Below are positions 1 to 64,000 of a DNA stretch of 64,000 bases, in pieces. The position numbers and the translations under genes are program-made. Positions within the stretch are counted from its first letter, which is position 1; every line of letters begins with the position of its first letter. Origin of the DNA: Pontederia crassipes (Eukaryota; Streptophyta; Magnoliopsida; Commelinales; Pontederiaceae); assembly GCA_030549335.1 (NCBI GenBank), contig CM060191.1, positions 52,613,447 to 52,677,446 of the forward strand, written 5' to 3'. A model generated the notes under the pieces. That model was not told where the DNA came from and searched no databases. It worked only from the letters and a program-made list of their open reading frames with translations.

Positions 1-1108
1 AGCATTTATTCTAGAATCTTTTCACAAAAATAGTGTTTTCATGAATTTGTTAAAAAAAAGTTTGTTCTACAACTTATTTTTCAATGAAATCAACTCAATC
101 TAATTGTTTGAATTTGAGGTTTCAGATCATTACATGATTTTTCTATAAAGGTGTGAAACCCATTTTGAAAGTCATAAATATTAATATTTTATCAAATGCT
201 TCGAGAAATGAAAATAAAAAGTTCCACTCAAATATGTTGACCATTTTTCTAATTTTATGAAAAAATTCTCAATTTCTAATTTCTCAATGTTTGACGAATG
301 GAAGGTAAAATGTGCGTCCCTTGTTCACTTATGTTTAGATCTTCTTTCGAACTCGTAAATCTTGAGCTTTTGTTGCTAGTATTCCTACAGTGGAGGTGCA
401 TCTGTCAAAATCTTGAGCTTTTGTTGCTATTATTCCTACAGTGGAGGTGCATCTGTCTGCCCTTGAATGGAAACTTACATTGCTTGTTTTACTTCCGCCC
501 TTAACCTTGAAGATATGAAAATTATGAAAATCAATTTAAAGAAAATTACATCCTCTTTGAGAAAGGAAAAAAAATGAAAATGAATTTGAAAATTAAAGTA
601 TAATTAGATTATTGTTTAAAAATCTATTCTTTAACAAAAATGGCAAATCCAAATCTAAATCATTCATTTTATTCTTCATATATTGAATGATTATTACATA
701 AAAAATTAAATGCAATAAATTTGGAACTTTTAAAATTTAAAGTAATTATATCCTAACTTTGGAGATTCTGGCCTCTAGGATAGAGACATTGCTCTCCGGA
801 CCTCCTTACAAGGTTGAATTTCATGAGAATATGGAGAATGTTTACACATTCTTTCTATCATGACACTTCGGTAATAAACAAAAAGAAGAATATGAAAACC
901 TATTAGCATAAAAACACCAAATGCTAATTCCTTGGACCTTTAGTTTATTTTCGATGATAACAACAACAATACTACATGAACTTAAAATTCTATCGATTAA
1001 TTCAATTTTACACATTACTATTAACATTTTGTAAATTAGACCTTCCTGATTTTCTCGTATCAAAATTTAGAGTTTTTTTAAACCTCTCGTGAAATGAAAT
1101 ATAATATA
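1..1108. other. AT-rich intergenic DNA, no gene recognised
   Basis: No reading frame here resembles a known protein, and no splice-linked exon series can be assembled. The only structure seen is a two-copy 51-bp tandem repeat near its start. It ends where the first LTR begins. Confidence 0.6.
357..457. repeat. 51-bp tandem duplication, two copies
   Basis: Two adjacent copies of a unit containing cttgagcttttgttgct and tggaggtgcatctgtc lie at a period of 51 bases. They differ at about one base (ctagtatt versus ctattatt). The near identity indicates a recent local duplication. No function is evident. Confidence 0.85.
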
Positions 1109-2775
1109 TGACGCATGCAAAATTCAACATATTATTAGCCATGTATTTAATCTTATTTTGATTTATTATCTTATCGCATGCATATACTTTAATTTTATAA
1201 AAATAAAAATTTACCCAAATATTGTGTTTTATTGTCTAGGAAGTAAGAAAAGTGAATTACGAAGCCACTAGAGAAAATTACGATCAAATCGGAGATAAAA
1301 CATAGTTCGAAAGTGAAAAATAATTAAGCTATCATGGGAGGGTTGTGAAAGATTTGTCACGGTCTTGACATTGGGTCGTCAAACAGCTGTATCAGGCCAT
1401 TAAAATACATTTTTTCGAACTAAAAAATTGCCTGAGGCACGATCGTGACTAGCCTATTACGGACTATGAAATTTTCAAATTTTTATGCTAATTAGACACT
1501 GTAAGGACCGTGGAAATCACAGGTCGTGAAAACTCATTTCTAATCCAATTTGGACGTTGTTTAGGTCGTAAAATTATTGTTGATCCGAGATGTGAACGAA
1601 TTTTTGAAAGAATGTCAAGTACACAAAGACTCACACTCATATTATATGATCCTAAGATGATTTGAAAACATATTATGGATAAAATTTCATAATTTGACAA
1701 GGCCGAAATCTCAGAATTGATTCTACTTCGAATTTTCTTTATTTTGAGTAGAAAAAAGTTTTTGTTTCTTCTCTGATCATATAAAAAATAAAAAGCCTAT
1801 AAATAGAGACTTTCTACCATATGGAGAGAGGATGCTAGGGCCTTCAACATGTGCTTTGAAGACAAAACGTGAAATCATATTGAAGAACAATCGAGAAGTT
1901 TTTTGTGCGGTGATCTTAGGCGGGGATCGTGCAATGATTGATCGTTCGTTGAACAAAGAACTTTCAGTTTTTATTTTATGTTAGGATGAATCAGTTCATG
2001 CATAAAAGTTCTATCTTTTTAATCTTTGTAATCCAAACAATTTAGTTTAGTTTTTCACTTAGTTTATTTATGTGAGACTTTTATTATTAAGACAACTTGT
2101 GAACTTTTCTATAGTTGTAAGTATAATTTATTTAACTTTTAAGAACATTATTTTTGTGTTTAAATCTTTTCATTAGTTTTATTTAAATTATTAGTTGATT
2201 ATTAGCTGAGTAGTGTGATCAATTTATTAATCCATAATTTTTAAGCAATTCATGTCCTAATCCAATAGATTCGGGTGGAATATTATATTGCGTGGTCTGT
2301 CAAATTGACTCAGGTGAATGATTTGATAGTTTAGGAATCGCAACACAAAACATTTTAATCTGAGTATGATTTAGAGTAGAGTCAGGTGGAGTATTCTCAT
2401 CTTATTAAGATTAACAATAGTTGATTTACCCGATTAGGAAGAACATACTTTAGGTGTTCCTAATTCATCTAAAAGTTGAAGCTGATTATCTTTTAATTAA
2501 ATCAATATCTATAGAAGTGAAATAAGTCTGTTCTTAATCATTTTAACCCATCGATCTTATACATAAGTAGTTTAATTTAGTTTTAATATTTCATTTTCTG
2601 TTATTTTATTTTCTGCAACTCTTTTATCCAAGTTATGTTGTCTCTTATTAGTCTTTGAAATTAATTTAGTTAAGTAAATTAATTCCTCGTGAGTTCGACG
2701 CTCTACTCATTATATTTCATTAGTTGAGCGACTAGTTCACTTACTAACATTTAATTATTACCAATTGTCGCATCA
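1109..2775 (+). repeat. 5' LTR of R1
   Basis: The LTR begins TGACGCATGC and ends TCGCATCA immediately before the primer site. It pairs with 11629-13257 over its whole length. It contains a TATA box near 1799 and an upstream cluster of decayed tcacgg/cgtga motifs (about 1350-1520) that are again seen in other LTRs of the window. Confidence 0.88.
1799..1806 (+). promoter_or_regulatory. TATA box of the R1 5' LTR
   Basis: TATAAATA sits in the context gccTATAAATAgaga within the LTR. The homologous position in the 3' LTR (about 12285) reads tataatta. The reversed copy has the same box at 56368-56375. Conservation at the same place in two LTRs supports it as the Pol II promoter core. Confidence 0.65.
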
Positions 2776-2781
2776 AGTTTT

Positions 2782-2799
2782 TGGCGTCATTGCCGGAGA
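2782..2799 (+). other. Primer-binding site, tRNA-Asp type
   Basis: TGGCGTCATTGCCGGAGA lies six bases after the LTR end. It matches the complement of the 3' end of plant tRNA-Asp (consensus TGGCGCCGTTGCCGGGGA) with a few changes. This primer is used by Athila/Tat-type gypsy elements in plants. Confidence 0.8.
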
Positions 2800-2944
2800 A
2801 TTTTTCTTTACTTACTATGCTAATTTTACGTTACTTTGAGATTTTATTTTTCTATTACTATTACTTTTGCTTTTAGTTGTGTAAAGTTTAAAGTTACATA
2901 TTTTGTACATAACTCGACTCTCACGTGAATATCTTAAATCCTTG

Positions 2945-4030
2945 ATGAGAAAGAAGAATACGTCCATCATACAACTAATTGAGGAAGATAAAGTTGTCCA
3001 TCAATATAAAGGTGAAACCGAAACTTCATCAAGTCACAACAACATGAATTTACTTTAGCAAATTCTAAGTGAAGATCCATTTTTGGACACTAAAGTCATA
3101 ATCATAAACAAGTTGAACCCTCTGTTGAGGAAAGTCTCCAAACAATCTTATCAAATCAAAAATTTGGAGAGCCAACTTGCATATTTGCGGCATCGAAGTG
3201 AATAAACAAAAATGTCATCACATCATTTCTCAAATCAAAACCTTCAACTGAGCCGAAAGTTGACTTTGAAGATGTTTGATCAAGTTATTATAACAATTAA
3301 AAGGAAGCTTCAAACTCAAGACTAACATATCCAGAATTTGGCGGCTCAATTAACACAAATTCAAAGCAAATTGAAGTGAATGATTCAATTGGAATTTTCG
3401 ACACCGAGCTCAAGCTCGATGCCTTGGAAGCAAAGCTGTAAGCAGTTGAGAGTCAAGTCACGCAATTGACTTTTCTAAAATTTGAATTTCCAAAGCACAT
3501 CGATGAGATCTCAACCATCATTATGTGTCAATGCCACTATCAAATAAGGTGGCATTCAAGGACAAAGTTTTCAACAAGGACAACAACTACACGATGGCAT
3601 GCAAAGGAGAAATGGACAAGTTCAAAGGAGGAGCTCACTGAAGTCAATACTATTCAAATTTTGTCTCACGCCGACTTCATTACAAATTTGGAAATTCAAA
3701 AATCACATAGGAAAAGAAGCACATCACTGACAACAACAAAGACCTCTCCTATTACAACAAAGTAGTGACAAATCAAAGTAAAGAAAAGAAGCATGCCACC
3801 AACACTAGTGACATCATCGACGTCAAAGACACCAACTACATCAGTCCAATGGCAACCTAAGAATCATTGGCAACATTAATCCGCAACATAATTCTCCAAT
3901 TCAACCTAAGAATGTTACTGTACTTGAAGAATTTCCACTACCGAACGATGGCACAAAGGTGAAAACATTAGGCGTCATCCACCATTGCATTTGCTAAGCC
4001 TCACCACATGAAGCATTCATGATCACATCT
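2945..4030 (+). pseudogene. Decayed coiled-coil ORF of R1, unknown family
   Basis: An ATG at 2945 opens a lysine-rich start (MRKKNTS), followed by an acidic and serine-rich stretch, a stop at about 3056, and then a leucine/lysine segment containing LNPLLRKVSK and QIKNLESQL. The reversed copy of the element encodes the same arrangement (MTKKKRTTT, LDPLLKKLST, QIENMERQI), so both descend from one protein. Further on, degraded frames show a repeated-Gln/Asn region and QW(R/Q)PK. Its position after the primer site is where gag normally lies, but I see no zinc knuckle or recognisable gag homology. It is broken by several stops and probably frameshifts. Confidence 0.6.
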
Positions 4031-4795
4031 AATAAATTCTAGTGAGATTGTTCCTTAATTGCATGTATTAATAAGTGACCATTTTATATTAAACTCAGCA
4101 TATGTCTTAGTGCTGCCAAGCAAATGATTTTAAATTAGAACTACCCTTTCACCCTAGACTCGTAGTTTATATTTTATTTTTTTTAGATTAGATTAGTTTT
4201 TATTATTTTAGTTTTATAATTTCTTTGTTTTATTTTTAGTTTTTGTCATTATATTTTAACATATCATCCTACGCATGTCTTCAGTTATTTGATATTTTTT
4301 TGGGTCATTACAAGTCAGTCACGGGTCTTCTAGTTTTCAAAGTATATGCTCCACGACCCATGATGAAGAAAAAAGAAGAAGGCTCGACAACTATTGATAT
4401 CCGATACATATCGGCTTCTTTTCACAACTTCCACAGCTACCAAACTTGGATATATCATGTTGTATCTTTTCCTTTTAATTTTTTAATTATTTTTCTTTAT
4501 CATGTTTATACTCTTATTTCTAATCTGATTTTGAACACTAAGGACAATGTTGAATTCAAGTTTGGAGCAGTTTGCATTTCCATGCATCATGTCTATCCTT
4601 TCGTATTGTATTTCATGCATACGCTCTCATAATTTTTTATCTTATGTTTTCATATTTGATTTGCATTCTATATAGAAAATCAGTAATACTTAAAATTCAA
4701 ATTCAAAAATTGAAAAAGCCAAATATCACATCTTATTTTTTATGTCTTAATATTTTCTTGTTTTCAAACATTATTCAAGGCTGATTGATGACATA
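4031..4795 (+). other. R1 interior, non-coding
   Basis: AT-rich sequence with no credible protein. It aligns by eye with the interior of the reversed copy, for example the caaacattattcaagg segment just left of the CACTA insertion against gcattattcaagg there. This fixes the insertion point. Confidence 0.55.
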
Positions 4796-4799
4796 GGTA

Positions 4800-5270
4800 A
4801 GTCGACGCTACGGAGACGCTAATGCATGGCTACAAGCAATGATCACACATTAGTGTCTAAATGGTGTCGTAGAAAAGAGACGCTGGCTTTTGGTAGCTAT
4901 TAGCATCACAATAGCGTTGTCAAGAACTATGACGCTAGTAGTGCCACGGTGTGATGCTACTACGACGATAACATGATGCAAAATGTGTACCCGCGAGGAG
5001 TTTAGGGGTGTCTCTAATCGATGCTATGTTGGCGCTAAGCATTGCGACGCGGATGTGATGCTAATTGGGGGCTAAGTTTCTACTCTTTGTGACGCTAATT
5101 AGATGCTAACGAGATGCTAAGGTGATGGCGTGGGTCGTCTCTAATGCGATGTTAAAAGTGACTCCAAATGTTGCGACGCTAAATAGACGCTAACGTGATG
5201 CCACCTATGATATATTTATAGTGTTAGATTGGATTGTGTCGCTATTGAGTCGCTAAGGCGACACTAAATA
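4800..5270. repeat. Subterminal repeats of CACTA 1 (left)
   Basis: gacgct, gatgct and their complements recur every 10-30 bases in both orientations. In CACTA elements such arrays bind the TNPA-type protein. The same motif family marks both ends of CACTA 2, so the two elements are related. Confidence 0.75.
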
Positions 5271-5523
5271 TAAAAAATATTACCCCATTCCAGCCATTTT
5301 GTTCCTTCCTAGACCATAAAAATTATAAAATGCATATATAATCCATTCTTCATATTGATAACAATAATAATAAAGCTAAACACAATAACCATCACAAAAG
5401 CACTAATAAACCATCACAAAGTACTAATAAGATAATAAAATGATATCATACATTATAAACAAAATCATATAAAAAGATATATAATAGAAAAGTTTCTATC
5501 ATAAATCGTTATCCTCGTCATTG

Positions 5524-7060
5524 TCATTTCTGCCATTTGACGCTGATGTACTCGGTCCTTGGTCTTGTGAAGACTAAGTTTGTGGCTGAAGCGCGGTCTG
5601 AATTGCCTACAAAATGGGAGCTAAATATTGAGGAAGCTGCTGAATTAGCTAGCTGCTGAGATAGTTGCTCCGAGATGATTTCCTTGACGCTGTCCAACAT
5701 GAGCTCACGTGCAGTGGATGAACTCGGAGCAGATGAGCCGATTGCATATCCTCCGCTCCTCTTAGGAACCTGAGTGGTTGTGCCTAAATCACACAAGTAT
5801 CCTCCTCGTGTCGTACTAGTCACCTCCTCTCAAACAGTAGCGTCCTCTATAAAATAGACAAATTATATATAACATTATATAACATTTTAAATCATATAAA
5901 TTATTAACTTCAAAAAACATATAAACCTACAAAGTGTTATTACGTTAAAAACGTGAATCATTTTGGAGATACGTTACCTGGTGGCTGAGTACTAATATCA
6001 TCTTCGTAGTTCTTGGCCATCTTTTTTATTATATACATCCTAAAAACTTTAAACATTGCATATATGAAAAATCATTTACGCTAATGCGAAGAACCAAGTG
6101 AACATATGAGATACTTACCATAACTCTACGAGCAGTGACGTGACCAAGTCATTAGTTTTGTTGCTCTTATGTGTGACCTCGTAGACCGTGTGAAAGTCTA
6201 CGATACCACCTTATTTTTCCTCCTGTAATAAAGTTTCAAATTTTATAAAATACACATAAGATAGAAGTTTAATTATTTCATTTTATATCAACATTACCAT
6301 GTGTCTTCAATGCTCGTCAAATCACATGGAGCCGCTTGTGTGGATATGTGCCTCGAGCTTCGAAAGTCTGTTAACTTTGGCCTTTGCAGACTTTCTTTGA
6401 CATGAACATGAAATACTTAGACTTTGTAAAATTATAAATTTAATAAAAATAATTCAAATGTAAACTTACCACTTATTACATAAGGACTCCCAAACTGGAC
6501 GCCTAACATGTCTAGAGCATCTTTGTATGCCCTGCTCCAAAGTGAGGCCGGTGGACATAACGATTTTACGAAACTTATATAGCTAATTTTTTAGGCATTT
6601 TGCAACAACCTCCTCAAATGCTTTCCGGATCGTCCCTAAATTTAGATTCGGATGAAAATGATTTGCTTCCTAAAAAATATTATCGATGTTAGAAATTTAA
6701 AATTAATATAAAAAATGTCCAATGCAAATTAATAAATGACAGAAAGATGTCATCCCGCACTTGAATTGAGATATCTTTCCACGATCCTGTCCCTTCTGAC
6801 AAGTGGAAAATGACAAGAGCACTGACATCTCGCACGGTAGAAGCGGGTATAAAAGTGGTATTGCGGTTTTGAAAAAGAATTAATTTTGTAAACATAAACA
6901 AACCTATAAAATGAGTATGAAATAAATTATTTAACTTACAGCGGAGCATTGTTGTTCACGGGGACCACCCTATTATCGTGGAATCCCTCTTCTTCTGCCA
7001 AAGAGGAATCATCATCCGTTGTAGCTAGAGTAGGCTGAGAGAGTCTAACTTGATCAACGG
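5524..7060 (-). pseudogene. TNPA-like (plant transposase PF03004 type) remnant of CACTA 1
   Basis: On the minus strand the core at about 6885-6730 reads FIPASTVRDVSAL, then HLSEGTGSWKD and QVRDDIF, matching the TNPA-like gene of CACTA 2 almost word for word. Downstream, about 5820-5524, a further exon carries GGYAIGSSAPSSS followed by SEQLSQQL, matching that element's C-terminal GGYAEGASAPSSS and QLSQQL repeats. The pieces are separated by intron-like AT-rich gaps. The exons are not in one open frame, and several are decayed. The family is a DNA-binding transposition protein of En/Spm elements. Confidence 0.7.
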
Positions 7061-7870
7061 GCCCTACTACAGAAGAAATCATTAGCACAATACAAAATTA
7101 AACGAATGATAGTTCATATGTCAACATTAAAGTTCACACCCCATGCAATATCTAGCAGTCCGCTCGTTAGAATGTGTCGATCCAAGGGTGTGCCCCATCG
7201 GTGGCGACATCGCAACTAACAATCATTAAAATAAAAAAAATGATTAATATAATTATGTGTCAATTATAAATAAAATACTAATAAATATATCACCTAGCGT
7301 AATATGTTGGTCATCATTGTGTGGTCGTGAGGAACGGACACTCGAATGTGGAGAAACGTCCATCGGTCTTAGCAGAGGCGTAGCAATTGTCACCATAAAA
7401 AATGGTTAAAACATTTGCATGCACTTAAATTTATTAAATACACAAAAAATAATCAGGAGTGACATGTCGATCAACGTCATGCGATCATGACGATCCGCCA
7501 TGGATTGCCTACACTGTGACGGTCCAACTATGTGCCCCGTCGATGGTGAAGCGTCACCGTTAAAAAAATAGTTGAAGCATTTGCATGTACTTAAATTTAT
7601 TAAATACACAAAAAATGACCTATGGCAACATGTCAATCGTTGTCATGCAATCGAGACGATCCACCAGACTGCCTATTATGTAACGGTCCAGCTATGTGTC
7701 CAATCAACGGTGGAGCAATGTCATAATAAAAAAATGTCTCCAATTAATACCCATTAGTCGAATACAAATAAGCTACACAATAAATATATCACATGGTGGT
7801 CGAGGGGCATTAGTCATAGGGAGTGAGCACCTGGAAGAGCAGGATCCACCTAAAGCTCGACCTTGTGTAA
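7060..7870 (-). pseudogene. Micro-exon array of the CACTA 1 TNPA-like gene
   Basis: Read on the minus strand, short blocks encoding a Pro/Gly linker (coding cues caccgatgggg, catcgacgggg, ccgttgattgg) alternate with AT-rich introns, four times in about 700 bases. CACTA 2 shows the same pattern on + at about 37745-38260. Two adjacent units form a clear tandem duplication of about 161 bp. It belongs to the N-terminal part of the TNPA-like gene. Stops and drift make it non-functional. Confidence 0.5.
7397..7720. repeat. Tandem duplication, about 161-bp unit, two copies
   Basis: Each copy contains catttgcatg, acttaaatttattaaatac, a segment resembling cgtcatgcgatc, and a cgtcgatggtg-like block, in the same order. 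One unit equals one micro-exon plus its intron. The copies have diverged moderately. Confidence 0.75.
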
Positions 7871-7999
7871 CCATGCTTGAAAAAAATTAGATAAATTCAG
7901 ATACTTAGTCAAAAACATTTAATTTTGTTAAAACAACTACATGATTCAATGTCATCGCTATAATCTTGAATCGAGACATCGTCAATAAAATCGCCAACA

Positions 8000-8409
8000 T
8001 TTGCTTCTAAAAACTCATTTGAAGTGAACTCTTCCATTAATTAGCTCAACGTAATCAACTAATTGAATATTCTCAACTTCATCAACTATATCAATAATCT
8101 CGTTCATGTGATATTCTTGATAGTAATCATCAATGGGCACATCATTGTAAATGATTGATGTTTCACGATCATCTGCCATTGTTTCTGCTAATAATAGTTT
8201 ACTTCTCATTTTGCATGACATCCACCATTTCGACTGATACTTAGTGTAGTAGACTTGTTGCACTTGTTCAACCAATATGGATCGTATGATTGTAGTCTCA
8301 ACCGCGGCTTAATATTCATAAATTTAAACTTTGGATCTACTCTAACTTTCTTTTCTGGATTAAACCAATGACATTTTAGTACTATGACTTCGTTAAATTT
8401 AAGAAACAA
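8000..8409 (-). pseudogene. DUF4216 remnant of CACTA 1
   Basis: Two overlapping minus frames carry VLKCHWFNPEKKVRVD, then RLRLQSYDPYW, then QVYYTKYQSK and WWMSCKMRSKL. This is the same sequence as in CACTA 2 (VLKCCWFDPEKGVRID, RLQSYDPF, QVYYTKYPSK). DUF4216 follows the TNP2 transposase in many plant CACTA elements. A frameshift separates the two frames, and an acidic Asp/Glu-rich tail follows. The transposase that should precede it is absent. Confidence 0.75.
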
Positions 8410-8589
8410 TATAGTTTGTTCATCTATTTTTTAAGTCACGATGTTCATATAGTTGGAACCAGAGATAAGAACAATATAATTTGTTTGTTCATCTATTTTT
8501 CAAGTCCTTCATGTAAATTAAGGCATAATTAAGAACATGACCAAACTAAATTCATTTCAAACTAACAAAAATCAAGCACAATCAAATGC

Positions 8590-9335
8590 TAACAAAAAGG
8601 AACTTACTTATGGAAGGTAGTGTCCGACGACGGTGGGCGGCGAAGGAGCGGCAAGGGACGAGGGAGACATCCAGCTGAGGGCAGTGGACGACGGAGGAGG
8701 GCATAGTTCGGCAAAGGAGCAACTGAGGAGGGCAGCCAACGCTTGAGGAGGGTGGCGCTCGATTGAAGGCAGCAGATGATAGAGGAGGGCACAGTCCGGT
8801 CGAGGGAGGCAGATGAGGGGCAGTGGACGAGGGCGGCGTCCGATTGCGACAGTGGAGGAGGCAGAGGAGGGCAGCGAATGGCCAAGGAGGGAGGCATCTA
8901 GCAAAGGAGCGGACGAGACAGCATTCGGCAGAGAAATGCAGCAAAGGAGAGCAATAGAGGAGGCCGGAGGCTGGAGGCGGAGATGGTGGGGTCAGAGGAG
9001 CTGACGACAGAGGCGGAGGATGAAACTCGGCTTCGGAGGAGGCAGGGAAGGTGGAGTCAGAGGAGGCAGGGAGGGCGGGGTTAGAGGAGGAGGAGTGGGT
9101 GGGGTCGGACGAGGGTGGACGATGGCGTCGGAGGAGGTGGGGAGGGCGGGGTCGGAGTAGGAGGGGTCAGACTAGGGCGAGATCAGAGGAGGAGGAGGGC
9201 CGGCGACCGGCAGGGCATCGGTGCACGACACCGGAGAAGGGAGGCGTCACGATCGCAGTTGATCGCCGGCATCGCGGGTGCACGGTCATGGTCGCGATCA
9301 CGTAGGTCTTGAACACACGGTAAGAAGTTAGGGAT
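8590..9335. other. GC-rich, purine-skewed block inside CACTA 1
   Basis: The + strand is rich in gga/gag/ggc words (ggaggaggcag, gagggcggcg). Open frames exist on both strands, but they encode low-complexity Ser/Pro or Arg/Gly chains with no domain. The block replaces the expected TNP2 gene. It looks like diverged GGAGG-type minisatellite or captured host leader sequence. I do not call it a gene. Confidence 0.55.
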
Positions 9336-9339
9336 TTAA

Positions 9340-9560
9340 AGTAGTTTTTTTTGGCGCCGACAAGCAATGCGACGCTAATTCCACGCTAAAGAGGTGCCGA
9401 ATTAATTCAATTCTTATATCTAATCATTTATAAAGTATGAAGTATAGCGTCGCACATTAGGGCCTCCAATGTCGTAACGCTAAAGTGGAAAAATGCATCG
9501 CGTTAGTGTCACAAAGTTGAGACGCTACAATAGCGTCGCATAATGCGATGCGATTATCAC
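9340..9560. repeat. Subterminal repeats of CACTA 1 (inner right block)
   Basis: Repeated gacgcta, tagcgtc and gcgacgc motifs in both orientations. A 0.7-kb AT-rich microsatellite tract separates this block from the outer block. CACTA 2 has the same alternation of motif blocks and AT-rich spacers at its left end. Confidence 0.65.
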
Positions 9561-10022
9561 ACTATTTTCATTGGTACAATGTATATATGTAACATGTACA
9601 TATGTTATATATTGAGTACAAATAACATATATGTTATAGGAGAATCGATCATTTTTATTCCGAAACTTTGCCCATTTTATTGAATTTCTTCCGACCTCCG
9701 ATCGTTTATATTATATTATAAGTTTATATTCAAATAGGTTTACTTTATATTAATTACCTGTATATATGTATATATATATACATATATTTATAAAATGTAT
9801 GTATGTATGTATGTATGTAAAGTCTACATAAACTATAAGTCTAGCTATATTCACATGTACTTTACACACACACACACATACATATTATAAGTATATATGT
9901 GTATATATATACAAAATGTGTGTATATAAGTATACATGTGTATGTATATGTATATGTACTATAAGTCTATATGTATATAAGTAGATATGTGTATGTATGT
10001 ATGTATGTATGTATGTATATAC

Positions 10023-10056
<34 letters not shown>

Positions 10057-10080
10057 CTATAAGTCTATATGTATAATAAA
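9561..10080. repeat. Microsatellite-rich tract: (TATG)n, (AC)n, (TA)n
   Basis: Runs of atgt at about 9797-9820, ac at about 9868-9880, tatg at about 9990-10018 and ta at about 10020-10056, amid ATA/TATA-rich DNA. No coding potential. Confidence 0.85.
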
Positions 10081-10239
10081 AGGAAGTGAGCTAAGCCAAA
10101 TAGCGACCTAAATTATCGTCGTGTGAAGTTGTCGCCATTTGATATAGTATAGGAATACATATATAGGTAAAATATATGTATTTAATTAGGAATATTTAAT
10201 CTATTTATTCATTAAACTATAGTTTACTTAATATATATA

Positions 10240-10660
10240 TGCATGGCGTCGACTTAGCATCGACATACGTTGCACAACTGGTGGCGCGCTAATCAGCGCC
10301 GCATAATTGACGCCAAAACAACGCAAGATCTCGGCTCCCATATCGACTCCATCATTGGTGTCGTCGTAGCGTCACACTCTTTGTGATGCTATTATAGCGT
10401 CGCCAGTAGTCGACGCCAATACAACGTTACAATCTACCACGCATTTTCTCATTTTCGCGCGTGATAATAGCATCTCTAGGGCGTCACATTTAGCGTCGGC
10501 AGTATGTAATGCCAATGCGACGCTAAGCTGAAGCTATTTTGATGCAGTTAGCTTCGTGTCGTCGTGACCCCAATGCCGATGCTATAGTGATGTTAGTCGA
10601 GCCAATTTACCGTCACTTTATTTTGCGACACTAATTGTCGTCAGCACTTTTCTTGTAGTG
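10240..10660. repeat. Subterminal repeats and CACTA terminus of CACTA 1
   Basis: Dense gacgc/gcgtc motifs run up to the terminal tcttgtagtg. The adjoining DNA from 10661 resumes the host retroelement, which aligns with the reversed copy (taattaa, then atttatc(a/g)cc). The right-hand boundary is therefore precise. Confidence 0.8.
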
Positions 10661-11628
10661 CTTGTTAATTAACAAAATTCAAAGTACAATTATTTTATCT
10701 TTATCACCTTAGTATTATGTATTTGGAATGTGAATGTTGCTAAGTAGACCATGAATACTTGGATGATAAATTCTTGTTCATGCTCAATTTTTTTTTAAAT
10801 TTTTCTTTAGTCTTGATAATAATTACATTTTTGTTGAATGCTTAAGTACTTATTGAGCTTACATAGGAAAAAAGAGAGAAAAAAGATAAAAGAGGGTTAG
10901 TTGAACCCCAACAAAAAGTAAAGAAAAAGAAATAAAGAAGTATAAATGTGTTATATGAAATCTTGATGTGTTCGGATGATTAGATCCATAGGAATTATTG
11001 TCTGGAGACCTAAGGGCAACTGTTCTAGAATACATAGGATGAAATCCTATTACATGGACCACCTTGCGCAATATGGAGCACATGAGTACCAAATCAATAA
11101 AAATAAAGTGAAAAAGAAGTATAAATGCATTATATGGCACTTTAGTGTGTCTGGATGATGAGATCCGTAAGAAATTCTTGCTTGACGACTTAAGGGCAAC
11201 TACTATAGCATCCATCAGGTGAAAGCCTATTATATAAACCACCTTGTGAAATATTGAGAAGTATATCAGTACCAAATAAAAAAAGAGTAAAAAAAACAAA
11301 ATTAAAAAAAAAACAAAAAGTTCAAAGTGAAAATACATAAGCTCATAATGCACTTATGTTTTCAACATTTGATACTTTTATTTAGTAGATTGCATGCTTT
11401 CTTGCATTAGTTGAACTTGGATGAATTTAAATATGTCTAATATTCAGAAATTCTACAAGGCTGGATAATTAGAATGATGAAAAGATGCTTTGACGATAGA
11501 TGCATAAAACTTAGTGCAAAGAAAAGTAGTTGACTCACATGATAGAAACGATTATTAACCTTTTTTAGTTTTTAGCTTTGCCTTGAACATTGCTCGAGGA
11601 GAAGCAAATATCTGAGTTTGGAGGAGTT
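10661..11628 (+). other. R1 interior, 3' part up to the polypurine tract
   Basis: Non-coding. It contains a segment (agatccatagg, taagggcaactg, tacatggaccacctt) found twice here in slightly different form (about 10976-11075 and 11160-11245). The same segment recurs in the composite at 49425-49510 and, reversed, at about 51940-52010. It ends in the tract gagtttggaggagtt directly before the 3' LTR, the usual plus-strand primer position. Confidence 0.65.
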
Positions 11629-13257
11629 TGATGCATGCAAAATTCAACATATTATTAGGCATGCATTTAATCTTATTTGGATTCATTTTCTTATCACATG
11701 CATCATTTTATGGGCTTAATTATTTTAATTTTACAAAAATGTAAATCTACTCAAATATTGTGTTATTTAGAAGTAAAAAATTGAATTATGAAGCCACTAA
11801 AGAAAACCACACTCAAATACAAATTAAAACGGAGTTAGAAAGTGAAAAACAATGAAGCTATCAAGGACTGGAATTTGCCTATCAAGGATGGATGTGAAAG
11901 ACTTGTCAGGGCCATGAAATTATAACGGGCCATAAAATACATTTTCTGCACCTGAAAGTTGTTTGAGGCACGAACGTTACCAAGCTATCACGAGTCGTGC
12001 GATTCATAGTTTTTATGTGAATTAGACATTGTGACGGCCATGAAATGCCTATCACGGCTCATGAAAACTCATTTTTATTTACAGGCTACGACGAAGGCTG
12101 AATTTGAAATTTGAACAAATTTTTGGAAGAATTTCAAGTACACAAGGACTCCTGCTCATATTATATGATCTTAGGATGATTGAAAAAACATATTATGGAT
12201 AAAAAATCAGAGTTTTACAAGGCCAAAATCTCAAAAGTGAAAAAAATTTCATTTCTTCTCCGATCATATGAAAAATAAAAAACCTATAATTAGAGTCTTT
12301 CTACCACTTGGAAAGAGGATGCTATGGCTTGTAGCCTATGTTTTAAAGACAAAAACATGGGAGCATCTTGAAGAACAAGCAAGAAGATTTTTGCGCGGTG
12401 ATCTCGAGCGAGGATTGTGCAGCGATTGATCGTTCGTTCTAGAGAGTACTTTCAGTATTATTTTATGTTAAGATGAATCAATTCATTCTTAAAAAAATTA
12501 TTATTTTAATCTTGTAATCTGTACAATTTAGTTTAGTTTTTCACTTAGTTTATTTCCGCGAGAGTCTTATTGTTAATACAACTTGAACTTTTTTATAGTT
12601 TTGATTATAGTTTGTTTAACTTTTAAGAACATGGTTGTTGTGTTTAAGGCTTTTCATTAGTTTTATTTGAATTATTAGTTGATTATTAACTGGGTAGTGT
12701 GATTAATTTATTAATTCATAATTTTTCTTAAACAATTTATGTCGTAATCTAATAGAGCTGGATTGAATATTAGATTGCATGATCTACCAAGTTGACTTGG
12801 GTGAATGATTTGATAGTATAAGAATCACAACACATAGCATTCTAATCTAAGTAGGATTGAGAGTAGAGTCGAGTGGAGTATTCTCATCTTATTAAGATTA
12901 ATAATAATTGATTTACCCAGTTATGGAGAACATACTTTATGTGCTCCTAATTTAATTAAAAATGGAACCCGATTATCTTCTGATTAAATCAAATTTCTAT
13001 AGAAGTGAAACAAATTTATTTTTAATCATTTTAACTCATCCTAAGGGCGCATTAGTAGTTTAGTTTATTTTTAGTATTTCATTTTCTATCATTTTATTTT
13101 CTGCAGCTCTTTTACAAAAATCATGTTGTCTTTTATTAATCTTTGAAATTGATTTAGTTAAGTAAGTTCCTCATTGATTCGACATTATACTTATTGCACT
13201 TTATTACTTGAGCGACTAACACTTGCTAACATTTAATTGTTACCAATTCTCGCATGA
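11629..13257 (+). repeat. 3' LTR of R1
   Basis: It starts TGATGCATGC and matches 1109-2775 throughout, ending tctcgcatga. The terminal CA has become GA. Relative to the 5' LTR it has small deletions in the tcacgg motif region and a mutated TATA box. Confidence 0.87.
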
Positions 13258-13261
13258 ACGA

Positions 13262-13862
13262 CTTTCTACATATAAACTTACCATGCCTAAATCATATTAT
13301 GATTTTCACTTTAGTCTATTCTTCTAGTTGTGTTAACTATTCAATTTTCATTTTTTATTCATTAAAAAATTAAACTACCGTTCTATTATTTCTTTTAATG
13401 TTTAAAAATTTAAACTAATATATAATAACAAATTATAAAATATTTAAAAAGTATAAAAAAGAGGGGGCATTGCCGAGGGAGAGGGCACCACCCCTCCCCC
13501 TCCCTTTTTCACATACGAGCTCACAGGGGCGACATCCACCTCTCTTTTCCACATATGCGAGCTCGCGAACAAGTTTGTAGAGGGAAGCGACATCCTCTGC
13601 GTATCATCGGGGATGTGAACAAGGGGGCGCCTCCCCTGTCCCTCTACGAGGGGAGGGTAGCTTCCCCTTTATTTTATATTTTAAAATTTTTATTATATAT
13701 TATTTTAAAAGTTTTGAACATTAAAAAATGACAAAAAGAGTATTTTAATCTTTTAATACTTAAACATTTTAAAAATGGACAAGTCAATAGAATTAAACGA
13801 ATGCATTAAAATGAATATTATGGTATAATTTAGGGATGTCCTATTCATATACTAGAGTTTGA
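13262..13862. mobile_element. MITE-like element with about 180-bp inverted repeats and a GC-rich core
   Basis: The left arm (about 13262-13460) and the complement of the right arm (about 13670-13862) align over most of their length. Shared words include cctaaat, cattttt, ttaatgtt and taatatataat. The arms are AT-rich. The core, about 13462-13668, is GC-rich (aagagggggc, cccctccccctccc, gggcgcctcccc). Long inverted repeats suggest a Mutator-like or foldback MITE. The outer left end touches the R1 LTR, so R1 may have inserted into it, and no target duplication can be read. Confidence 0.6.
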
Positions 13863-14940
13863 TGTAAAAAATCACTATAGTTGATAGGAAGTTTAAGAAA
13901 TTAACTCCAATTTTTTTGAGTGCCGATCCTAATTTACGAGAGTCTCCGATGGAAGGTTACTAGTGCTCGACTAATTTGGAGTAAAAAAAATAGAACAATA
14001 ATATTTTATTGTGTGATCAAGTGATAAAAACTTCTCTTATATCTAAGCCTATTAGCACGTCGACTAATTCTAAGTTGAAAGTAAAACAGTAATAATTTAT
14101 TTTTTGCCATCCCGATGATTCCACCTCTTGAACGCTTGGACTCAAACTTACTGCCAATTGAGTTAATTTAATATGTAGTTAGTTAATTTGATTAACTCCG
14201 AAATTTAATATGTCGTTAGTTTGGGCCTTTGCTTCACGCCGGGTACGGTTTTGTCGGTCGGTTGCCTTGGTTCGCATGCAATGAACCAGCTTTTATATAT
14301 ATATATATATATATATTAATAGAATGTTTGATCGTCACGTGTAATTTTGTATCCATCATTATTTCTTGGTACCGTTTTTGAAGTGACATCATAAGATTAT
14401 AATAGAGTGACACACACTATAAAGGTACTGCGGTTTAGTTTCATCGTTTGCGTCTTCTTCTTCTTTTTTTTCATTTAAGAAAAAAACAGGCTTATAGTTT
14501 TGTGATATTTTTGTTAGTTATCAGTTAACGCAAGTTTAACTAAGTCATTGGTTAATAATTTATTAACATTTTTGTTATCTCTGCCCCCAGACTTCCAGGT
14601 GCCACTTTTGAAGGCCGTCAAACATTCTGATTTTTGAATTGATTTAATTATTAGTACTATTTATCAATTATCAATATCAAATTTCAATTTTTTATATTAA
14701 TAAATATGTGTAGCAATTAATACAATACCTTCTAATTATTACTATATTTGTCGAAATGACATTTTGATGACAATTTAATTATCAAACTTATCCAAACCTT
14801 ATGAGAAAAATATTTTCTGAAAAAAATATCTCCAAAATAAAATAGGGATAATTGTATTTCCATTTGCAGTTTAAAGTTTTTTTTTGGTTTTTCATTCAAG
14901 AAATTAGAAGAAGAAATAGTTAAGTAATGAAAATAAAACC
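13863..14940. other. Upstream region of the deubiquitinase gene, no gene seen
   Basis: AT-rich DNA with a (TA)n run at 14294-14317 and no recognisable protein or RNA gene. It presumably includes promoter sequence of the gene starting at 15265. Confidence 0.5.
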
Positions 14941-14946
14941 ATCGCG

Positions 14947-14954
14947 TATTTAAA
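14947..14954 (+). promoter_or_regulatory. Possible TATA box of the deubiquitinase gene
   Basis: TATTTAAA lies about 310 bases before the chosen ATG, at the switch from AT-rich to GC-rich sequence. This position would give a 5' leader of roughly 280 bases. Only sequence resemblance supports it. Confidence 0.35.
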
Positions 14955-15264
14955 CTTCCGAGGGCTTCGAGTCTTCCTCTTTTGGCCCTTCCTCGTCTCT
15001 TCTCCTCGTTCCTCCTCCGCCGCGTCGAGCCAATCAGATCTTCCCACATAGCAGTCGACGCAGGACGAACCGGCGGCTTCGGCGGCATCGCAGAGGCGCG
15101 GCGATCGGCGAGGAGCAGGGGTGGGCGAACGCGAAGTCGTCCCAGAGGACGATGCGATCTCCGGATGAAGATTCCGGCGCGTCGGCTATCGGAATTGGAA
15201 GAGAAACGAGGAGGAGCGCCCCTGACATCTTCCACTTCGGCGGCCTCTTTGGCCGCCGCCGTTG

Positions 15265-18200
15265 ATGGCGCCGTCGCCGTCGCCGTCGTCGCTGTTGCCG
15301 TTGCAGATGACTTGGCATCCTCGGTGCCGCCGCGCCGGGCCGCCTCTTGGCCTGAGAAACCTCGGGAACTCGTGCTACCTCAACAGCGTCCTCCAGTGTC
15401 TCACCTACACCCCTCCCCTCGCTCAGTTCTGCCTCTCCTCGCAGCACTCCTCTCTTTGTAAGCATTCTCCTCATCTGACTCGCGGTATTCCATCGTTTTT
15501 TTTTCCTGTGACGAAATCTTCGACTTTTGAAGATAGAGGGAATTAATGGTTTGTTTGGGGGTTTTTGTTGTTTTGCTTCGAATAGGTAAGACGTTGTTTG
15601 TGAATCGGGAAAAGGAGTGCCCTTTCTGCATACTCGAGCGGCAGATCGCGCGATCCCTTAGCCTCGATGGTCCGCTCGACTCGCCATCCAAGATCCAGCG
15701 CTGCCTCGCCCTCTTCGCCGAGCACTTCCGTTGGGGCCGCCAGGAGGACGCCCACGAGTTCCTCCGCTATGTCATCGATGCCTGTCACAACTCTTGCCTC
15801 AAGCTACTCAAACGGACGGCATCTACACCTGGTAGTGGCGCGGTCAATGGGGTCGCCTCGAATGGTACCGCTGCTGCGGTCAAGACGGGATTGAAGGAGG
15901 ATGGCACTGGCGGTCCTAGCACGGTAATGAAAGATATTTTTGGTGGAGCGTTACTTAGCCAGGTGAAGTGCCTTGCCTGCAAGGGGGATTCGAACAAGAC
16001 CGATGAGATCATGGATCTCTGCCTTGATCTTTTTCAGAGCAACTCTTTGAAGGATGCTTTATCTCGGTTCTTCCAGCCAGAGGTTTTAGATGGCAATAAT
16101 AAGTACAAATGTGACAAGTAAGCATTTTATTTCCAACATTTTTGGTGTTCGTTTATTATGTCTATGGTTAGAGCATACGAACTGACTCCAACTATATTCG
16201 GCTTCAGTTGTAAGAAACAATCTGTGGCTAGGAAGCAGATGTTTGTACTTCGAGCGCCCAATGTGCTCGTCATCCAGCTTAAGGTGACTACCACTATTTT
16301 CTCTTTTACTTTCTTTCTTTTTGTCATGTTTCGTTTGCACTTGAGGTCTCACTATAATGCACAATTTTACTTGCTGTATAGAGATTTGAAGGTTTACATG
16401 GTGGAAAGATCAATAGAAATATTGAATTTGAGGAGATTCTTATGCTCTCAAATTTTATGGCTAAGCCAAGCCAGGTTAGTGTATGCAAATTAGTCCTTTG
16501 TTATTATTGTCACAGATATGGTTAGTGTGTGCAAATTAGTCCTTTGTTATTGTCATGGATATCTTTACATTAGATATAAGATGGAAGTAGGATCTGCTGG
16601 TTAGTGTGATAACTCTTAAAAGTTGCACTGCAATTTTGGTTGTAGCCTCGATCATCTAGGACCATAACCTAGTTTTGAATATAAATGATCTCAGCTCTTT
16701 TATGACACTGTAGAATTGGCTTGTATGTTTGGTACCCAAGGTCAATGGTCCAAGACCAGCATTTTTATCTTTTTTGCTGCATCTATCTTAAAAAAAATTG
16801 AAATAAAATTGGTGCTGGTTGAAAGTTGATTTCAACCTTCTTTGACACCTTACCTTTATGAATTATTTTATAGCCAAGTCATTCTATTGTGAAGAGGCTT
16901 GCATAAGAAGTTAGTTGTGATTGGCACATTTGCATACTTTATGTGCTATAGTAACATTCTGAAAAGTTAATATTTGTCCTATATGATTAGAGGTCATAAT
17001 TGAGATTTACAACTTAAACCTTGTTGGGTATATGGTTAGTGTTATTAGTTGAAGAGTGATGCCAGGATATGGAGAAGTTTGGATTACAAATTCTGGTGGA
17101 ACTGCAGTTCTGTGTGTTTTTTCCTTTCTTTTTATCTTCTTCCTATTGACCGATTTAAATATGAATTTATTAGTTTCTAGTCGTGGCATACTGGCATATT
17201 TAATTATGTTATCTTTTATTGTCATTTTTCTTCACTTATTTACAAAATTGTTGGTTATAGGATCCACAGCCTGAGTATAACCTAATCGGAAGCATCGTGC
17301 ATTCAGGCATCTCACCAGAATCTGGTCATTATTATGCTTACATCAAGGTGTTACTTGTTACTAGGAATCCTTTTGTATTCATTTCTTACGGTTCTCCATT
17401 CCGATGATAATGTTTGTTACTTCCAATTTTCATTTTTTATAATGTGCAGGACGCATCTGGACGGTGGTACTGTTGTAATGATTCTCATGTTTCACTTTCA
17501 AGCACACAAGAGGTTTTATCAGAAAAAGTGTATATCCTTTTTTATGTACGCAGTAATCAACGCCCAAATTCAAATAAGATCACTACACCATGCAAATCAT
17601 TGAAAATGTCAAATGCAAGTGGAAGTGTTTCATCTAGTGTCCGATTTGCAGAAAGTTTGAAGCCAACAATCATGAAGCCGAATGGCTTGCCCTCTAAAAA
17701 TAATATTTCTATTGTGCTGAAGAATAGTAAAATATCCTCAGATGCACAAATTAAGCAAAGTAGCTTGAAAAATTTTGAGACAAGGGGAGCTGTTCCTACT
17801 AGTAATGATAACTGTGAAGCTGAAAAAAGCTCTTCAACCACAACTAAGAATGATAAGAAAGTGGGGTCAATGGCATCAACCGAACTTGCTGCTAACATGG
17901 CCATGTCTTCTGCTACATTGCAACAGAACATTCAGAAATCAGGGCTGTATGGAAATGGATTTGCAAAGCCGTTGGCAATAGATGAACATGAACATACTAA
18001 TAATCATAGTGGTGCAGCTGCAAAAAGAATCCTTAACGGTGATCATTCGTTAAGTAATGGGGCAAGTAAGTGCATCATTGATATGTCACCTAATAAAAAT
18101 GAGCCATGCAGTGGTGAGACAATTGAAAGTTCAGTTCTGAGCACCAAAGATTCAAGCAAACTGGCTGATAATGGTTCATCCAAAAGTGAGAAAGTTAACA

Positions 18201-21200
18201 GGAAAAGGAAACCACATGACGATCTTGAATTCCACACAGAAGAGTGAGTATCTAATGTTAATTGCATTTAACTATGACTTATTTCCGCATCCGATCTGTG
18301 CGCATAATTAGCAATTTTGATATATCCATACACAAGCAATACAGAAACTCCGCCTATGTTTTATAGCCGGTCCCAAGCCCAGATAAAGAAGGAGGGTTGT
18401 GTTAGGCTCCGACAGCCAGCGTAAAATCCTGTCGAATCTCATGAACATGGATCAACGAATATGGCGTCGTATGATCCATGTAGCCGACCCCACCTAGTGG
18501 GATAAGACTTTGTTGTTGTTGTATACACAAGCAATACAGAGGGTTTTTGTCCTTTGCTAGTCATCTGTCTTCAAGTTTTTTTTTTTGTAACCCAGGGTTT
18601 GGCATTAGAATAAGATTGGAATTTTAGCTGTATTCATCTGAATAAGTTCAAACAGCAGTAAACCTAGTCAGGACAATTTTATTCTCTTAAAATCAAAACC
18701 CTGGGTTATCTATTGGTTTAAAATCGACAAATACCTAACTTCTGCAATTTCATCCCATAGACATATTTAGAAATTTGAAAATGATTCCCAAACCACCCCG
18801 GCCTATTTCCCTTTGCACATTTTTCATTTTTTTTCAGCAAAATTTTCTCTTCACAATATTCTCTCACACATAGAATAATTTATAATATTATACAAATTAG
18901 TCTTATATTTATAAAATAATACGTATGTAGAGTTTCTCACTAGACCATACTATATTAAGTAAATTTTTTTGTTAAGAAAACTTTTTTCAGTAAAATATAG
19001 ATTGTTTTTATATTTATAGTTTGCCTCAAAAAATATTTAATGAAAAAAAATCATTACTTTCGTATAAAATAGTTTATGCATCTTAGGGCGTTTTTAGGTT
19101 TCTATAGTATTAAAAAATATACAATTGATGAGATAAGTATAGTTTACACAGATCACACCATGATTTGTTCCCTCACGATTAATTGGCCAAGGGTAAAATG
19201 GGCATTCTAATAAACTTTTCACAACATTATCGACCTTATTCACTTATCCGGCCAATCACTATAACAAAAAACACTCATTTATTCCCAAAATTACTTTCCG
19301 ACCAAATTCTAAACAAGAATAACTTTCTCAATTCTTATTGAATAATAATTCTATTAGAATTGTAATCCTTAACCTTTGATTAACTATTCTCAAACCAAAC
19401 TAGGCCTTAATTTATTAGATAAACATGTTCTTTTTTTAACAGTTTGTCTAATTGCAATAATGTTTGTTTGACTTAAACTTTTGCAATCAGTAAAATATGA
19501 TTGCTTCAATGGAAAAATAATCTTATAGTTACATTACTTATTAACAGGAACCAGAACATGTAGATTGTTGGCAATTTTTTAGAGCTCTCTCTTGCCTCAT
19601 CCCTTCATCTATCTTTCTGTCCCTGTTTGTTTTCAACTCCTTCCCTGTGCTACTATTCACATAAGAGGTGAAGAGGGCCAGTAAGAAGGGGAACAATGGA
19701 GATCTGACAGATGCCTACAAAACACTTTTTTAAAATAAAAAAGAAAAGAAAATTGGTAAGACTTGTCTTTTCTATTGTTTATTGATTATCATGATTTTCA
19801 CAGACTTGCCAGAGAAGCCTCTTTGGAACTACAAAATTGTGGTTGGGTGGATAAAGTGGAAACTTACATGCGTGCGAGGAAAAAGGAGTTACACCTGCAA
19901 GCATCAGATAGTTCAGATATTAATTCAATCAAGTAAAAGCCATATATCTATTTTTCAGCAATCTGACTGACTATGCATCTTATGTTCTGTATTACAAATG
20001 ACACTGATGAAATTTTCACTTTCTTGCTTCCATAATATGATCAAATTCATTGTGAGGTGACAGCTGATAAACTCGTAAACCTGCTAATGGTTGTTAGTTT
20101 TTCTTCCACGCGGTTTTTAGTTGCTCCCATTTTGTTAGCTTCTCTATTGCATTCAGTTTTTATTTACTCTTTGCACACTTGCTGCTGGAAATGAACATGA
20201 ATTACTTCACTTGATGACTTATTTATGTTCTAAGTTTAATTTTACATTTCCTGAAAGTGAAATTGTAGGTAATTTTGTCAAATCTTGGTGGCAATGAGTA
20301 ACTGTGTTAACCTCTTAATAGTTTCTAACTTTCTTGTTGCATTTGTTTTCGTTTACTCCATTACTCACTTCTTACAAGAGGGGAACTGTTTTATAATTTT
20401 CGCACATGCATTTTTCTTATGTAGAAAGAGACATAGGTTACTGAATTTCTACAAAATCATTGTTTAAATTGATTTCTACAAAATCAACTTTTTTTTTCTT
20501 CTCAAAAAAAAAAAGTTGATTATGTGTTGAATCTAGCCTAATTGTAGACTCATATGATGTCCCTTTGACAGTAAGGTGGCCCACATCTAGTGTGGCAGGG
20601 TTGGATTTATTTCAGTGTCTGTTGATAGTAGTCATTTTTTTTTTTTTGGAGAATTTAGGAGTTTTATTTTGGGGTGAGATGGTTAATTCATTTGTTAAGA
20701 TAATGCAGACAAACTCCTTTGGGTTTGAGTTATCTGTATCCTCTTTTCTTCAACATCAAGAGAAAATTTCTGCCAACCGAGGATGCGCAACTCATTGAGA
20801 GCAAACCTTGCAAAATCTCGTGTGTTCTGCATGCATTTTCTTATCTCTTTTGCTTGATCTCTGATCGATATATGCTGCTCAACTTTTGCAAAATCATATT
20901 TTAGATCCCTTTTGTAAAATCATGCTTCAAATCACTCTTTAGTTTTCACTATACAAGTCACCAAACTTTTGTTATGTCAAGATATAAGTCACCAGTCAAA
21001 GTTTAGGGGATTACAACATCCATCTTAAAAGATAATGATATTTTTGTTCTTTTTATCTTATTTAACAGTTAGATTTTGAAAGATAAATGTATCTTGTAAA
21101 TTAAACTTGACATCTTTAAATGACATAAATAAACTTTATTTTTTAAAATGGATGATGTGAATACACCATGTTAAAGTTTAGGAGATGAGTGACTTAAAGT

Positions 21201-21653
21201 TGAAGAGAGAGAAATTGGGCTACCTAAACATTAAAATTCAAAGTTGAGTGATTCAAATCTTAACTTTGCGAATTGAGTGACTTGTTTGTTTTTCTCTTTT
21301 TTTTTCGTGTGCATGTTTTTGTGTCCGTGTGTGTGTTTTAAAGGCAAAATTGGATGACTTGTATATTGAAATACAGAGTTAGGTGACCCAAACTCTTGGT
21401 GTACTAGTTACACTTTAGAAGTAACTAAAAATTTGGACGAATGTTATGTTTATCTCTGCATCTTTATGCTAGGTCACCCAAGAAAGTATGTAGTATTATT
21501 TTCTTAAATGAGAAAGGCTTATTTGTACATCACTATGTGTCTTAATGCAGGCAACAGTTGATAATGGATGCAAAGAAGATTTTCAACTATCAACTTCCGG
21601 AATCGCTGAAGGAGCACCTCATTCAACGTCTAAGATCTTTTATTCAAGAATAG
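15265..21653 (+). CDS. UBP23: Ubiquitin carboxyl-terminal hydrolase, UBP23-like (peptidase C19)
   Basis: Cysteine protease that removes ubiquitin from proteins. Eight exons: 15265-15457, 15586-16117, 16208-16283, 16382-16474, 17261-17347, 17450-18243, 19804-19932, 21551-21653. All junctions are GT-AG and phases agree, giving 668 aa. The Cys box is [13 protein letters not shown] (nucleophile C37), followed by QEDAHEFL (117-124). Two CxxC pairs (C193/C196, C240/C243) form the usual zinc site. The His box is SGHYYAYIK (H321), then WYCCNDS with N337/D338. After about residue 360 the protein is Ser/Asn/Lys-rich and disordered, with a conserved-looking C-terminal helix ([14 protein letters not shown]). 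The ATG at 15265 is the first in frame after a stop at 15223 and has a good context (gATGGc). Exons 1-2 are very GC-rich. The USP family is certain; the UBP23 subgroup is inferred from the N-terminal pattern ([25 protein letters not shown]). Exons 7-8 rest on phase and sense alone. Confidence 0.9.
18346..18522 (+). mobile_element. SINE (Au-like 3' end) in intron 6, 18-bp target duplication
   Basis: A 177-bp insertion ends ccgaccccacctagtggg, gataagactt, then (TTG)n, the characteristic 3' end of Au-type plant SINEs. It is flanked by perfect copies of atacacaagcaatacaga at 18328-18345 and 18523-18540. Pol III boxes at the 5' end are not obvious, so it may be 5'-shortened. It lies in the sense orientation of the host gene. 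Confidence 0.85.
18590..18706. mobile_element. Small MITE with TA target duplication in intron 6
   Basis: A 117-bp element with ends acccagggtt...aaccctgggt, flanked by TA at 18588-18589 and 18707-18708. The TA duplication fits Tc1/mariner (Stowaway-type) MITEs, although the terminal bases are not the classical Stowaway ones. Confidence 0.6.
19086..19406. mobile_element. Tourist-like MITE in intron 6
   Basis: Ends gggcgtttttaggttt and the complement of caaaccaaactaggcc form an imperfect inverted repeat. TTA flanks both sides (19083-19085 and 19407-19409). Length 321 bp. The TTA duplication is the mark of PIF/Harbinger elements. Confidence 0.6.
20948..21398. mobile_element. Possible MITE with imperfect 40-bp inverted repeats in intron 7
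   Basis: The left segment tacaagtcaccaaact...atataagtcacc pairs with the complement of gatgacttgtatattg...ttaggtgaccc. Several internal gtgactt/agtcacc words recur. No target duplication was found, so the edges are approximate. Confidence 0.4.
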
Positions 21654-24443
21654 CTTCTAGATATTTGAATCATACTGTGGTATTGCCTACAAATTTTTTA
21701 TTCGTCTTCAGATGATTTTCCTGTTTTCCTTCTGTGATAATGTTCTCCAGAAGACATTGGTTGTTAATTTATAGTTTATTCTTTTGTTCTGATGCATTTT
21801 TTGTTTTTTGCAGTTTTAGCGTTGTAGCTATCCTGGTGTATATGCTATGGGATTATCGAAAGTGCCAATCTGTCTGCAGTGCAAATTCCTCTAGGTTTGC
21901 ACAAGATTCTGATACTTACATTTGCTGTTGGGAGTTAGTTTGTAGATACACTTATCTCTCGATTTCTTGTAGCGTTTCTCAGGTATATATGAGAAACCTC
22001 ATTGAGTTCCTATCCACTTCCATCCGTGGGATTTTTGCAATTTTGAGGCCATAACTACTTTCTTTGCTAGTGGAAGTTGTACGCAGAGTTACATTCTGAT
22101 GTAAGATATCTTTTGATGATGATGCCAATGCTTAATTTCTGGAGGGAGTTATTTTACCTTTCTCAATTCTTTGAATATAACTAGAATCTGAACTATTGAC
22201 ACCTATTATTCTAGATGAATTGATGTGAATTTGACCTCTAAGAAAAGAAATTATGCAAATTTGGCTTTCTCCTTTATAGTTTACATGTTTGACTTGTTTC
22301 CTTACGCTACCATATCGTGAATTTAAGTGGGCAATACTTATTTGATTCATAAGTTACATCTTTCCTAGGCACAAATATAAGGATTTGCATCGCCCTCTCA
22401 CTGGGTTCAATCTATGAAACTTTCTTTTTATACTAACAGATTGAGTTTTGGTTAGTTAGTGATGCCAATAGTTTTTCTTTTTGCATTTATCTGTGTATGG
22501 GTCACTTTAGGACTGTATCAAGTTGATACGACTCTATACTCTTTGACACACATAGGTGTTCTTTCTGTTCAGCTTCTTTCTGTTCGCATTATATTGTTCA
22601 GCATAGTGTTGTTGCAACTCATGTTGGCCACTGAAGTGTACTTTGGGCCCTTATTACAATGGGAACATGTACTAATGCACCATTGATCCCTCTCATCAGT
22701 TTGACTTGGATATTCTAGGCTCATCACATGGTCTATTAAAGCGTAGAAGTAAAAAAGTATTGGTTACTTTTCAGAGTGGAGAGTAATTAAATTTTAACAG
22801 AGAATGACCTTTTTTCTGTTAGACTGCTTTGCTTTATTATTTTGCTGTACTGCAGTCAGCTATGAATAAATGATAATGGTATCTTAATTTTCATTTACTT
22901 CTCTTCATAGTTATCTTTTCAGAGATGAAAGTATGACGTGTTAACTTAGGGGGGCATCTTCAACAACATGCTTGGTTAATGTGAATGGTTCCATCAATCC
23001 ATGTTTTCCCCACTCCTGCACAAGACGAGAATCAGGTATTTCATGCATCAGACGTGAACTTTCTTTGCAAACCAAAAATGGATTGTGTAAGATGAATCTG
23101 TTAACACACCTACGCGACTGATCTATTTTCAACCCATTGCCTTATGAAACAACTAAACTTGAAGTATGTGTATCTTGGAAATATGAAGTTTTGGTACTTT
23201 GGGTCGAGTAAATGGCGTTTCACTGTAAGCTGGATATGGATATACTAGTAGCAACATTCGTTTACTACACAAACTTCAGAAGGTAATTGCAAACAAAATG
23301 GATGATACTACCTAGGTTTGGGATCATTGAGATGTGATGCCCTTTCATGTTATATATATAGTTGAAAAGCAGCCTACTTCGATTAAGCTTACCTGTTGTA
23401 TAGCTACTAGTTCTTCAACAACGTGTTTAGTAACAATAATGACATTAGCGATGTGATCCAATTGATGTTGGCCAGCGAAACAAGTCTCATGTTTATTCTT
23501 GATATTCTGAGTTTCCACACGTAATCTGCTTAGAGAGAACCATGATACTATTACTATCATTCTCATACTTTGCATTGGACTTTTAAGGATTGTCTGGAAC
23601 CAACTACCGTCAACTTATAGATCTACGGGTAGTCCTTGAATTTTTTTTTATTAAGATGAATTTATAAATAGCTTGTGACTACCATAGACCTACCTATATG
23701 TCGACGGTAGGTCCGCATGCGGGCGCCCACACGATCCATAATCTTTTTTGAATTTCCGTTGTTCTGCTGGTTGCCTTTTATACCTTTGTAGGAGTGCACA
23801 ACGATATTATAATAACTTGAGACGAGCAATCTCTGAATTTTTTTGTAAGCCAGAGGCCGGTTTCTTTTTGAGGAAAGAGGTCTACATAGCCGTGCGTTCT
23901 TGCATCCGTGTTTCCTTCAAAATTTAACTACCATCTATTAAGTGCTTCACAGGTCAAACCTGCATCCGGTTCTGCTTGCTTTATGATTGATAAGTCTACC
24001 CATTCTTTGGCAAGAAATAATTCTGCAAGAAAATTAGCACTAAACGCGACAAGAATAGAGGAGGTTCCTTGTACACGCCCAATTCCAATTATATGATGTT
24101 CTATTGTGCCTCATATAGCAAGAATATTATGTTCTTTTATTTGGTTGAAGTAAAACCTCAGGATCTTCATTTTCCATCTCAAACGATCTGCAAACACTCC
24201 AGTCCCCAAAGTAACTTCCGAAACTGGAATTCTATTCAAGTCATCAAAATACCTTGATACTCGAATCGGGTTAGCCGTCACTTTCAGTTGCACAGCTTGC
24301 TGAGGTAGGTAGGAACGTTTATATGCATGTACCATTAATTCATTACGACAAGGCTGCCAAAGGAGGATAAGGAAGGGCTTCTCAAACAGTTGTACCACAT
24401 CTTTCTAACGTTGAGAATGCTCGAAAGAAGAAGCGAACATGCA
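21654..24443. other. Intergenic region between two convergent genes, including both 3' UTRs
   Basis: No further coding exon was recognised on either strand. The first several hundred bases after 21653 and those before 24444 are expected to hold the 3' UTRs of the protease and PEX13 genes. The only notable structure is the foldback at 23604-23710. Confidence 0.5.
23604..23710. repeat. Foldback: about 31-34 bp imperfect inverted repeat
   Basis: The arm ctaccgtcaacttatag plus atctacgggtagtc (23604-23634) pairs with 23677-23710, whose complement reads ctaccgtcgacatatag plus gtaggtctatggtagtc. An AT-rich loop of about 42 bases separates them. It could be a tiny MITE relic or a transcribed hairpin in a 3' region. 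Confidence 0.6.
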
Positions 24444-24566
24444 TTATTCGCTCCAAACTTTATCCCATGATTCATTTCCGGCAGTCTTGGGGCCCTTGAT
24501 GAAATGCTGCCCACGCCCAGAAGGGCTTGGTGTTTGTTCACGTTGTTTCTGGGATTTTGTTTTCAT
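24444..24566 (-). pseudogene. PEX13: PEX13 C-terminal tail beyond the premature stop
   Basis: Directly after the TGA the same frame stays open for 40 codons, starting MKTKSQKQREQ and ending WDKVWSE before TAA at 24446-24444. Plant PEX13 proteins normally continue after VLRLLG with a Lys-rich segment (IKTKP) and end in a WDNVW-type motif, so this is the expected tail. The TGA occupies the place of the usual glycine codon (GGA would need one change). Confidence 0.8.
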
Positions 24567-26701
24567 TCATAGAATCCTCAGTACAAACCTTGCAAGTTCA
24601 CCGTACAACAAACCAGAACGATCAACGAACTGCAAAGCAACAAAACCGTACACATTATAATAATTACCTAAAGACAAACACGCGAGGAGAAACTTAACCT
24701 GGAGTAGAGCTGACATCAACATGTGAAATGCCCGAGTATTTTGGTCAATAAGTATTGCAATGCGACCTAAGAAGTTGACGACGCCCTGCAACTGCCATCA
24801 AAAGTATTCAAACTTAAAAGAAAATTGAAGCATTTTCAGCACATCGAGCAACACACAAATAGAAGGGCAAACCTATGTTAATGATGGAAAATGTTTCGGA
24901 ATATACTACCAAAAAAAAATCTTTACGGATAATGGTGGGAGCAATATGATAAGTTAGAAGTGTACAAACAATGGCCTAATGTTTTTGTAACATTTGTGTT
25001 TCCTACAAAAGTTGAAAACTTACCGCCCGAATGAAAGATACCCAATTGTCTGGGGGTGGGGGTGAAGGAGGAGGGTGACTTGGATCTTGGCCACCGTAAG
25101 GACCTCCCATGCACATCCCATAGCCTCCCATTGGTCCGCAGCCGCTATTATACATTCTATTACCATAATAAAGCCCACCCCCATACGATCCACCAAGTCC
25201 CCCATATGAACCATACATACATGAGCCATAACCTGCAGTGCATTGTATTGAATATGAGGTATATAGCCTGAGAAACTAGTTGTGTAAATTACCATAACAA
25301 CGTTACCTCCATAACTAGTTCCAAAATTTTGTCGCCACGGCCTCGGGGGCGTGGGCCTTGAAAGACCGTGAATTCCGTTTGCAGTCCGGCTCGTGTTGGC
25401 GCTCGACACTACTCCACCTGGTTTTGCAGTTCCAGATGCTTCTACAACATGGCTTGTATTTCCTGCAGATGGAGGCTTCAATGGTGTAGGACCAGACGAA
25501 GTTCCTGCTTGTTTCCGATGTGGATTTTTACCTGAGGTTTAATAATAATAATAATATATCAGTTAGTTCTATAACTGATAAAGCAAAGTAGCTTGTTTTG
25601 ACTTCAACAGGGGAAGTCATAACAGGCAGGCAGATGACACCAATAAATACCATCCAAAACATCACCTATAATTTATTTAAAAAACTAGTAACTCAAATGA
25701 TCATCCTCAAAGATATTGTACGTAAGCTACATATATATAGAACTTAACTTGACATTTTTAATACCCCGATAATTGGTGCATGCATGAACTTTCCTTCAAC
25801 TATCTCAGAGACAAACAAAATGGCATTGGACTCGAAAGTTCCCACAAGTCTTATGACTATAAACAATATATGCTCTGACCTCATCAATGCTAACAGATCC
25901 AATTGCATTTCAAGAAATCATGCCAACCTAATATCTATGCATGCTCATCGATAATGCAAAGACCTTCAATTCGAAGCCAACTTAGCTTGGATCCCCCCAT
26001 GCATGTTAAACACGGAATGAAGCTTTACTTGCACAGTTGCACGAACGTAAAAAAAAAAAAAAAATACAGCAACAACATACGCACACATGATCATGAGGCA
26101 GACGGACACACCAACATTAGAATTAGAAAAGGATAAGATTCGAAACCCCTACATTTCTTCGTGCACATAGAAAGTGAAGCTAGGGCATGGATCCTTCTAA
26201 AACCACTGAGGGATAAATCAACACCAACGGCTCGTCCAGAAATCAATGTTCCGAGTATTTCTCGAACACCAGTGATATCAGTAATCGCACTGGTGCCTCT
26301 GTTAAACACCTATCAATAAATTTTCGCGACAGCCTCTGAAGTAACTAATTCGTATATTAAAAAGCGACCCATAAAATACTACGAACACGAAAGCACCGCC
26401 TTCATGCTAGAGATAACAACAACAACAATGATAGCATCAAGCCAAAGCACGTAATCAAGATTTTGGATTAATCATTCCAATGGTAATTATAATCCCATAA
26501 AACAATATGCGCTTTTGGTGCGTCCGAATCACCATCGAAACAAGTAGTCCCCGATCGAACTACGAACCACGAAAACCCTTACAAATTCAACTAGAAACCG
26601 TAGAAATCGGATGGAAGCACACAAAAAACAGAAACAACAGCAATACGATCAATGAGGAGGAAGAGGATTCAACCTGTCCATCGCCGGGAATTCGAGGCCA
26701 T
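24567..26701 (-). CDS. PEX13: Peroxisomal membrane import protein PEX13, frame ends early
   Basis: Docking component of the peroxisomal matrix protein import machinery. Minus-strand exons: 26701-26674, 25531-25307, 25232-25024, 24791-24699, 24629-24567. Junctions are GT-AG and phases agree. The N-terminus starts MASNSRRW and continues into VEASGTAKPGGVVSSAN and SRPTPPRPW, a pattern I know from plant PEX13. Next comes a Gly/Tyr-rich repeat region (YGSYGGLGG, MGGYGM, GGPYGG), then PPPSPPPPDNW, then the conserved membrane part with LQGVVNFLGRIAILIDQNT and DRSGLLYGELARFVLR. No SH3 domain is seen, as in other plant PEX13 proteins. The frame stops at TGA 24569-24567 after 205 aa. In-frame sequence with a PEX13-like ending continues to 24444, which would give 246 aa. 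The stop may be a real nonsense change or a sequence error. It converges with the deubiquitinase gene. Confidence 0.9.
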
Positions 26702-27393
26702 ACCGGCGACCTATCCACGTCAACAAATCAACCGGCGGACGCCGAGCTCCACCACGCCGTCCTCGCGTCCGACCGAGAAAAAATAATGATAAAAAAAAAC
26801 AATAATGGACCGATGGGCCCGACTCGCGGGACGCTAATGGATGGATGGACGACTAATGAGGGCCGTTGGGGTCAGATCGCACGGCTGAGACGAGCTCGGC
26901 GACAGGTGGACTGGTCGGTTCGCGAAACCGAGTCGGGTTGCGCTATAGTGGATTTTGTTAGTTCAACAAGTCCGGAGCAATTGTTGCGTTCAAACCCTGT
27001 GCATATAATCTGAATTCGTCTTATATTTCTTTATTATAAACAAGGATTACACTTCTAACCTGCACTAAAAATTGGTTGTTGTTATGTATTAAAAAGGGGG
27101 AAAAATTATACAGCTCAAGATTTAGGCTGCAATCGACGGTTCAAAAAAAAAAAAAAACTCAAATCCAGGAAAAAAAAAATGAAAACTCAATGCGAAGAAC
27201 ATTTTCTCCCATTATGAGTACCATCATCTCCTCCACGGTAACAAACTAAGAAGGACACTTCACATTGGCAGCCCCTTGCTCTGCCGACGATGATGTGCAT
27301 TGTTGTGGTGTGGGATTCCTTTTCCACGCCGGCGATGCCTCCTCTACCGCCCACAAAGTGCACTAGTGTTTTACAAAAGGAGTAACATTGTAA
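26702..27393. other. PEX13 upstream region, no gene recognised
   Basis: It contains GC-richer DNA next to the PEX13 start (likely promoter and leader), A-runs at about 27143-27180, and sequence of unknown origin from 27181 up to the LINE remnant. The open frames here show no family resemblance. Confidence 0.45.
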
Positions 27394-27714
27394 CATCCAG
27401 AAGTTGGCGCGGCCGTCCAACACATCTTGGCAAGTCTCAACAACAGCGGTGAGCAATTGCAGGAGGAGCTCAGTTCCGGGTCGTCAGAAATTGAAGAGCC
27501 GGACCTAGAGATCATCCCGCGTCGGTCTGAAAGAAAACGAGATAGGCGGCCAGTGCACCTTCAAGGATCAACCGTCACTCTAAATGCCTCGGAGCCTAAG
27601 GGGTGCAAAGGTAAGGCTGGTAAACCGCCTACTTCTAATAAAAACTCTCTAAGGTCGCTTCCTATGCAGGTTAAACAGGGTTCAGGGATAATCGCTCCCT
27701 CCATCCCTAAATGA
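27394..27714 (+). pseudogene. LINE ORF1, C-terminal remnant
   Basis: An open frame after a stop at 27391 runs to TGA at 27712-27714. It is rich in Arg, Lys and Ser (RRSERKRDRRPVHL), without the upstream DUF4283 or zinc-knuckle regions expected for a full ORF1. Its stop overlaps the ORF2 start. Confidence 0.55.
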
Positions 27715-30700
27715 AGGTTATAGCGTGGAACTGTCAAGGAGCGGCGCGCGGGAAAGTCATGGACCGTCTCCTCGAAATAATTCGCAAACATCGCCCTGAT
27801 ATTTTAGTTTTGTTGGAAACACATTTTGATGAATGCAGGTCTCGCGAGGTCATCCGTCGTTTGGGCTCGACTTGGCGCGGCGCAGTGCAGCCAGGCATTG
27901 GTGCCTCTGGCGGCATCATCGTAGCATAGAGGGAAGGTTCTGCCCAGGTGACCCCGGTCCATCTCTGTTCACAATTCATGCATCTTGTAGTTATGTTGAA
28001 TGGCTTTACATTTTTGCTCACTAGCATATATGCTAGTACATCCCCTCTTGTTCGTCAGTCCCTATGGTCAGACTTGGATAAGCTCCAAATTGGAGACTTC
28101 CCTTGGACTATAATGGGTGATTTTAATTGTTTGCTGAACCCTGAGAATAAGAGGGGTGAGGCTCCCTTTCATCTGTCTAAATCTGTCAAATTGCTGCGTC
28201 ACTTGGTTCAATCTAAAGGTCTGATTGATCACCGTCCACAGGGTAGTTACTACCATGGTGCAACAACAGACGGGGGGCTGCGAGAATTCTCTACAGGCTC
28301 GACCGCATTCTTGTCAGCCATCATTGGCTCAACGTATTTCCATTAATGAATATCGAACACCTCCCCAGAACTGCTTCAGATCATTCTCCCTTATTAGTGC
28401 AAACTGACATTAGGAGAAAACATAAACCTTTTTACTTTAAATATGAACACTTTTGGTTAGAGTATGATGGGCCTCAAGACATTGTTAAAAAAGAATGGAA
28501 TAATGATTGCATCTTCTCCTCTTTGAAGAGAATCAAACACAAAACTCTAGAATGGAATAAGAATTGTCTAGGCAGTCTTGAGCATAGAGCTGAGTTAGCA
28601 GACAATAGGATCAAACTCCTTAAATCTAGAGATGCTGCCAGTGGCCTCTCCAACGATGAACTTAATTCCCTTAGATCAGCCTATAATGAACATAATGCAT
28701 ACTTAAGGCAAATCAGTATTAAGTGGTGGAGTAAATCAAGGGTTAACTGGCTTAAGAATGGTGATAGAAATACTAGGTTCTTCTATTTATCTACGACTGT
28801 TAGGAGAAACAAAAACTTTATTCGTTCTATGACTAGCCCCTCTGGCCACACAATTACTGATGAAAATGACATTGGGAATGCTTTTGTCCATCATTACAAG
28901 GAGATTTGGATGTATGAATCCACTCATGACACCCCTCTTCTGGATTGGCCTTCCCTTCCTTTGCTTGATGCTTCCCCTTTGTCAATAGCCTGATATCTGA
29001 TGTCTCCCCTGATGAGATAAAGAATTATCTTTGGAATATGGGCCCTGGGAAGGCTCCAGGTCCGGATGGATTCACAGTTGATTTTTACAAACACTATTGG
29101 GACACTGTGGGCCCTGGGATTATTAGCACCATATAAAATTTTTTCATAAATAATACTCTTCCTCCTGATTGGTCTAGGACTACCCTGGTTTTCATTCCCA
29201 AAAAGCAAAGGCCTACTTGGATTTCTGACTACTGTCCTATATCTCTGTGCAATGTCCTTTATAGACTCACTGCTAAAATCATTGCTAATCGGCTTAGGCC
29301 AGTGTTGTCTGAACTTATTGATCAGACTCAGTCTGCTTTTATCTCGGGTAGGAATATCCAGGAAAATATACTTACAGTGTAAAAAATTGCTCACTCTCTC
29401 AATCTTGGCAGGAAGAATTTCTTCATCTATAAAGATGACATGGACAAAGCATTTGATAGATTTTCTTGAAACTCAATCACCACTGCCATGCACCTCATGA
29501 ACTTCCCACACAAATTCATATCCTAGGTGACCACTTGTGTCCAGTCTCCGACATTTAATTGTTCCATTAATGGTATCTCCTCTGAATACTTTAAGAGCTA
29601 TAAAGGCATCAGACAGGGTGACCCGCTATCCTCCTATTTGTTTATAATTATATCTCAGGTCCTTACTTCTTTACTCCATAAGCAGGTTGTGGATGGCCAC
29701 ATTATCCCTTTCTCCATTGGCTCCTTCTCTCTTAGTCATCTTATGTTTGCAGATGATCTCATCATTTGTTTAGCTGCTACTAAGAGTAACTGCATTCATT
29801 TGAAGTATACTTTAAATTCTTACTACTTGCTTACTAACCAACGTGTTAATATGGATAAATCTGAATTGTATCTTCCAAAAAAGTTGCACAGGAAACATAG
29901 AGACATAATCAGGGCATTAAAATTGGCACCTTTCCTTTCAAATATCTAGGTGTGCAAATTTCATATAAATATATCCCCTCTATAAGCCAAACCTCCATCT
30001 TGGACAAGATCCCATCTAAATTATCTGGTTGGAAAGGTAAGCTGTTGAATCAGGCTGGGAGAGCCACACTAATCAAATCTGTTGTTAATTCCTTACCTGT
30101 TTATGCTCTTAGTGCTTCACATGTTTCTCCAGGAATTATTCGATCCTTAGAAAAATTTTCCAGATCCTTTTTACGGAACTCAGGTTAGGAGGGCAAAGGG
30201 ATCCACTTAATTAATTGGAATGGAATGAAAAGTATGAATATTGTTAGGCTTGCTCTTCTTGCTAAACGTATTCAAGACCTAATGAATGGCAAAAAGTCCT
30301 TATGGAAGGATCTAGTTTATAATAAGTATGGCTCAATTCACCCTTGGGGAAACTATGATACAAAAAAAATGTGCATGGAGTTGGAAAATTATCCTTAGCT
30401 CTCTCGGCCAACTGAGGTTTGGTTTTCTTAAATTGATTGCGGATGGGACTTCTACTTTTGTTTATTTTGATTCCTAGATATCTGTTGTCCCTTTAGCTTA
30501 GTGTCATACTTACATTAATATGGATTACATTCATTTGCTTACTTCTTTTCAGGTTTTTGATCTTATGCATAACCGTGTTTGGAATTGTAATTTACTTAAT
30601 GATCTATTTGTCCCTTTATTGTGCTCTAAGATTACTGCTATTTTCATTTCTATGCATGCCAATGATGACTTTGGATTTGGGAGATTAATTCTAACGGAAT

Positions 30701-31755
30701 TGCTATGACCGACTCTGCTTACAAGCTCATTTGCCGCCACGCTTTGCCGCCGCAAGCTCCTGGAAGGCCATCATCCCATAGAGTCTGGAAAATCTCTGCC
30801 CCCTTAAGGTCCTTTTCTTTCTTTGGAAGCTTACTCATATTAGACTACCTACCTTAGATGTAATTTCTAGATTCAACAATAATATTAATCCCACTTGTCT
30901 GCTTTGTGGATCTGAACCTGAAACCACCTCACATCTTTTTTTCCATTGTCCTATTGCCACTCAATTCTGGTCCCTTTGTCAGAACCGAATCAATTTTGCC
31001 TTTGAGCACTTGCACAGTTGAGATTCAGGGGCCTGGCTTGATGAGGGTGTCTCGCTGGACATCTGCTCAAAGAAAAAAATGCTCTCTTTGCTTGCCTTCT
31101 CTTTTTGGTCTATTTGGGGCATGAGGAATGACATCCACTTCAGGGGGTCAGAGGGCAACCGTTCTTGCGGCATGGGAAAAAGATGTGGCTGGGCATTATG
31201 AGTATGATCGTATCCACAATCCTGAGGCGCTTCACCCCCATGGTCCACACTGGGTCAGATGGGAGCCCCTGATCCACGGCTGGGTTAAGATCAACTCGAA
31301 CGGATCCCTGATTGCAGGGGAGGAATTGGGGGGGGGGGGGCTTTCTAATCAGATCGCCTAATGGCTCTCTTATTTTTGCAGGGGCGCTGAGATGGATATC
31401 TTCTTCAGTCCTCGAGCTTGAGACTTGGGGCCTTCACGTTGGCATTCTCCAAGCGTGAAATCGCGACTTTTCCAAGCTCCATTTAGAATCTGATTTGGAG
31501 GTCTTAGTTCAGTTCATCCTCAAGCAAAGAAAGCCACCTTGGCGTATCCGCAATCTACTCTTGGAAATGCACAACCTTTTGGCGGAAGGTGTAGAATGGA
31601 AGCTGGCACATGTCTATCGGGAGGCAAACCAATCGGCAGATTTTTCGGCAAATTTTGGTCGTTCAATCCTGAACGACATTTTTTGGGATCATTCCCCCCC
31701 TCAGGGGCTCTCCCTTTTGATGTATCAGGACATTAATACGCATTTTAATAGATAA
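27711..31755 (+). pseudogene. LINE ORF2: endonuclease, reverse transcriptase, RNase H
   Basis: Endonuclease motifs appear in order: WNCQG, LETHF, IYAS, MGDFN and SDHSP, spread over two frames. The reverse transcriptase shows APGPDGF (about 29056), QTQSAFISGRN, RQGDPLS (about 29614) and the catalytic FADD (about 29746). A zf-RVT segment CLLCGSEPETTSHLFFHC begins at about 30898. The RNase H region has WVKINSNGS (about 31283) and ends with YREANQSADFSANFG. Stops or frameshifts fall at about 27928, 28265, 28991, 29137, 29380, 29469, 29948, 30186 and later, so no active protein can be made. In healthy copies the endonuclease nicks the target and the RT primes on it. Confidence 0.88.
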
Positions 31756-32527
31756 GATCTTTTTCGTTTAAAAAAAAAGCAACATGAAAGCCCAAGCCGC
31801 CCAGCCCCAAATAAGCTAGCCTAAAGCCCAAAAACCCCATTCAGCCACCCCTTTTTTTCTGCTACAGTAATCCCCCACCAACCCATTCTTCTCTTTCTCC
31901 ATTCTCAGCGGGCAGGAGCTCTAAGTGCCCATTGTCCACCTTGTGACAGCTGGAGAAGAAGGAAGGGAGCTAAGGCGGGAAGAGCAAGTGGGTTCAGCAA
32001 GAGAAAGAAGAGGAAGAAGGGATGAAAGGGGAAGAAGTTAAAGTTTAGAATATTGCTATGTAAGGTATGTTGAGAGAATTCAAAATCCCTACTTATTTTT
32101 TTTAATGATGTGTTAATGCTTGGATTAAGGGTTTCTAAGATCAAACTAAGTCTTCTAAATTCATGAATAGGGGAATATGCATGATAGCTTTGATTAAATA
32201 TCTCTTTATTAAGATTACGATTTCATTGATGATTATGCTTAGAATCATGATATTAATGTCCATTTACATTGATGAAATAGCTTATTTGTTCCATATGAAA
32301 GTGATTAGGGGAAGTAAAACCCTACGTACTTCAAGATTATTGTGCTAAGAATGCTCATGTATGATCTCTATGATGATTAGAGCAAAATGTGTGTTCAAAT
32401 GTATGAAATTTGTATATATGTGTAAATGAAAAAATGGATAAAAAATAGGGCAAGTGTCGTCGAAGTCTCGAGCACGACTGTGATGCATTGGAGCATGACC
32501 GTGGCACCTATAGGGATTTTTGCCTTA

Positions 32528-32724
32528 CACTGTGTTTGTCTGAAGCCTCATTAAGGGGAAAGGAAGAAAATGAGAGGAAAGAAAAAATGAGGGAAGGGAA
32601 GGGACATTTTACACCCCAATTTGGGTTTGAAACAAAATAGCACAAATAGAGGGGAAGGGAGGGGAAAAAATTTCTCTTCCCCTCCCCCTCTTTACCCTCC
32701 TTTTACCTCAATCCATACACAGTG
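32528..32724. mobile_element. Tourist-like MITE in the copy A LTR
   Basis: A 197-bp element with ends cactgtgt...acacagtg, flanked by TTA at 32525-32527 and 32725-32727. The interior is a purine-rich half (ggggaaaggaag) followed by a pyrimidine-rich half (cccctccccctc), so the whole can fold back. The TTA duplication indicates a PIF/Harbinger relative. Confidence 0.75.
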
Positions 32725-33499
32725 TTAGAGTGAAAACGCGTTCGAAGAAGAAATGGACGCTCTGTTACGATAGTGACCATGTGGTCGCACGGTCGTGACA
32801 ACTCAGTAACCTCCTTGCCTTAGAAATATTTCGAGAACAGAAGGGAAATGACTCTTCTGTCACAAGCGTGACAGTACGGACATATGTGTTTTTAGTCATG
32901 ACCGTACGATCATCAAACCATGAACAACGGATGATACCGACATAGATGTGACAGTGAGAGCACGACCGTGACCACATTGTGCTGAGAGAAATGACTAAGT
33001 GTCCGGCCATGACGGACCATTACATGTCTGCTCTTGTGTGTGGACATGGCCATGACAAGTCAGAAGGTTTATGTGATGTCGATTGTTTTACACTTAGAAG
33101 ATTTTAATGCCAGTATGACCTTAAATATGATTAAATATGCAGCATGTATTTAATGATAGTATATATAGATGAATATAATTAAAAGACGGATTGGTATGAA
33201 TGTGTCTTGTTATAATAGTGGATGGGAACAAAGTTTTTACTTGCTAGCTTATCTGATGTGTTCCTAGGGAAACTACTACACCTACAAGTTGGGGTTTCCA
33301 AAAGTGGGATCTATGAGGATCCCGACCTAGCGAGCCAAACTCGCAAATCAACATGATCTTCCCAGTCGCCAAGATAAGAAGTTATCTAAATAAAGATAGA
33401 AGATGAAAAGTTGAAAGTCAGTTAAAGTGACTAAGGTGAATGACTTGGGACATAAAAATGAAGATGATGATAATGAAAGCACATAAAACACTACAATAA

Positions 33500-33850
33500 A
33501 ATGGGCGCTTAGCGACGCAAAGTAGTGTCGTCAAAATCTGTGACGCTATATAGACGCCACTAGCGCCTTTATAGCGTCTACTTCGCGTCACGACAATGAG
33601 ACACTACTTGCCTCTCGATAGCGTCTCATTAGCGTCTTCTTAGCTATTCAGTGAATAGATGCTAAGTCTGACGCCATCGAGACGCTATGTCAACGCTATT
33701 ATTTCGCGCTACGAAGCGGAAATGCGTGGCAGCACCTAGCGTCGTTCTCGCGTCGACGACGTAAGATGCGAAATTAGCGTCGCAAGATTGGCGCCTCTAA
33801 AGAGACGCTAATATAGCGTCTCTGAAATAGGCGACGCTATTTGGACGCTA
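33500..33850. repeat. Subterminal repeats of CACTA 2 (left, outer)
   Basis: Very dense tagcgtc/gacgcta units in both orientations. Further blocks lie at about 34210-34420 and 34890-35055, separated by AT-rich microsatellite DNA. In this superfamily such units bind TNPA-type proteins. Confidence 0.8.
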
Positions 33851-33859
33851 TTGTGTTAC

Positions 33860-34890
33860 TCATAACTTATTTACATTTATCTCGCTATTTGTTTTATATT
33901 TAAATCTTATATATTATATATACTATATGTTAATCAATAAATTCATTAAATATTATATTAGTATTAATTACACGATTATCAACATATTATCAATAGCGTA
34001 TTATCAACATATATATGTATTAATTACACGATTATATATATATATGTATTTTTACATGATAAGAGTGTTCCAAAATATATAATTTGTTACCTATATTATT
34101 TATGTTATCTATACATATAATATATATAATATCTTAATTATGCATATATTATTATTATATACTTAATCATGAGATTATGATGGTTGATTAAGTGAGTGAT
34201 TTGCTACCATTTTAGCGTCACAGTGGAGACTCAATAGCGTCCACGTAGCGTCTAACTAGAGCCGCCGTTAATGTTGACGCTATGGTGACACTATTGGTGT
34301 CTCTGTAGCGTCGCACATTTGAGACGCAAAAATGTATTAGACGCTAGTTCAGCGCTACGGTGTCGCTAAATGAAACTAGCGACTCAATAACGTCTGTATT
34401 GCGCCTCCTAAGTCGACTTTTTACCTCTCGCTTAATCGGGCACATATAGACATATAAATACGCGTATATGCTTATACTTATATATAATAAGTGCATATAT
34501 ACATATTATTATAACTTAATCTGACACATATAAACATATACACATATATTCACTTCGAATACGTATACATATACACGATATCTATATATATATGACTCGC
34601 ACATGTATAGACATATACATACACATATATATTTATAATACATATAGATAAACACATTGTTGTAACTTAATCTCTCACACGTAGACATATATATACATAC
34701 ACATATATTACATATGTATATATATACACACACAATTTTGTTATATACACATATACATATAGATTTATAATTTTGTATACATACATGATAAATTGTCGTA
34801 AGGAAATAAAACAATTGGAACATGGCACAATGCAATGATACGATACATTGATAAATAAAATTTCATACATACTAAAAAAATTTGAAAAAG
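33860..34890. other. AT-rich spacers of CACTA 2 with one motif block between
   Basis: ATA/TAC microsatellite-like DNA (for example about 34440-34770) flanks the motif block at 34210-34420. Short frames here are low-complexity Tyr/Ile/Cys chains and are not genes. Confidence 0.7.
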
Positions 34891-35062
34891 ACTTTTAATG
34901 AACGTCTCAATGGCGTCTCATTCTTGGGACGCTAAACCCATGGAGACGCCCCTACGATGCTATAGTGTCGCTACGTTATCTTAGCGACACATTAGCTTCT
35001 CTATAACTTCGCACTAGCCGAATTTTGACAGAGTCAGCGCCTACATTGCGTCTATTGGTAAA

Positions 35063-36510
35063 AGTTTAGATGTTTACTTAAGACCTTTGATTGATGAACT
35101 CAAGATGTTGTGGGAGGATGCCGTGATTACCTATGATAAATCTAAAAAGTAAAATTTCATTATGAGAGCCGCATTAATGTTGACCATAAGTGATTTTCCG
35201 ATATATGGAATGTTGAGTGGTTGGAGTACAAAAGGAAAACTTGCTTGTCCCATATGTGAAAAGAATATGAAATCCTTTTATTTGAAAAATTGTCGAAAAG
35301 TTTGCTGGTTTGATTGTCATAGGATGTTTTTGCCATTGAAGAATTCGATGCGTCGTGATCGAAACTCATTTAAAAAGAATACATTCGAGAACACTTTGTG
35401 TCCAACTCATTTGACGGGAAAAGAATTGCTAGAGCAAGTAAACAAGCTTAGTGAAGTTTCATTCAGACTGAAGGCCGGTAGTTATAAGTAAATTGGATTT
35501 GGAAGTGAACATAATTGGGAGAAAAGAAGTATTTTTTGGGAGTTGCCTTATTGGTCTTCAAACTTGGTACGTCATAACTTGAACGTCATGCATGTGGAGA
35601 AGAACGTATTTGACAACATCTTCAACACTATTATGGATGTTAAAGGAAGAACAAAAGATAGCATACAGACTCGCGAAGACATGAAATTAATATGCAAAAG
35701 ACCAGAGTTAGATATCATTCATCTTCAAAATGGTAAATGCAAAAAGCCAAAAGCTACTTATGTCTTGAGCAATGATAAAAAAAAAGTGGTTTTCGAATGG
35801 GTAAAGCAATTGAAATTCCCCGACGGATATGTATCAAACATATCTCATTGTTTTAACTTGGACAATGGGAAGATACATGGGATGAAGAGTCATGATTGTT
35901 ATATTTTTATGCAAAGGATGCTTCCAATTGTCTTTAAATAACTTTTGCCAAAGGCCATATGGGAGATTTTAACAGAATTTTCTATGTTCTTTAAAGAACT
36001 TTGTGCATCCATCGTTCGGAAAGAAGATATATCTCGGTTAGAGGCTTTTATTGTGATTACCGTGTGCAAAGCTGAGAAGATATTTCCACCTTCTTTCTTT
36101 GATGTGATGGAACATTTGATTGTACATCTACCATATGAAACAAAAATTGCTGGTCCAGTTCAGTATCGATGGATGTATCCTTTCAAAAGGTACATGTTAT
36201 ATTTGAAAAGGAAGGCGAAGAATAAGGCAAAAATTGAAGGCTCCATATGTGAAGCATATTTCATTGAGGAGGTGTCAAACTTCACTTCAAAATACTTTGA
36301 GCCACACATACAATCACGACACACCCAAGTTCCAAAAAACGATGATGGTGGTGAAGGAGAAGTTGACATGAATATTTTATCCATCTTCAAGTACCCATGT
36401 TGACTTCTTGGTGTAGGACAAAAAGTTATCTTGAAAGACAGAGATCTCACTGCCGTTGAGAATTATGTTCTTGCAAATTGTCTCGAAGTGACGCCATATC
36501 TCGAGTAAGG
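35063..36510 (+). pseudogene. TNP2-like CACTA transposase, N-terminally deleted, with DUF4218
   Basis: The frame enters in mid-protein (LDVYLRPLIDEL, then SGWSTKGKLACPIC) right after a subterminal repeat block, so everything before is deleted. It continues with LPYWSSN, LNVMHVEKNVFDNI and TKDSIQTREDMK, the C-terminal part of transposase family tnp2. The DUF4218 region follows, with SRLEAFIVITVCKAEKIFPP and PVQYRWMYPF, and ends at about 36510 (ENYVLANCLEV). In-frame stops stand at 35150, 35489, 35939 and 36401. Intact TNP2 cuts the CACTA ends. Confidence 0.88.
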
Positions 36511-36593
36511 CAATTTGTTCTATTTGTTATATAATTTAAGGTTAATTGTTGCTATATGATTGTATTAATTGAAAACTATGAATTTAGAAAATT

Positions 36594-37506
36594 TGAAGAA
36601 TTATAGCGAGAAATCGATCCGCTAGTTTCTAACGATGAGTTATTGAAACTACGAGACAAACATTTTGCCGACTGATTGAGATGTGAAATGAGAAATCTTT
36701 CTGCTTGTTCTTAATTTTTATAAGTTCTTAATTGTTTTAAGAAAGTTTTTAGTTATTTTTCTTGTAGGTTATTAATGGCTCAATCATAGAGAACAAAATA
36801 CGAGATCTCGGTCATAGCCCGAAGAAATAAGTTCTTAGCTATTGCGGTGTCATTTTCAATGGATATCGGTTCCATACAAAAGAATATAGTCGACAACGTT
36901 CAACTATTAATAGCGGCATATGTGTTCTAGGAAGCATGTACGTGGACGATGACTTTGATTACTACTGTGTTATAGAAGACATCCTAGAATTGTCTTATTT
37001 GGAAAAAATCTAACAAAGTCGTGGTGCTAAAATGTTGTTGGTTCGATCCAGAGAAAGGAGTTCGGATCGATCAAAAGTTTAAATTGGTGGATATTAACCC
37101 TCGGTCGAGACTTCAGTCATACGATCCATTCGTATTGGCGGAACAAGCACAACAAGTGTACTACACTAAGTATCCATCGAAAAGAACCAAGGATGAATGG
37201 TGGGCATCATGCAAGGTGAGGAGTAGACTATTCTTAGCAGAAACAATGGTAGATGACAATGAAACATCATCCGTACACAACGATGTGCCCATGGACGATT
37301 ACTATCAAGAAGATAGAGTGAATGAGACGATTGATGTGGCTGATGGAGTTGAGAACTTTCAATTGGTCGATGACGTTGAGCCAATGGAAGAGTTCAATTC
37401 AAATGACCTCTTGGATGTGAACTTTGATAATTTTGTTGACGATGACTCGAACCAAGATTATAGCGACGATGATGAAAATGAATCAGAATACGAAACAAGC
37501 GAATGA
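36594..37506 (+). pseudogene. DUF4216 region of CACTA 2
   Basis: Broken frames show IIENKIRDLGH, then NGYRFHTKEYSRQ and NSGICVLGS, then DYYCVIEDILEL. An open frame at 37021-37506 continues VLKCCWFDPEKGVRID, RLQSYDPFVLAEQAQQVYY and WWASCKVRSRL. That frame ends in an Asp/Glu-rich acidic tail (DDDSNQDYSDDDENE). This is the domain that typically follows TNP2/DUF4218 in plant CACTA genes. Several stops interrupt the first half. The reversed CACTA 1 has a shorter relative. Confidence 0.85.
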
Positions 37507-37591
37507 ATCCCGTAGTTATTCTAATGACATAAGCTTTTTATTTTTTTAAGTTATATATGGTTACCGATAATAAGAGAAGTTTTTTTCAGTC

Positions 37592-39900
37592 ATGGTTACT
37601 AGGGGTCAAGCATCTGGGTCATCTTGCTCTTCCAAGCATTCATTCCAGATGAGTCAACCATCACAACCACCAGGTAATATATTTATTGTCAGCTGCTTAT
37701 TTATAGTTGATTATAATAGTTTCATTCCTTTTTTAATAATATCAGTTCCTCCGCCGCCGACGGGGCACGTAGCCGGTTCGTCACATAGTAGGCGATCCAT
37801 TAGTGGGTTGCTCAGCGTATCACTCCAGGTACGTGACACATAGTAGGCGATACACTATAGGAGATAGAGTTTTTTAAATATTTTGCTTTTGTGACAGTTG
37901 CTCCACCATCGACGGGGAACATAGTCGGTACGTCTCGATCGCACGATGACGATCGTCATGTCACACTAGGTTATTTTTTGTATATTCCATAATTTTATAT
38001 AGGAGCCAAATTTTATGTATTTTCTTATGATGACAATTGCTACCCCACCGCCACCGCCGAGAATATCAGACGCTTCACCACATTCTAGCGTTGACGAGCG
38101 AATCTTACGCCAGGTGATATATTTATTATTATTGATATTTCTCAATTAATTATAATTCTTCTTTTTTAATAATGTCAATTGCTAGCCCGCCGATAGCACA
38201 AGCACTTGGCTCAATTCATTCAGACGAGCGGACTGCCCTGATCATGCGGTACACATCAATCGAGGTGAGAACATTACCATAGATCTATCAATTATCACAA
38301 TTTTAATTTGGTATGACACTAATGATTTATTATGTATTAAGGCCCGTAGATGATGTCGGACCTTCACAGCCTACCCCAGTTGTACCGGATGATGATTCCT
38401 CTTCGAGTGATGAAGAGGGGTTACACGATAATGAGGTGGTCACTGTGAATAATATTGCTCGACCGTAAGTTAAATAAGTTGTACAAATTTTGTTGTAGTT
38501 TTGGTTATTATTGAAAATTAATTCTTCTTTGTAATTGGCAGGACCACTTTCATACCCGCTAGTACCGTGCGAGATGTCAGTGCTCTCATTCTTTCCCACT
38601 TGTCGGAAGGGGCAGGATCCTGGAAAGATGTCCCAATTCAAGTGCGGGATGACATCTTTCGAGCCTTTACGGTACGATCTTCTATTTGTGTTACATAATT
38701 GGATTTATATTATTTCAAAAGTACTAAGTTTTAACATATTTTACAGGAGGAAAATCAGTTTCATCCTGATCTTAGTTTAGGGACGATCCGGAGAGCTTTT
38801 GAGGATGTCATTACGAAACACCTCCGAAATCGATTATACAAGTTTCGCAAGGTCATCACATCCGTTGGCCTCACTTTGGAGCAGGGCATACAAAGATGCC
38901 CAAGGCATATTAGGCGCTCTGTTTGAGAGTCCTTACGTAGGAAGTGGTAAGTATGTTTGCTTTTAAATTATTTTTATTAAATTTATAATTTTTGAAAGTC
39001 TAAGTATTTGATGTTCATAAAGGATGGATGAACGATGGCAAAGAAAGCCGGAAAAGGCAAGAGTTAACCATTTTTCGAAGCCCGAGGCACACATCCACAC
39101 AGGGGGGTCGATGCGATTTGACGAGCATCGACGGCGCATGGTAATTTACATATAAATTCAAGTTATCAACCCTTTTGACTTATACTTGTGTTATCAAATT
39201 TGAACCTTTATGGTAGGAGGAGAAAAAATGCGGTACCATAACTTTCGCGCGGTCTATGAGGCCATGCATAAGAGCCGGAAGACAAACGGCCTAGTCACGC
39301 CCACTGCTCGTAGGCTTCTGGTAAGTCTCATGACATGGTCATTTGGTTCTTGACGTTAGTGCACTATTTTTGAAATACACAATGTTTAAATTTTTTAGGA
39401 TGAGTATAATGCGAAAATGGCTAAAAAGTATGAAGATGATCCGAGTACTTAGCCACTAAGTAATGTTTCTTCGTTGGTTTAGTCATGTTTTTAATTTATG
39501 TGTTTCTTGATATATAATTTATATATTATATGATTGTATAATTTTTCTATTTTGTAGAGGACCCTACTGTTTGGGAGGAGGTGGCCGACACGATACGAGG
39601 GAGACACTTGCGTGGCCTCGGCACAGCCGGTCAGATACCTAGGAGGATTGGAGGATATGCAGAAGGTGCATCTGCTCCGAGCTCATCCGCTGCACCTGAT
39701 ATGATGCAGCTATCACAATAGCTATCACAGCAGTTATCAGCGCAGATATCGCAGCAGTTATCAGCAAGTGTCATAGCAGGTGTCGCAGTAGTTGGCTCCT
39801 CTATTGCAGGTGATTCAGGGATTGATCCCAACGCAGAATCCATCCCCGCGAGGCCATGGACCGAGCACGTCTGGGTTGAACGTCCAGAATGATAACAATA
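37592..39900 (+). pseudogene. TNPA-like transposition protein gene of CACTA 2 (PF03004 type)
   Basis: ATG at 37592 starts MVTRGQASGSSCSS. Several short Pro-rich exons follow (VPPPPTGHVAGSS at about 37745, then related blocks near 37900, 38040 and 38185). The core has TTFIPASTVRDVSAL (about 38540), GAGSWKDVPIQVRDDIF, then FHPDLSLGTIRRAFEDVI and LYKFRK. The next exon carries NHFSKPEAHIHTGGSMRFDEH, characteristic of the plant En/Spm transposase family, then a final exon with GGYAEGASAPSSS and QLSQQL repeats (about 39650-39780). Several exon frames contain stops. Splice sites were judged by eye. Confidence 0.75.
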
Positions 39901-40134
39901 ACTCCCAAACCTAGGATAGAAAACAAACTATGCATTTGTTACTTATAAACTTAGATATACATATAGTTTGTTAGTTCGGTTTACTAGTTTTCGTATTCTT
40001 ATGTTATATATTATGCTTGTGATGGTTTTATATTGCCTGTGATGAATATCAATGCATTTTGAAATGCATTATAAATTGTATGGTGTGGGAAGGGAAAAAA
40101 TGAGGCTGGGACGGGTAAAAAAATGTGCAAGTAG

Positions 40135-40586
40135 CGACTTCATAGTGTCGCATTTGCGTCGCAATACGATGTCAATGCTGATTTAAATATATCGTACTTA
40201 GCGCCATCTTAGCGTCTCATTGGCGACGCGTACAACATGATTTTTGCGTCACTTCAGCGCCTTCCTAGCGCCTCGACTAGCGACTCATGGGCGCCGGAAT
40301 AACGCCTCATATCTAGCACCTCTTCAGCATCGACTTAGCGACGCACATATTGTACGCACAGTCGGAAAACACGTGTCTTAATAACGTCGAGATGGCATCA
40401 ACAGGTGGCGCTAGTAGCGTCTCATTTTCTTTAATGCGATTGAGACGCTATTAGCTATCGATTTTCAGTGTCCCCCGTTTGCGGCGCCATTTGGACGCTA
40501 ATGAGACGCTCTTCACAACGGACACGTAATAGCGCCTCCTTAGCGTCACGTGTGTTGGGTCACTAATAGACAGATTTCTTGTAGTG
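40135..40586. repeat. Subterminal repeats and right terminus of CACTA 2
   Basis: Repeated tagcgtc, gacgct, agcgcct and relatives run up to the terminal tttcttgtagtg. Confidence 0.82.
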
Positions 40587-41328
40587 AAAGGATACTAATG
40601 TATGTCCCCTTCTCATTAATGTTATGAATGAAGATATTAAAGTAAAGCAAGATAAATTATGATATGAGTTAGCATAATGATAAGTTATGATATGCCTTGG
40701 CATAATGTTAATGATGTTATATGCTTATTTTATCTTATCATACTGATTTGTTCACATGTCATGTAGAGTGCATATGTAGTTCATAGCATGTATATGTTCT
40801 ATGTTTCATTATGAAGTGATGCAAATGCCATGAAATGTAGAGATCATGTTATAGGATCATAGCATACATGAACCTCAACATATTCTAACGAGAGAAATTC
40901 CCTGCACCTCATGGATCCGTGCAGGTATGGACGAGATATAGGTTCGATGACAAGAGCCTCGTGACAACGAGATTACACATGTGACGATCGGACCATGACA
41001 CAAGTTATCTTATATGATGAACTCCTTTGAGGGTCAAGTATGCATGACTTATGTGCCTTTAAGTCATGAACCTTTATGTGAACTCATTTATCTAATATGA
41101 ACCGTATGTTGGGTCTTATGTTAGAGCCTATGTGGCCCATAGGCTAGTATGTTATATTGGGATTTATGTGTTAAGAAGTCTTTCGTTGTTTTATGTTAGT
41201 ATTATGTTTGTTATTATTATGTTTTTACTGTGATATTTTATGAAAACAAGATATGAAGAATGAGGTAAAAGTAATGCCGCCTAGGGTTCAATCTCTAACT
41301 TAGGGCCAAATTTTGGGGACGTTATAAT

Positions 41329-41341
41329 TGGTATCAGAGCC
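41329..41341 (+). other. Primer-binding site of copy A, initiator tRNA-Met type
   Basis: TGGTATCAGAGCC follows the LTR end after two bases. It is the standard complement of the plant initiator tRNA-Met 3' end used by many gypsy and copia elements. Confidence 0.9.
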
Positions 41342-41519
41342 ATAGTTTTGGCTCTTAGGTATTAAGTCTTAGGATGTGTAAGCCATAGGTTGGTTAAAAT
41401 GTGTAAGTGTAAAGTTCATGTGCAATCGTTATGAGGTGTCACCGAGTCTAAAGGTATATGTTCTCATATGTTAAGCTCATGCTAATGATGTTGCTATGTT
41501 TATTTAAATATGGATGTAG

Positions 41520-43845
41520 ATGCCACCAAGACGACAATTGCAAATGAGGATGGTGAAAGAAATACCTTTCTTGATGGATTGATTCGAGCGGCACGGAATG
41601 CCCAAAGAAACAATGACCGGATTACTTTATCAAAAGGTTCATAAGGCTTGACCTCCGAGGTTTGATGGGGAGGGAGGGCCGGAGATGGCTGAAGCATGAA
41701 TTGAGAAAATAGGAGATATCCTAAAAGTTATGGAATGTCCCGAGGACTGCATGTTGATGTATGCTACTCATCGCCTTTATGATCAAGCCAAAGTATGGTG
41801 GAAGTCTCTTTTGAAGACCACATTTGAGAACGAGGAAGATGTTGATTGGAAAAACTTTGCAGAGGCATTTGAAACTCGCTTCTACTCGGACTATGTCAAG
41901 GAGAAGAAGAGAAATGAGTTCCTCAATCTCACCCAAGGCAATATGACCGTTGACCAATACATGAGCACTTACCTCAAGTTGGAGAAGTATGGAGCGCTTA
42001 ATGAGAATGAGCTAAGGAGGACTAAGATGTTCATTTATGACTTGAATCCCAAGCTAAGGTCATGAGTCATTAGTGGACGTTGCACTACATTGAAGGAGGT
42101 GGTGGGACTTGCCGCCGAACATGAAAGGGACTACAATGAGAAGAATATTGCCAAGGACAAAGCAATCAATAAGCATGAAGAGAAAGCACAAGGGAATAGT
42201 CCAAGGAAAGCATCCTACCATTCTCCAAAGAAGGAAGAGCAAGCTAAGGGTTCATGTCACCATTGTGGAAGGTACCATCCCAGTGAATGTCGCATCATGG
42301 CTGGGACATTCTTGCAATGTGGCAAGATGAGCCACCATATAAGAAATTGCTCGGAAATGTGTAGGGACAACATCGACAAGGGAAAGATGGTTGCAAACCT
42401 GTCAAGAGCTCCGACAAAGGTATTTGCATAGGAAGTTGATGAAACTACCCAAGCACACGATGTGATCCAAGGTAATATCCTTGTCGCCGAACATTATGCA
42501 AATATTCTTTTTGATTCAGATGCAACACATTCTTTCATATCTAATGCATTTATTTGAATGTTTGAAGTTAAGCCTCTAGTCACCAATTGTCAATTAGAAG
42601 TAGTGACTTATACATGAATGGTAACTAGTAAAAGATATGTCCATAATGTGAGATAGGTAGGAAGAGTTTTTCTTGTGATTTCATCTTGCTTCCTATGATA
42701 GATTATGATGTAATCTTAGGGATGGATTGACTATCCTATGATAATGCTCATATGTATTGTAAAAAGAAGAAAATTTTTATAGGTGATCACCATGGGACAC
42801 CTACGATGATTAGAGGAATTCCCTTTAAGGAAGCCAAAGTGTTGATTTCAGCAACTAAGGCAAGTAAGATGACCAAGAAAGGATCAAGAAGATTCTTGGC
42901 AAGTGTTCTCTAGATGGATACACAATCGAAGGCACTTGAGTCCTTGGATGTGGTAAGAGAATATCCCGACATCTTCCCGAAAGACATAACGGGATTGCCT
43001 CCAAGAAGAGAAATTGAGTTCAATATTGAACTACTCCCAAGCACCGCATCTATATCAAAGCCATCTTACCGAATGACCCCAACGAAAATGCATGAGTAAA
43101 AGACCCAATTGCAAGAGCTTTTAGGCAAACGATTTATTAGGCCAAGTGTCTCACCATAGGGTGCACCAGTACTCTTTGTTAAGAAAGAACCGCATGTGCG
43201 AGTTCCCCCGCATATGGTTCTGAAAGATGGTTCCTTAAGGTTGTGCATCGACTATCGAATGCTCAATAAGGTGACGGTGAAGAACAAGTATCCATTATCA
43301 AGGATCGATGATCTCTTTGATCAATTATCCTCGTCGTCAGTTTTCTCAAAGATCGACCTAAATAGTGGTTACCACCAATTAAGAGTAGTCAAGAAAGACG
43401 TTCCAAAGACATCATTCCGATAAATGTATGGTCACTATGAGGTTTTGGTTATGCCTTTTGGACTAATAAATGTGCCCGTCGCATTGATGAATAGGATCTT
43501 TCATCCATATTTGAATAAATTCGTAATTGTGTTCGTGGATGACATCCTCATCTACTTATCAAGTCCGGAAGAGCATCGAAACACCTCTGAATTGTGTTGG
43601 AGACATTAAGGAGAAACAAGCTTTATGCCAAATTTTTTAAGTGTAAAATTTGACTTGAAAAAGTGACATTCCTTGGACACATTGTATCAAGGCATGGAGT
43701 GTCCGTGGACCCGATAAAAGTAGAAGCGGTGATTGGAATAGACCCAAGAATGTGATCAAGATTAGAAGTTTCTTGGGACTAGTCGGGTATTATAGAAAAT
43801 TTATCCAAGACTTTTTCAAGATAACCACATCTATGACTGATGTGG
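41520..43845 (+). pseudogene. Gypsy gag-protease-RT remnant, copy A
   Basis: Gag begins MPPRRQLQM and has the capsid-like segment AKVWWKSLLKTTF, EFLNLTQGNMTVDQY and ENELRRTKMF. The zinc knuckle region is CHHCGRYHPSEC, then FLQCGKMSHHIRNC, in which the first Cys of the second knuckle has become Phe compared with copy B. The protease motif reads FDSDATHSF where DSGATHSF is usual, so the active-site loop is altered. RT motifs are [12 protein letters not shown] (about 43232), [22 protein letters not shown] and FVDDIL (about 43535), then GHIVSRHGV and FLGLVGYYRKFI. There are many stops. The sequence stops at about 43845, before RNase H and integrase. Confidence 0.85.
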
Positions 43846-43941
43846 AGAATTGTAGTCTATATTTTCACTATTATTCCGCATGAATATAACACGTAAACAC
43901 ATGCATAGCACCAATTTAATACATTTCAAATATTCTCCACA
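43841..43941. repeat. 101-bp segment bounded by TGTGGAGAAT / ATTCTCCACA
   Basis: A 10-bp perfect inverted repeat bounds the segment, which lies exactly where the gypsy RT sequence stops. No target duplication is visible. It may be a tiny MITE or the start of another truncated element. Confidence 0.4.
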
Positions 43942-45292
43942 TCCATGTTTATCTACGTATCACTTTTATTTCTTTTTGCTATTCTGAAAACTCATTTGGG
44001 TAAGTGTCTCTTGCAGGAAGCTGATGAGCTTCAAGGGATGAGGTAGAGCGGTCGATGCAGCATACACTATTCTCTGCACGAATGAAGGAAAAACTGCTTC
44101 TAGGCGACAGAAAAAGCCAAAGAAACCAACAGCAAACATCCTTCACACATGGGGACCAGCCAACTCCCTTACTCCCATGATGCAAGGAAGCTTCCTGAAC
44201 GACGGGGACCACCGAAAAAGCTATGGACGATATAATGTAGGAGGCAGGGAGCAGACGGAAGAGAAGAGCAGACAAGAGGAATAGAGGATAACTACAAAAG
44301 GAGGAGGATGAGGCCGAAAAAGGGGGCGACTCTGGAGAGTGCATTCGAGGATTGAGAGAGAAACTGAAAGTTAGAAAGAACAATGCCAATGGCGATTTGT
44401 GGGAAAATGTGCGTTCCCTTCACGAACTGTAACTAACTGGCCCTGCTGAGGTCAGGAGGTGCCCTATGTGCTTTGGATTTACGTTCTTTAGTCGCACTTT
44501 CATCTTGTTGCTTTTCATGATCTGAACCGAATGTTGAGCTTGTGTATGGTTTTAATGATATTTGTTTGATCCATGTTTCATTGTATAGCTCTTTACTTTT
44601 CGAATCTATATTTGAATTTGAGCTCGTGAATTGTCTTCACCTTGCACCCCCGACCATAGGGATGTTAAAGACTACGCGATCGAATGTAGAGAAATCGAGC
44701 TTTGGTGAAGACCTGTGCGGTTTCCCTATTTACCTTGCAGTTGTAAGCTAGAGGAGTTCTTGAATCATTGTTGCCTTTTTATTCTATTAAATTAGAATTT
44801 TACTAATTAATTTGTTTGATGTTTTTAGAAAAATTATACATATTTGAATTTATATTACATTATAATATTTTTAATTTATATTATCTCACTAATCACTTTT
44901 AATTTTTCTATTTAATCATGTTGTAATAATATGTTTTTCTATTTTTTATAGTATTGACTAATACATTAAAATTTTAAATAATAGTACATTATAGTTATTT
45001 TAATTAATTGAAAATGATAGATTGATTATTAGTTCTGATCTTTTATTCAAACACCTATTAGAACTTATCTATACAAACATCTTTTTATTCTTCATCATTG
45101 CACTTTTCATCTAACTATCAAATTGAAATTTTTTTGTTTAATCAATTAGTTAAAAAAAGCATTAATTCTTGCATCCAAATACGTGAAGAATCGAGTTGGA
45201 GGTAAAACTACCCGTGCTAGGGGAATCGGGAGTGGAGATGAGACAACAAGGGCAGGGGCAAGACTCTGTCTCCTATTTGGAATGGGTGTGGA
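43942..45292. other. Unclassified DNA between the two gypsy copies
   Basis: The first 800 bases are of mixed base composition and contain a splice-like gggtaagtgtctcttgcagg, but no coherent protein on either strand. From about 44760 to 45180 the DNA is AT-rich and featureless. I cannot assign it to a family. Confidence 0.4.
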
Positions 45293-45394
45293 TGTAATAT
45301 TCTAAAAGAAAGGAAATAAAATAAATAAAAGAAATCTATAGCCATTTAAGGCCCATGTATGAAGCCCACTATCTAATAAGCCCCAAGCCTAAAG

Positions 45395-45400
45395 TATAAA
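45395..45400 (+). promoter_or_regulatory. TATA box of the copy B LTR
   Basis: TATAAA in aaagTATAAAtatgc, about 100 bases from the LTR start and followed by a CT-rich leader. The reversed solo LTR has the aligned ggtataagta. Copy A has lost this stretch. Confidence 0.5.
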
Positions 45401-46064
45401 TATGCTCTAAACCTTAGCTAACACCTCACTTTTTCTCTCCCAACACCCCCACACACCCCCAGCCGGCTGCACCTCTCCACTCTATCCATCTCTTTCTTTC
45501 TCACCTAACTCCCTTTTGCTTTTGCCCATCATCAGTCGAGAGCAACCCATTTTCCCCTCTTATTCTCTCACCTTCCCTCTCTCCTACTCACTCTCACTCA
45601 CAACAACAACATCTCTCCCCTTCTTCCTCTCCCTCTTTACCTCACATCATTCACATTATCAGGTGGTAGTAGCAAGAGAGGAGGGAAAGGAAGGTGCGAC
45701 CACAACAAGAAGGAGAAGAAGAGGAGGAAGAAGGAAGAAAGAAGAAGGAAAAGAGAAGAAGAAAGTATTAGGATTAAGATTAGGATTTTAACTTAAATTC
45801 TAAATGTATGTTGACGGGATCGAAACCCTCCTATTCAACCTTATTGATGTATTGACACTTGGATTAATGGTTTGTAAGACCAAACTAGGTCTTCTTAATG
45901 CATGATTAGGGGATGTATTTGATGGCTTAAGTCAAGTCATTTCTTTATTATGATTATTGTTTCATTAATGATTATGCTTAGAATCATGATGTTCATGTTC
46001 ATTTATGATTTAGTTATGATTATAGTACTCATTTGTCAAATAGAAATGTGATTAGTAGATTATA

Positions 46065-49000
46065 TGTAACGTCCTCAAAATTTGGCCATAATTTAAAGCT
46101 TTTGCCGAACTCTGGACGGAGTTACTTTGACCTTTACATGACCTAATTTCGTAAAACATTACAGCGAAAAACATAATAATAATAATCAAGTCCAATAACA
46201 TAAAACATCAGCGGAAGACTTCATAATTAACTAAAATAAAACCCAAGATACATAACTAGTCCATGGACCACATAGGCTCTAACATCAAGATCCAACATAG
46301 GGTTCGTAATACATAAAGGAGTCCAAATAAAAGTAAAAGACTCAAAGGCCCATAAGCCATACATACTTAACTCTTATAAGAGTTCATTATCATAACATAA
46401 AAAGCTAAGTGATAACTTGGGCCTTAGCCCGACCAATCCATGTGCAACGTCTCCGTCATGAGGCTCTCGCCGCCGAACCTAAGCCTCGTCCATGCCTGCA
46501 CGGATCCATGGGGTGTAGGGGATTTCTCCCGTTAGAGTATGTTGAGGCCCATGTATGCTATGATCATATGACATAATCTCTACATGTCATGACATATGCA
46601 TAACATCATCATGGAATATGAATCATATGCATGCTATGAACTACTTATGCATCCTACATGGCATATGAACATATCATCATGGCAAGATAAGATAAATATA
46701 TAATATCATTATCATTATGTCAAAGTATATCATAACTTATCATTATGCTAAGACATATCATCATTCATCTTGCTTTATTTCAACATCTTCTTTCATAACA
46801 TCTTATGACATGAGGGCATACATTAGCATCTGATTAGAGTTTTCATCAACATCTTTAATTTTATGTCCCAAGTCATTTTTGGAAAGTACGTACATATTTG
46901 TAAGACTTTACTTTCCACTTTACATCATCTTTTTATCTTTTATTTTGATTAAGATAGCTTATTATCTTGGTGATTGGGAAGACCATGTTGATTCGCGGGA
47001 ACTTGGCTAGCTAGGCCGGGACGATTGCCCCACTTTTGGAAGGATTCTTCCCTAGGAAAATGACACATCAGCTAGCATGTGAAGACTTCCTTCCCCTCCA
47101 TGATTGCAACAAGACACCTTCATGCCAATCCATCTTTTAATTTTATTCATCAATACATACAATCTACACGTTTTAATACTATTTAAGATCATACAAGTGT
47201 CAAATCATACTGTGTGGGCGTTACAAACATTACTTAGAATCAGGGCTGGTCACGGCCGTGCTGCATGAGGTCACGGCCGTGCCCTTACTTGGGCACGAGT
47301 GTGCCAAGGTTCGGCACGGCCGAACACTTAGCCGATTTTCCGTTGTCTATTTTGCACGACCGTGCACAATCAACTTCACGGCCGTGACAGAAAGGCCATC
47401 TCAAGGCATAAACATCTCGTTCTGTCACGGCCGTGCGACCACAAGGTCACGGCCGTGCGACCCCAAGGTCACGGCCGTGACATAATGATTATTATCGTTC
47501 TGCTTCGGAAACAACTCGGCACGGCCGTGCCACTCTTCATCACGGCCGTGCCCGAACAATCGGGCAGAGTTTCCTCTGTTTTATCCATTTTTCCATCATT
47601 TTACACATACATATGAATATTCTTATCATGTACATTCATCCAGGCATTGACAATAGCAACTTTACAACTTTACACACTTCATCTATATGACTAACAATAT
47701 ATTAGACAAATCATCATAACAGGAATCATATACAATTAGCATATAAATTATGAAGACTAATAGGCATGCTCATATATGGAAGATAAGTACACTACTTATG
47801 AATTTGGCATGAATGACTAAGAACATTAGATTCTAACCATGATTAGGAATAGAGCATAAATATTAATAGAACATGAAACACACAAACGCATATCCCTTAA
47901 TCATCCATTTAAAGAACACATGGTAGGTTCTTATGCCCTAATCCACTCACACAAGCATCATTAGAGAGGAATTAGAGGGTTTGGATCCCCTCAACATACA
48001 CTTATTAACATTTACATTTACTTATTTATATATCATGCTAGTTTAATAAGATTATGCATACCATTCTTTCAAGTTAAGCATCACTTCTCATTTTTATGAT
48101 TTTCACGTAGTATTTTCACAAACATCTCATAGGCATCATGCATTCTATTCTAATCATGTTAATACGAATAGTTAAAAGACATCATAATGAATTAAACATG
48201 GAGAGTCATAATCATTCAAATACTAAACATGATTAGTAATAAAATAATCATCTTAACTAATGATTCAATAATGCACATAAATCATGCTTATCTCCAATCA
48301 TATAACCTAAGAAGATCCAAGTTGATCTTCAAATCCTTAATCATTCATTCATTTATCATTTAAGATTGAGATTAGGACTTTGAATCCCCTCAAACATATC
48401 TTTAGAGCTTAAGTTAAAACCCTAATCCTAATACTAATTATTCTTCCCTCTTCTTCTCTTTTTCTTCTTTCTTGTTGGACCGTTCACCCTCTAGCTCCTG
48501 TCCTCTCGACTTGCTGCTGCCCTGGTTGCTTTCGCGAGGCGTTGTGAGTAAGGGAACATGAGTGAGTTAGTGCTTAAATGGGGAATCTTAATGCTGGCCG
48601 AGAGCTACTATGAGGGAGTGAGTGAGAGAGAGAGAGAGAAACCTTATTATGTTGTTGGGATTCTTGCTGCTGTCCGTGAGACGGAGGGAGGTGAGGTGCC
48701 TTGCTGTCTTGACTGATGGAGAGAGAGTGATGTGTGAGGCAACTTCCTGTTCGTGCGTGAGAGTGGAGTGGGGTGCTGTCTCTTGCTGCTGTTGCAATGT
48801 CGTGAGTGGATGGGAGGAGAGAGGGAGTATGGAGAGAGCTGAGAGAGCAGGGGTTGCTGGTGGTGAAACCTCCTTGCTGTTCGTGAGTGAGCTGTGAGGG
48901 GAGAGGGATGTAGTATGTCACTCCTTTGCTGTAGTCGAAAGGTGGTAGGGAGAGAGAAAAGAGTGGGATGTTAGGTGGGGTTTAGGGCATCTAAGGCTAC

Positions 49001-49123
49001 TTATACCTTAGGCTTATGGGCTCATTAGGCTAATGGACTTTATAATGAGTCTTAAGATAATATTAGCTTTCTTTTATTTATTTTCTTTTCTTTTTCTTTT
49101 ATTCACTTTTTGAGAATATTACA
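46065..49123 (-). mobile_element. Solo LTR (3059 bp) of the same gypsy family, TSD TTATA
   Basis: On the minus strand it starts TGTAATATTCTC and ends GAGGACGTTACA, the complete LTR limits of this family. TTATA lies on both sides (46060-46064 and 49124-49128). No internal sequence is present, so the two LTRs of a full element recombined and only one remains. It sits inside the LTR of copy B in opposite orientation. It is the best-preserved LTR here and carries eight perfect CACGGCCGTG palindromes. Confidence 0.93.
47251..47550. repeat. Cluster of eight CACGGCCGTG palindromes
   Basis: Perfect copies begin at 47251, 47272, 47377, 47426, 47448, 47470, 47520 and 47541, mostly as tCACGGCCGTG(a/c). 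Near copies such as gcacgaccgtgc (about 47355) lie between. Spacings include 21, 22 and 22 bases, about two helical turns. Decayed equivalents occur in the other LTRs. Confidence 0.9.
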
Positions 49124-50084
49124 TTATATGTTCTTATGCAAATCCTTACTAATCTCCATGGTTTGTTATATTATCAATGTTATGATATGAATCTTAAAAT
49201 GATTTATATAAATGTGCCTTTTATGTATTGGATGAATGTATGTAGTAGAATTGCTTGTGTATGGATGAAAATGGGGAAAAAGGGACAAAAATGAGGGAAA
49301 ACTCGGTTGTTTCCCTGGGTACAGTCGTGATACCCTGGACACGATCGTGCCGCATCGAGAGGACGAACGGATACATGGACGTGAATTGCCGTTAGATAGG
49401 TGGTGAATTCGAGTAATTAGATCCGTAGGGAATTATTGCCTGACAAGGGTAACTGCTCTAGGATTCGTCAGTCAAAAGTCAGTTACATGGATCATCTTGC
49501 GTAATATGGAGGAGCACATGAGTACCGATTCAATGAAAAAAAAAGTGAAGAAAAATAAGTGAGAAAAAAAATAATGATGAAAAGTTTCCAAGCGAAGAAA
49601 TATAAAATTAATAAATGAATAAAAGCTCATGTTACACTTGTGTATTCAACGTTGATATTTTTATTTTCAAGAATTATTTTCTTATTATTCAGAGCTGAAT
49701 TTGGAGGAGTTTAAAAATGTCTTTCATTCAAAAATTTCACAAGTTGGGTTATTGTGGAAAAGTGGTGAGACACTACAAGAAAATCGCGATTTTCCAACGG
49801 ATAATTTTCGACGGTTCTAAATCCGTCGCTATTTGCGATGGATTTTTCGACGGTTCTGTTTCCGACGAATTTTTCGACGGTTATGACCGTCTGAAATAAT
49901 TTATATTATTATTTAATTTTTCGACGATTAGGAACGTCGATATTTTCGACGGATAACCATCCGTCGTAATTTTCGACGACTTTTCCGACGGTTATGACCG
50001 TCGAAAATAAAAAAAATTAAATTATGTATTTTCAATATTATTATTAAATTTTTTCGACGGATTTTCCGATGGTTTTGACCGTCG

Positions 50085-50870
50085 AAAATAAAAAAATTAA
50101 TTATATAATTGGTTATATTATTATTTAATTTTTTGACGGTTAGGAACGTCGATATTTTCGACGGATATCCATCCGTCACAAAATCCGCCGCAATTTCCGA
50201 AGGTCGTAACCGTCAGTAAATCCGTCGCAATTACCGACGGATATCCAAACCATCACAATTACCGACGGTTTTGACCGTCGGAAATAAAAAAATTAATTAT
50301 ATAATTGGTTATATTATTATTTAATTTTTCGACGGTTAGGAACGTCGATATTTTCGACGGATATCCATCCGTCGCAAAATCCGCCGCAATTTCCGAAGGT
50401 CGTAACCGTCGGTAAATCCGTCGCAATTACCGACGGATATCCAAACCATCCCAATTACCGACGGTTTTGACCGTCGGAAATAAAAAAATTAATTATATAA
50501 TTAGTTATATTATTATTTAATTTTTCGACGGTTAGGAACGTCGATATTTTCGACGGATATCCATCCGTCGCAAAATCCGACGCAATTTTAGAAGGTCGTA
50601 ACCGTCGGTAAATCCGTCGCAATTACCGACGGATATCCAAACCGTCGCAATTACCGACGGTTTTGATCGTCGGAAATAAAAAAATTAATTATATAATTGG
50701 TTATATTATTATTTAATTTTTCGACGGCTAGGAACGTCGATATTTTTGACGGATATCCATCCGTCGTAAAATCCGCCGCAATTTTCGAAGGTCATAACCG
50801 TCGGTAAATCCGCCGCAATTTCCGACGGATATCCAAACCGTCGCAATTACCGACGGGTTTGACCGTCGGT
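50085..50870. repeat. 196-bp tandem array, four units, in CACTA 3
   Basis: The marker taggaacgtcgatatt occurs at 50141, 50337, 50533 and 50729, a period of exactly 196. Each unit holds about nine cgacgg/ccgtcg motifs and an AT-rich linker (aattaattatataatt). The units are nearly identical. The last one diverges at about 50830. Partial units precede the array from 49930. Confidence 0.9.
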
Positions 50871-51000
50871 AAATATTACCGTTGGTTCAAACCGTCGGTA
50901 AAATAAAAAAATAAATATTATATATAACTAAATAAAATAAAATTTTTTATTATTTATGTTTTCGACGGCCGAAACCGTCGGTAATTAAAATTTCGTTATC

Positions 51001-51400
51001 CCGCGCTTTTTTTTCCCTTTTTCCCGCTTTCTTTCCAAATTTTTTCCTTTATATATTTTCCCTCCTCCCTCTTCTCTCTCCCTCCTCCCTCCACTCCTCT
51101 CTCTCTCCCTCCTCTCCTATCTCCCTCTCCCGGCCGCGAGCACGGACGCCGGACGCCGGACGCCGGACGCCGGACGTCGGTTACGCCGCGAGATTGGCCT
51201 CTCCCGCGCGCCGGCGACCCTCCCACGCGGGACGCCGACGACCCTCTCCTGCACTGCTGTCGGTCGGATCCGGCGCCGGCATCTCTCTCTCTCTCTGCCG
51301 TCGGTCGGATCCGGCCGTGACCATTCGGATCCGGCAGCCAGGCGGTCGGTTCCGGCCTCCGGCGGCCGGATCGGCCCGCCCGCTAATTTTTTTTATATTT
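51001..51400 (+). other. GC-rich, promoter-like block in CACTA 3
   Basis: A TATA-like tttatatattttcc (about 51047) is followed by a CT-rich stretch, then tandem cggacgc units (about 51140-51178) and GC-rich sequence with open frames on both strands. TATA plus a CT-rich leader is common for plant core promoters. The predicted peptides are Arg/Pro-rich and lack domains. It may be a captured gene start. I do not call a gene. Confidence 0.5.
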
Positions 51401-52839
51401 AAAAAATTATTTGCGACGGTTGCGACCGTCAAAAGATCGACGGTTGCGACAACCGTCCAAATTTTTGACAGTTGGGACCGTCGAAAAGTTGCGACGGCTC
51501 GGACCGCCGGCCTTTTCCGGCGGTTGCGACTGTCGGAAATATCGACGGCTCGGACCGCCGGCCTTTTCCGGCGGTTGTAACCGTTGGAAATATCGACGGT
51601 TCGAACCGCCGGGGACTTCTGTTCCGACGGCCAGAACCGTCAATATTTTTGACGAATTTTTTTCAACCGTCGCAAATCCGTTTGCGACGAGCATTTTTCG
51701 GACGGATCAATTCCGACTAAAAAACCGTCGGTAATTGCGTTACCGACAATTTTCGGGCTGATTACCGACGGTTCGGACCGTCGGTAATTCGCGTTTTTCT
51801 TGTAGTGAGACACTTGGGCGATGGATGTATAAAATTTAGTGTTAAGAAGACTAGTTGAGTGACAGTGTGAAGCGATCATTAACCATTTTGATTGGAGCTT
51901 TTCTTTGAACATTGCTTGAGGACAAGCAAGTATCTAAGCTAAGTAGTTGCCCTTAGGTCGTCAAGCAATAATTCCCTATGGATCTAATTACCCGAACTCA
52001 CCAAGGTTCCGGATAACACATTTTTGTACCTCCTCATACTTTTTGGGGCTCCACTAGCCCTCTTTCATATATGATGTACTTATTTATTAGTAAGCTCAAC
52101 TACATTTGAAAGTTCAACAGGGATATAATTATTATCATGCTAATATACACAATATAAAAATAAGAGCATGAACATAACTTGTTGTCAAAGATCCATAGTT
52201 TCACTAAGCAATTTTTTTCAAACTAATTACCCAACACGAAGGCGATAAATGATAAAATAATAATGCTTCAAATTTCATTAATTATTAGGATGTCCTTGAA
52301 TAATGCTTGAAAATAAGTAAATACTAAGACATGAGAAAATAAGATGTAATTTTCACTTATGAAAATAATGTTTTTTTAATATGAGATGCAAGCAAATATG
52401 CAACTAAAATATGAAGAGAACGTATGCTTGCAATGCAATATAAAAAGATATACATGATGCATTAAATTGCAAACTCCCCCAAGCTTGAACTCAACACTGT
52501 CCTTAGTGTTGGAAATCAAGTCTCATAGGAATAGGAGCATGAATGTAATAATAAAATTATATAAGTAGAAAAGAAAATGAAATAACCTGGTGTATGTGGA
52601 AGATGTAAGAAGAAGCCACGAAGAATCCATATTGTCCTTGGTCGATAAAAATTTGGGCGTCTCTATTTCCTACTTTTCTTCAATTTCAAGGATGCAATTT
52701 TTCTTTTCTCTTTCTTTCTTTCTCTTCTTTTCTTCTTCTTTATTCCCCTTTTTTTTAAATGTTGTTACGGGTTGTGAAGGGAAAATAACGGTATGTGAGG
52801 TAATATCAATGAGTCATATTGAAGAGCTCACGAACCTTC

Positions 52840-53700
52840 TACGCAATCTAACGGACCGTGATATGAAAATCACGGCCCTAGCAGTGACGATGTCGAATAG
52901 GCGTAGATAGTCATGGGTCATGGTCGCGCGTTTATGACCTTCCGTAGATGCTCACGGTCCTGCGCTTACATAGAAAACGTTAGAGAGGGCCGTTACCATT
53001 CGGTAACGGCTAGTAAAAAAGTATGTATCATGTAGACCTTACTATGACCTCCGTGAGGGGCGTATGACGGCCTGTAAGACGTAAAACTTACCTGCTAGGG
53101 ATGTTCTCACATTCCGAAGTGATATGCGTGAGATTTTGGTGCCGACCCGTGAAATGTGGGTACCTAATTCATACTCGGATTTAACGGGGTGTGATGAGGT
53201 CTTAACGACCCATGAGATATTTGTAGATCTGGGCAATGGTGCATTACGGGTCGTGCTGAGATCGATCAAGCCGTAAATCGGGGTGTTTAAGAGTATCGGC
53301 TGGCTCAACAACAACTTACGGTCCATTATTCGACGATTACGACCCATAAGCTCGAAGTCCCTAAGTACGAGACCTACTGTGATAGTCCCTAAGTGCCAGA
53401 CCTACTGTGATATGCTTGATCAGTGATTAACGAGCCGTGACAAACCGACTCAATAGAACAAAATTGAATATAGCATTTGTTACGGGTCGTGAGATAGAGA
53501 TTACGTCCCATAAAATGTGCAAAATTGAAATTTCCTACTGTGAGACCCGTGATATAAAAATTATATTTCATTAAAGAAGAATACATGGTGTTATGTGAGA
53601 TATTATGGGTCGTGACAAAGGGCTTACGTCCCATGAAATATGAACTACATGGACTAATGTCAACATAACGCCCATGAGAATTTAATAATGGCCCGTGAAG
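52840..53700. repeat. Loose array of tacgggtcgtga / tcccatgaa motifs in R2
   Basis: Motifs such as acgggtcgtg, cgtcccat(a/g)aaat and accatt/cggtaacgg recur every 40-110 bases. One forms the hairpin ccgttaccattcggtaacgg near 52992. R1 lacks a comparable block, so this is specific to this copy or was lost there. Confidence 0.6.
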
Positions 53701-54049
53701 AAAGAAAATTTTTAAATTTTAATAAAATTCAATTTATGACATGCAAAAACCTATTAAAATAGTAATAAAAGAAAAATAACATAAGAAAACTAAGGAGACT
53801 AAGCAACTAAGATAATCAAATTAACTAATCTAACATGAACTAAATTAATCTAAACAAAATTACGCGAAAGATCTAAATTGTAAGTTTAAGGATGAAGAAA
53901 ATTAGTTTAAAGTCCTTAGATCGACTGTGACATAATATATGTTGAGACTAATATGAAATTATCAATCAAAATAATGAAGTGAAGTTAAGGAACAATCTCA
54001 CCAGGTTTTGTGTGCTCATGAATGCTCGTAATGGTGGAGATTGATTGAC

Positions 54050-55197
54050 TCAGAAGTCGCAATCTGTTTGGAATATCAAATCTTTTCCTTTTGTAGAAGC
54101 TTCAATAGACATTGTTGATTGAAGTGTGGAGATTGAATGACACTGCTCATCTAACTGTTCTGCTTGCTTCTGAAATAATGTAGGAGCTAATGATTGATTT
54201 GAGGATGATGAAGGCATCATATGCTCCCGAGGTGAAACTGGCCTCTTAGGCCTCCATTGTTTTGTCAAAATTTTTGGAGATGTATGTGGACTCCTTTGAT
54301 TCTGTGTTGAACATGAAGAATTGACTTGGATCTTCAGAGGTGGACTCTTGGGTCTCCATTGCAATGATGTGGTCTTTGTTGCTGATGTCACTAGATTACT
54401 CTTCTCTTTTGGTGGATGATGAATTTGAGATGGTGTCGTTATGTTGGCTGGAACTTTTGAAGGTGTGCGCCTCCTACGTACTTGTCCATCCTCAATTATA
54501 TATGGACTTGTCTCTTTCACACGCCATGTTGTTGTCCACCTTTCTAGATAATAATATCTGTGTGGCATTCATCTTTCTTGATAGTGACATGGGTATAAGA
54601 TGGTTGCAGAATTTTCCTCGATGTTTTCTTCATACATGTTGGCAACTTGAGGAATTAACTCTGCAACTTGCTTTTCAAGTGTATAAATTCTGGCCTCCAT
54701 CTCTTCGAATTTGATTTGAATGTCTGAATTTTATGAAGGACGAGATGACATATCACTAGCAATGTTTTGCCTTCTAAGTTGGGTGAATTGCACCTCCAAG
54801 TTGTTGATTAATTCATCTTGCACTTTGAGCTTCTCTTGGATTGTTGCAACGAATTGATTGAACATCTCGTGGAGACTGATTGTAGACTCATGTGCTGATT
54901 AGATTCAAGTATTGATGTAATAGCTCCGTTTGTCCTTTTGCTTGGTAGCTTGATGTTGTCAATTTGCCTCTCCATATTTTCAATTTGACAATGTTGGGTG
55001 GAGAGTTTCTTCAGTAGAGGATCTAACAATTGTTTGAGCATAGTAGATAGATCTTGTGATGAATCTTCATTTTGAATTTGTTGAGGCTTTTCTCTAATAC
55101 TTTGCCTTGATGATGTTGCCTCATTATCAATCTCATCTTGCTGGATAGCAATGTTTCCCTCAACTTGTTGAGTGGTAGTCCTTTTCTTCTTTGTCAT
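54050..55197 (-). pseudogene. Coiled-coil ORF of R2, unknown family
   Basis: The ATG at 55197 (minus) starts MTKKKRTTTQQ, followed by a Gln/Asp/Glu-rich stretch, then STMLKQLLDPLLKKLSTQ and QIENMERQIDNIKLP, a heptad-like helical segment. A frameshift near 54880 leads into further Leu/Gln helices (QEKLKVQDELINNLEVQ). After stops, the frame 54568-54050 encodes a basic Pro/Ser-rich region with QWRPK twice. R1 encodes a homologous series. The position is that of gag, but no zinc knuckle or known gag motif is seen. Function unknown. Confidence 0.6.
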
Positions 55198-55348
55198 CGA
55201 GGGAATAATGATGTGAGCGTTAATAATCAAGTTGTGTACCAAAGATAGTTCCTGAAAAGTTTACACAACACTAAAAGAAAAAGTGAATTAAAATAAAAAA
55301 ATAAAAATTCTCAAAGTAGTTTATACAAGATAGACTAAGAAATATAGT

Positions 55349-55366
55349 TCCCCAGCAACGACGTCA
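55349..55366 (-). other. Primer-binding site of R2, tRNA-Asp type
   Basis: On minus it reads TGACGTCGTTGCTGGGGA, six bases after the LTR end. It is close to the tRNA-Asp complement TGGCGCCGTTGCCGGGGA and parallels the site at 2782-2799. Confidence 0.82.
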
Positions 55367-55372
55367 AAAACT

Positions 55373-57068
55373 TGATGCATTGAATTTGTTACAAATAAAT
55401 TTGCTAGCAACTGCACTAATTGTATCAAGTAATAAAGTAGAGATTAGAGTGTCGAACCCACAAGGAACTAGTTAAATCTAATTTATTTCAATAATCTACT
55501 AAGAGAAGAAAAAGTTTTCGTGGTAAGAAAATAGAAAATTAAAGGTGCAAAAAATAAATGATAACAAATAAAATAAACTGGTGTTGAGTCTTGAGAATTA
55601 TGGATGATTAATGTGAAGATAAACGTGTATGATCCTCTATAATGGTTGAGTTATAAAAGTAAATAATAACTTCGATTCTTGTAACGGATTAAGAGTACCT
55701 AAAGTATTGACCTCTCAAGATGAGTAAACCAAACTACCTTGACTTCTAATAAAACTAATAACCGCAAATGACAAGTCAATTATTAATTTTACAAAGAATT
55801 AAGATGCATGAGTATGTATTTCCTATACTATTATTCACCCATAAAATTGGACAGAATAATAAACCACACGAAATTCGGCACAAACGTCGAGTTACTGAAC
55901 ACGCGTTATGTATGCTTCAATTAGAAGTAAAAGATCAATTATCAAGGTAATAATAATTCCTGAAACTAATCACCCCACGTATAGGTTTGTAATATAATCT
56001 CAGAAATAAAATTACTTATCAAAAGGCAATGAACTCAGCATGCATAATCAAAAGAAATAAAAATAGTTTAATAAACTCAACCAATAACAAGGTTCAAACA
56101 ATTTTCCTTCCTAGAAAGAATATAAAATCCCTATTACAGAAATAATAAACTACAATAATTATGTAAAAGAGCATCCAAATAAAAGATAGAAGAAGAATCT
56201 TAGCCTTCGAGGACGTTGCACAGTACAAATGACGAGTTACTGCGCAATTTTCTCCTTCGGTTGATCTTCACGCTTCAAAATTCGTCCTCTGCAGTATGAC
56301 ATGGCTCCCAGGTCTCAAGAACACACAAGCACCACCAAGCACACATTTTTTCATCTTTTAGGACCTTTATTTATAGCCTCCAGGGGGTTCAAGAGTTTTC
56401 ACAGAGTTTCAATTTGATTCGAAGTCTTTCTGTGTTAAAACAAGTAAATTCGGAATAGACTTTGATAGGTCTTTAAAACCATCGAAAACTCCTTCAAATT
56501 CGAGTAAGTATATTTTTTAATCATCCTTGAGGCTTAGGATAAAATTTGTATTTAATCTGGACTCGAATTCTCAAGAAAAGTCGAAGAAATCTCGAAAATA
56601 ACTTTCGTAACAGCCCATAATAGCCCTGTAACGACCCTAATATGACTTTTCACGGCATGTAACAGTGATTTCGCGGTCCTTACAGTGTTCAAATCGGAGT
56701 AGAAGTGTAATTTTAATACTCCGTCGTGGCCCGTTATATTCAATTTTTAGCATTTGGGTGAATCTGGAGATTTAATGGGCTGTTACATGTCTCTCACGAC
56801 CCCTTATATTCTTTTCAGCATTGGCAGCCTTTACTAATTTTCAATTTTTGACTCCGTTTGAACTTCGATTTGAGTGCCATTTATTTCTTGTAGATTGCTG
56901 GCTCAATTCTCTTACTTTTTCTGCAATAAAACATTATAATTTGGGTAGATTTTCATTTTTTTATAAAATTAATGTAAATAAGGCCATAAAATGATGCATG
57001 CTCTATGAAAAAGAATCAAAATGTGATTAAATGCATGACTAATTATATGTTGTATTCTGCATGCATCA
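55373..57068 (-). repeat. 5' LTR of R2
   Basis: On minus it starts TGATGCATGCAGAATACAAC and ends ATTCAATGCATCA; 1696 bp. It aligns with both R1 LTRs. It has a TATA box at 56368-56375 (minus TATAAATA) and decayed cacggc/ccgtga motifs at about 56600-56750. Confidence 0.85.
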
Positions 57069-57689
57069 ATAAGACAGCTTCGGTAATGGCCATGACTGAG
57101 TATGGAACGGCCGTGCCCCCATTGCAATTTAGAATTATCCAAAGGGGCTCTCACACATGGCCGTGACAGAAAGCGGATGCAGTGTGAAGGAAACATGCCT
57201 TCACACACGACCATGACCACAGGGTCACACGGCCGTGATAGAGAACGGATGCAGTGCGAAAGAAACATGCCTTCGCACACAGTCATGACGACTAGGTCAC
57301 ATGGCCATGAAACGGAGTTATACGAAACCCCTTTCTGCACAAAGGGTGAAGGAATATGTACACAAACGTGTGGGTTCAGTATGACCGTGAAATTTTCAAG
57401 CATGACCGTGACCATAGTATACCTTAAACTACTTCCAAGGCCGGAGAAAACCTACCTCACACACGGCCGTGGAAGGATACCTCCATGAGCGTGCCCAAGT
57501 AATGGCACGACTGTGACATGGAACGACATGACCGTGACAGACTTAGAACTTGTGATGCTGATTGTCTATACTTAAAATAATTTCAAGGATGTATGACCTT
57601 AAATAGGATTAAAACATGCAACTATCTATTGAATGATTATATGTAAAGTAAAAGATGAATTAATGAAGGAGTCTTGTTATTGTCGTCGA

Positions 57690-57925
57690 TCGTATGTTTG
57701 AGGGAGACTAAGACCCTCTTTGAGGGAATAAGGTGTGATTTTCGGGGAAGACCAAGACCCCATTAGAGGGAATAAGGTGTGGTTTCCCATGGGACAAAAA
57801 GATTTCAACAATTGAACTAAGGTAAGACCAAGACCCCGCTCTGAAGTGGATAAGGTGTGGCCTTCCGGAGATCAAGACCCCACCTAAGAGTGGACAAGGT
57901 GTGGCTTCCAATGGGACAAAAAGAT
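57690..57925. repeat. Dimeric tandem repeat in the copy B LTR
   Basis: The unit agaccaagacccc...ggataaggtgtgg occurs four times, alternating a short (about 45 bp) and a long (about 75 bp) form. The long form ends gggacaaaaagattt. This gives two copies of a roughly 120-bp dimer. Copy A has a single diverged equivalent near 33290. Confidence 0.75.
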
Positions 57926-58778
57926 TTTGGCCTAGCTAATGTAAGACGAGCCAACATGGACTTACCAATCACCAAGATAAGAAATAATCTAATTAAAGAT
58001 GAAAGATGAATGATGAATGATATGAGATATAAAGAAGAAGATGATGATGAAGTAAGCACATAAAAGGATGTAAATGAATGTCATCTTGTCACGTCATGAT
58101 ATCAACGAAGATGTTAAAGTTAAGAAAGATAAGTTCATGATATGTGTTGGCATAATGATAAAAATGTTATTGTTTATCTTATCCTGCCATGATGATTATT
58201 CATACGTTATATAGTGTGCATAAATAGCTCATAGCATGCATATGATCTATGTTCCATTATGATGTAATGCATATGTCATGATATGTAGAAAGTATGTTAT
58301 AGGATTATAGAATGCATGCGCCTCAACATACTAACGGGAGAAATTCACAGCACCCCAGGGATTCGTGCAGGTATGGACAAGGCATAGTCTCGGCGATGGA
58401 GGTCTCGTGATGACGAGATTGCACATGTGACGGTCGGACTATGACCCAAGTTGTCTTATATTACTTATGTTAAGATGATGGTCTCTTTAGCGAGTCAAAT
58501 ATGTATGGCCTATGGGCCTTTGAGTCATGTACTTTTATATGAACTCGTCTTTGTATTATAAACCCTATGTTGGGTCTTATGTGGCCCATGAACTAGTATA
58601 TTATCTTGTGATTATATGGTTAGAAGTCTTCCACTGTTTTATGTTATTATCATTTTATGTTATATTATTATGTTTTTGCTGCAATATTTTATTAAATTAA
58701 ATTATGAAGAATTGGACAAAAGTAACACCGTGTAGGGTTCAATAACTAAATTGGGGCCGAATTTTGAGACGTTACAGT

Positions 58779-58791
58779 TGGTATTAGAGTC
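58779..58791 (+). other. Primer-binding site of copy B, initiator tRNA-Met type
   Basis: TGGTATTAGAGTC follows the LTR end gacgttaca. It differs from TGGTATCAGAGCC by two C-to-T changes, as expected from decay of methylated sites. Confidence 0.85.
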
Positions 58792-59020
58792 ATAGTTTCG
58801 GTTCATATGTATAGCGTTTTATGAAGTGTAAGCCATAGTTTTGTCTCATATGTTAGGTCTTAGAATGTGTAAGCCATAAATTGGCTAAAATGGCTAAGTG
58901 TGATGTCTAAGTATAAGGTCAATATGCAATCGTCATGAGGTGCCACCGAACCTAAAGATACATGGTCTCTTATGTTTTGCTCATGCTAATGACGTTATGT
59001 ATATTTGAATGTGGATGTAG

Positions 59021-59957
59021 ATGCCACAAAGATGTGCAATTTCAAATGAGGATGGTGAAAGGAATGCCTTCGTAAATGGATTAGTCCGGATGGCACATAA
59101 TGCTCAAGGAAACAATAATCCGGAATACTCCATTGAAAGTTTTCTAAGGCTGGACCCTCCAAAATTCGACGGGGAGGAAGAGCCGGAGGAAGCCGAGGCT
59201 TGGCTTGAGGAGATACGGGACACCCACTGCATGGTGATGTATGCCACTCATCATTTTAGTGTCCAAGCAAAGATGTGGTAGAAGTCCCTTTTGAAGACCA
59301 CCTTTGAGAATGAAGAAAATGTAGCATGGGAAAACTTTGTGGAAGAATTCAAAACTTGCTTCTATCCATATTACATCAAAGAGAAAAAGAGGGATGAGTT
59401 CCTCAATCTCTTCCGAGGCAACATGACCGTGGACCAATACATGAACACTTATCAAGTTAGAGAAGTATGAGAACTCAACGAGAATGAGCTTAGGAGGACT
59501 AAGATGTTTGAACCCCATATTGAGATCCATAAGTGATTATTGCACCACCTTGAAAGATGCGGTGGAACTTGCCACCAAGCATGAAAGGGACTATAATGAG
59601 AAGATGAATTCTAGGGACAAAACAATCAAGAAGAATGAAGAGCGAGAAAAAGGGAAAAGCTCAGAGGAAGCACCTTATCATCCTCCAAAGAAAGTGGAAC
59701 AAATTAAACCCACATGCTCTCATTGTGAAAGGACTCATCTCGGGGAATGCCGGTTCCAGGCCGAAACTTGCTTGCTATGTGACAAAGCTTGCCACTTTAA
59801 GAGGGACTGCCCGAAAAAACATGTGGACAGCCATGACAAAGGAAAGATGGTCGTAAACTCGTCTAGAGCCCCGGCAAGGATGTTTGCTATGGAAGTTGAT
59901 GGAGCTCACCAAGCCCTAGGTACGATTCAAGGTAACTGTCACTTAATGCTTAATTAA
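59021..59957 (+). pseudogene. Gypsy gag remnant, copy B
   Basis: It begins MPQRCAISNEDGERNAFVNG and has PPKFDGEEEPEEAEAWLEEI, then KSLLKTTFENEENV and GNMTVDQYMNTY. The zinc knuckles are CSHCERTHLGEC and CLLCDKACHFKRDC, with the C-x2-C-x4-H-x4-C spacing kept. Stops occur at about 59279 and 59468, and a frameshift near 59500. The element breaks off 3' of gag. Gag would package the element RNA in virus-like particles. Confidence 0.85.
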
Positions 59958-60353
59958 CCTTGCCAAGTATAAGGTGTGTATGTGATAGACATGGAGAACA
60001 ATTGTAAAAACAAGGGGATATTCTAAGGATAAGACACATAATCATGTTTTTTTTAAATAAAGAAAGTTAAGGAAAACTACCAAGATCATAATGATGGTAG
60101 TTAAGATGTGAATGAAAATTAGAATTGTTCTACCTAGATCTATATGGCCTAAATGATGATATGAAATGGTCAAGTTTTAAGCTAAATAATTCGACACTTA
60201 GATTAAGTTAAGAATTAGAGTAGTCCAACAGAAGTGTAGCGCACGAACGATCTCCATTTCATGGAGTTGATTAAGAATCTAAGATTTACACTAGAATCTT
60301 GGAATATCAAGTTGTGGCGATTGCCTAGTGAAGACAAAATATAATGATCGTTA
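59958..60353. other. No feature recognised
   Basis: AT-rich DNA after the truncated gag and up to the next MITE. No protein or RNA gene seen. Confidence 0.5.
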
Positions 60354-60528
60354 AACCCATGTTTGGCAAATAACTAATGGAGGGGTGGGATGGGGTGGTA
60401 TAGTGAGAAGTGGTGAAGGATGGTGTGGCATGACTTTATTAAACCCATGTTTGGATATAAAGTAGTAGGGAAGGATAGTGTAAACTAGACCATGTTTTGT
60501 TTGGATAGAAAGACTTCAAACATGGGTT
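60354..60528. mobile_element. MITE, PIF/Harbinger type, TSD TTA
   Basis: Ends aacccatgtttgg...caaacatgggtt are flanked by TTA (60351-60353 and 60529-60531). Length 175 bp. A second internal copy of the left end (TTA then aacccatgtttgg, from 60439) suggests one element nested in or duplicated inside another. Confidence 0.75.
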
Positions 60529-61026
60529 TTAAAAGGTTATGTGTGAAAGTCTCTTTTACCCTTTTATGTTTTATTATTATTTATATCACTTAATAAATTG
60601 TTTATTTAAAAGGAAAGCAAGTTAATGGCATAAGAACAACACCAAAAGGTTAATCAAACTTAGACAAATTCTTTGGGGTTAAAAAAATCTTGTCAAAATC
60701 GATAATATATTATCATCATCTTTAATGAAAAAGTCAAAGAAAATGTATTGAAATGAACTTTTGAAGCATTCATTTTATCATCTAGAATATCACTGCAATA
60801 TAAATGAAAACTTTATCATAAAAGTATTATATATGCATTTGAGTACTACTGGAAACATACTTGAAAAAGTAATAGAATAAAAATTACCAACAATTGCACC
60901 ATAATTCACCATAACAATATTCAAAGTACTACGATATAGTAATGGATCATTAATATTAATTCATTATCGCTAATTGGATAAGAAAATAATTAGCCTACTA
61001 AGTTCTCATGAAAAACATGATATATT
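60529..61026. other. AT-rich DNA, no gene seen
   Basis: Lies between the MITE and the Myb-like gene remnant. It may belong to the 3' non-coding part of the PIF/Harbinger element, but no terminal inverted repeat could be identified. Confidence 0.4.
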
Positions 61027-62073
61027 TTAAGGAATTCTTGAACCAAATGTTGCACGCATCATCAAAGATTTGCACATCTCCCTGGGACAACCGAGTATGG
61101 CCTTCAACTCTTTTGGATTCTCCACAAAAAAGAAAAGCACATCCATTAAATGAGCTTCATCAATCTGGAAATCTTCGAGAATCTTATAAACTTCACTCTC
61201 GGGAATAGGAGATGATGGAGGTGCCAAAAAAGCATGAATAAACGCATCATTTCCTCTTTCTAAAGCCCATGTGACTCCTTCAATCGTAGCTTTAATAGAT
61301 GTAAGAGGATCATCCTTCAAAATATTTGCGTTTTTAGCTCTTGAACTATGTTCAAATGGTATTCGAAAAGTCTCCTCCACATTTCCATTGTCCATAGTAC
61401 CATTATTGAAGGTGGTGTCAAAATTCTCAAGACTAATCTCATTTCAATTGACAAGATTATCTATATCATCAATGGTGTCAACAAGATCTTCTTGAAATTC
61501 AATTGATTGACATTTTCTCATCTCCTTGAGGGTTTATGCATGTTGTCTTGTAGCTCTATCATTCCCATATAAGATCATCAACTTGTCATAATTCTCAATT
61601 CATTTTTGTTTTAATTCTTTTGCTACAGGATGAGCCTATAAAAAGTATAACAAATAAATGCACATTATAATAAAATAATAAAGACTACATATATGAATGT
61701 AAATATGTATATAAAAATTATACTTAACTCAATCAATTTTTCCCAAACTTCAAGTTCAGCTGTCAACATTTTGGTGACCGGATCCCATTCGAATCCACTC
61801 AATCTAGTCATATCATGGTATTTTGAAGAATTATTCTTCAAATTCTACCATCGATTTCGGATATTGTCCTTGGTCAAATTCTTTTGGAGTTTTTTTATTG
61901 ACCTCGGTCAATATATTTTTATAAGCTTCTGATGCGAATATTCCATTAACCTTATTTCCAATTTGATACTCATGAACAAATACATCAAGCAATATTTCGT
62001 CCATGTATGGATTCCACTTCAAACAACAATCCTTCATTGAACTTTCAACTTTATTACCACCCCTTTCTGACAT
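61027..62073 (-). pseudogene. Myb/SANT-like DNA-binding protein of a PIF/Harbinger element
   Basis: The N-terminus (62073-61831, minus) has CCLKWNPYMDEILLDVFVHE, then GNKVNGIFASEAYKNIL, the Myb/SANT-like domain typical of the accessory protein of plant PIF/Harbinger transposons. After stops the frame resumes with HPVAKELKQKWI and, at 61395-61027, RIPFEHSSRAKNANILKDD, then SPIPESEVYKILEDFQ. In active elements this protein helps the transposase bind DNA and reach the nucleus. Stops at about 61831 and near 61530 break it. It lies downstream of, and in the same direction as, the transposase remnant. Confidence 0.78.
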
Positions 62074-62271
62074 TGATCAACCTAATAAGTTAGTAAAAGT
62101 ATATAACATGCAACATAAGCTTAATATAATTTTCATAAGAATGACAAAAGATGTTCAACTTGATAAAGAAAAAGTATGTGACAAAAAATATCATATTTTT
62201 AAATGCACCATAATTCACTATAACAAACTACATATTATAATTATTCCACATCAATGCGGCTACATCATCTC

Positions 62272-63535
62272 TTATAGTCGTCCCTTGATTCTCATCTTCA
62301 TTATTGTTATTTTCATCATGTTGGCCAACTTCATTTGAAGTGCAAGTTCATGATCCACTTCAGCAATTAAATCTTCATTTGGATCGACACCCATGAAAAA
62401 ATTATGCAAAATGCAACAAGCAATCACTATGCATTTTTTTAGTTTGAACATTATAGCGAGCTTCAGTGCCACTTTCTATGATTGGAAATCTTTTCTTAAG
62501 GACACCAAAAGCTCGTTCAATAACATTCCGTAAAGATGAATAACGATGATTGAATAGTTCTTTGGCATTCCGTGGTGGATTTCTACTTGAATAATATTGT
62601 TCCCCTCGATATGGTGTAATAAGGCCAGAAGTCAATAAGAATCTAGCATCAACGAGATAATATTTACCTATTCAACATTAACATCGCATAAGCTTCTTTC
62701 TAAGACTACGAAGTAAGAAAATAATTTTTTTTCCTTAAGGAATATTAAGATTGTCTTCTCTTCTTAATGCATCTTTTACAATTCTATTCCTTCCCATCCA
62801 GATAGGTCATGAGTGAATCTCATCTTAAAATTTTATGCAGCTAAAACATTTAATGTAGGAATGTCTTTTCTACCATGATATCCAGGAGCATCAGTATTAG
62901 ATACCTTAACACAGACATGTGTGTGCAATCAATTGCCCCTACACAGTCCTAAAATATATGTTTAATGATTAATATAATTATAAAATATGAACATAGATAA
63001 TTTCTTAAATTGGAATATTAAAATATTTACCTTAAAATATGGATAGAATCGATTGCTTCCAAGAATATGAGAGGGAACTTCTAATCCATCATGTTGAATT
63101 ATGAATTGCTCTTTCAGTTCAAGAATCAACCTCAATACATTATGGAAATATTGATCTACATAACTAAAATTGAACTTCATGATTTTTAGAATTTTGTGTT
63201 AATATATATAGAGACATTAGCACTTGCTCCTCTATACATGCTCTTTGTGTTAGTTTTAGACCGCCATCCCTCTGAAGCAAATTGCACAATCTCATGAAAG
63301 TTTGAGGTTGCATTTGAATTATTTTGAATGCCTCATTATCCTTGCCAATCCTATGTAATATCTCTTCACAAATCTTTTCTTGTTCGGAATACATATAATT
63401 ATTGATTAGACATTTCCGACGTGATTGTATTCTTAGACGAATATATAAAGAAATCAATGCTATAACACTTGTGACAACCCTTCTACGTAATTCTCTCCAT
63501 CTTACAATGGAAATTAGTTTACTCCTTTGATCCAT
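62272..63535 (-). pseudogene. PIF/Harbinger transposase (DDE superfamily 4) remnant
   Basis: The N-terminal part (63535-63164) has FMRLCNLLQRDGGLKLT and EEQVLMSLYILTQNS, the helical region before the catalytic domain. The DDE part includes GAIDCTH (first catalytic Asp, about 62915), then SNTDAPGYHGRKDIPTLNV. At the second catalytic site the frame reads A-A-stop-N where relatives have A-A-C-D, so that Asp is lost. Then follow ARFLLTSGLITPYRGEQYY, a segment including NHRYSSLRNVIERAFG (third acidic residue kept) and FGVLKKRFPII. Several stops and a frameshift near 62905 make it inactive. Confidence 0.85.
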
Positions 63536-63834
63536 TTAACCTAAAATGATTTATAAACTTTGAAAAATAATAAAATAATACTATTCACAAAAAAAAATAG
63601 TGAGAATCTCTATCATTATTTCTTTCCTATAAAAGAGCCAATCGAAAATGAGCTCATTAAATTTGAGAAATTAAATAATTTGACAGAAAACTAATGAACA
63701 TAGTAAAATTTACGTAGCATATTAAAATTGATATATTAATATTCATCAAGAATAAGAGGATTCCAAAAATATGTAAAGATGAGTGTTTATTAAAAGATAA
63801 TTAGTTTGTTTAAATAATAAATAAAAAAAGGTCA

Positions 63835-63896
63835 GTAACAAATCTGAGAAGAAAAAGGAGTAATAATACCAACTCCTTTCTTCTCAGATTTGTCAC
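63835..63896. repeat. Near-perfect hairpin, about 24-bp arms
   Basis: gtaacaaatctgagaag plus aaaaaggagt pairs with actcctttcttctcag plus atttgtcac across a loop of about 10 bases. The only defects are a two-base bulge and one mismatch. It lies upstream of the transposase remnant and could be a tiny foldback MITE. Confidence 0.8.
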
Positions 63897-64000
63897 GTAT
63901 TCTTTCTCTGTTCAAGTTTATTTTGAATAATTTTTATTACATATCACATAGTGGCTATGCATGTTATAAGGATAAGCAAAAGAAAGACCAGGACAAAATC
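63897..64000. other. No feature recognised at the window end
   Basis: Short AT-rich stretch. The outer end of the PIF/Harbinger element may lie here or beyond the window. Confidence 0.4.

Follow-up and report, generated by a model that had tools for sequence, protein, structure and literature searches.

A PEX13 gene of Pontederia crassipes contains an in-frame TGA, and the coding frame behind it can still be read to its end. Is this stop real, and does the gene still have a use for the plant? We analyzed the surrounding stretch of 64,000 nt (C9:52613447-52677446, hereafter the window) and examined the genome, which comprises 1.13 Gb in 43 contigs. It is quite probable that the C9 gene is a redundant homeologous PEX13 copy decaying toward a pseudogene, and that the TGA is a real, recent nonsense change. 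The best reading of its sequence is a segmental or whole-genome duplicate with the TGA as its one overt lesion.

Gene model and premature stop of the C9 copy

Searching at the protein level with the core from exons 4-5 detected PEX13 on C9, C15, C16, C11 and C12. A DNA search with the last exon added a copy on C10, which is 84% identical to C9 and is its nearest relative. The six copies found form three pairs on consecutively numbered contigs: C9/C10, C15/C16 and C11/C12. Exons 2-5 are open to the normal stop in C15, C16, C11 and C12 (the four full-length copies), and C9 has a single internal stop. The order of exons is common to C9 and the full-length copies.

The C9 gene has five exons on the minus strand and spans positions 26701-24444 of the window. 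All four introns are GT-AG with consistent phases, and the joined frame is 741 nt long. Its features, in window positions, are as follows.

26674..26701, minus strand: exon 1, MASNSRRWT plus 1 base; 0 of 28 positions differ from the sister copy C10
25307..25531, minus strand: exon 2; PWE is lost compared with the four full-length copies
25024..25232, minus strand: exon 3, tyrosine/glycine-rich (YG) domain in shortened form; the helix segment begins here
24699..24791, minus strand: exon 4, helix segment
24444..24629, minus strand: exon 5, last part of the helix segment, then the TGA and the old C-terminal tail to WDKVWSE
24567..24569, minus strand: premature TGA, codon 206; GGA (Gly) in C15/C16, lost in C10 by a 15-nt deletion
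24444..24566, minus strand: old tail past the stop, 40 codons and TAA; WDKVW versus WDNVW/WDSLW in the four full-length copies

The stop is codon 206 of 247 and occupies 24569, 24568 and 24567 on the minus strand. Exon 5 (24629-24444, minus) translates as FVDRSGLLYGELARFVLRIL-TGA-MKTKSQKQ...WDKVWSE-TAA, so that 40 open codons and then a TAA follow the TGA. A sequence-only reading of this DNA had proposed a TGA that truncates PEX13 with a readable tail behind it, and both its coordinates and the open frame to the TAA were borne out. It had also attributed the stop to one change, from GGA to TGA. This held in the nucleotide alignment of the last exon, where C15 and C16 read CTA GGA ATC and C9 reads CTA TGA ATG. 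The alignment confirms that a single G-to-T change, from Gly GGA to TGA, would explain the C9 stop. None of the four full-length paralogues has a stop at this position. Gly was expected there, and it is present in two of the four (C15 and C16, the nearest full-length paralogues), but C11 and C12 have a gap. C11 and C12 are without the residues around the Gly after RIL, and their C-terminus is longer (GDDTKGKLANN).

An open tail of 40 codons is by itself weak evidence of former coding. However, the sequence behind the TGA aligns to the four intact paralogue tails (GPK...WDNVW / WDSLW), and on this basis it shows as the old PEX13 coding tail. Near the end of the full-length copies is WDNVW or WDSLW, with 4 or 11 further residues after it; in C9 the corresponding tail (WDKVW) is encoded in the DNA but lies past the TGA.

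The remaining exons had been described as intact. They are indeed open and spliceable with phases that agree, but they are not unchanged. C9 lacks the PWE of PPRKPWEQAG and several segments of the YG domain. This domain is present in a shortened form, with 10 Tyr in 75 residues compared with 13-17 Tyr in 80-105 residues in the four full-length copies (counted between RPW and W[IV]S). C9 deviates at 32 of the 155 aligned positions that are identical across the four full-length copies, and 28 of these 32 changes lie upstream of the stop; as a comparison figure, 4 changes are limited to the C15/C16 lineage. C9 thus evolves faster than the other PEX13 copies of this genome. The segment from WVSF to RIL, a putative helix by alignment, aligns gap-free with the other four copies. 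In Pfam, at E values up to 10, the 205-aa and 40-aa pieces of C9 matched 0 families, in a search run without an intact plant PEX13 as control. The only PDB match to C9 PEX13 was weak and unrelated (cytochrome c550, E 0.26).

Exon 1 is readable at the homologous place in C15/C16 as MTSESPPP, where the sequence is ATGACGTCGGAGTCCCCGCCGCCAG. For C11 and C12, scanning the upstream flank by pattern pointed to one candidate exon 1 each, MASNPPPP and MASNSPPP. If these are right, intron 1 would be ∼9.3 and 5.7 kb long.

Segment duplication and the sister copy on C10

The members of the pairs differ by 4-8% in their introns, which would fit better with subgenomes than with two haplotypes. The surroundings of the C9 gene were compared with those of the other copies. 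Blocks in C9 intron 1 are common to C15 and C16, and an upstream block is common to C15. The window also contains the following neighbouring gene.

15118..18324, plus strand: ubiquitin-specific protease (USP) gene with UCH domain; C10 and C16 likewise have it next to PEX13, 3′ part on C15

On C16, the USP gene and the blocks at 19768-23107 accompany PEX13 in unchanged order. C15 has the same blocks, but only the 3′ part of the USP gene was aligned in the 10 kb examined on that side. On C10, the longer of the shared blocks between 14042 and 23285 of the window are 92-96% identical to C9. Two USP pieces (194 and 271 residues) are unbroken in both C9 and C10, and their proteins are 96-97% identical. 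From this neighbourhood we conclude that C9 PEX13 is a segment duplicate and not a retrocopy; a retrocopy was ruled out by the intron blocks and the neighbouring USP gene that are common to other copies.

Several repeats were seen in the window. A short dispersed element of ∼177 bp at 18346-18522 also lies near PEX13 on C11, C12 and C16 (92-94%) and on C10 (89%). Four head-to-tail units of 196 bp (95% matches), rich in CGACGG/CCGTCG, occupy 50066-50875, and further tandem arrays are at 49970-50138 and 51477-51612. Sequence resembling these CGACGG/CCGTCG units was found on C15 near 3138150 and 3170200. ORFs with DUF4218 and DUF4216 lie at 35942-37506; these domains usually accompany CACTA-type DNA transposons. 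A 248-aa ORF at 28247-28993 had no Pfam match at 0.01, and by eye we take it to resemble the endonuclease/reverse-transcriptase region of a LINE.

The sister copy (C10:27199491-27201350) has many disabling lesions. A 263-bp deletion spans the junction of intron 1 with exon 2 and removes sequence from both. There are insertions of 4, 4, 7, 1 and 1 nt, deletions of 17 and 1 nt, and in-frame deletions of 27 and 15 nt. Its tail is deleted (about 31 nt, by eye), and both splice sites of exon 4 are changed (AG to TG and GT to AT). Exon 3 contains a long C run. The 7-nt change lies in a C run and could be an assembly fault. Judged by these lesions, the C10 copy is a dead, multi-lesion pseudogene.

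With polarity set by eye against C15/C16, 11 exon indels fall to C10 and 1 to C9 (binomial p 0.006); of those in C10, 9 break the frame or remove a splice site or an end. The one in C9 since the split is a 3-nt in-frame insertion; one more 3-nt difference has unset polarity. Because of these numbers (1 versus 11), C9, unlike C10, would have been protected for at least part of the time since the split, and either it died only recently or it still gives a protein without the tail. Dating the TGA through the sister copy led nowhere: the 15-nt deletion in C10 covers the place of the TGA, so C10 gives no date for the stop relative to the split.

Selection, divergence and the status of the stop

We ran our own codon model on five copies (C10 not included) with a fixed tree and 282 columns, excluding the stop column. 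Omega was 0.337 on the C9 branch versus 0.146 elsewhere (p 0.009), and was below 1 (p 0.0016). For the part before the TGA, omega over the whole C9 branch was 0.29 (below 1, p 0.0006). For the tail after the TGA it was 0.60 over 54 columns (p 0.72 versus 1, p 0.23 versus background).

In a six-copy model, C10 was added and its misaligned exon 5 end was masked (283 columns). The C9/C10 ancestor had an omega of 0.30, below 1 (p 0.0013) and above the background of 0.148 (p 0.036). Since the split, omega was 0.71 in C9 (p 0.68 versus 1, p 0.036 versus background) and 0.90 in C10 (p 0.0012 versus background). An unmasked run gave 0.30 for the ancestor, 0.66 for C9 (p 0.057 versus background), 1.04 for C10 and 0.148 for the background, and the conclusion was the same. 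The changes found only in C9 since the split were 6 non-synonymous and 4 synonymous, those found only in C10 were 12 and 4, and 7 were ambiguous; the neutral share of non-synonymous changes is 0.73. The C9 ratio rests on ten changes and is compatible with weak constraint. Without masking it was 7 to 3, with one codon misclassed.

The exons of C9 and C10, with the tail end masked, differ at 35/589 positions (0.059), introns 2-4 at 17/325 (0.052), and intron 1 with the flanks at 129/2325 (0.055), with p 0.69 for exons versus non-coding sequence. The unmasked exon count was 41/601 (0.068). The other two pairs served as controls. Between C15 and C16, exons differ at 25/819 positions (0.031) and introns 2-4 at 39/497 (0.078; p 1.7e-4). 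Between C11 and C12, the numbers are 12/738 (0.016) and 15/379 (0.040; p 0.02). At the level of sequence divergence, these comparisons show that the coding sequence of C9 and C10 has drifted at the non-coding rate since their split; the omega of 0.30 shows that their common ancestor was still constrained.

Coding indels point to the same older constraint. All are in frame between C9 and C15 (9/9) and between C9 and C16 (8/8), and in introns 2-4 only 1/11 and 1/10, respectively, are multiples of three. Because coding indels are all multiples of three and intron indels mostly are not, the frame appears to have been guarded for most of the time since C9 parted from C15/C16. An old, fully decayed pseudogene was ruled out by these in-frame coding indels and the ancestral C9/C10 omega of 0.30. 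C9 was thus probably still guarded for a while after the C9/C10 split, and its TGA is probably young.

How unusual is a single stop in such a copy? In C9 PEX13, 3.9% of random substitutions are nonsense. With 10-14 changes on the C9 lineage at 3.9% each, about half a stop is expected, and therefore one stop needs no special cause. The lesion of a duplicated pseudogene was found in C9 as a TGA where C15 and C16 have GGA. C15/C16 and C11/C12 would supply PEX13, and selection on the C9/C10 pair would thereby have been relaxed. C10 may have broken first, and C9 may later have gained one nonsense change. Against decay, C9 has kept its splice sites and has 1 exon indel of set polarity compared with 11 in C10.

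The same observations bear on a retained, shortened PEX13, a 205-residue protein that would work alongside the four full-length copies in a partial, regulatory or tissue-specific role. Intact splice sites and almost no exon indels while C10 fell apart (1 versus 11, p 0.006) would agree with such a protein, as would the omega of 0.29 before the TGA (whole C9 branch, C10 not in the tree, p 0.0006 versus 1). The stop also falls after the helix segment, and PMC9795577 describes the YG domain and the amphipathic helix as the only strictly conserved parts of PEX13. However, this low omega mostly reflects the older, ancestral C9/C10 branch; the C9 branch after the split has an omega of 0.71, compatible with 1 and above background, with 6 non-synonymous and 4 synonymous changes. 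The PWE and YG losses and 28 of the 32 changes at fixed positions lie upstream of the stop, within the part that would be retained. In Arabidopsis with PEX13 cut short at codon 263, a PTS1 marker is found partly in the cytosol, according to PMC9110829. We consider a retained short form unlikely.

The open tail is also what a bypass of the TGA would require, whether by read-through, by RNA editing or by splicing out the stop within an intron. On paper, the tail could be rejoined in frame through ten GT-AG introns within exon 5 or through four that start at the exon-4 donor, and the donor AAG/GTTTGT at 24588 scores well (4.98) with a crude, unfitted splice-site matrix. At this place, C15/C16 have AAGGTTCGT. 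However, in-frame acceptors score from -1.9 to -8.7, compared with 1.4 to 5.6 for the four real ones, and every in-frame intron that removes the TGA would take part of the helix segment. Splicing around the TGA was rejected for want of a good in-frame acceptor downstream. Editing of TGA to GGA would require a U-to-G edit, and to our knowledge such RNA editing is known nowhere. For read-through, the context is UGA-AUG and not the UGA-CUA(G) described in PMC4132726. PMC9293766 reports that TGA is enriched among Arabidopsis read-through genes, which by itself is no support. Predicted structure downstream of the TGA was no better than that of shuffles (fold z -0.13). The tail omega on the C9 branch (0.60 in 54 columns) does not differ from 1 (p 0.72), nor from the background (p 0.23). 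Read-through, editing and alternative splicing, which the sequence-only reading had left as options, thus found no support in stop context, downstream fold or in-frame acceptors, and a bypass is extremely unlikely.

The call hangs on one base, and an assembly or sequencing error in a plant that truly has GGA would account for it. Other C9 positions also show near-neutral change, though, the sister copy is dead, and the two compared USP pieces are unbroken in both C9 and C10 with 96-97% identical proteins. An isolated wrong base is not how long-read assemblies usually fail. An error is very unlikely. The true nonsense change is the best of the options that had been put forward (truncation allele, error, and read-through or editing), but as the decay of a duplicate and not as an allele of a single essential gene.

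Predicted product and comparison with known systems

Since the stop lies in the last exon, junction-dependent decay of the mRNA is not expected. If C9 is transcribed, its product would be a 205-residue protein that keeps the shortened YG domain and the helix segment and loses the WDxVW tail. Such a protein would resemble the truncation in Arabidopsis apem2 and would be at best weak. The YG domain and the amphipathic helix are described as the only strictly conserved parts of PEX13 (PMC9795577), and the function of the tail in plant PEX13 is stated as unknown in PMC9110829.

In human PEX13, a C-terminal FxxxF motif mediates PEX14 binding (PMC11024197), and a review states that PEX13 interacts with PEX14 (PMC6557986). 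By analogy, we suggest that the plant WDxVW element may be the counterpart of this motif, and the WDNVW/WDSLW end of the four full-length copies is a candidate PEX14- or PEX5-binding element. The proposed PEX14-binding role is weakened because a yeast two-hybrid assay, as reported in PMC9110829, detected no interaction of Arabidopsis PEX13 with PEX14 or PEX5. It is quite unlikely that a tail-less C9 PEX13 is expressed and sits in the YG meshwork of the import pore without WDxVW, acting next to the four full-length proteins as a natural regulatory or dominant-weak form.

Relatives outside this genome were looked for by pattern in viral contigs (19 matches) and genome contigs (305 matches); neither is a plant collection, and none was confirmed. 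A peptide search of the literature gave no match. No title on PEX13 loss in a polyploid was among the literature matches listed, which does not prove its absence in print.

Decay of a redundant duplicate, our preferred reading, is the ordinary loss of a duplicate gene, and this one genome holds a tidy series, from four full-length PEX13 copies through a copy with a single stop to a wreck. Fractionation after polyploidy is the closest process. It is alike in the segment duplicate, the intact neighbour, the redundant full-length copies and coding drift at the non-coding rate. C9 differs in having one overt lesion in an otherwise open, spliceable frame, whereas C10 represents an advanced stage.

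Arabidopsis APEM2/PEX13 (At3g07560) is alike in its YG-rich region followed by a helix segment (PMC9795577), and the absence of an SH3 match in Pfam for C9 agrees with Arabidopsis PEX13 (PMC9110829). This likeness is by description; our alignments covered the copies of this genome. C9 differs from flowering-plant PEX13 by the TGA after the helix segment and the loss of PWE and YG segments.

The apem2 (apm2) allele has a stop for Gln263, a nonsense change that, as in C9, removes only the C-terminal region of PEX13; the PTS1 marker then appears in both peroxisomes and cytosol (PMC9110829). A second Arabidopsis allele affects a Glu 20 residues before it (PMC9110829). If this is the Glu of GELAR, we infer that the C9 stop lies about ten residues upstream of the apem2 stop. 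The C9 stop falls between the conserved helix segment and the tail, and any protein made from this copy would parallel apem2 as a natural truncation. However, Arabidopsis has a single PEX13 gene in the list of PMC9110829, and apem2, which affects it, has a phenotype, whereas here four full-length copies remain.
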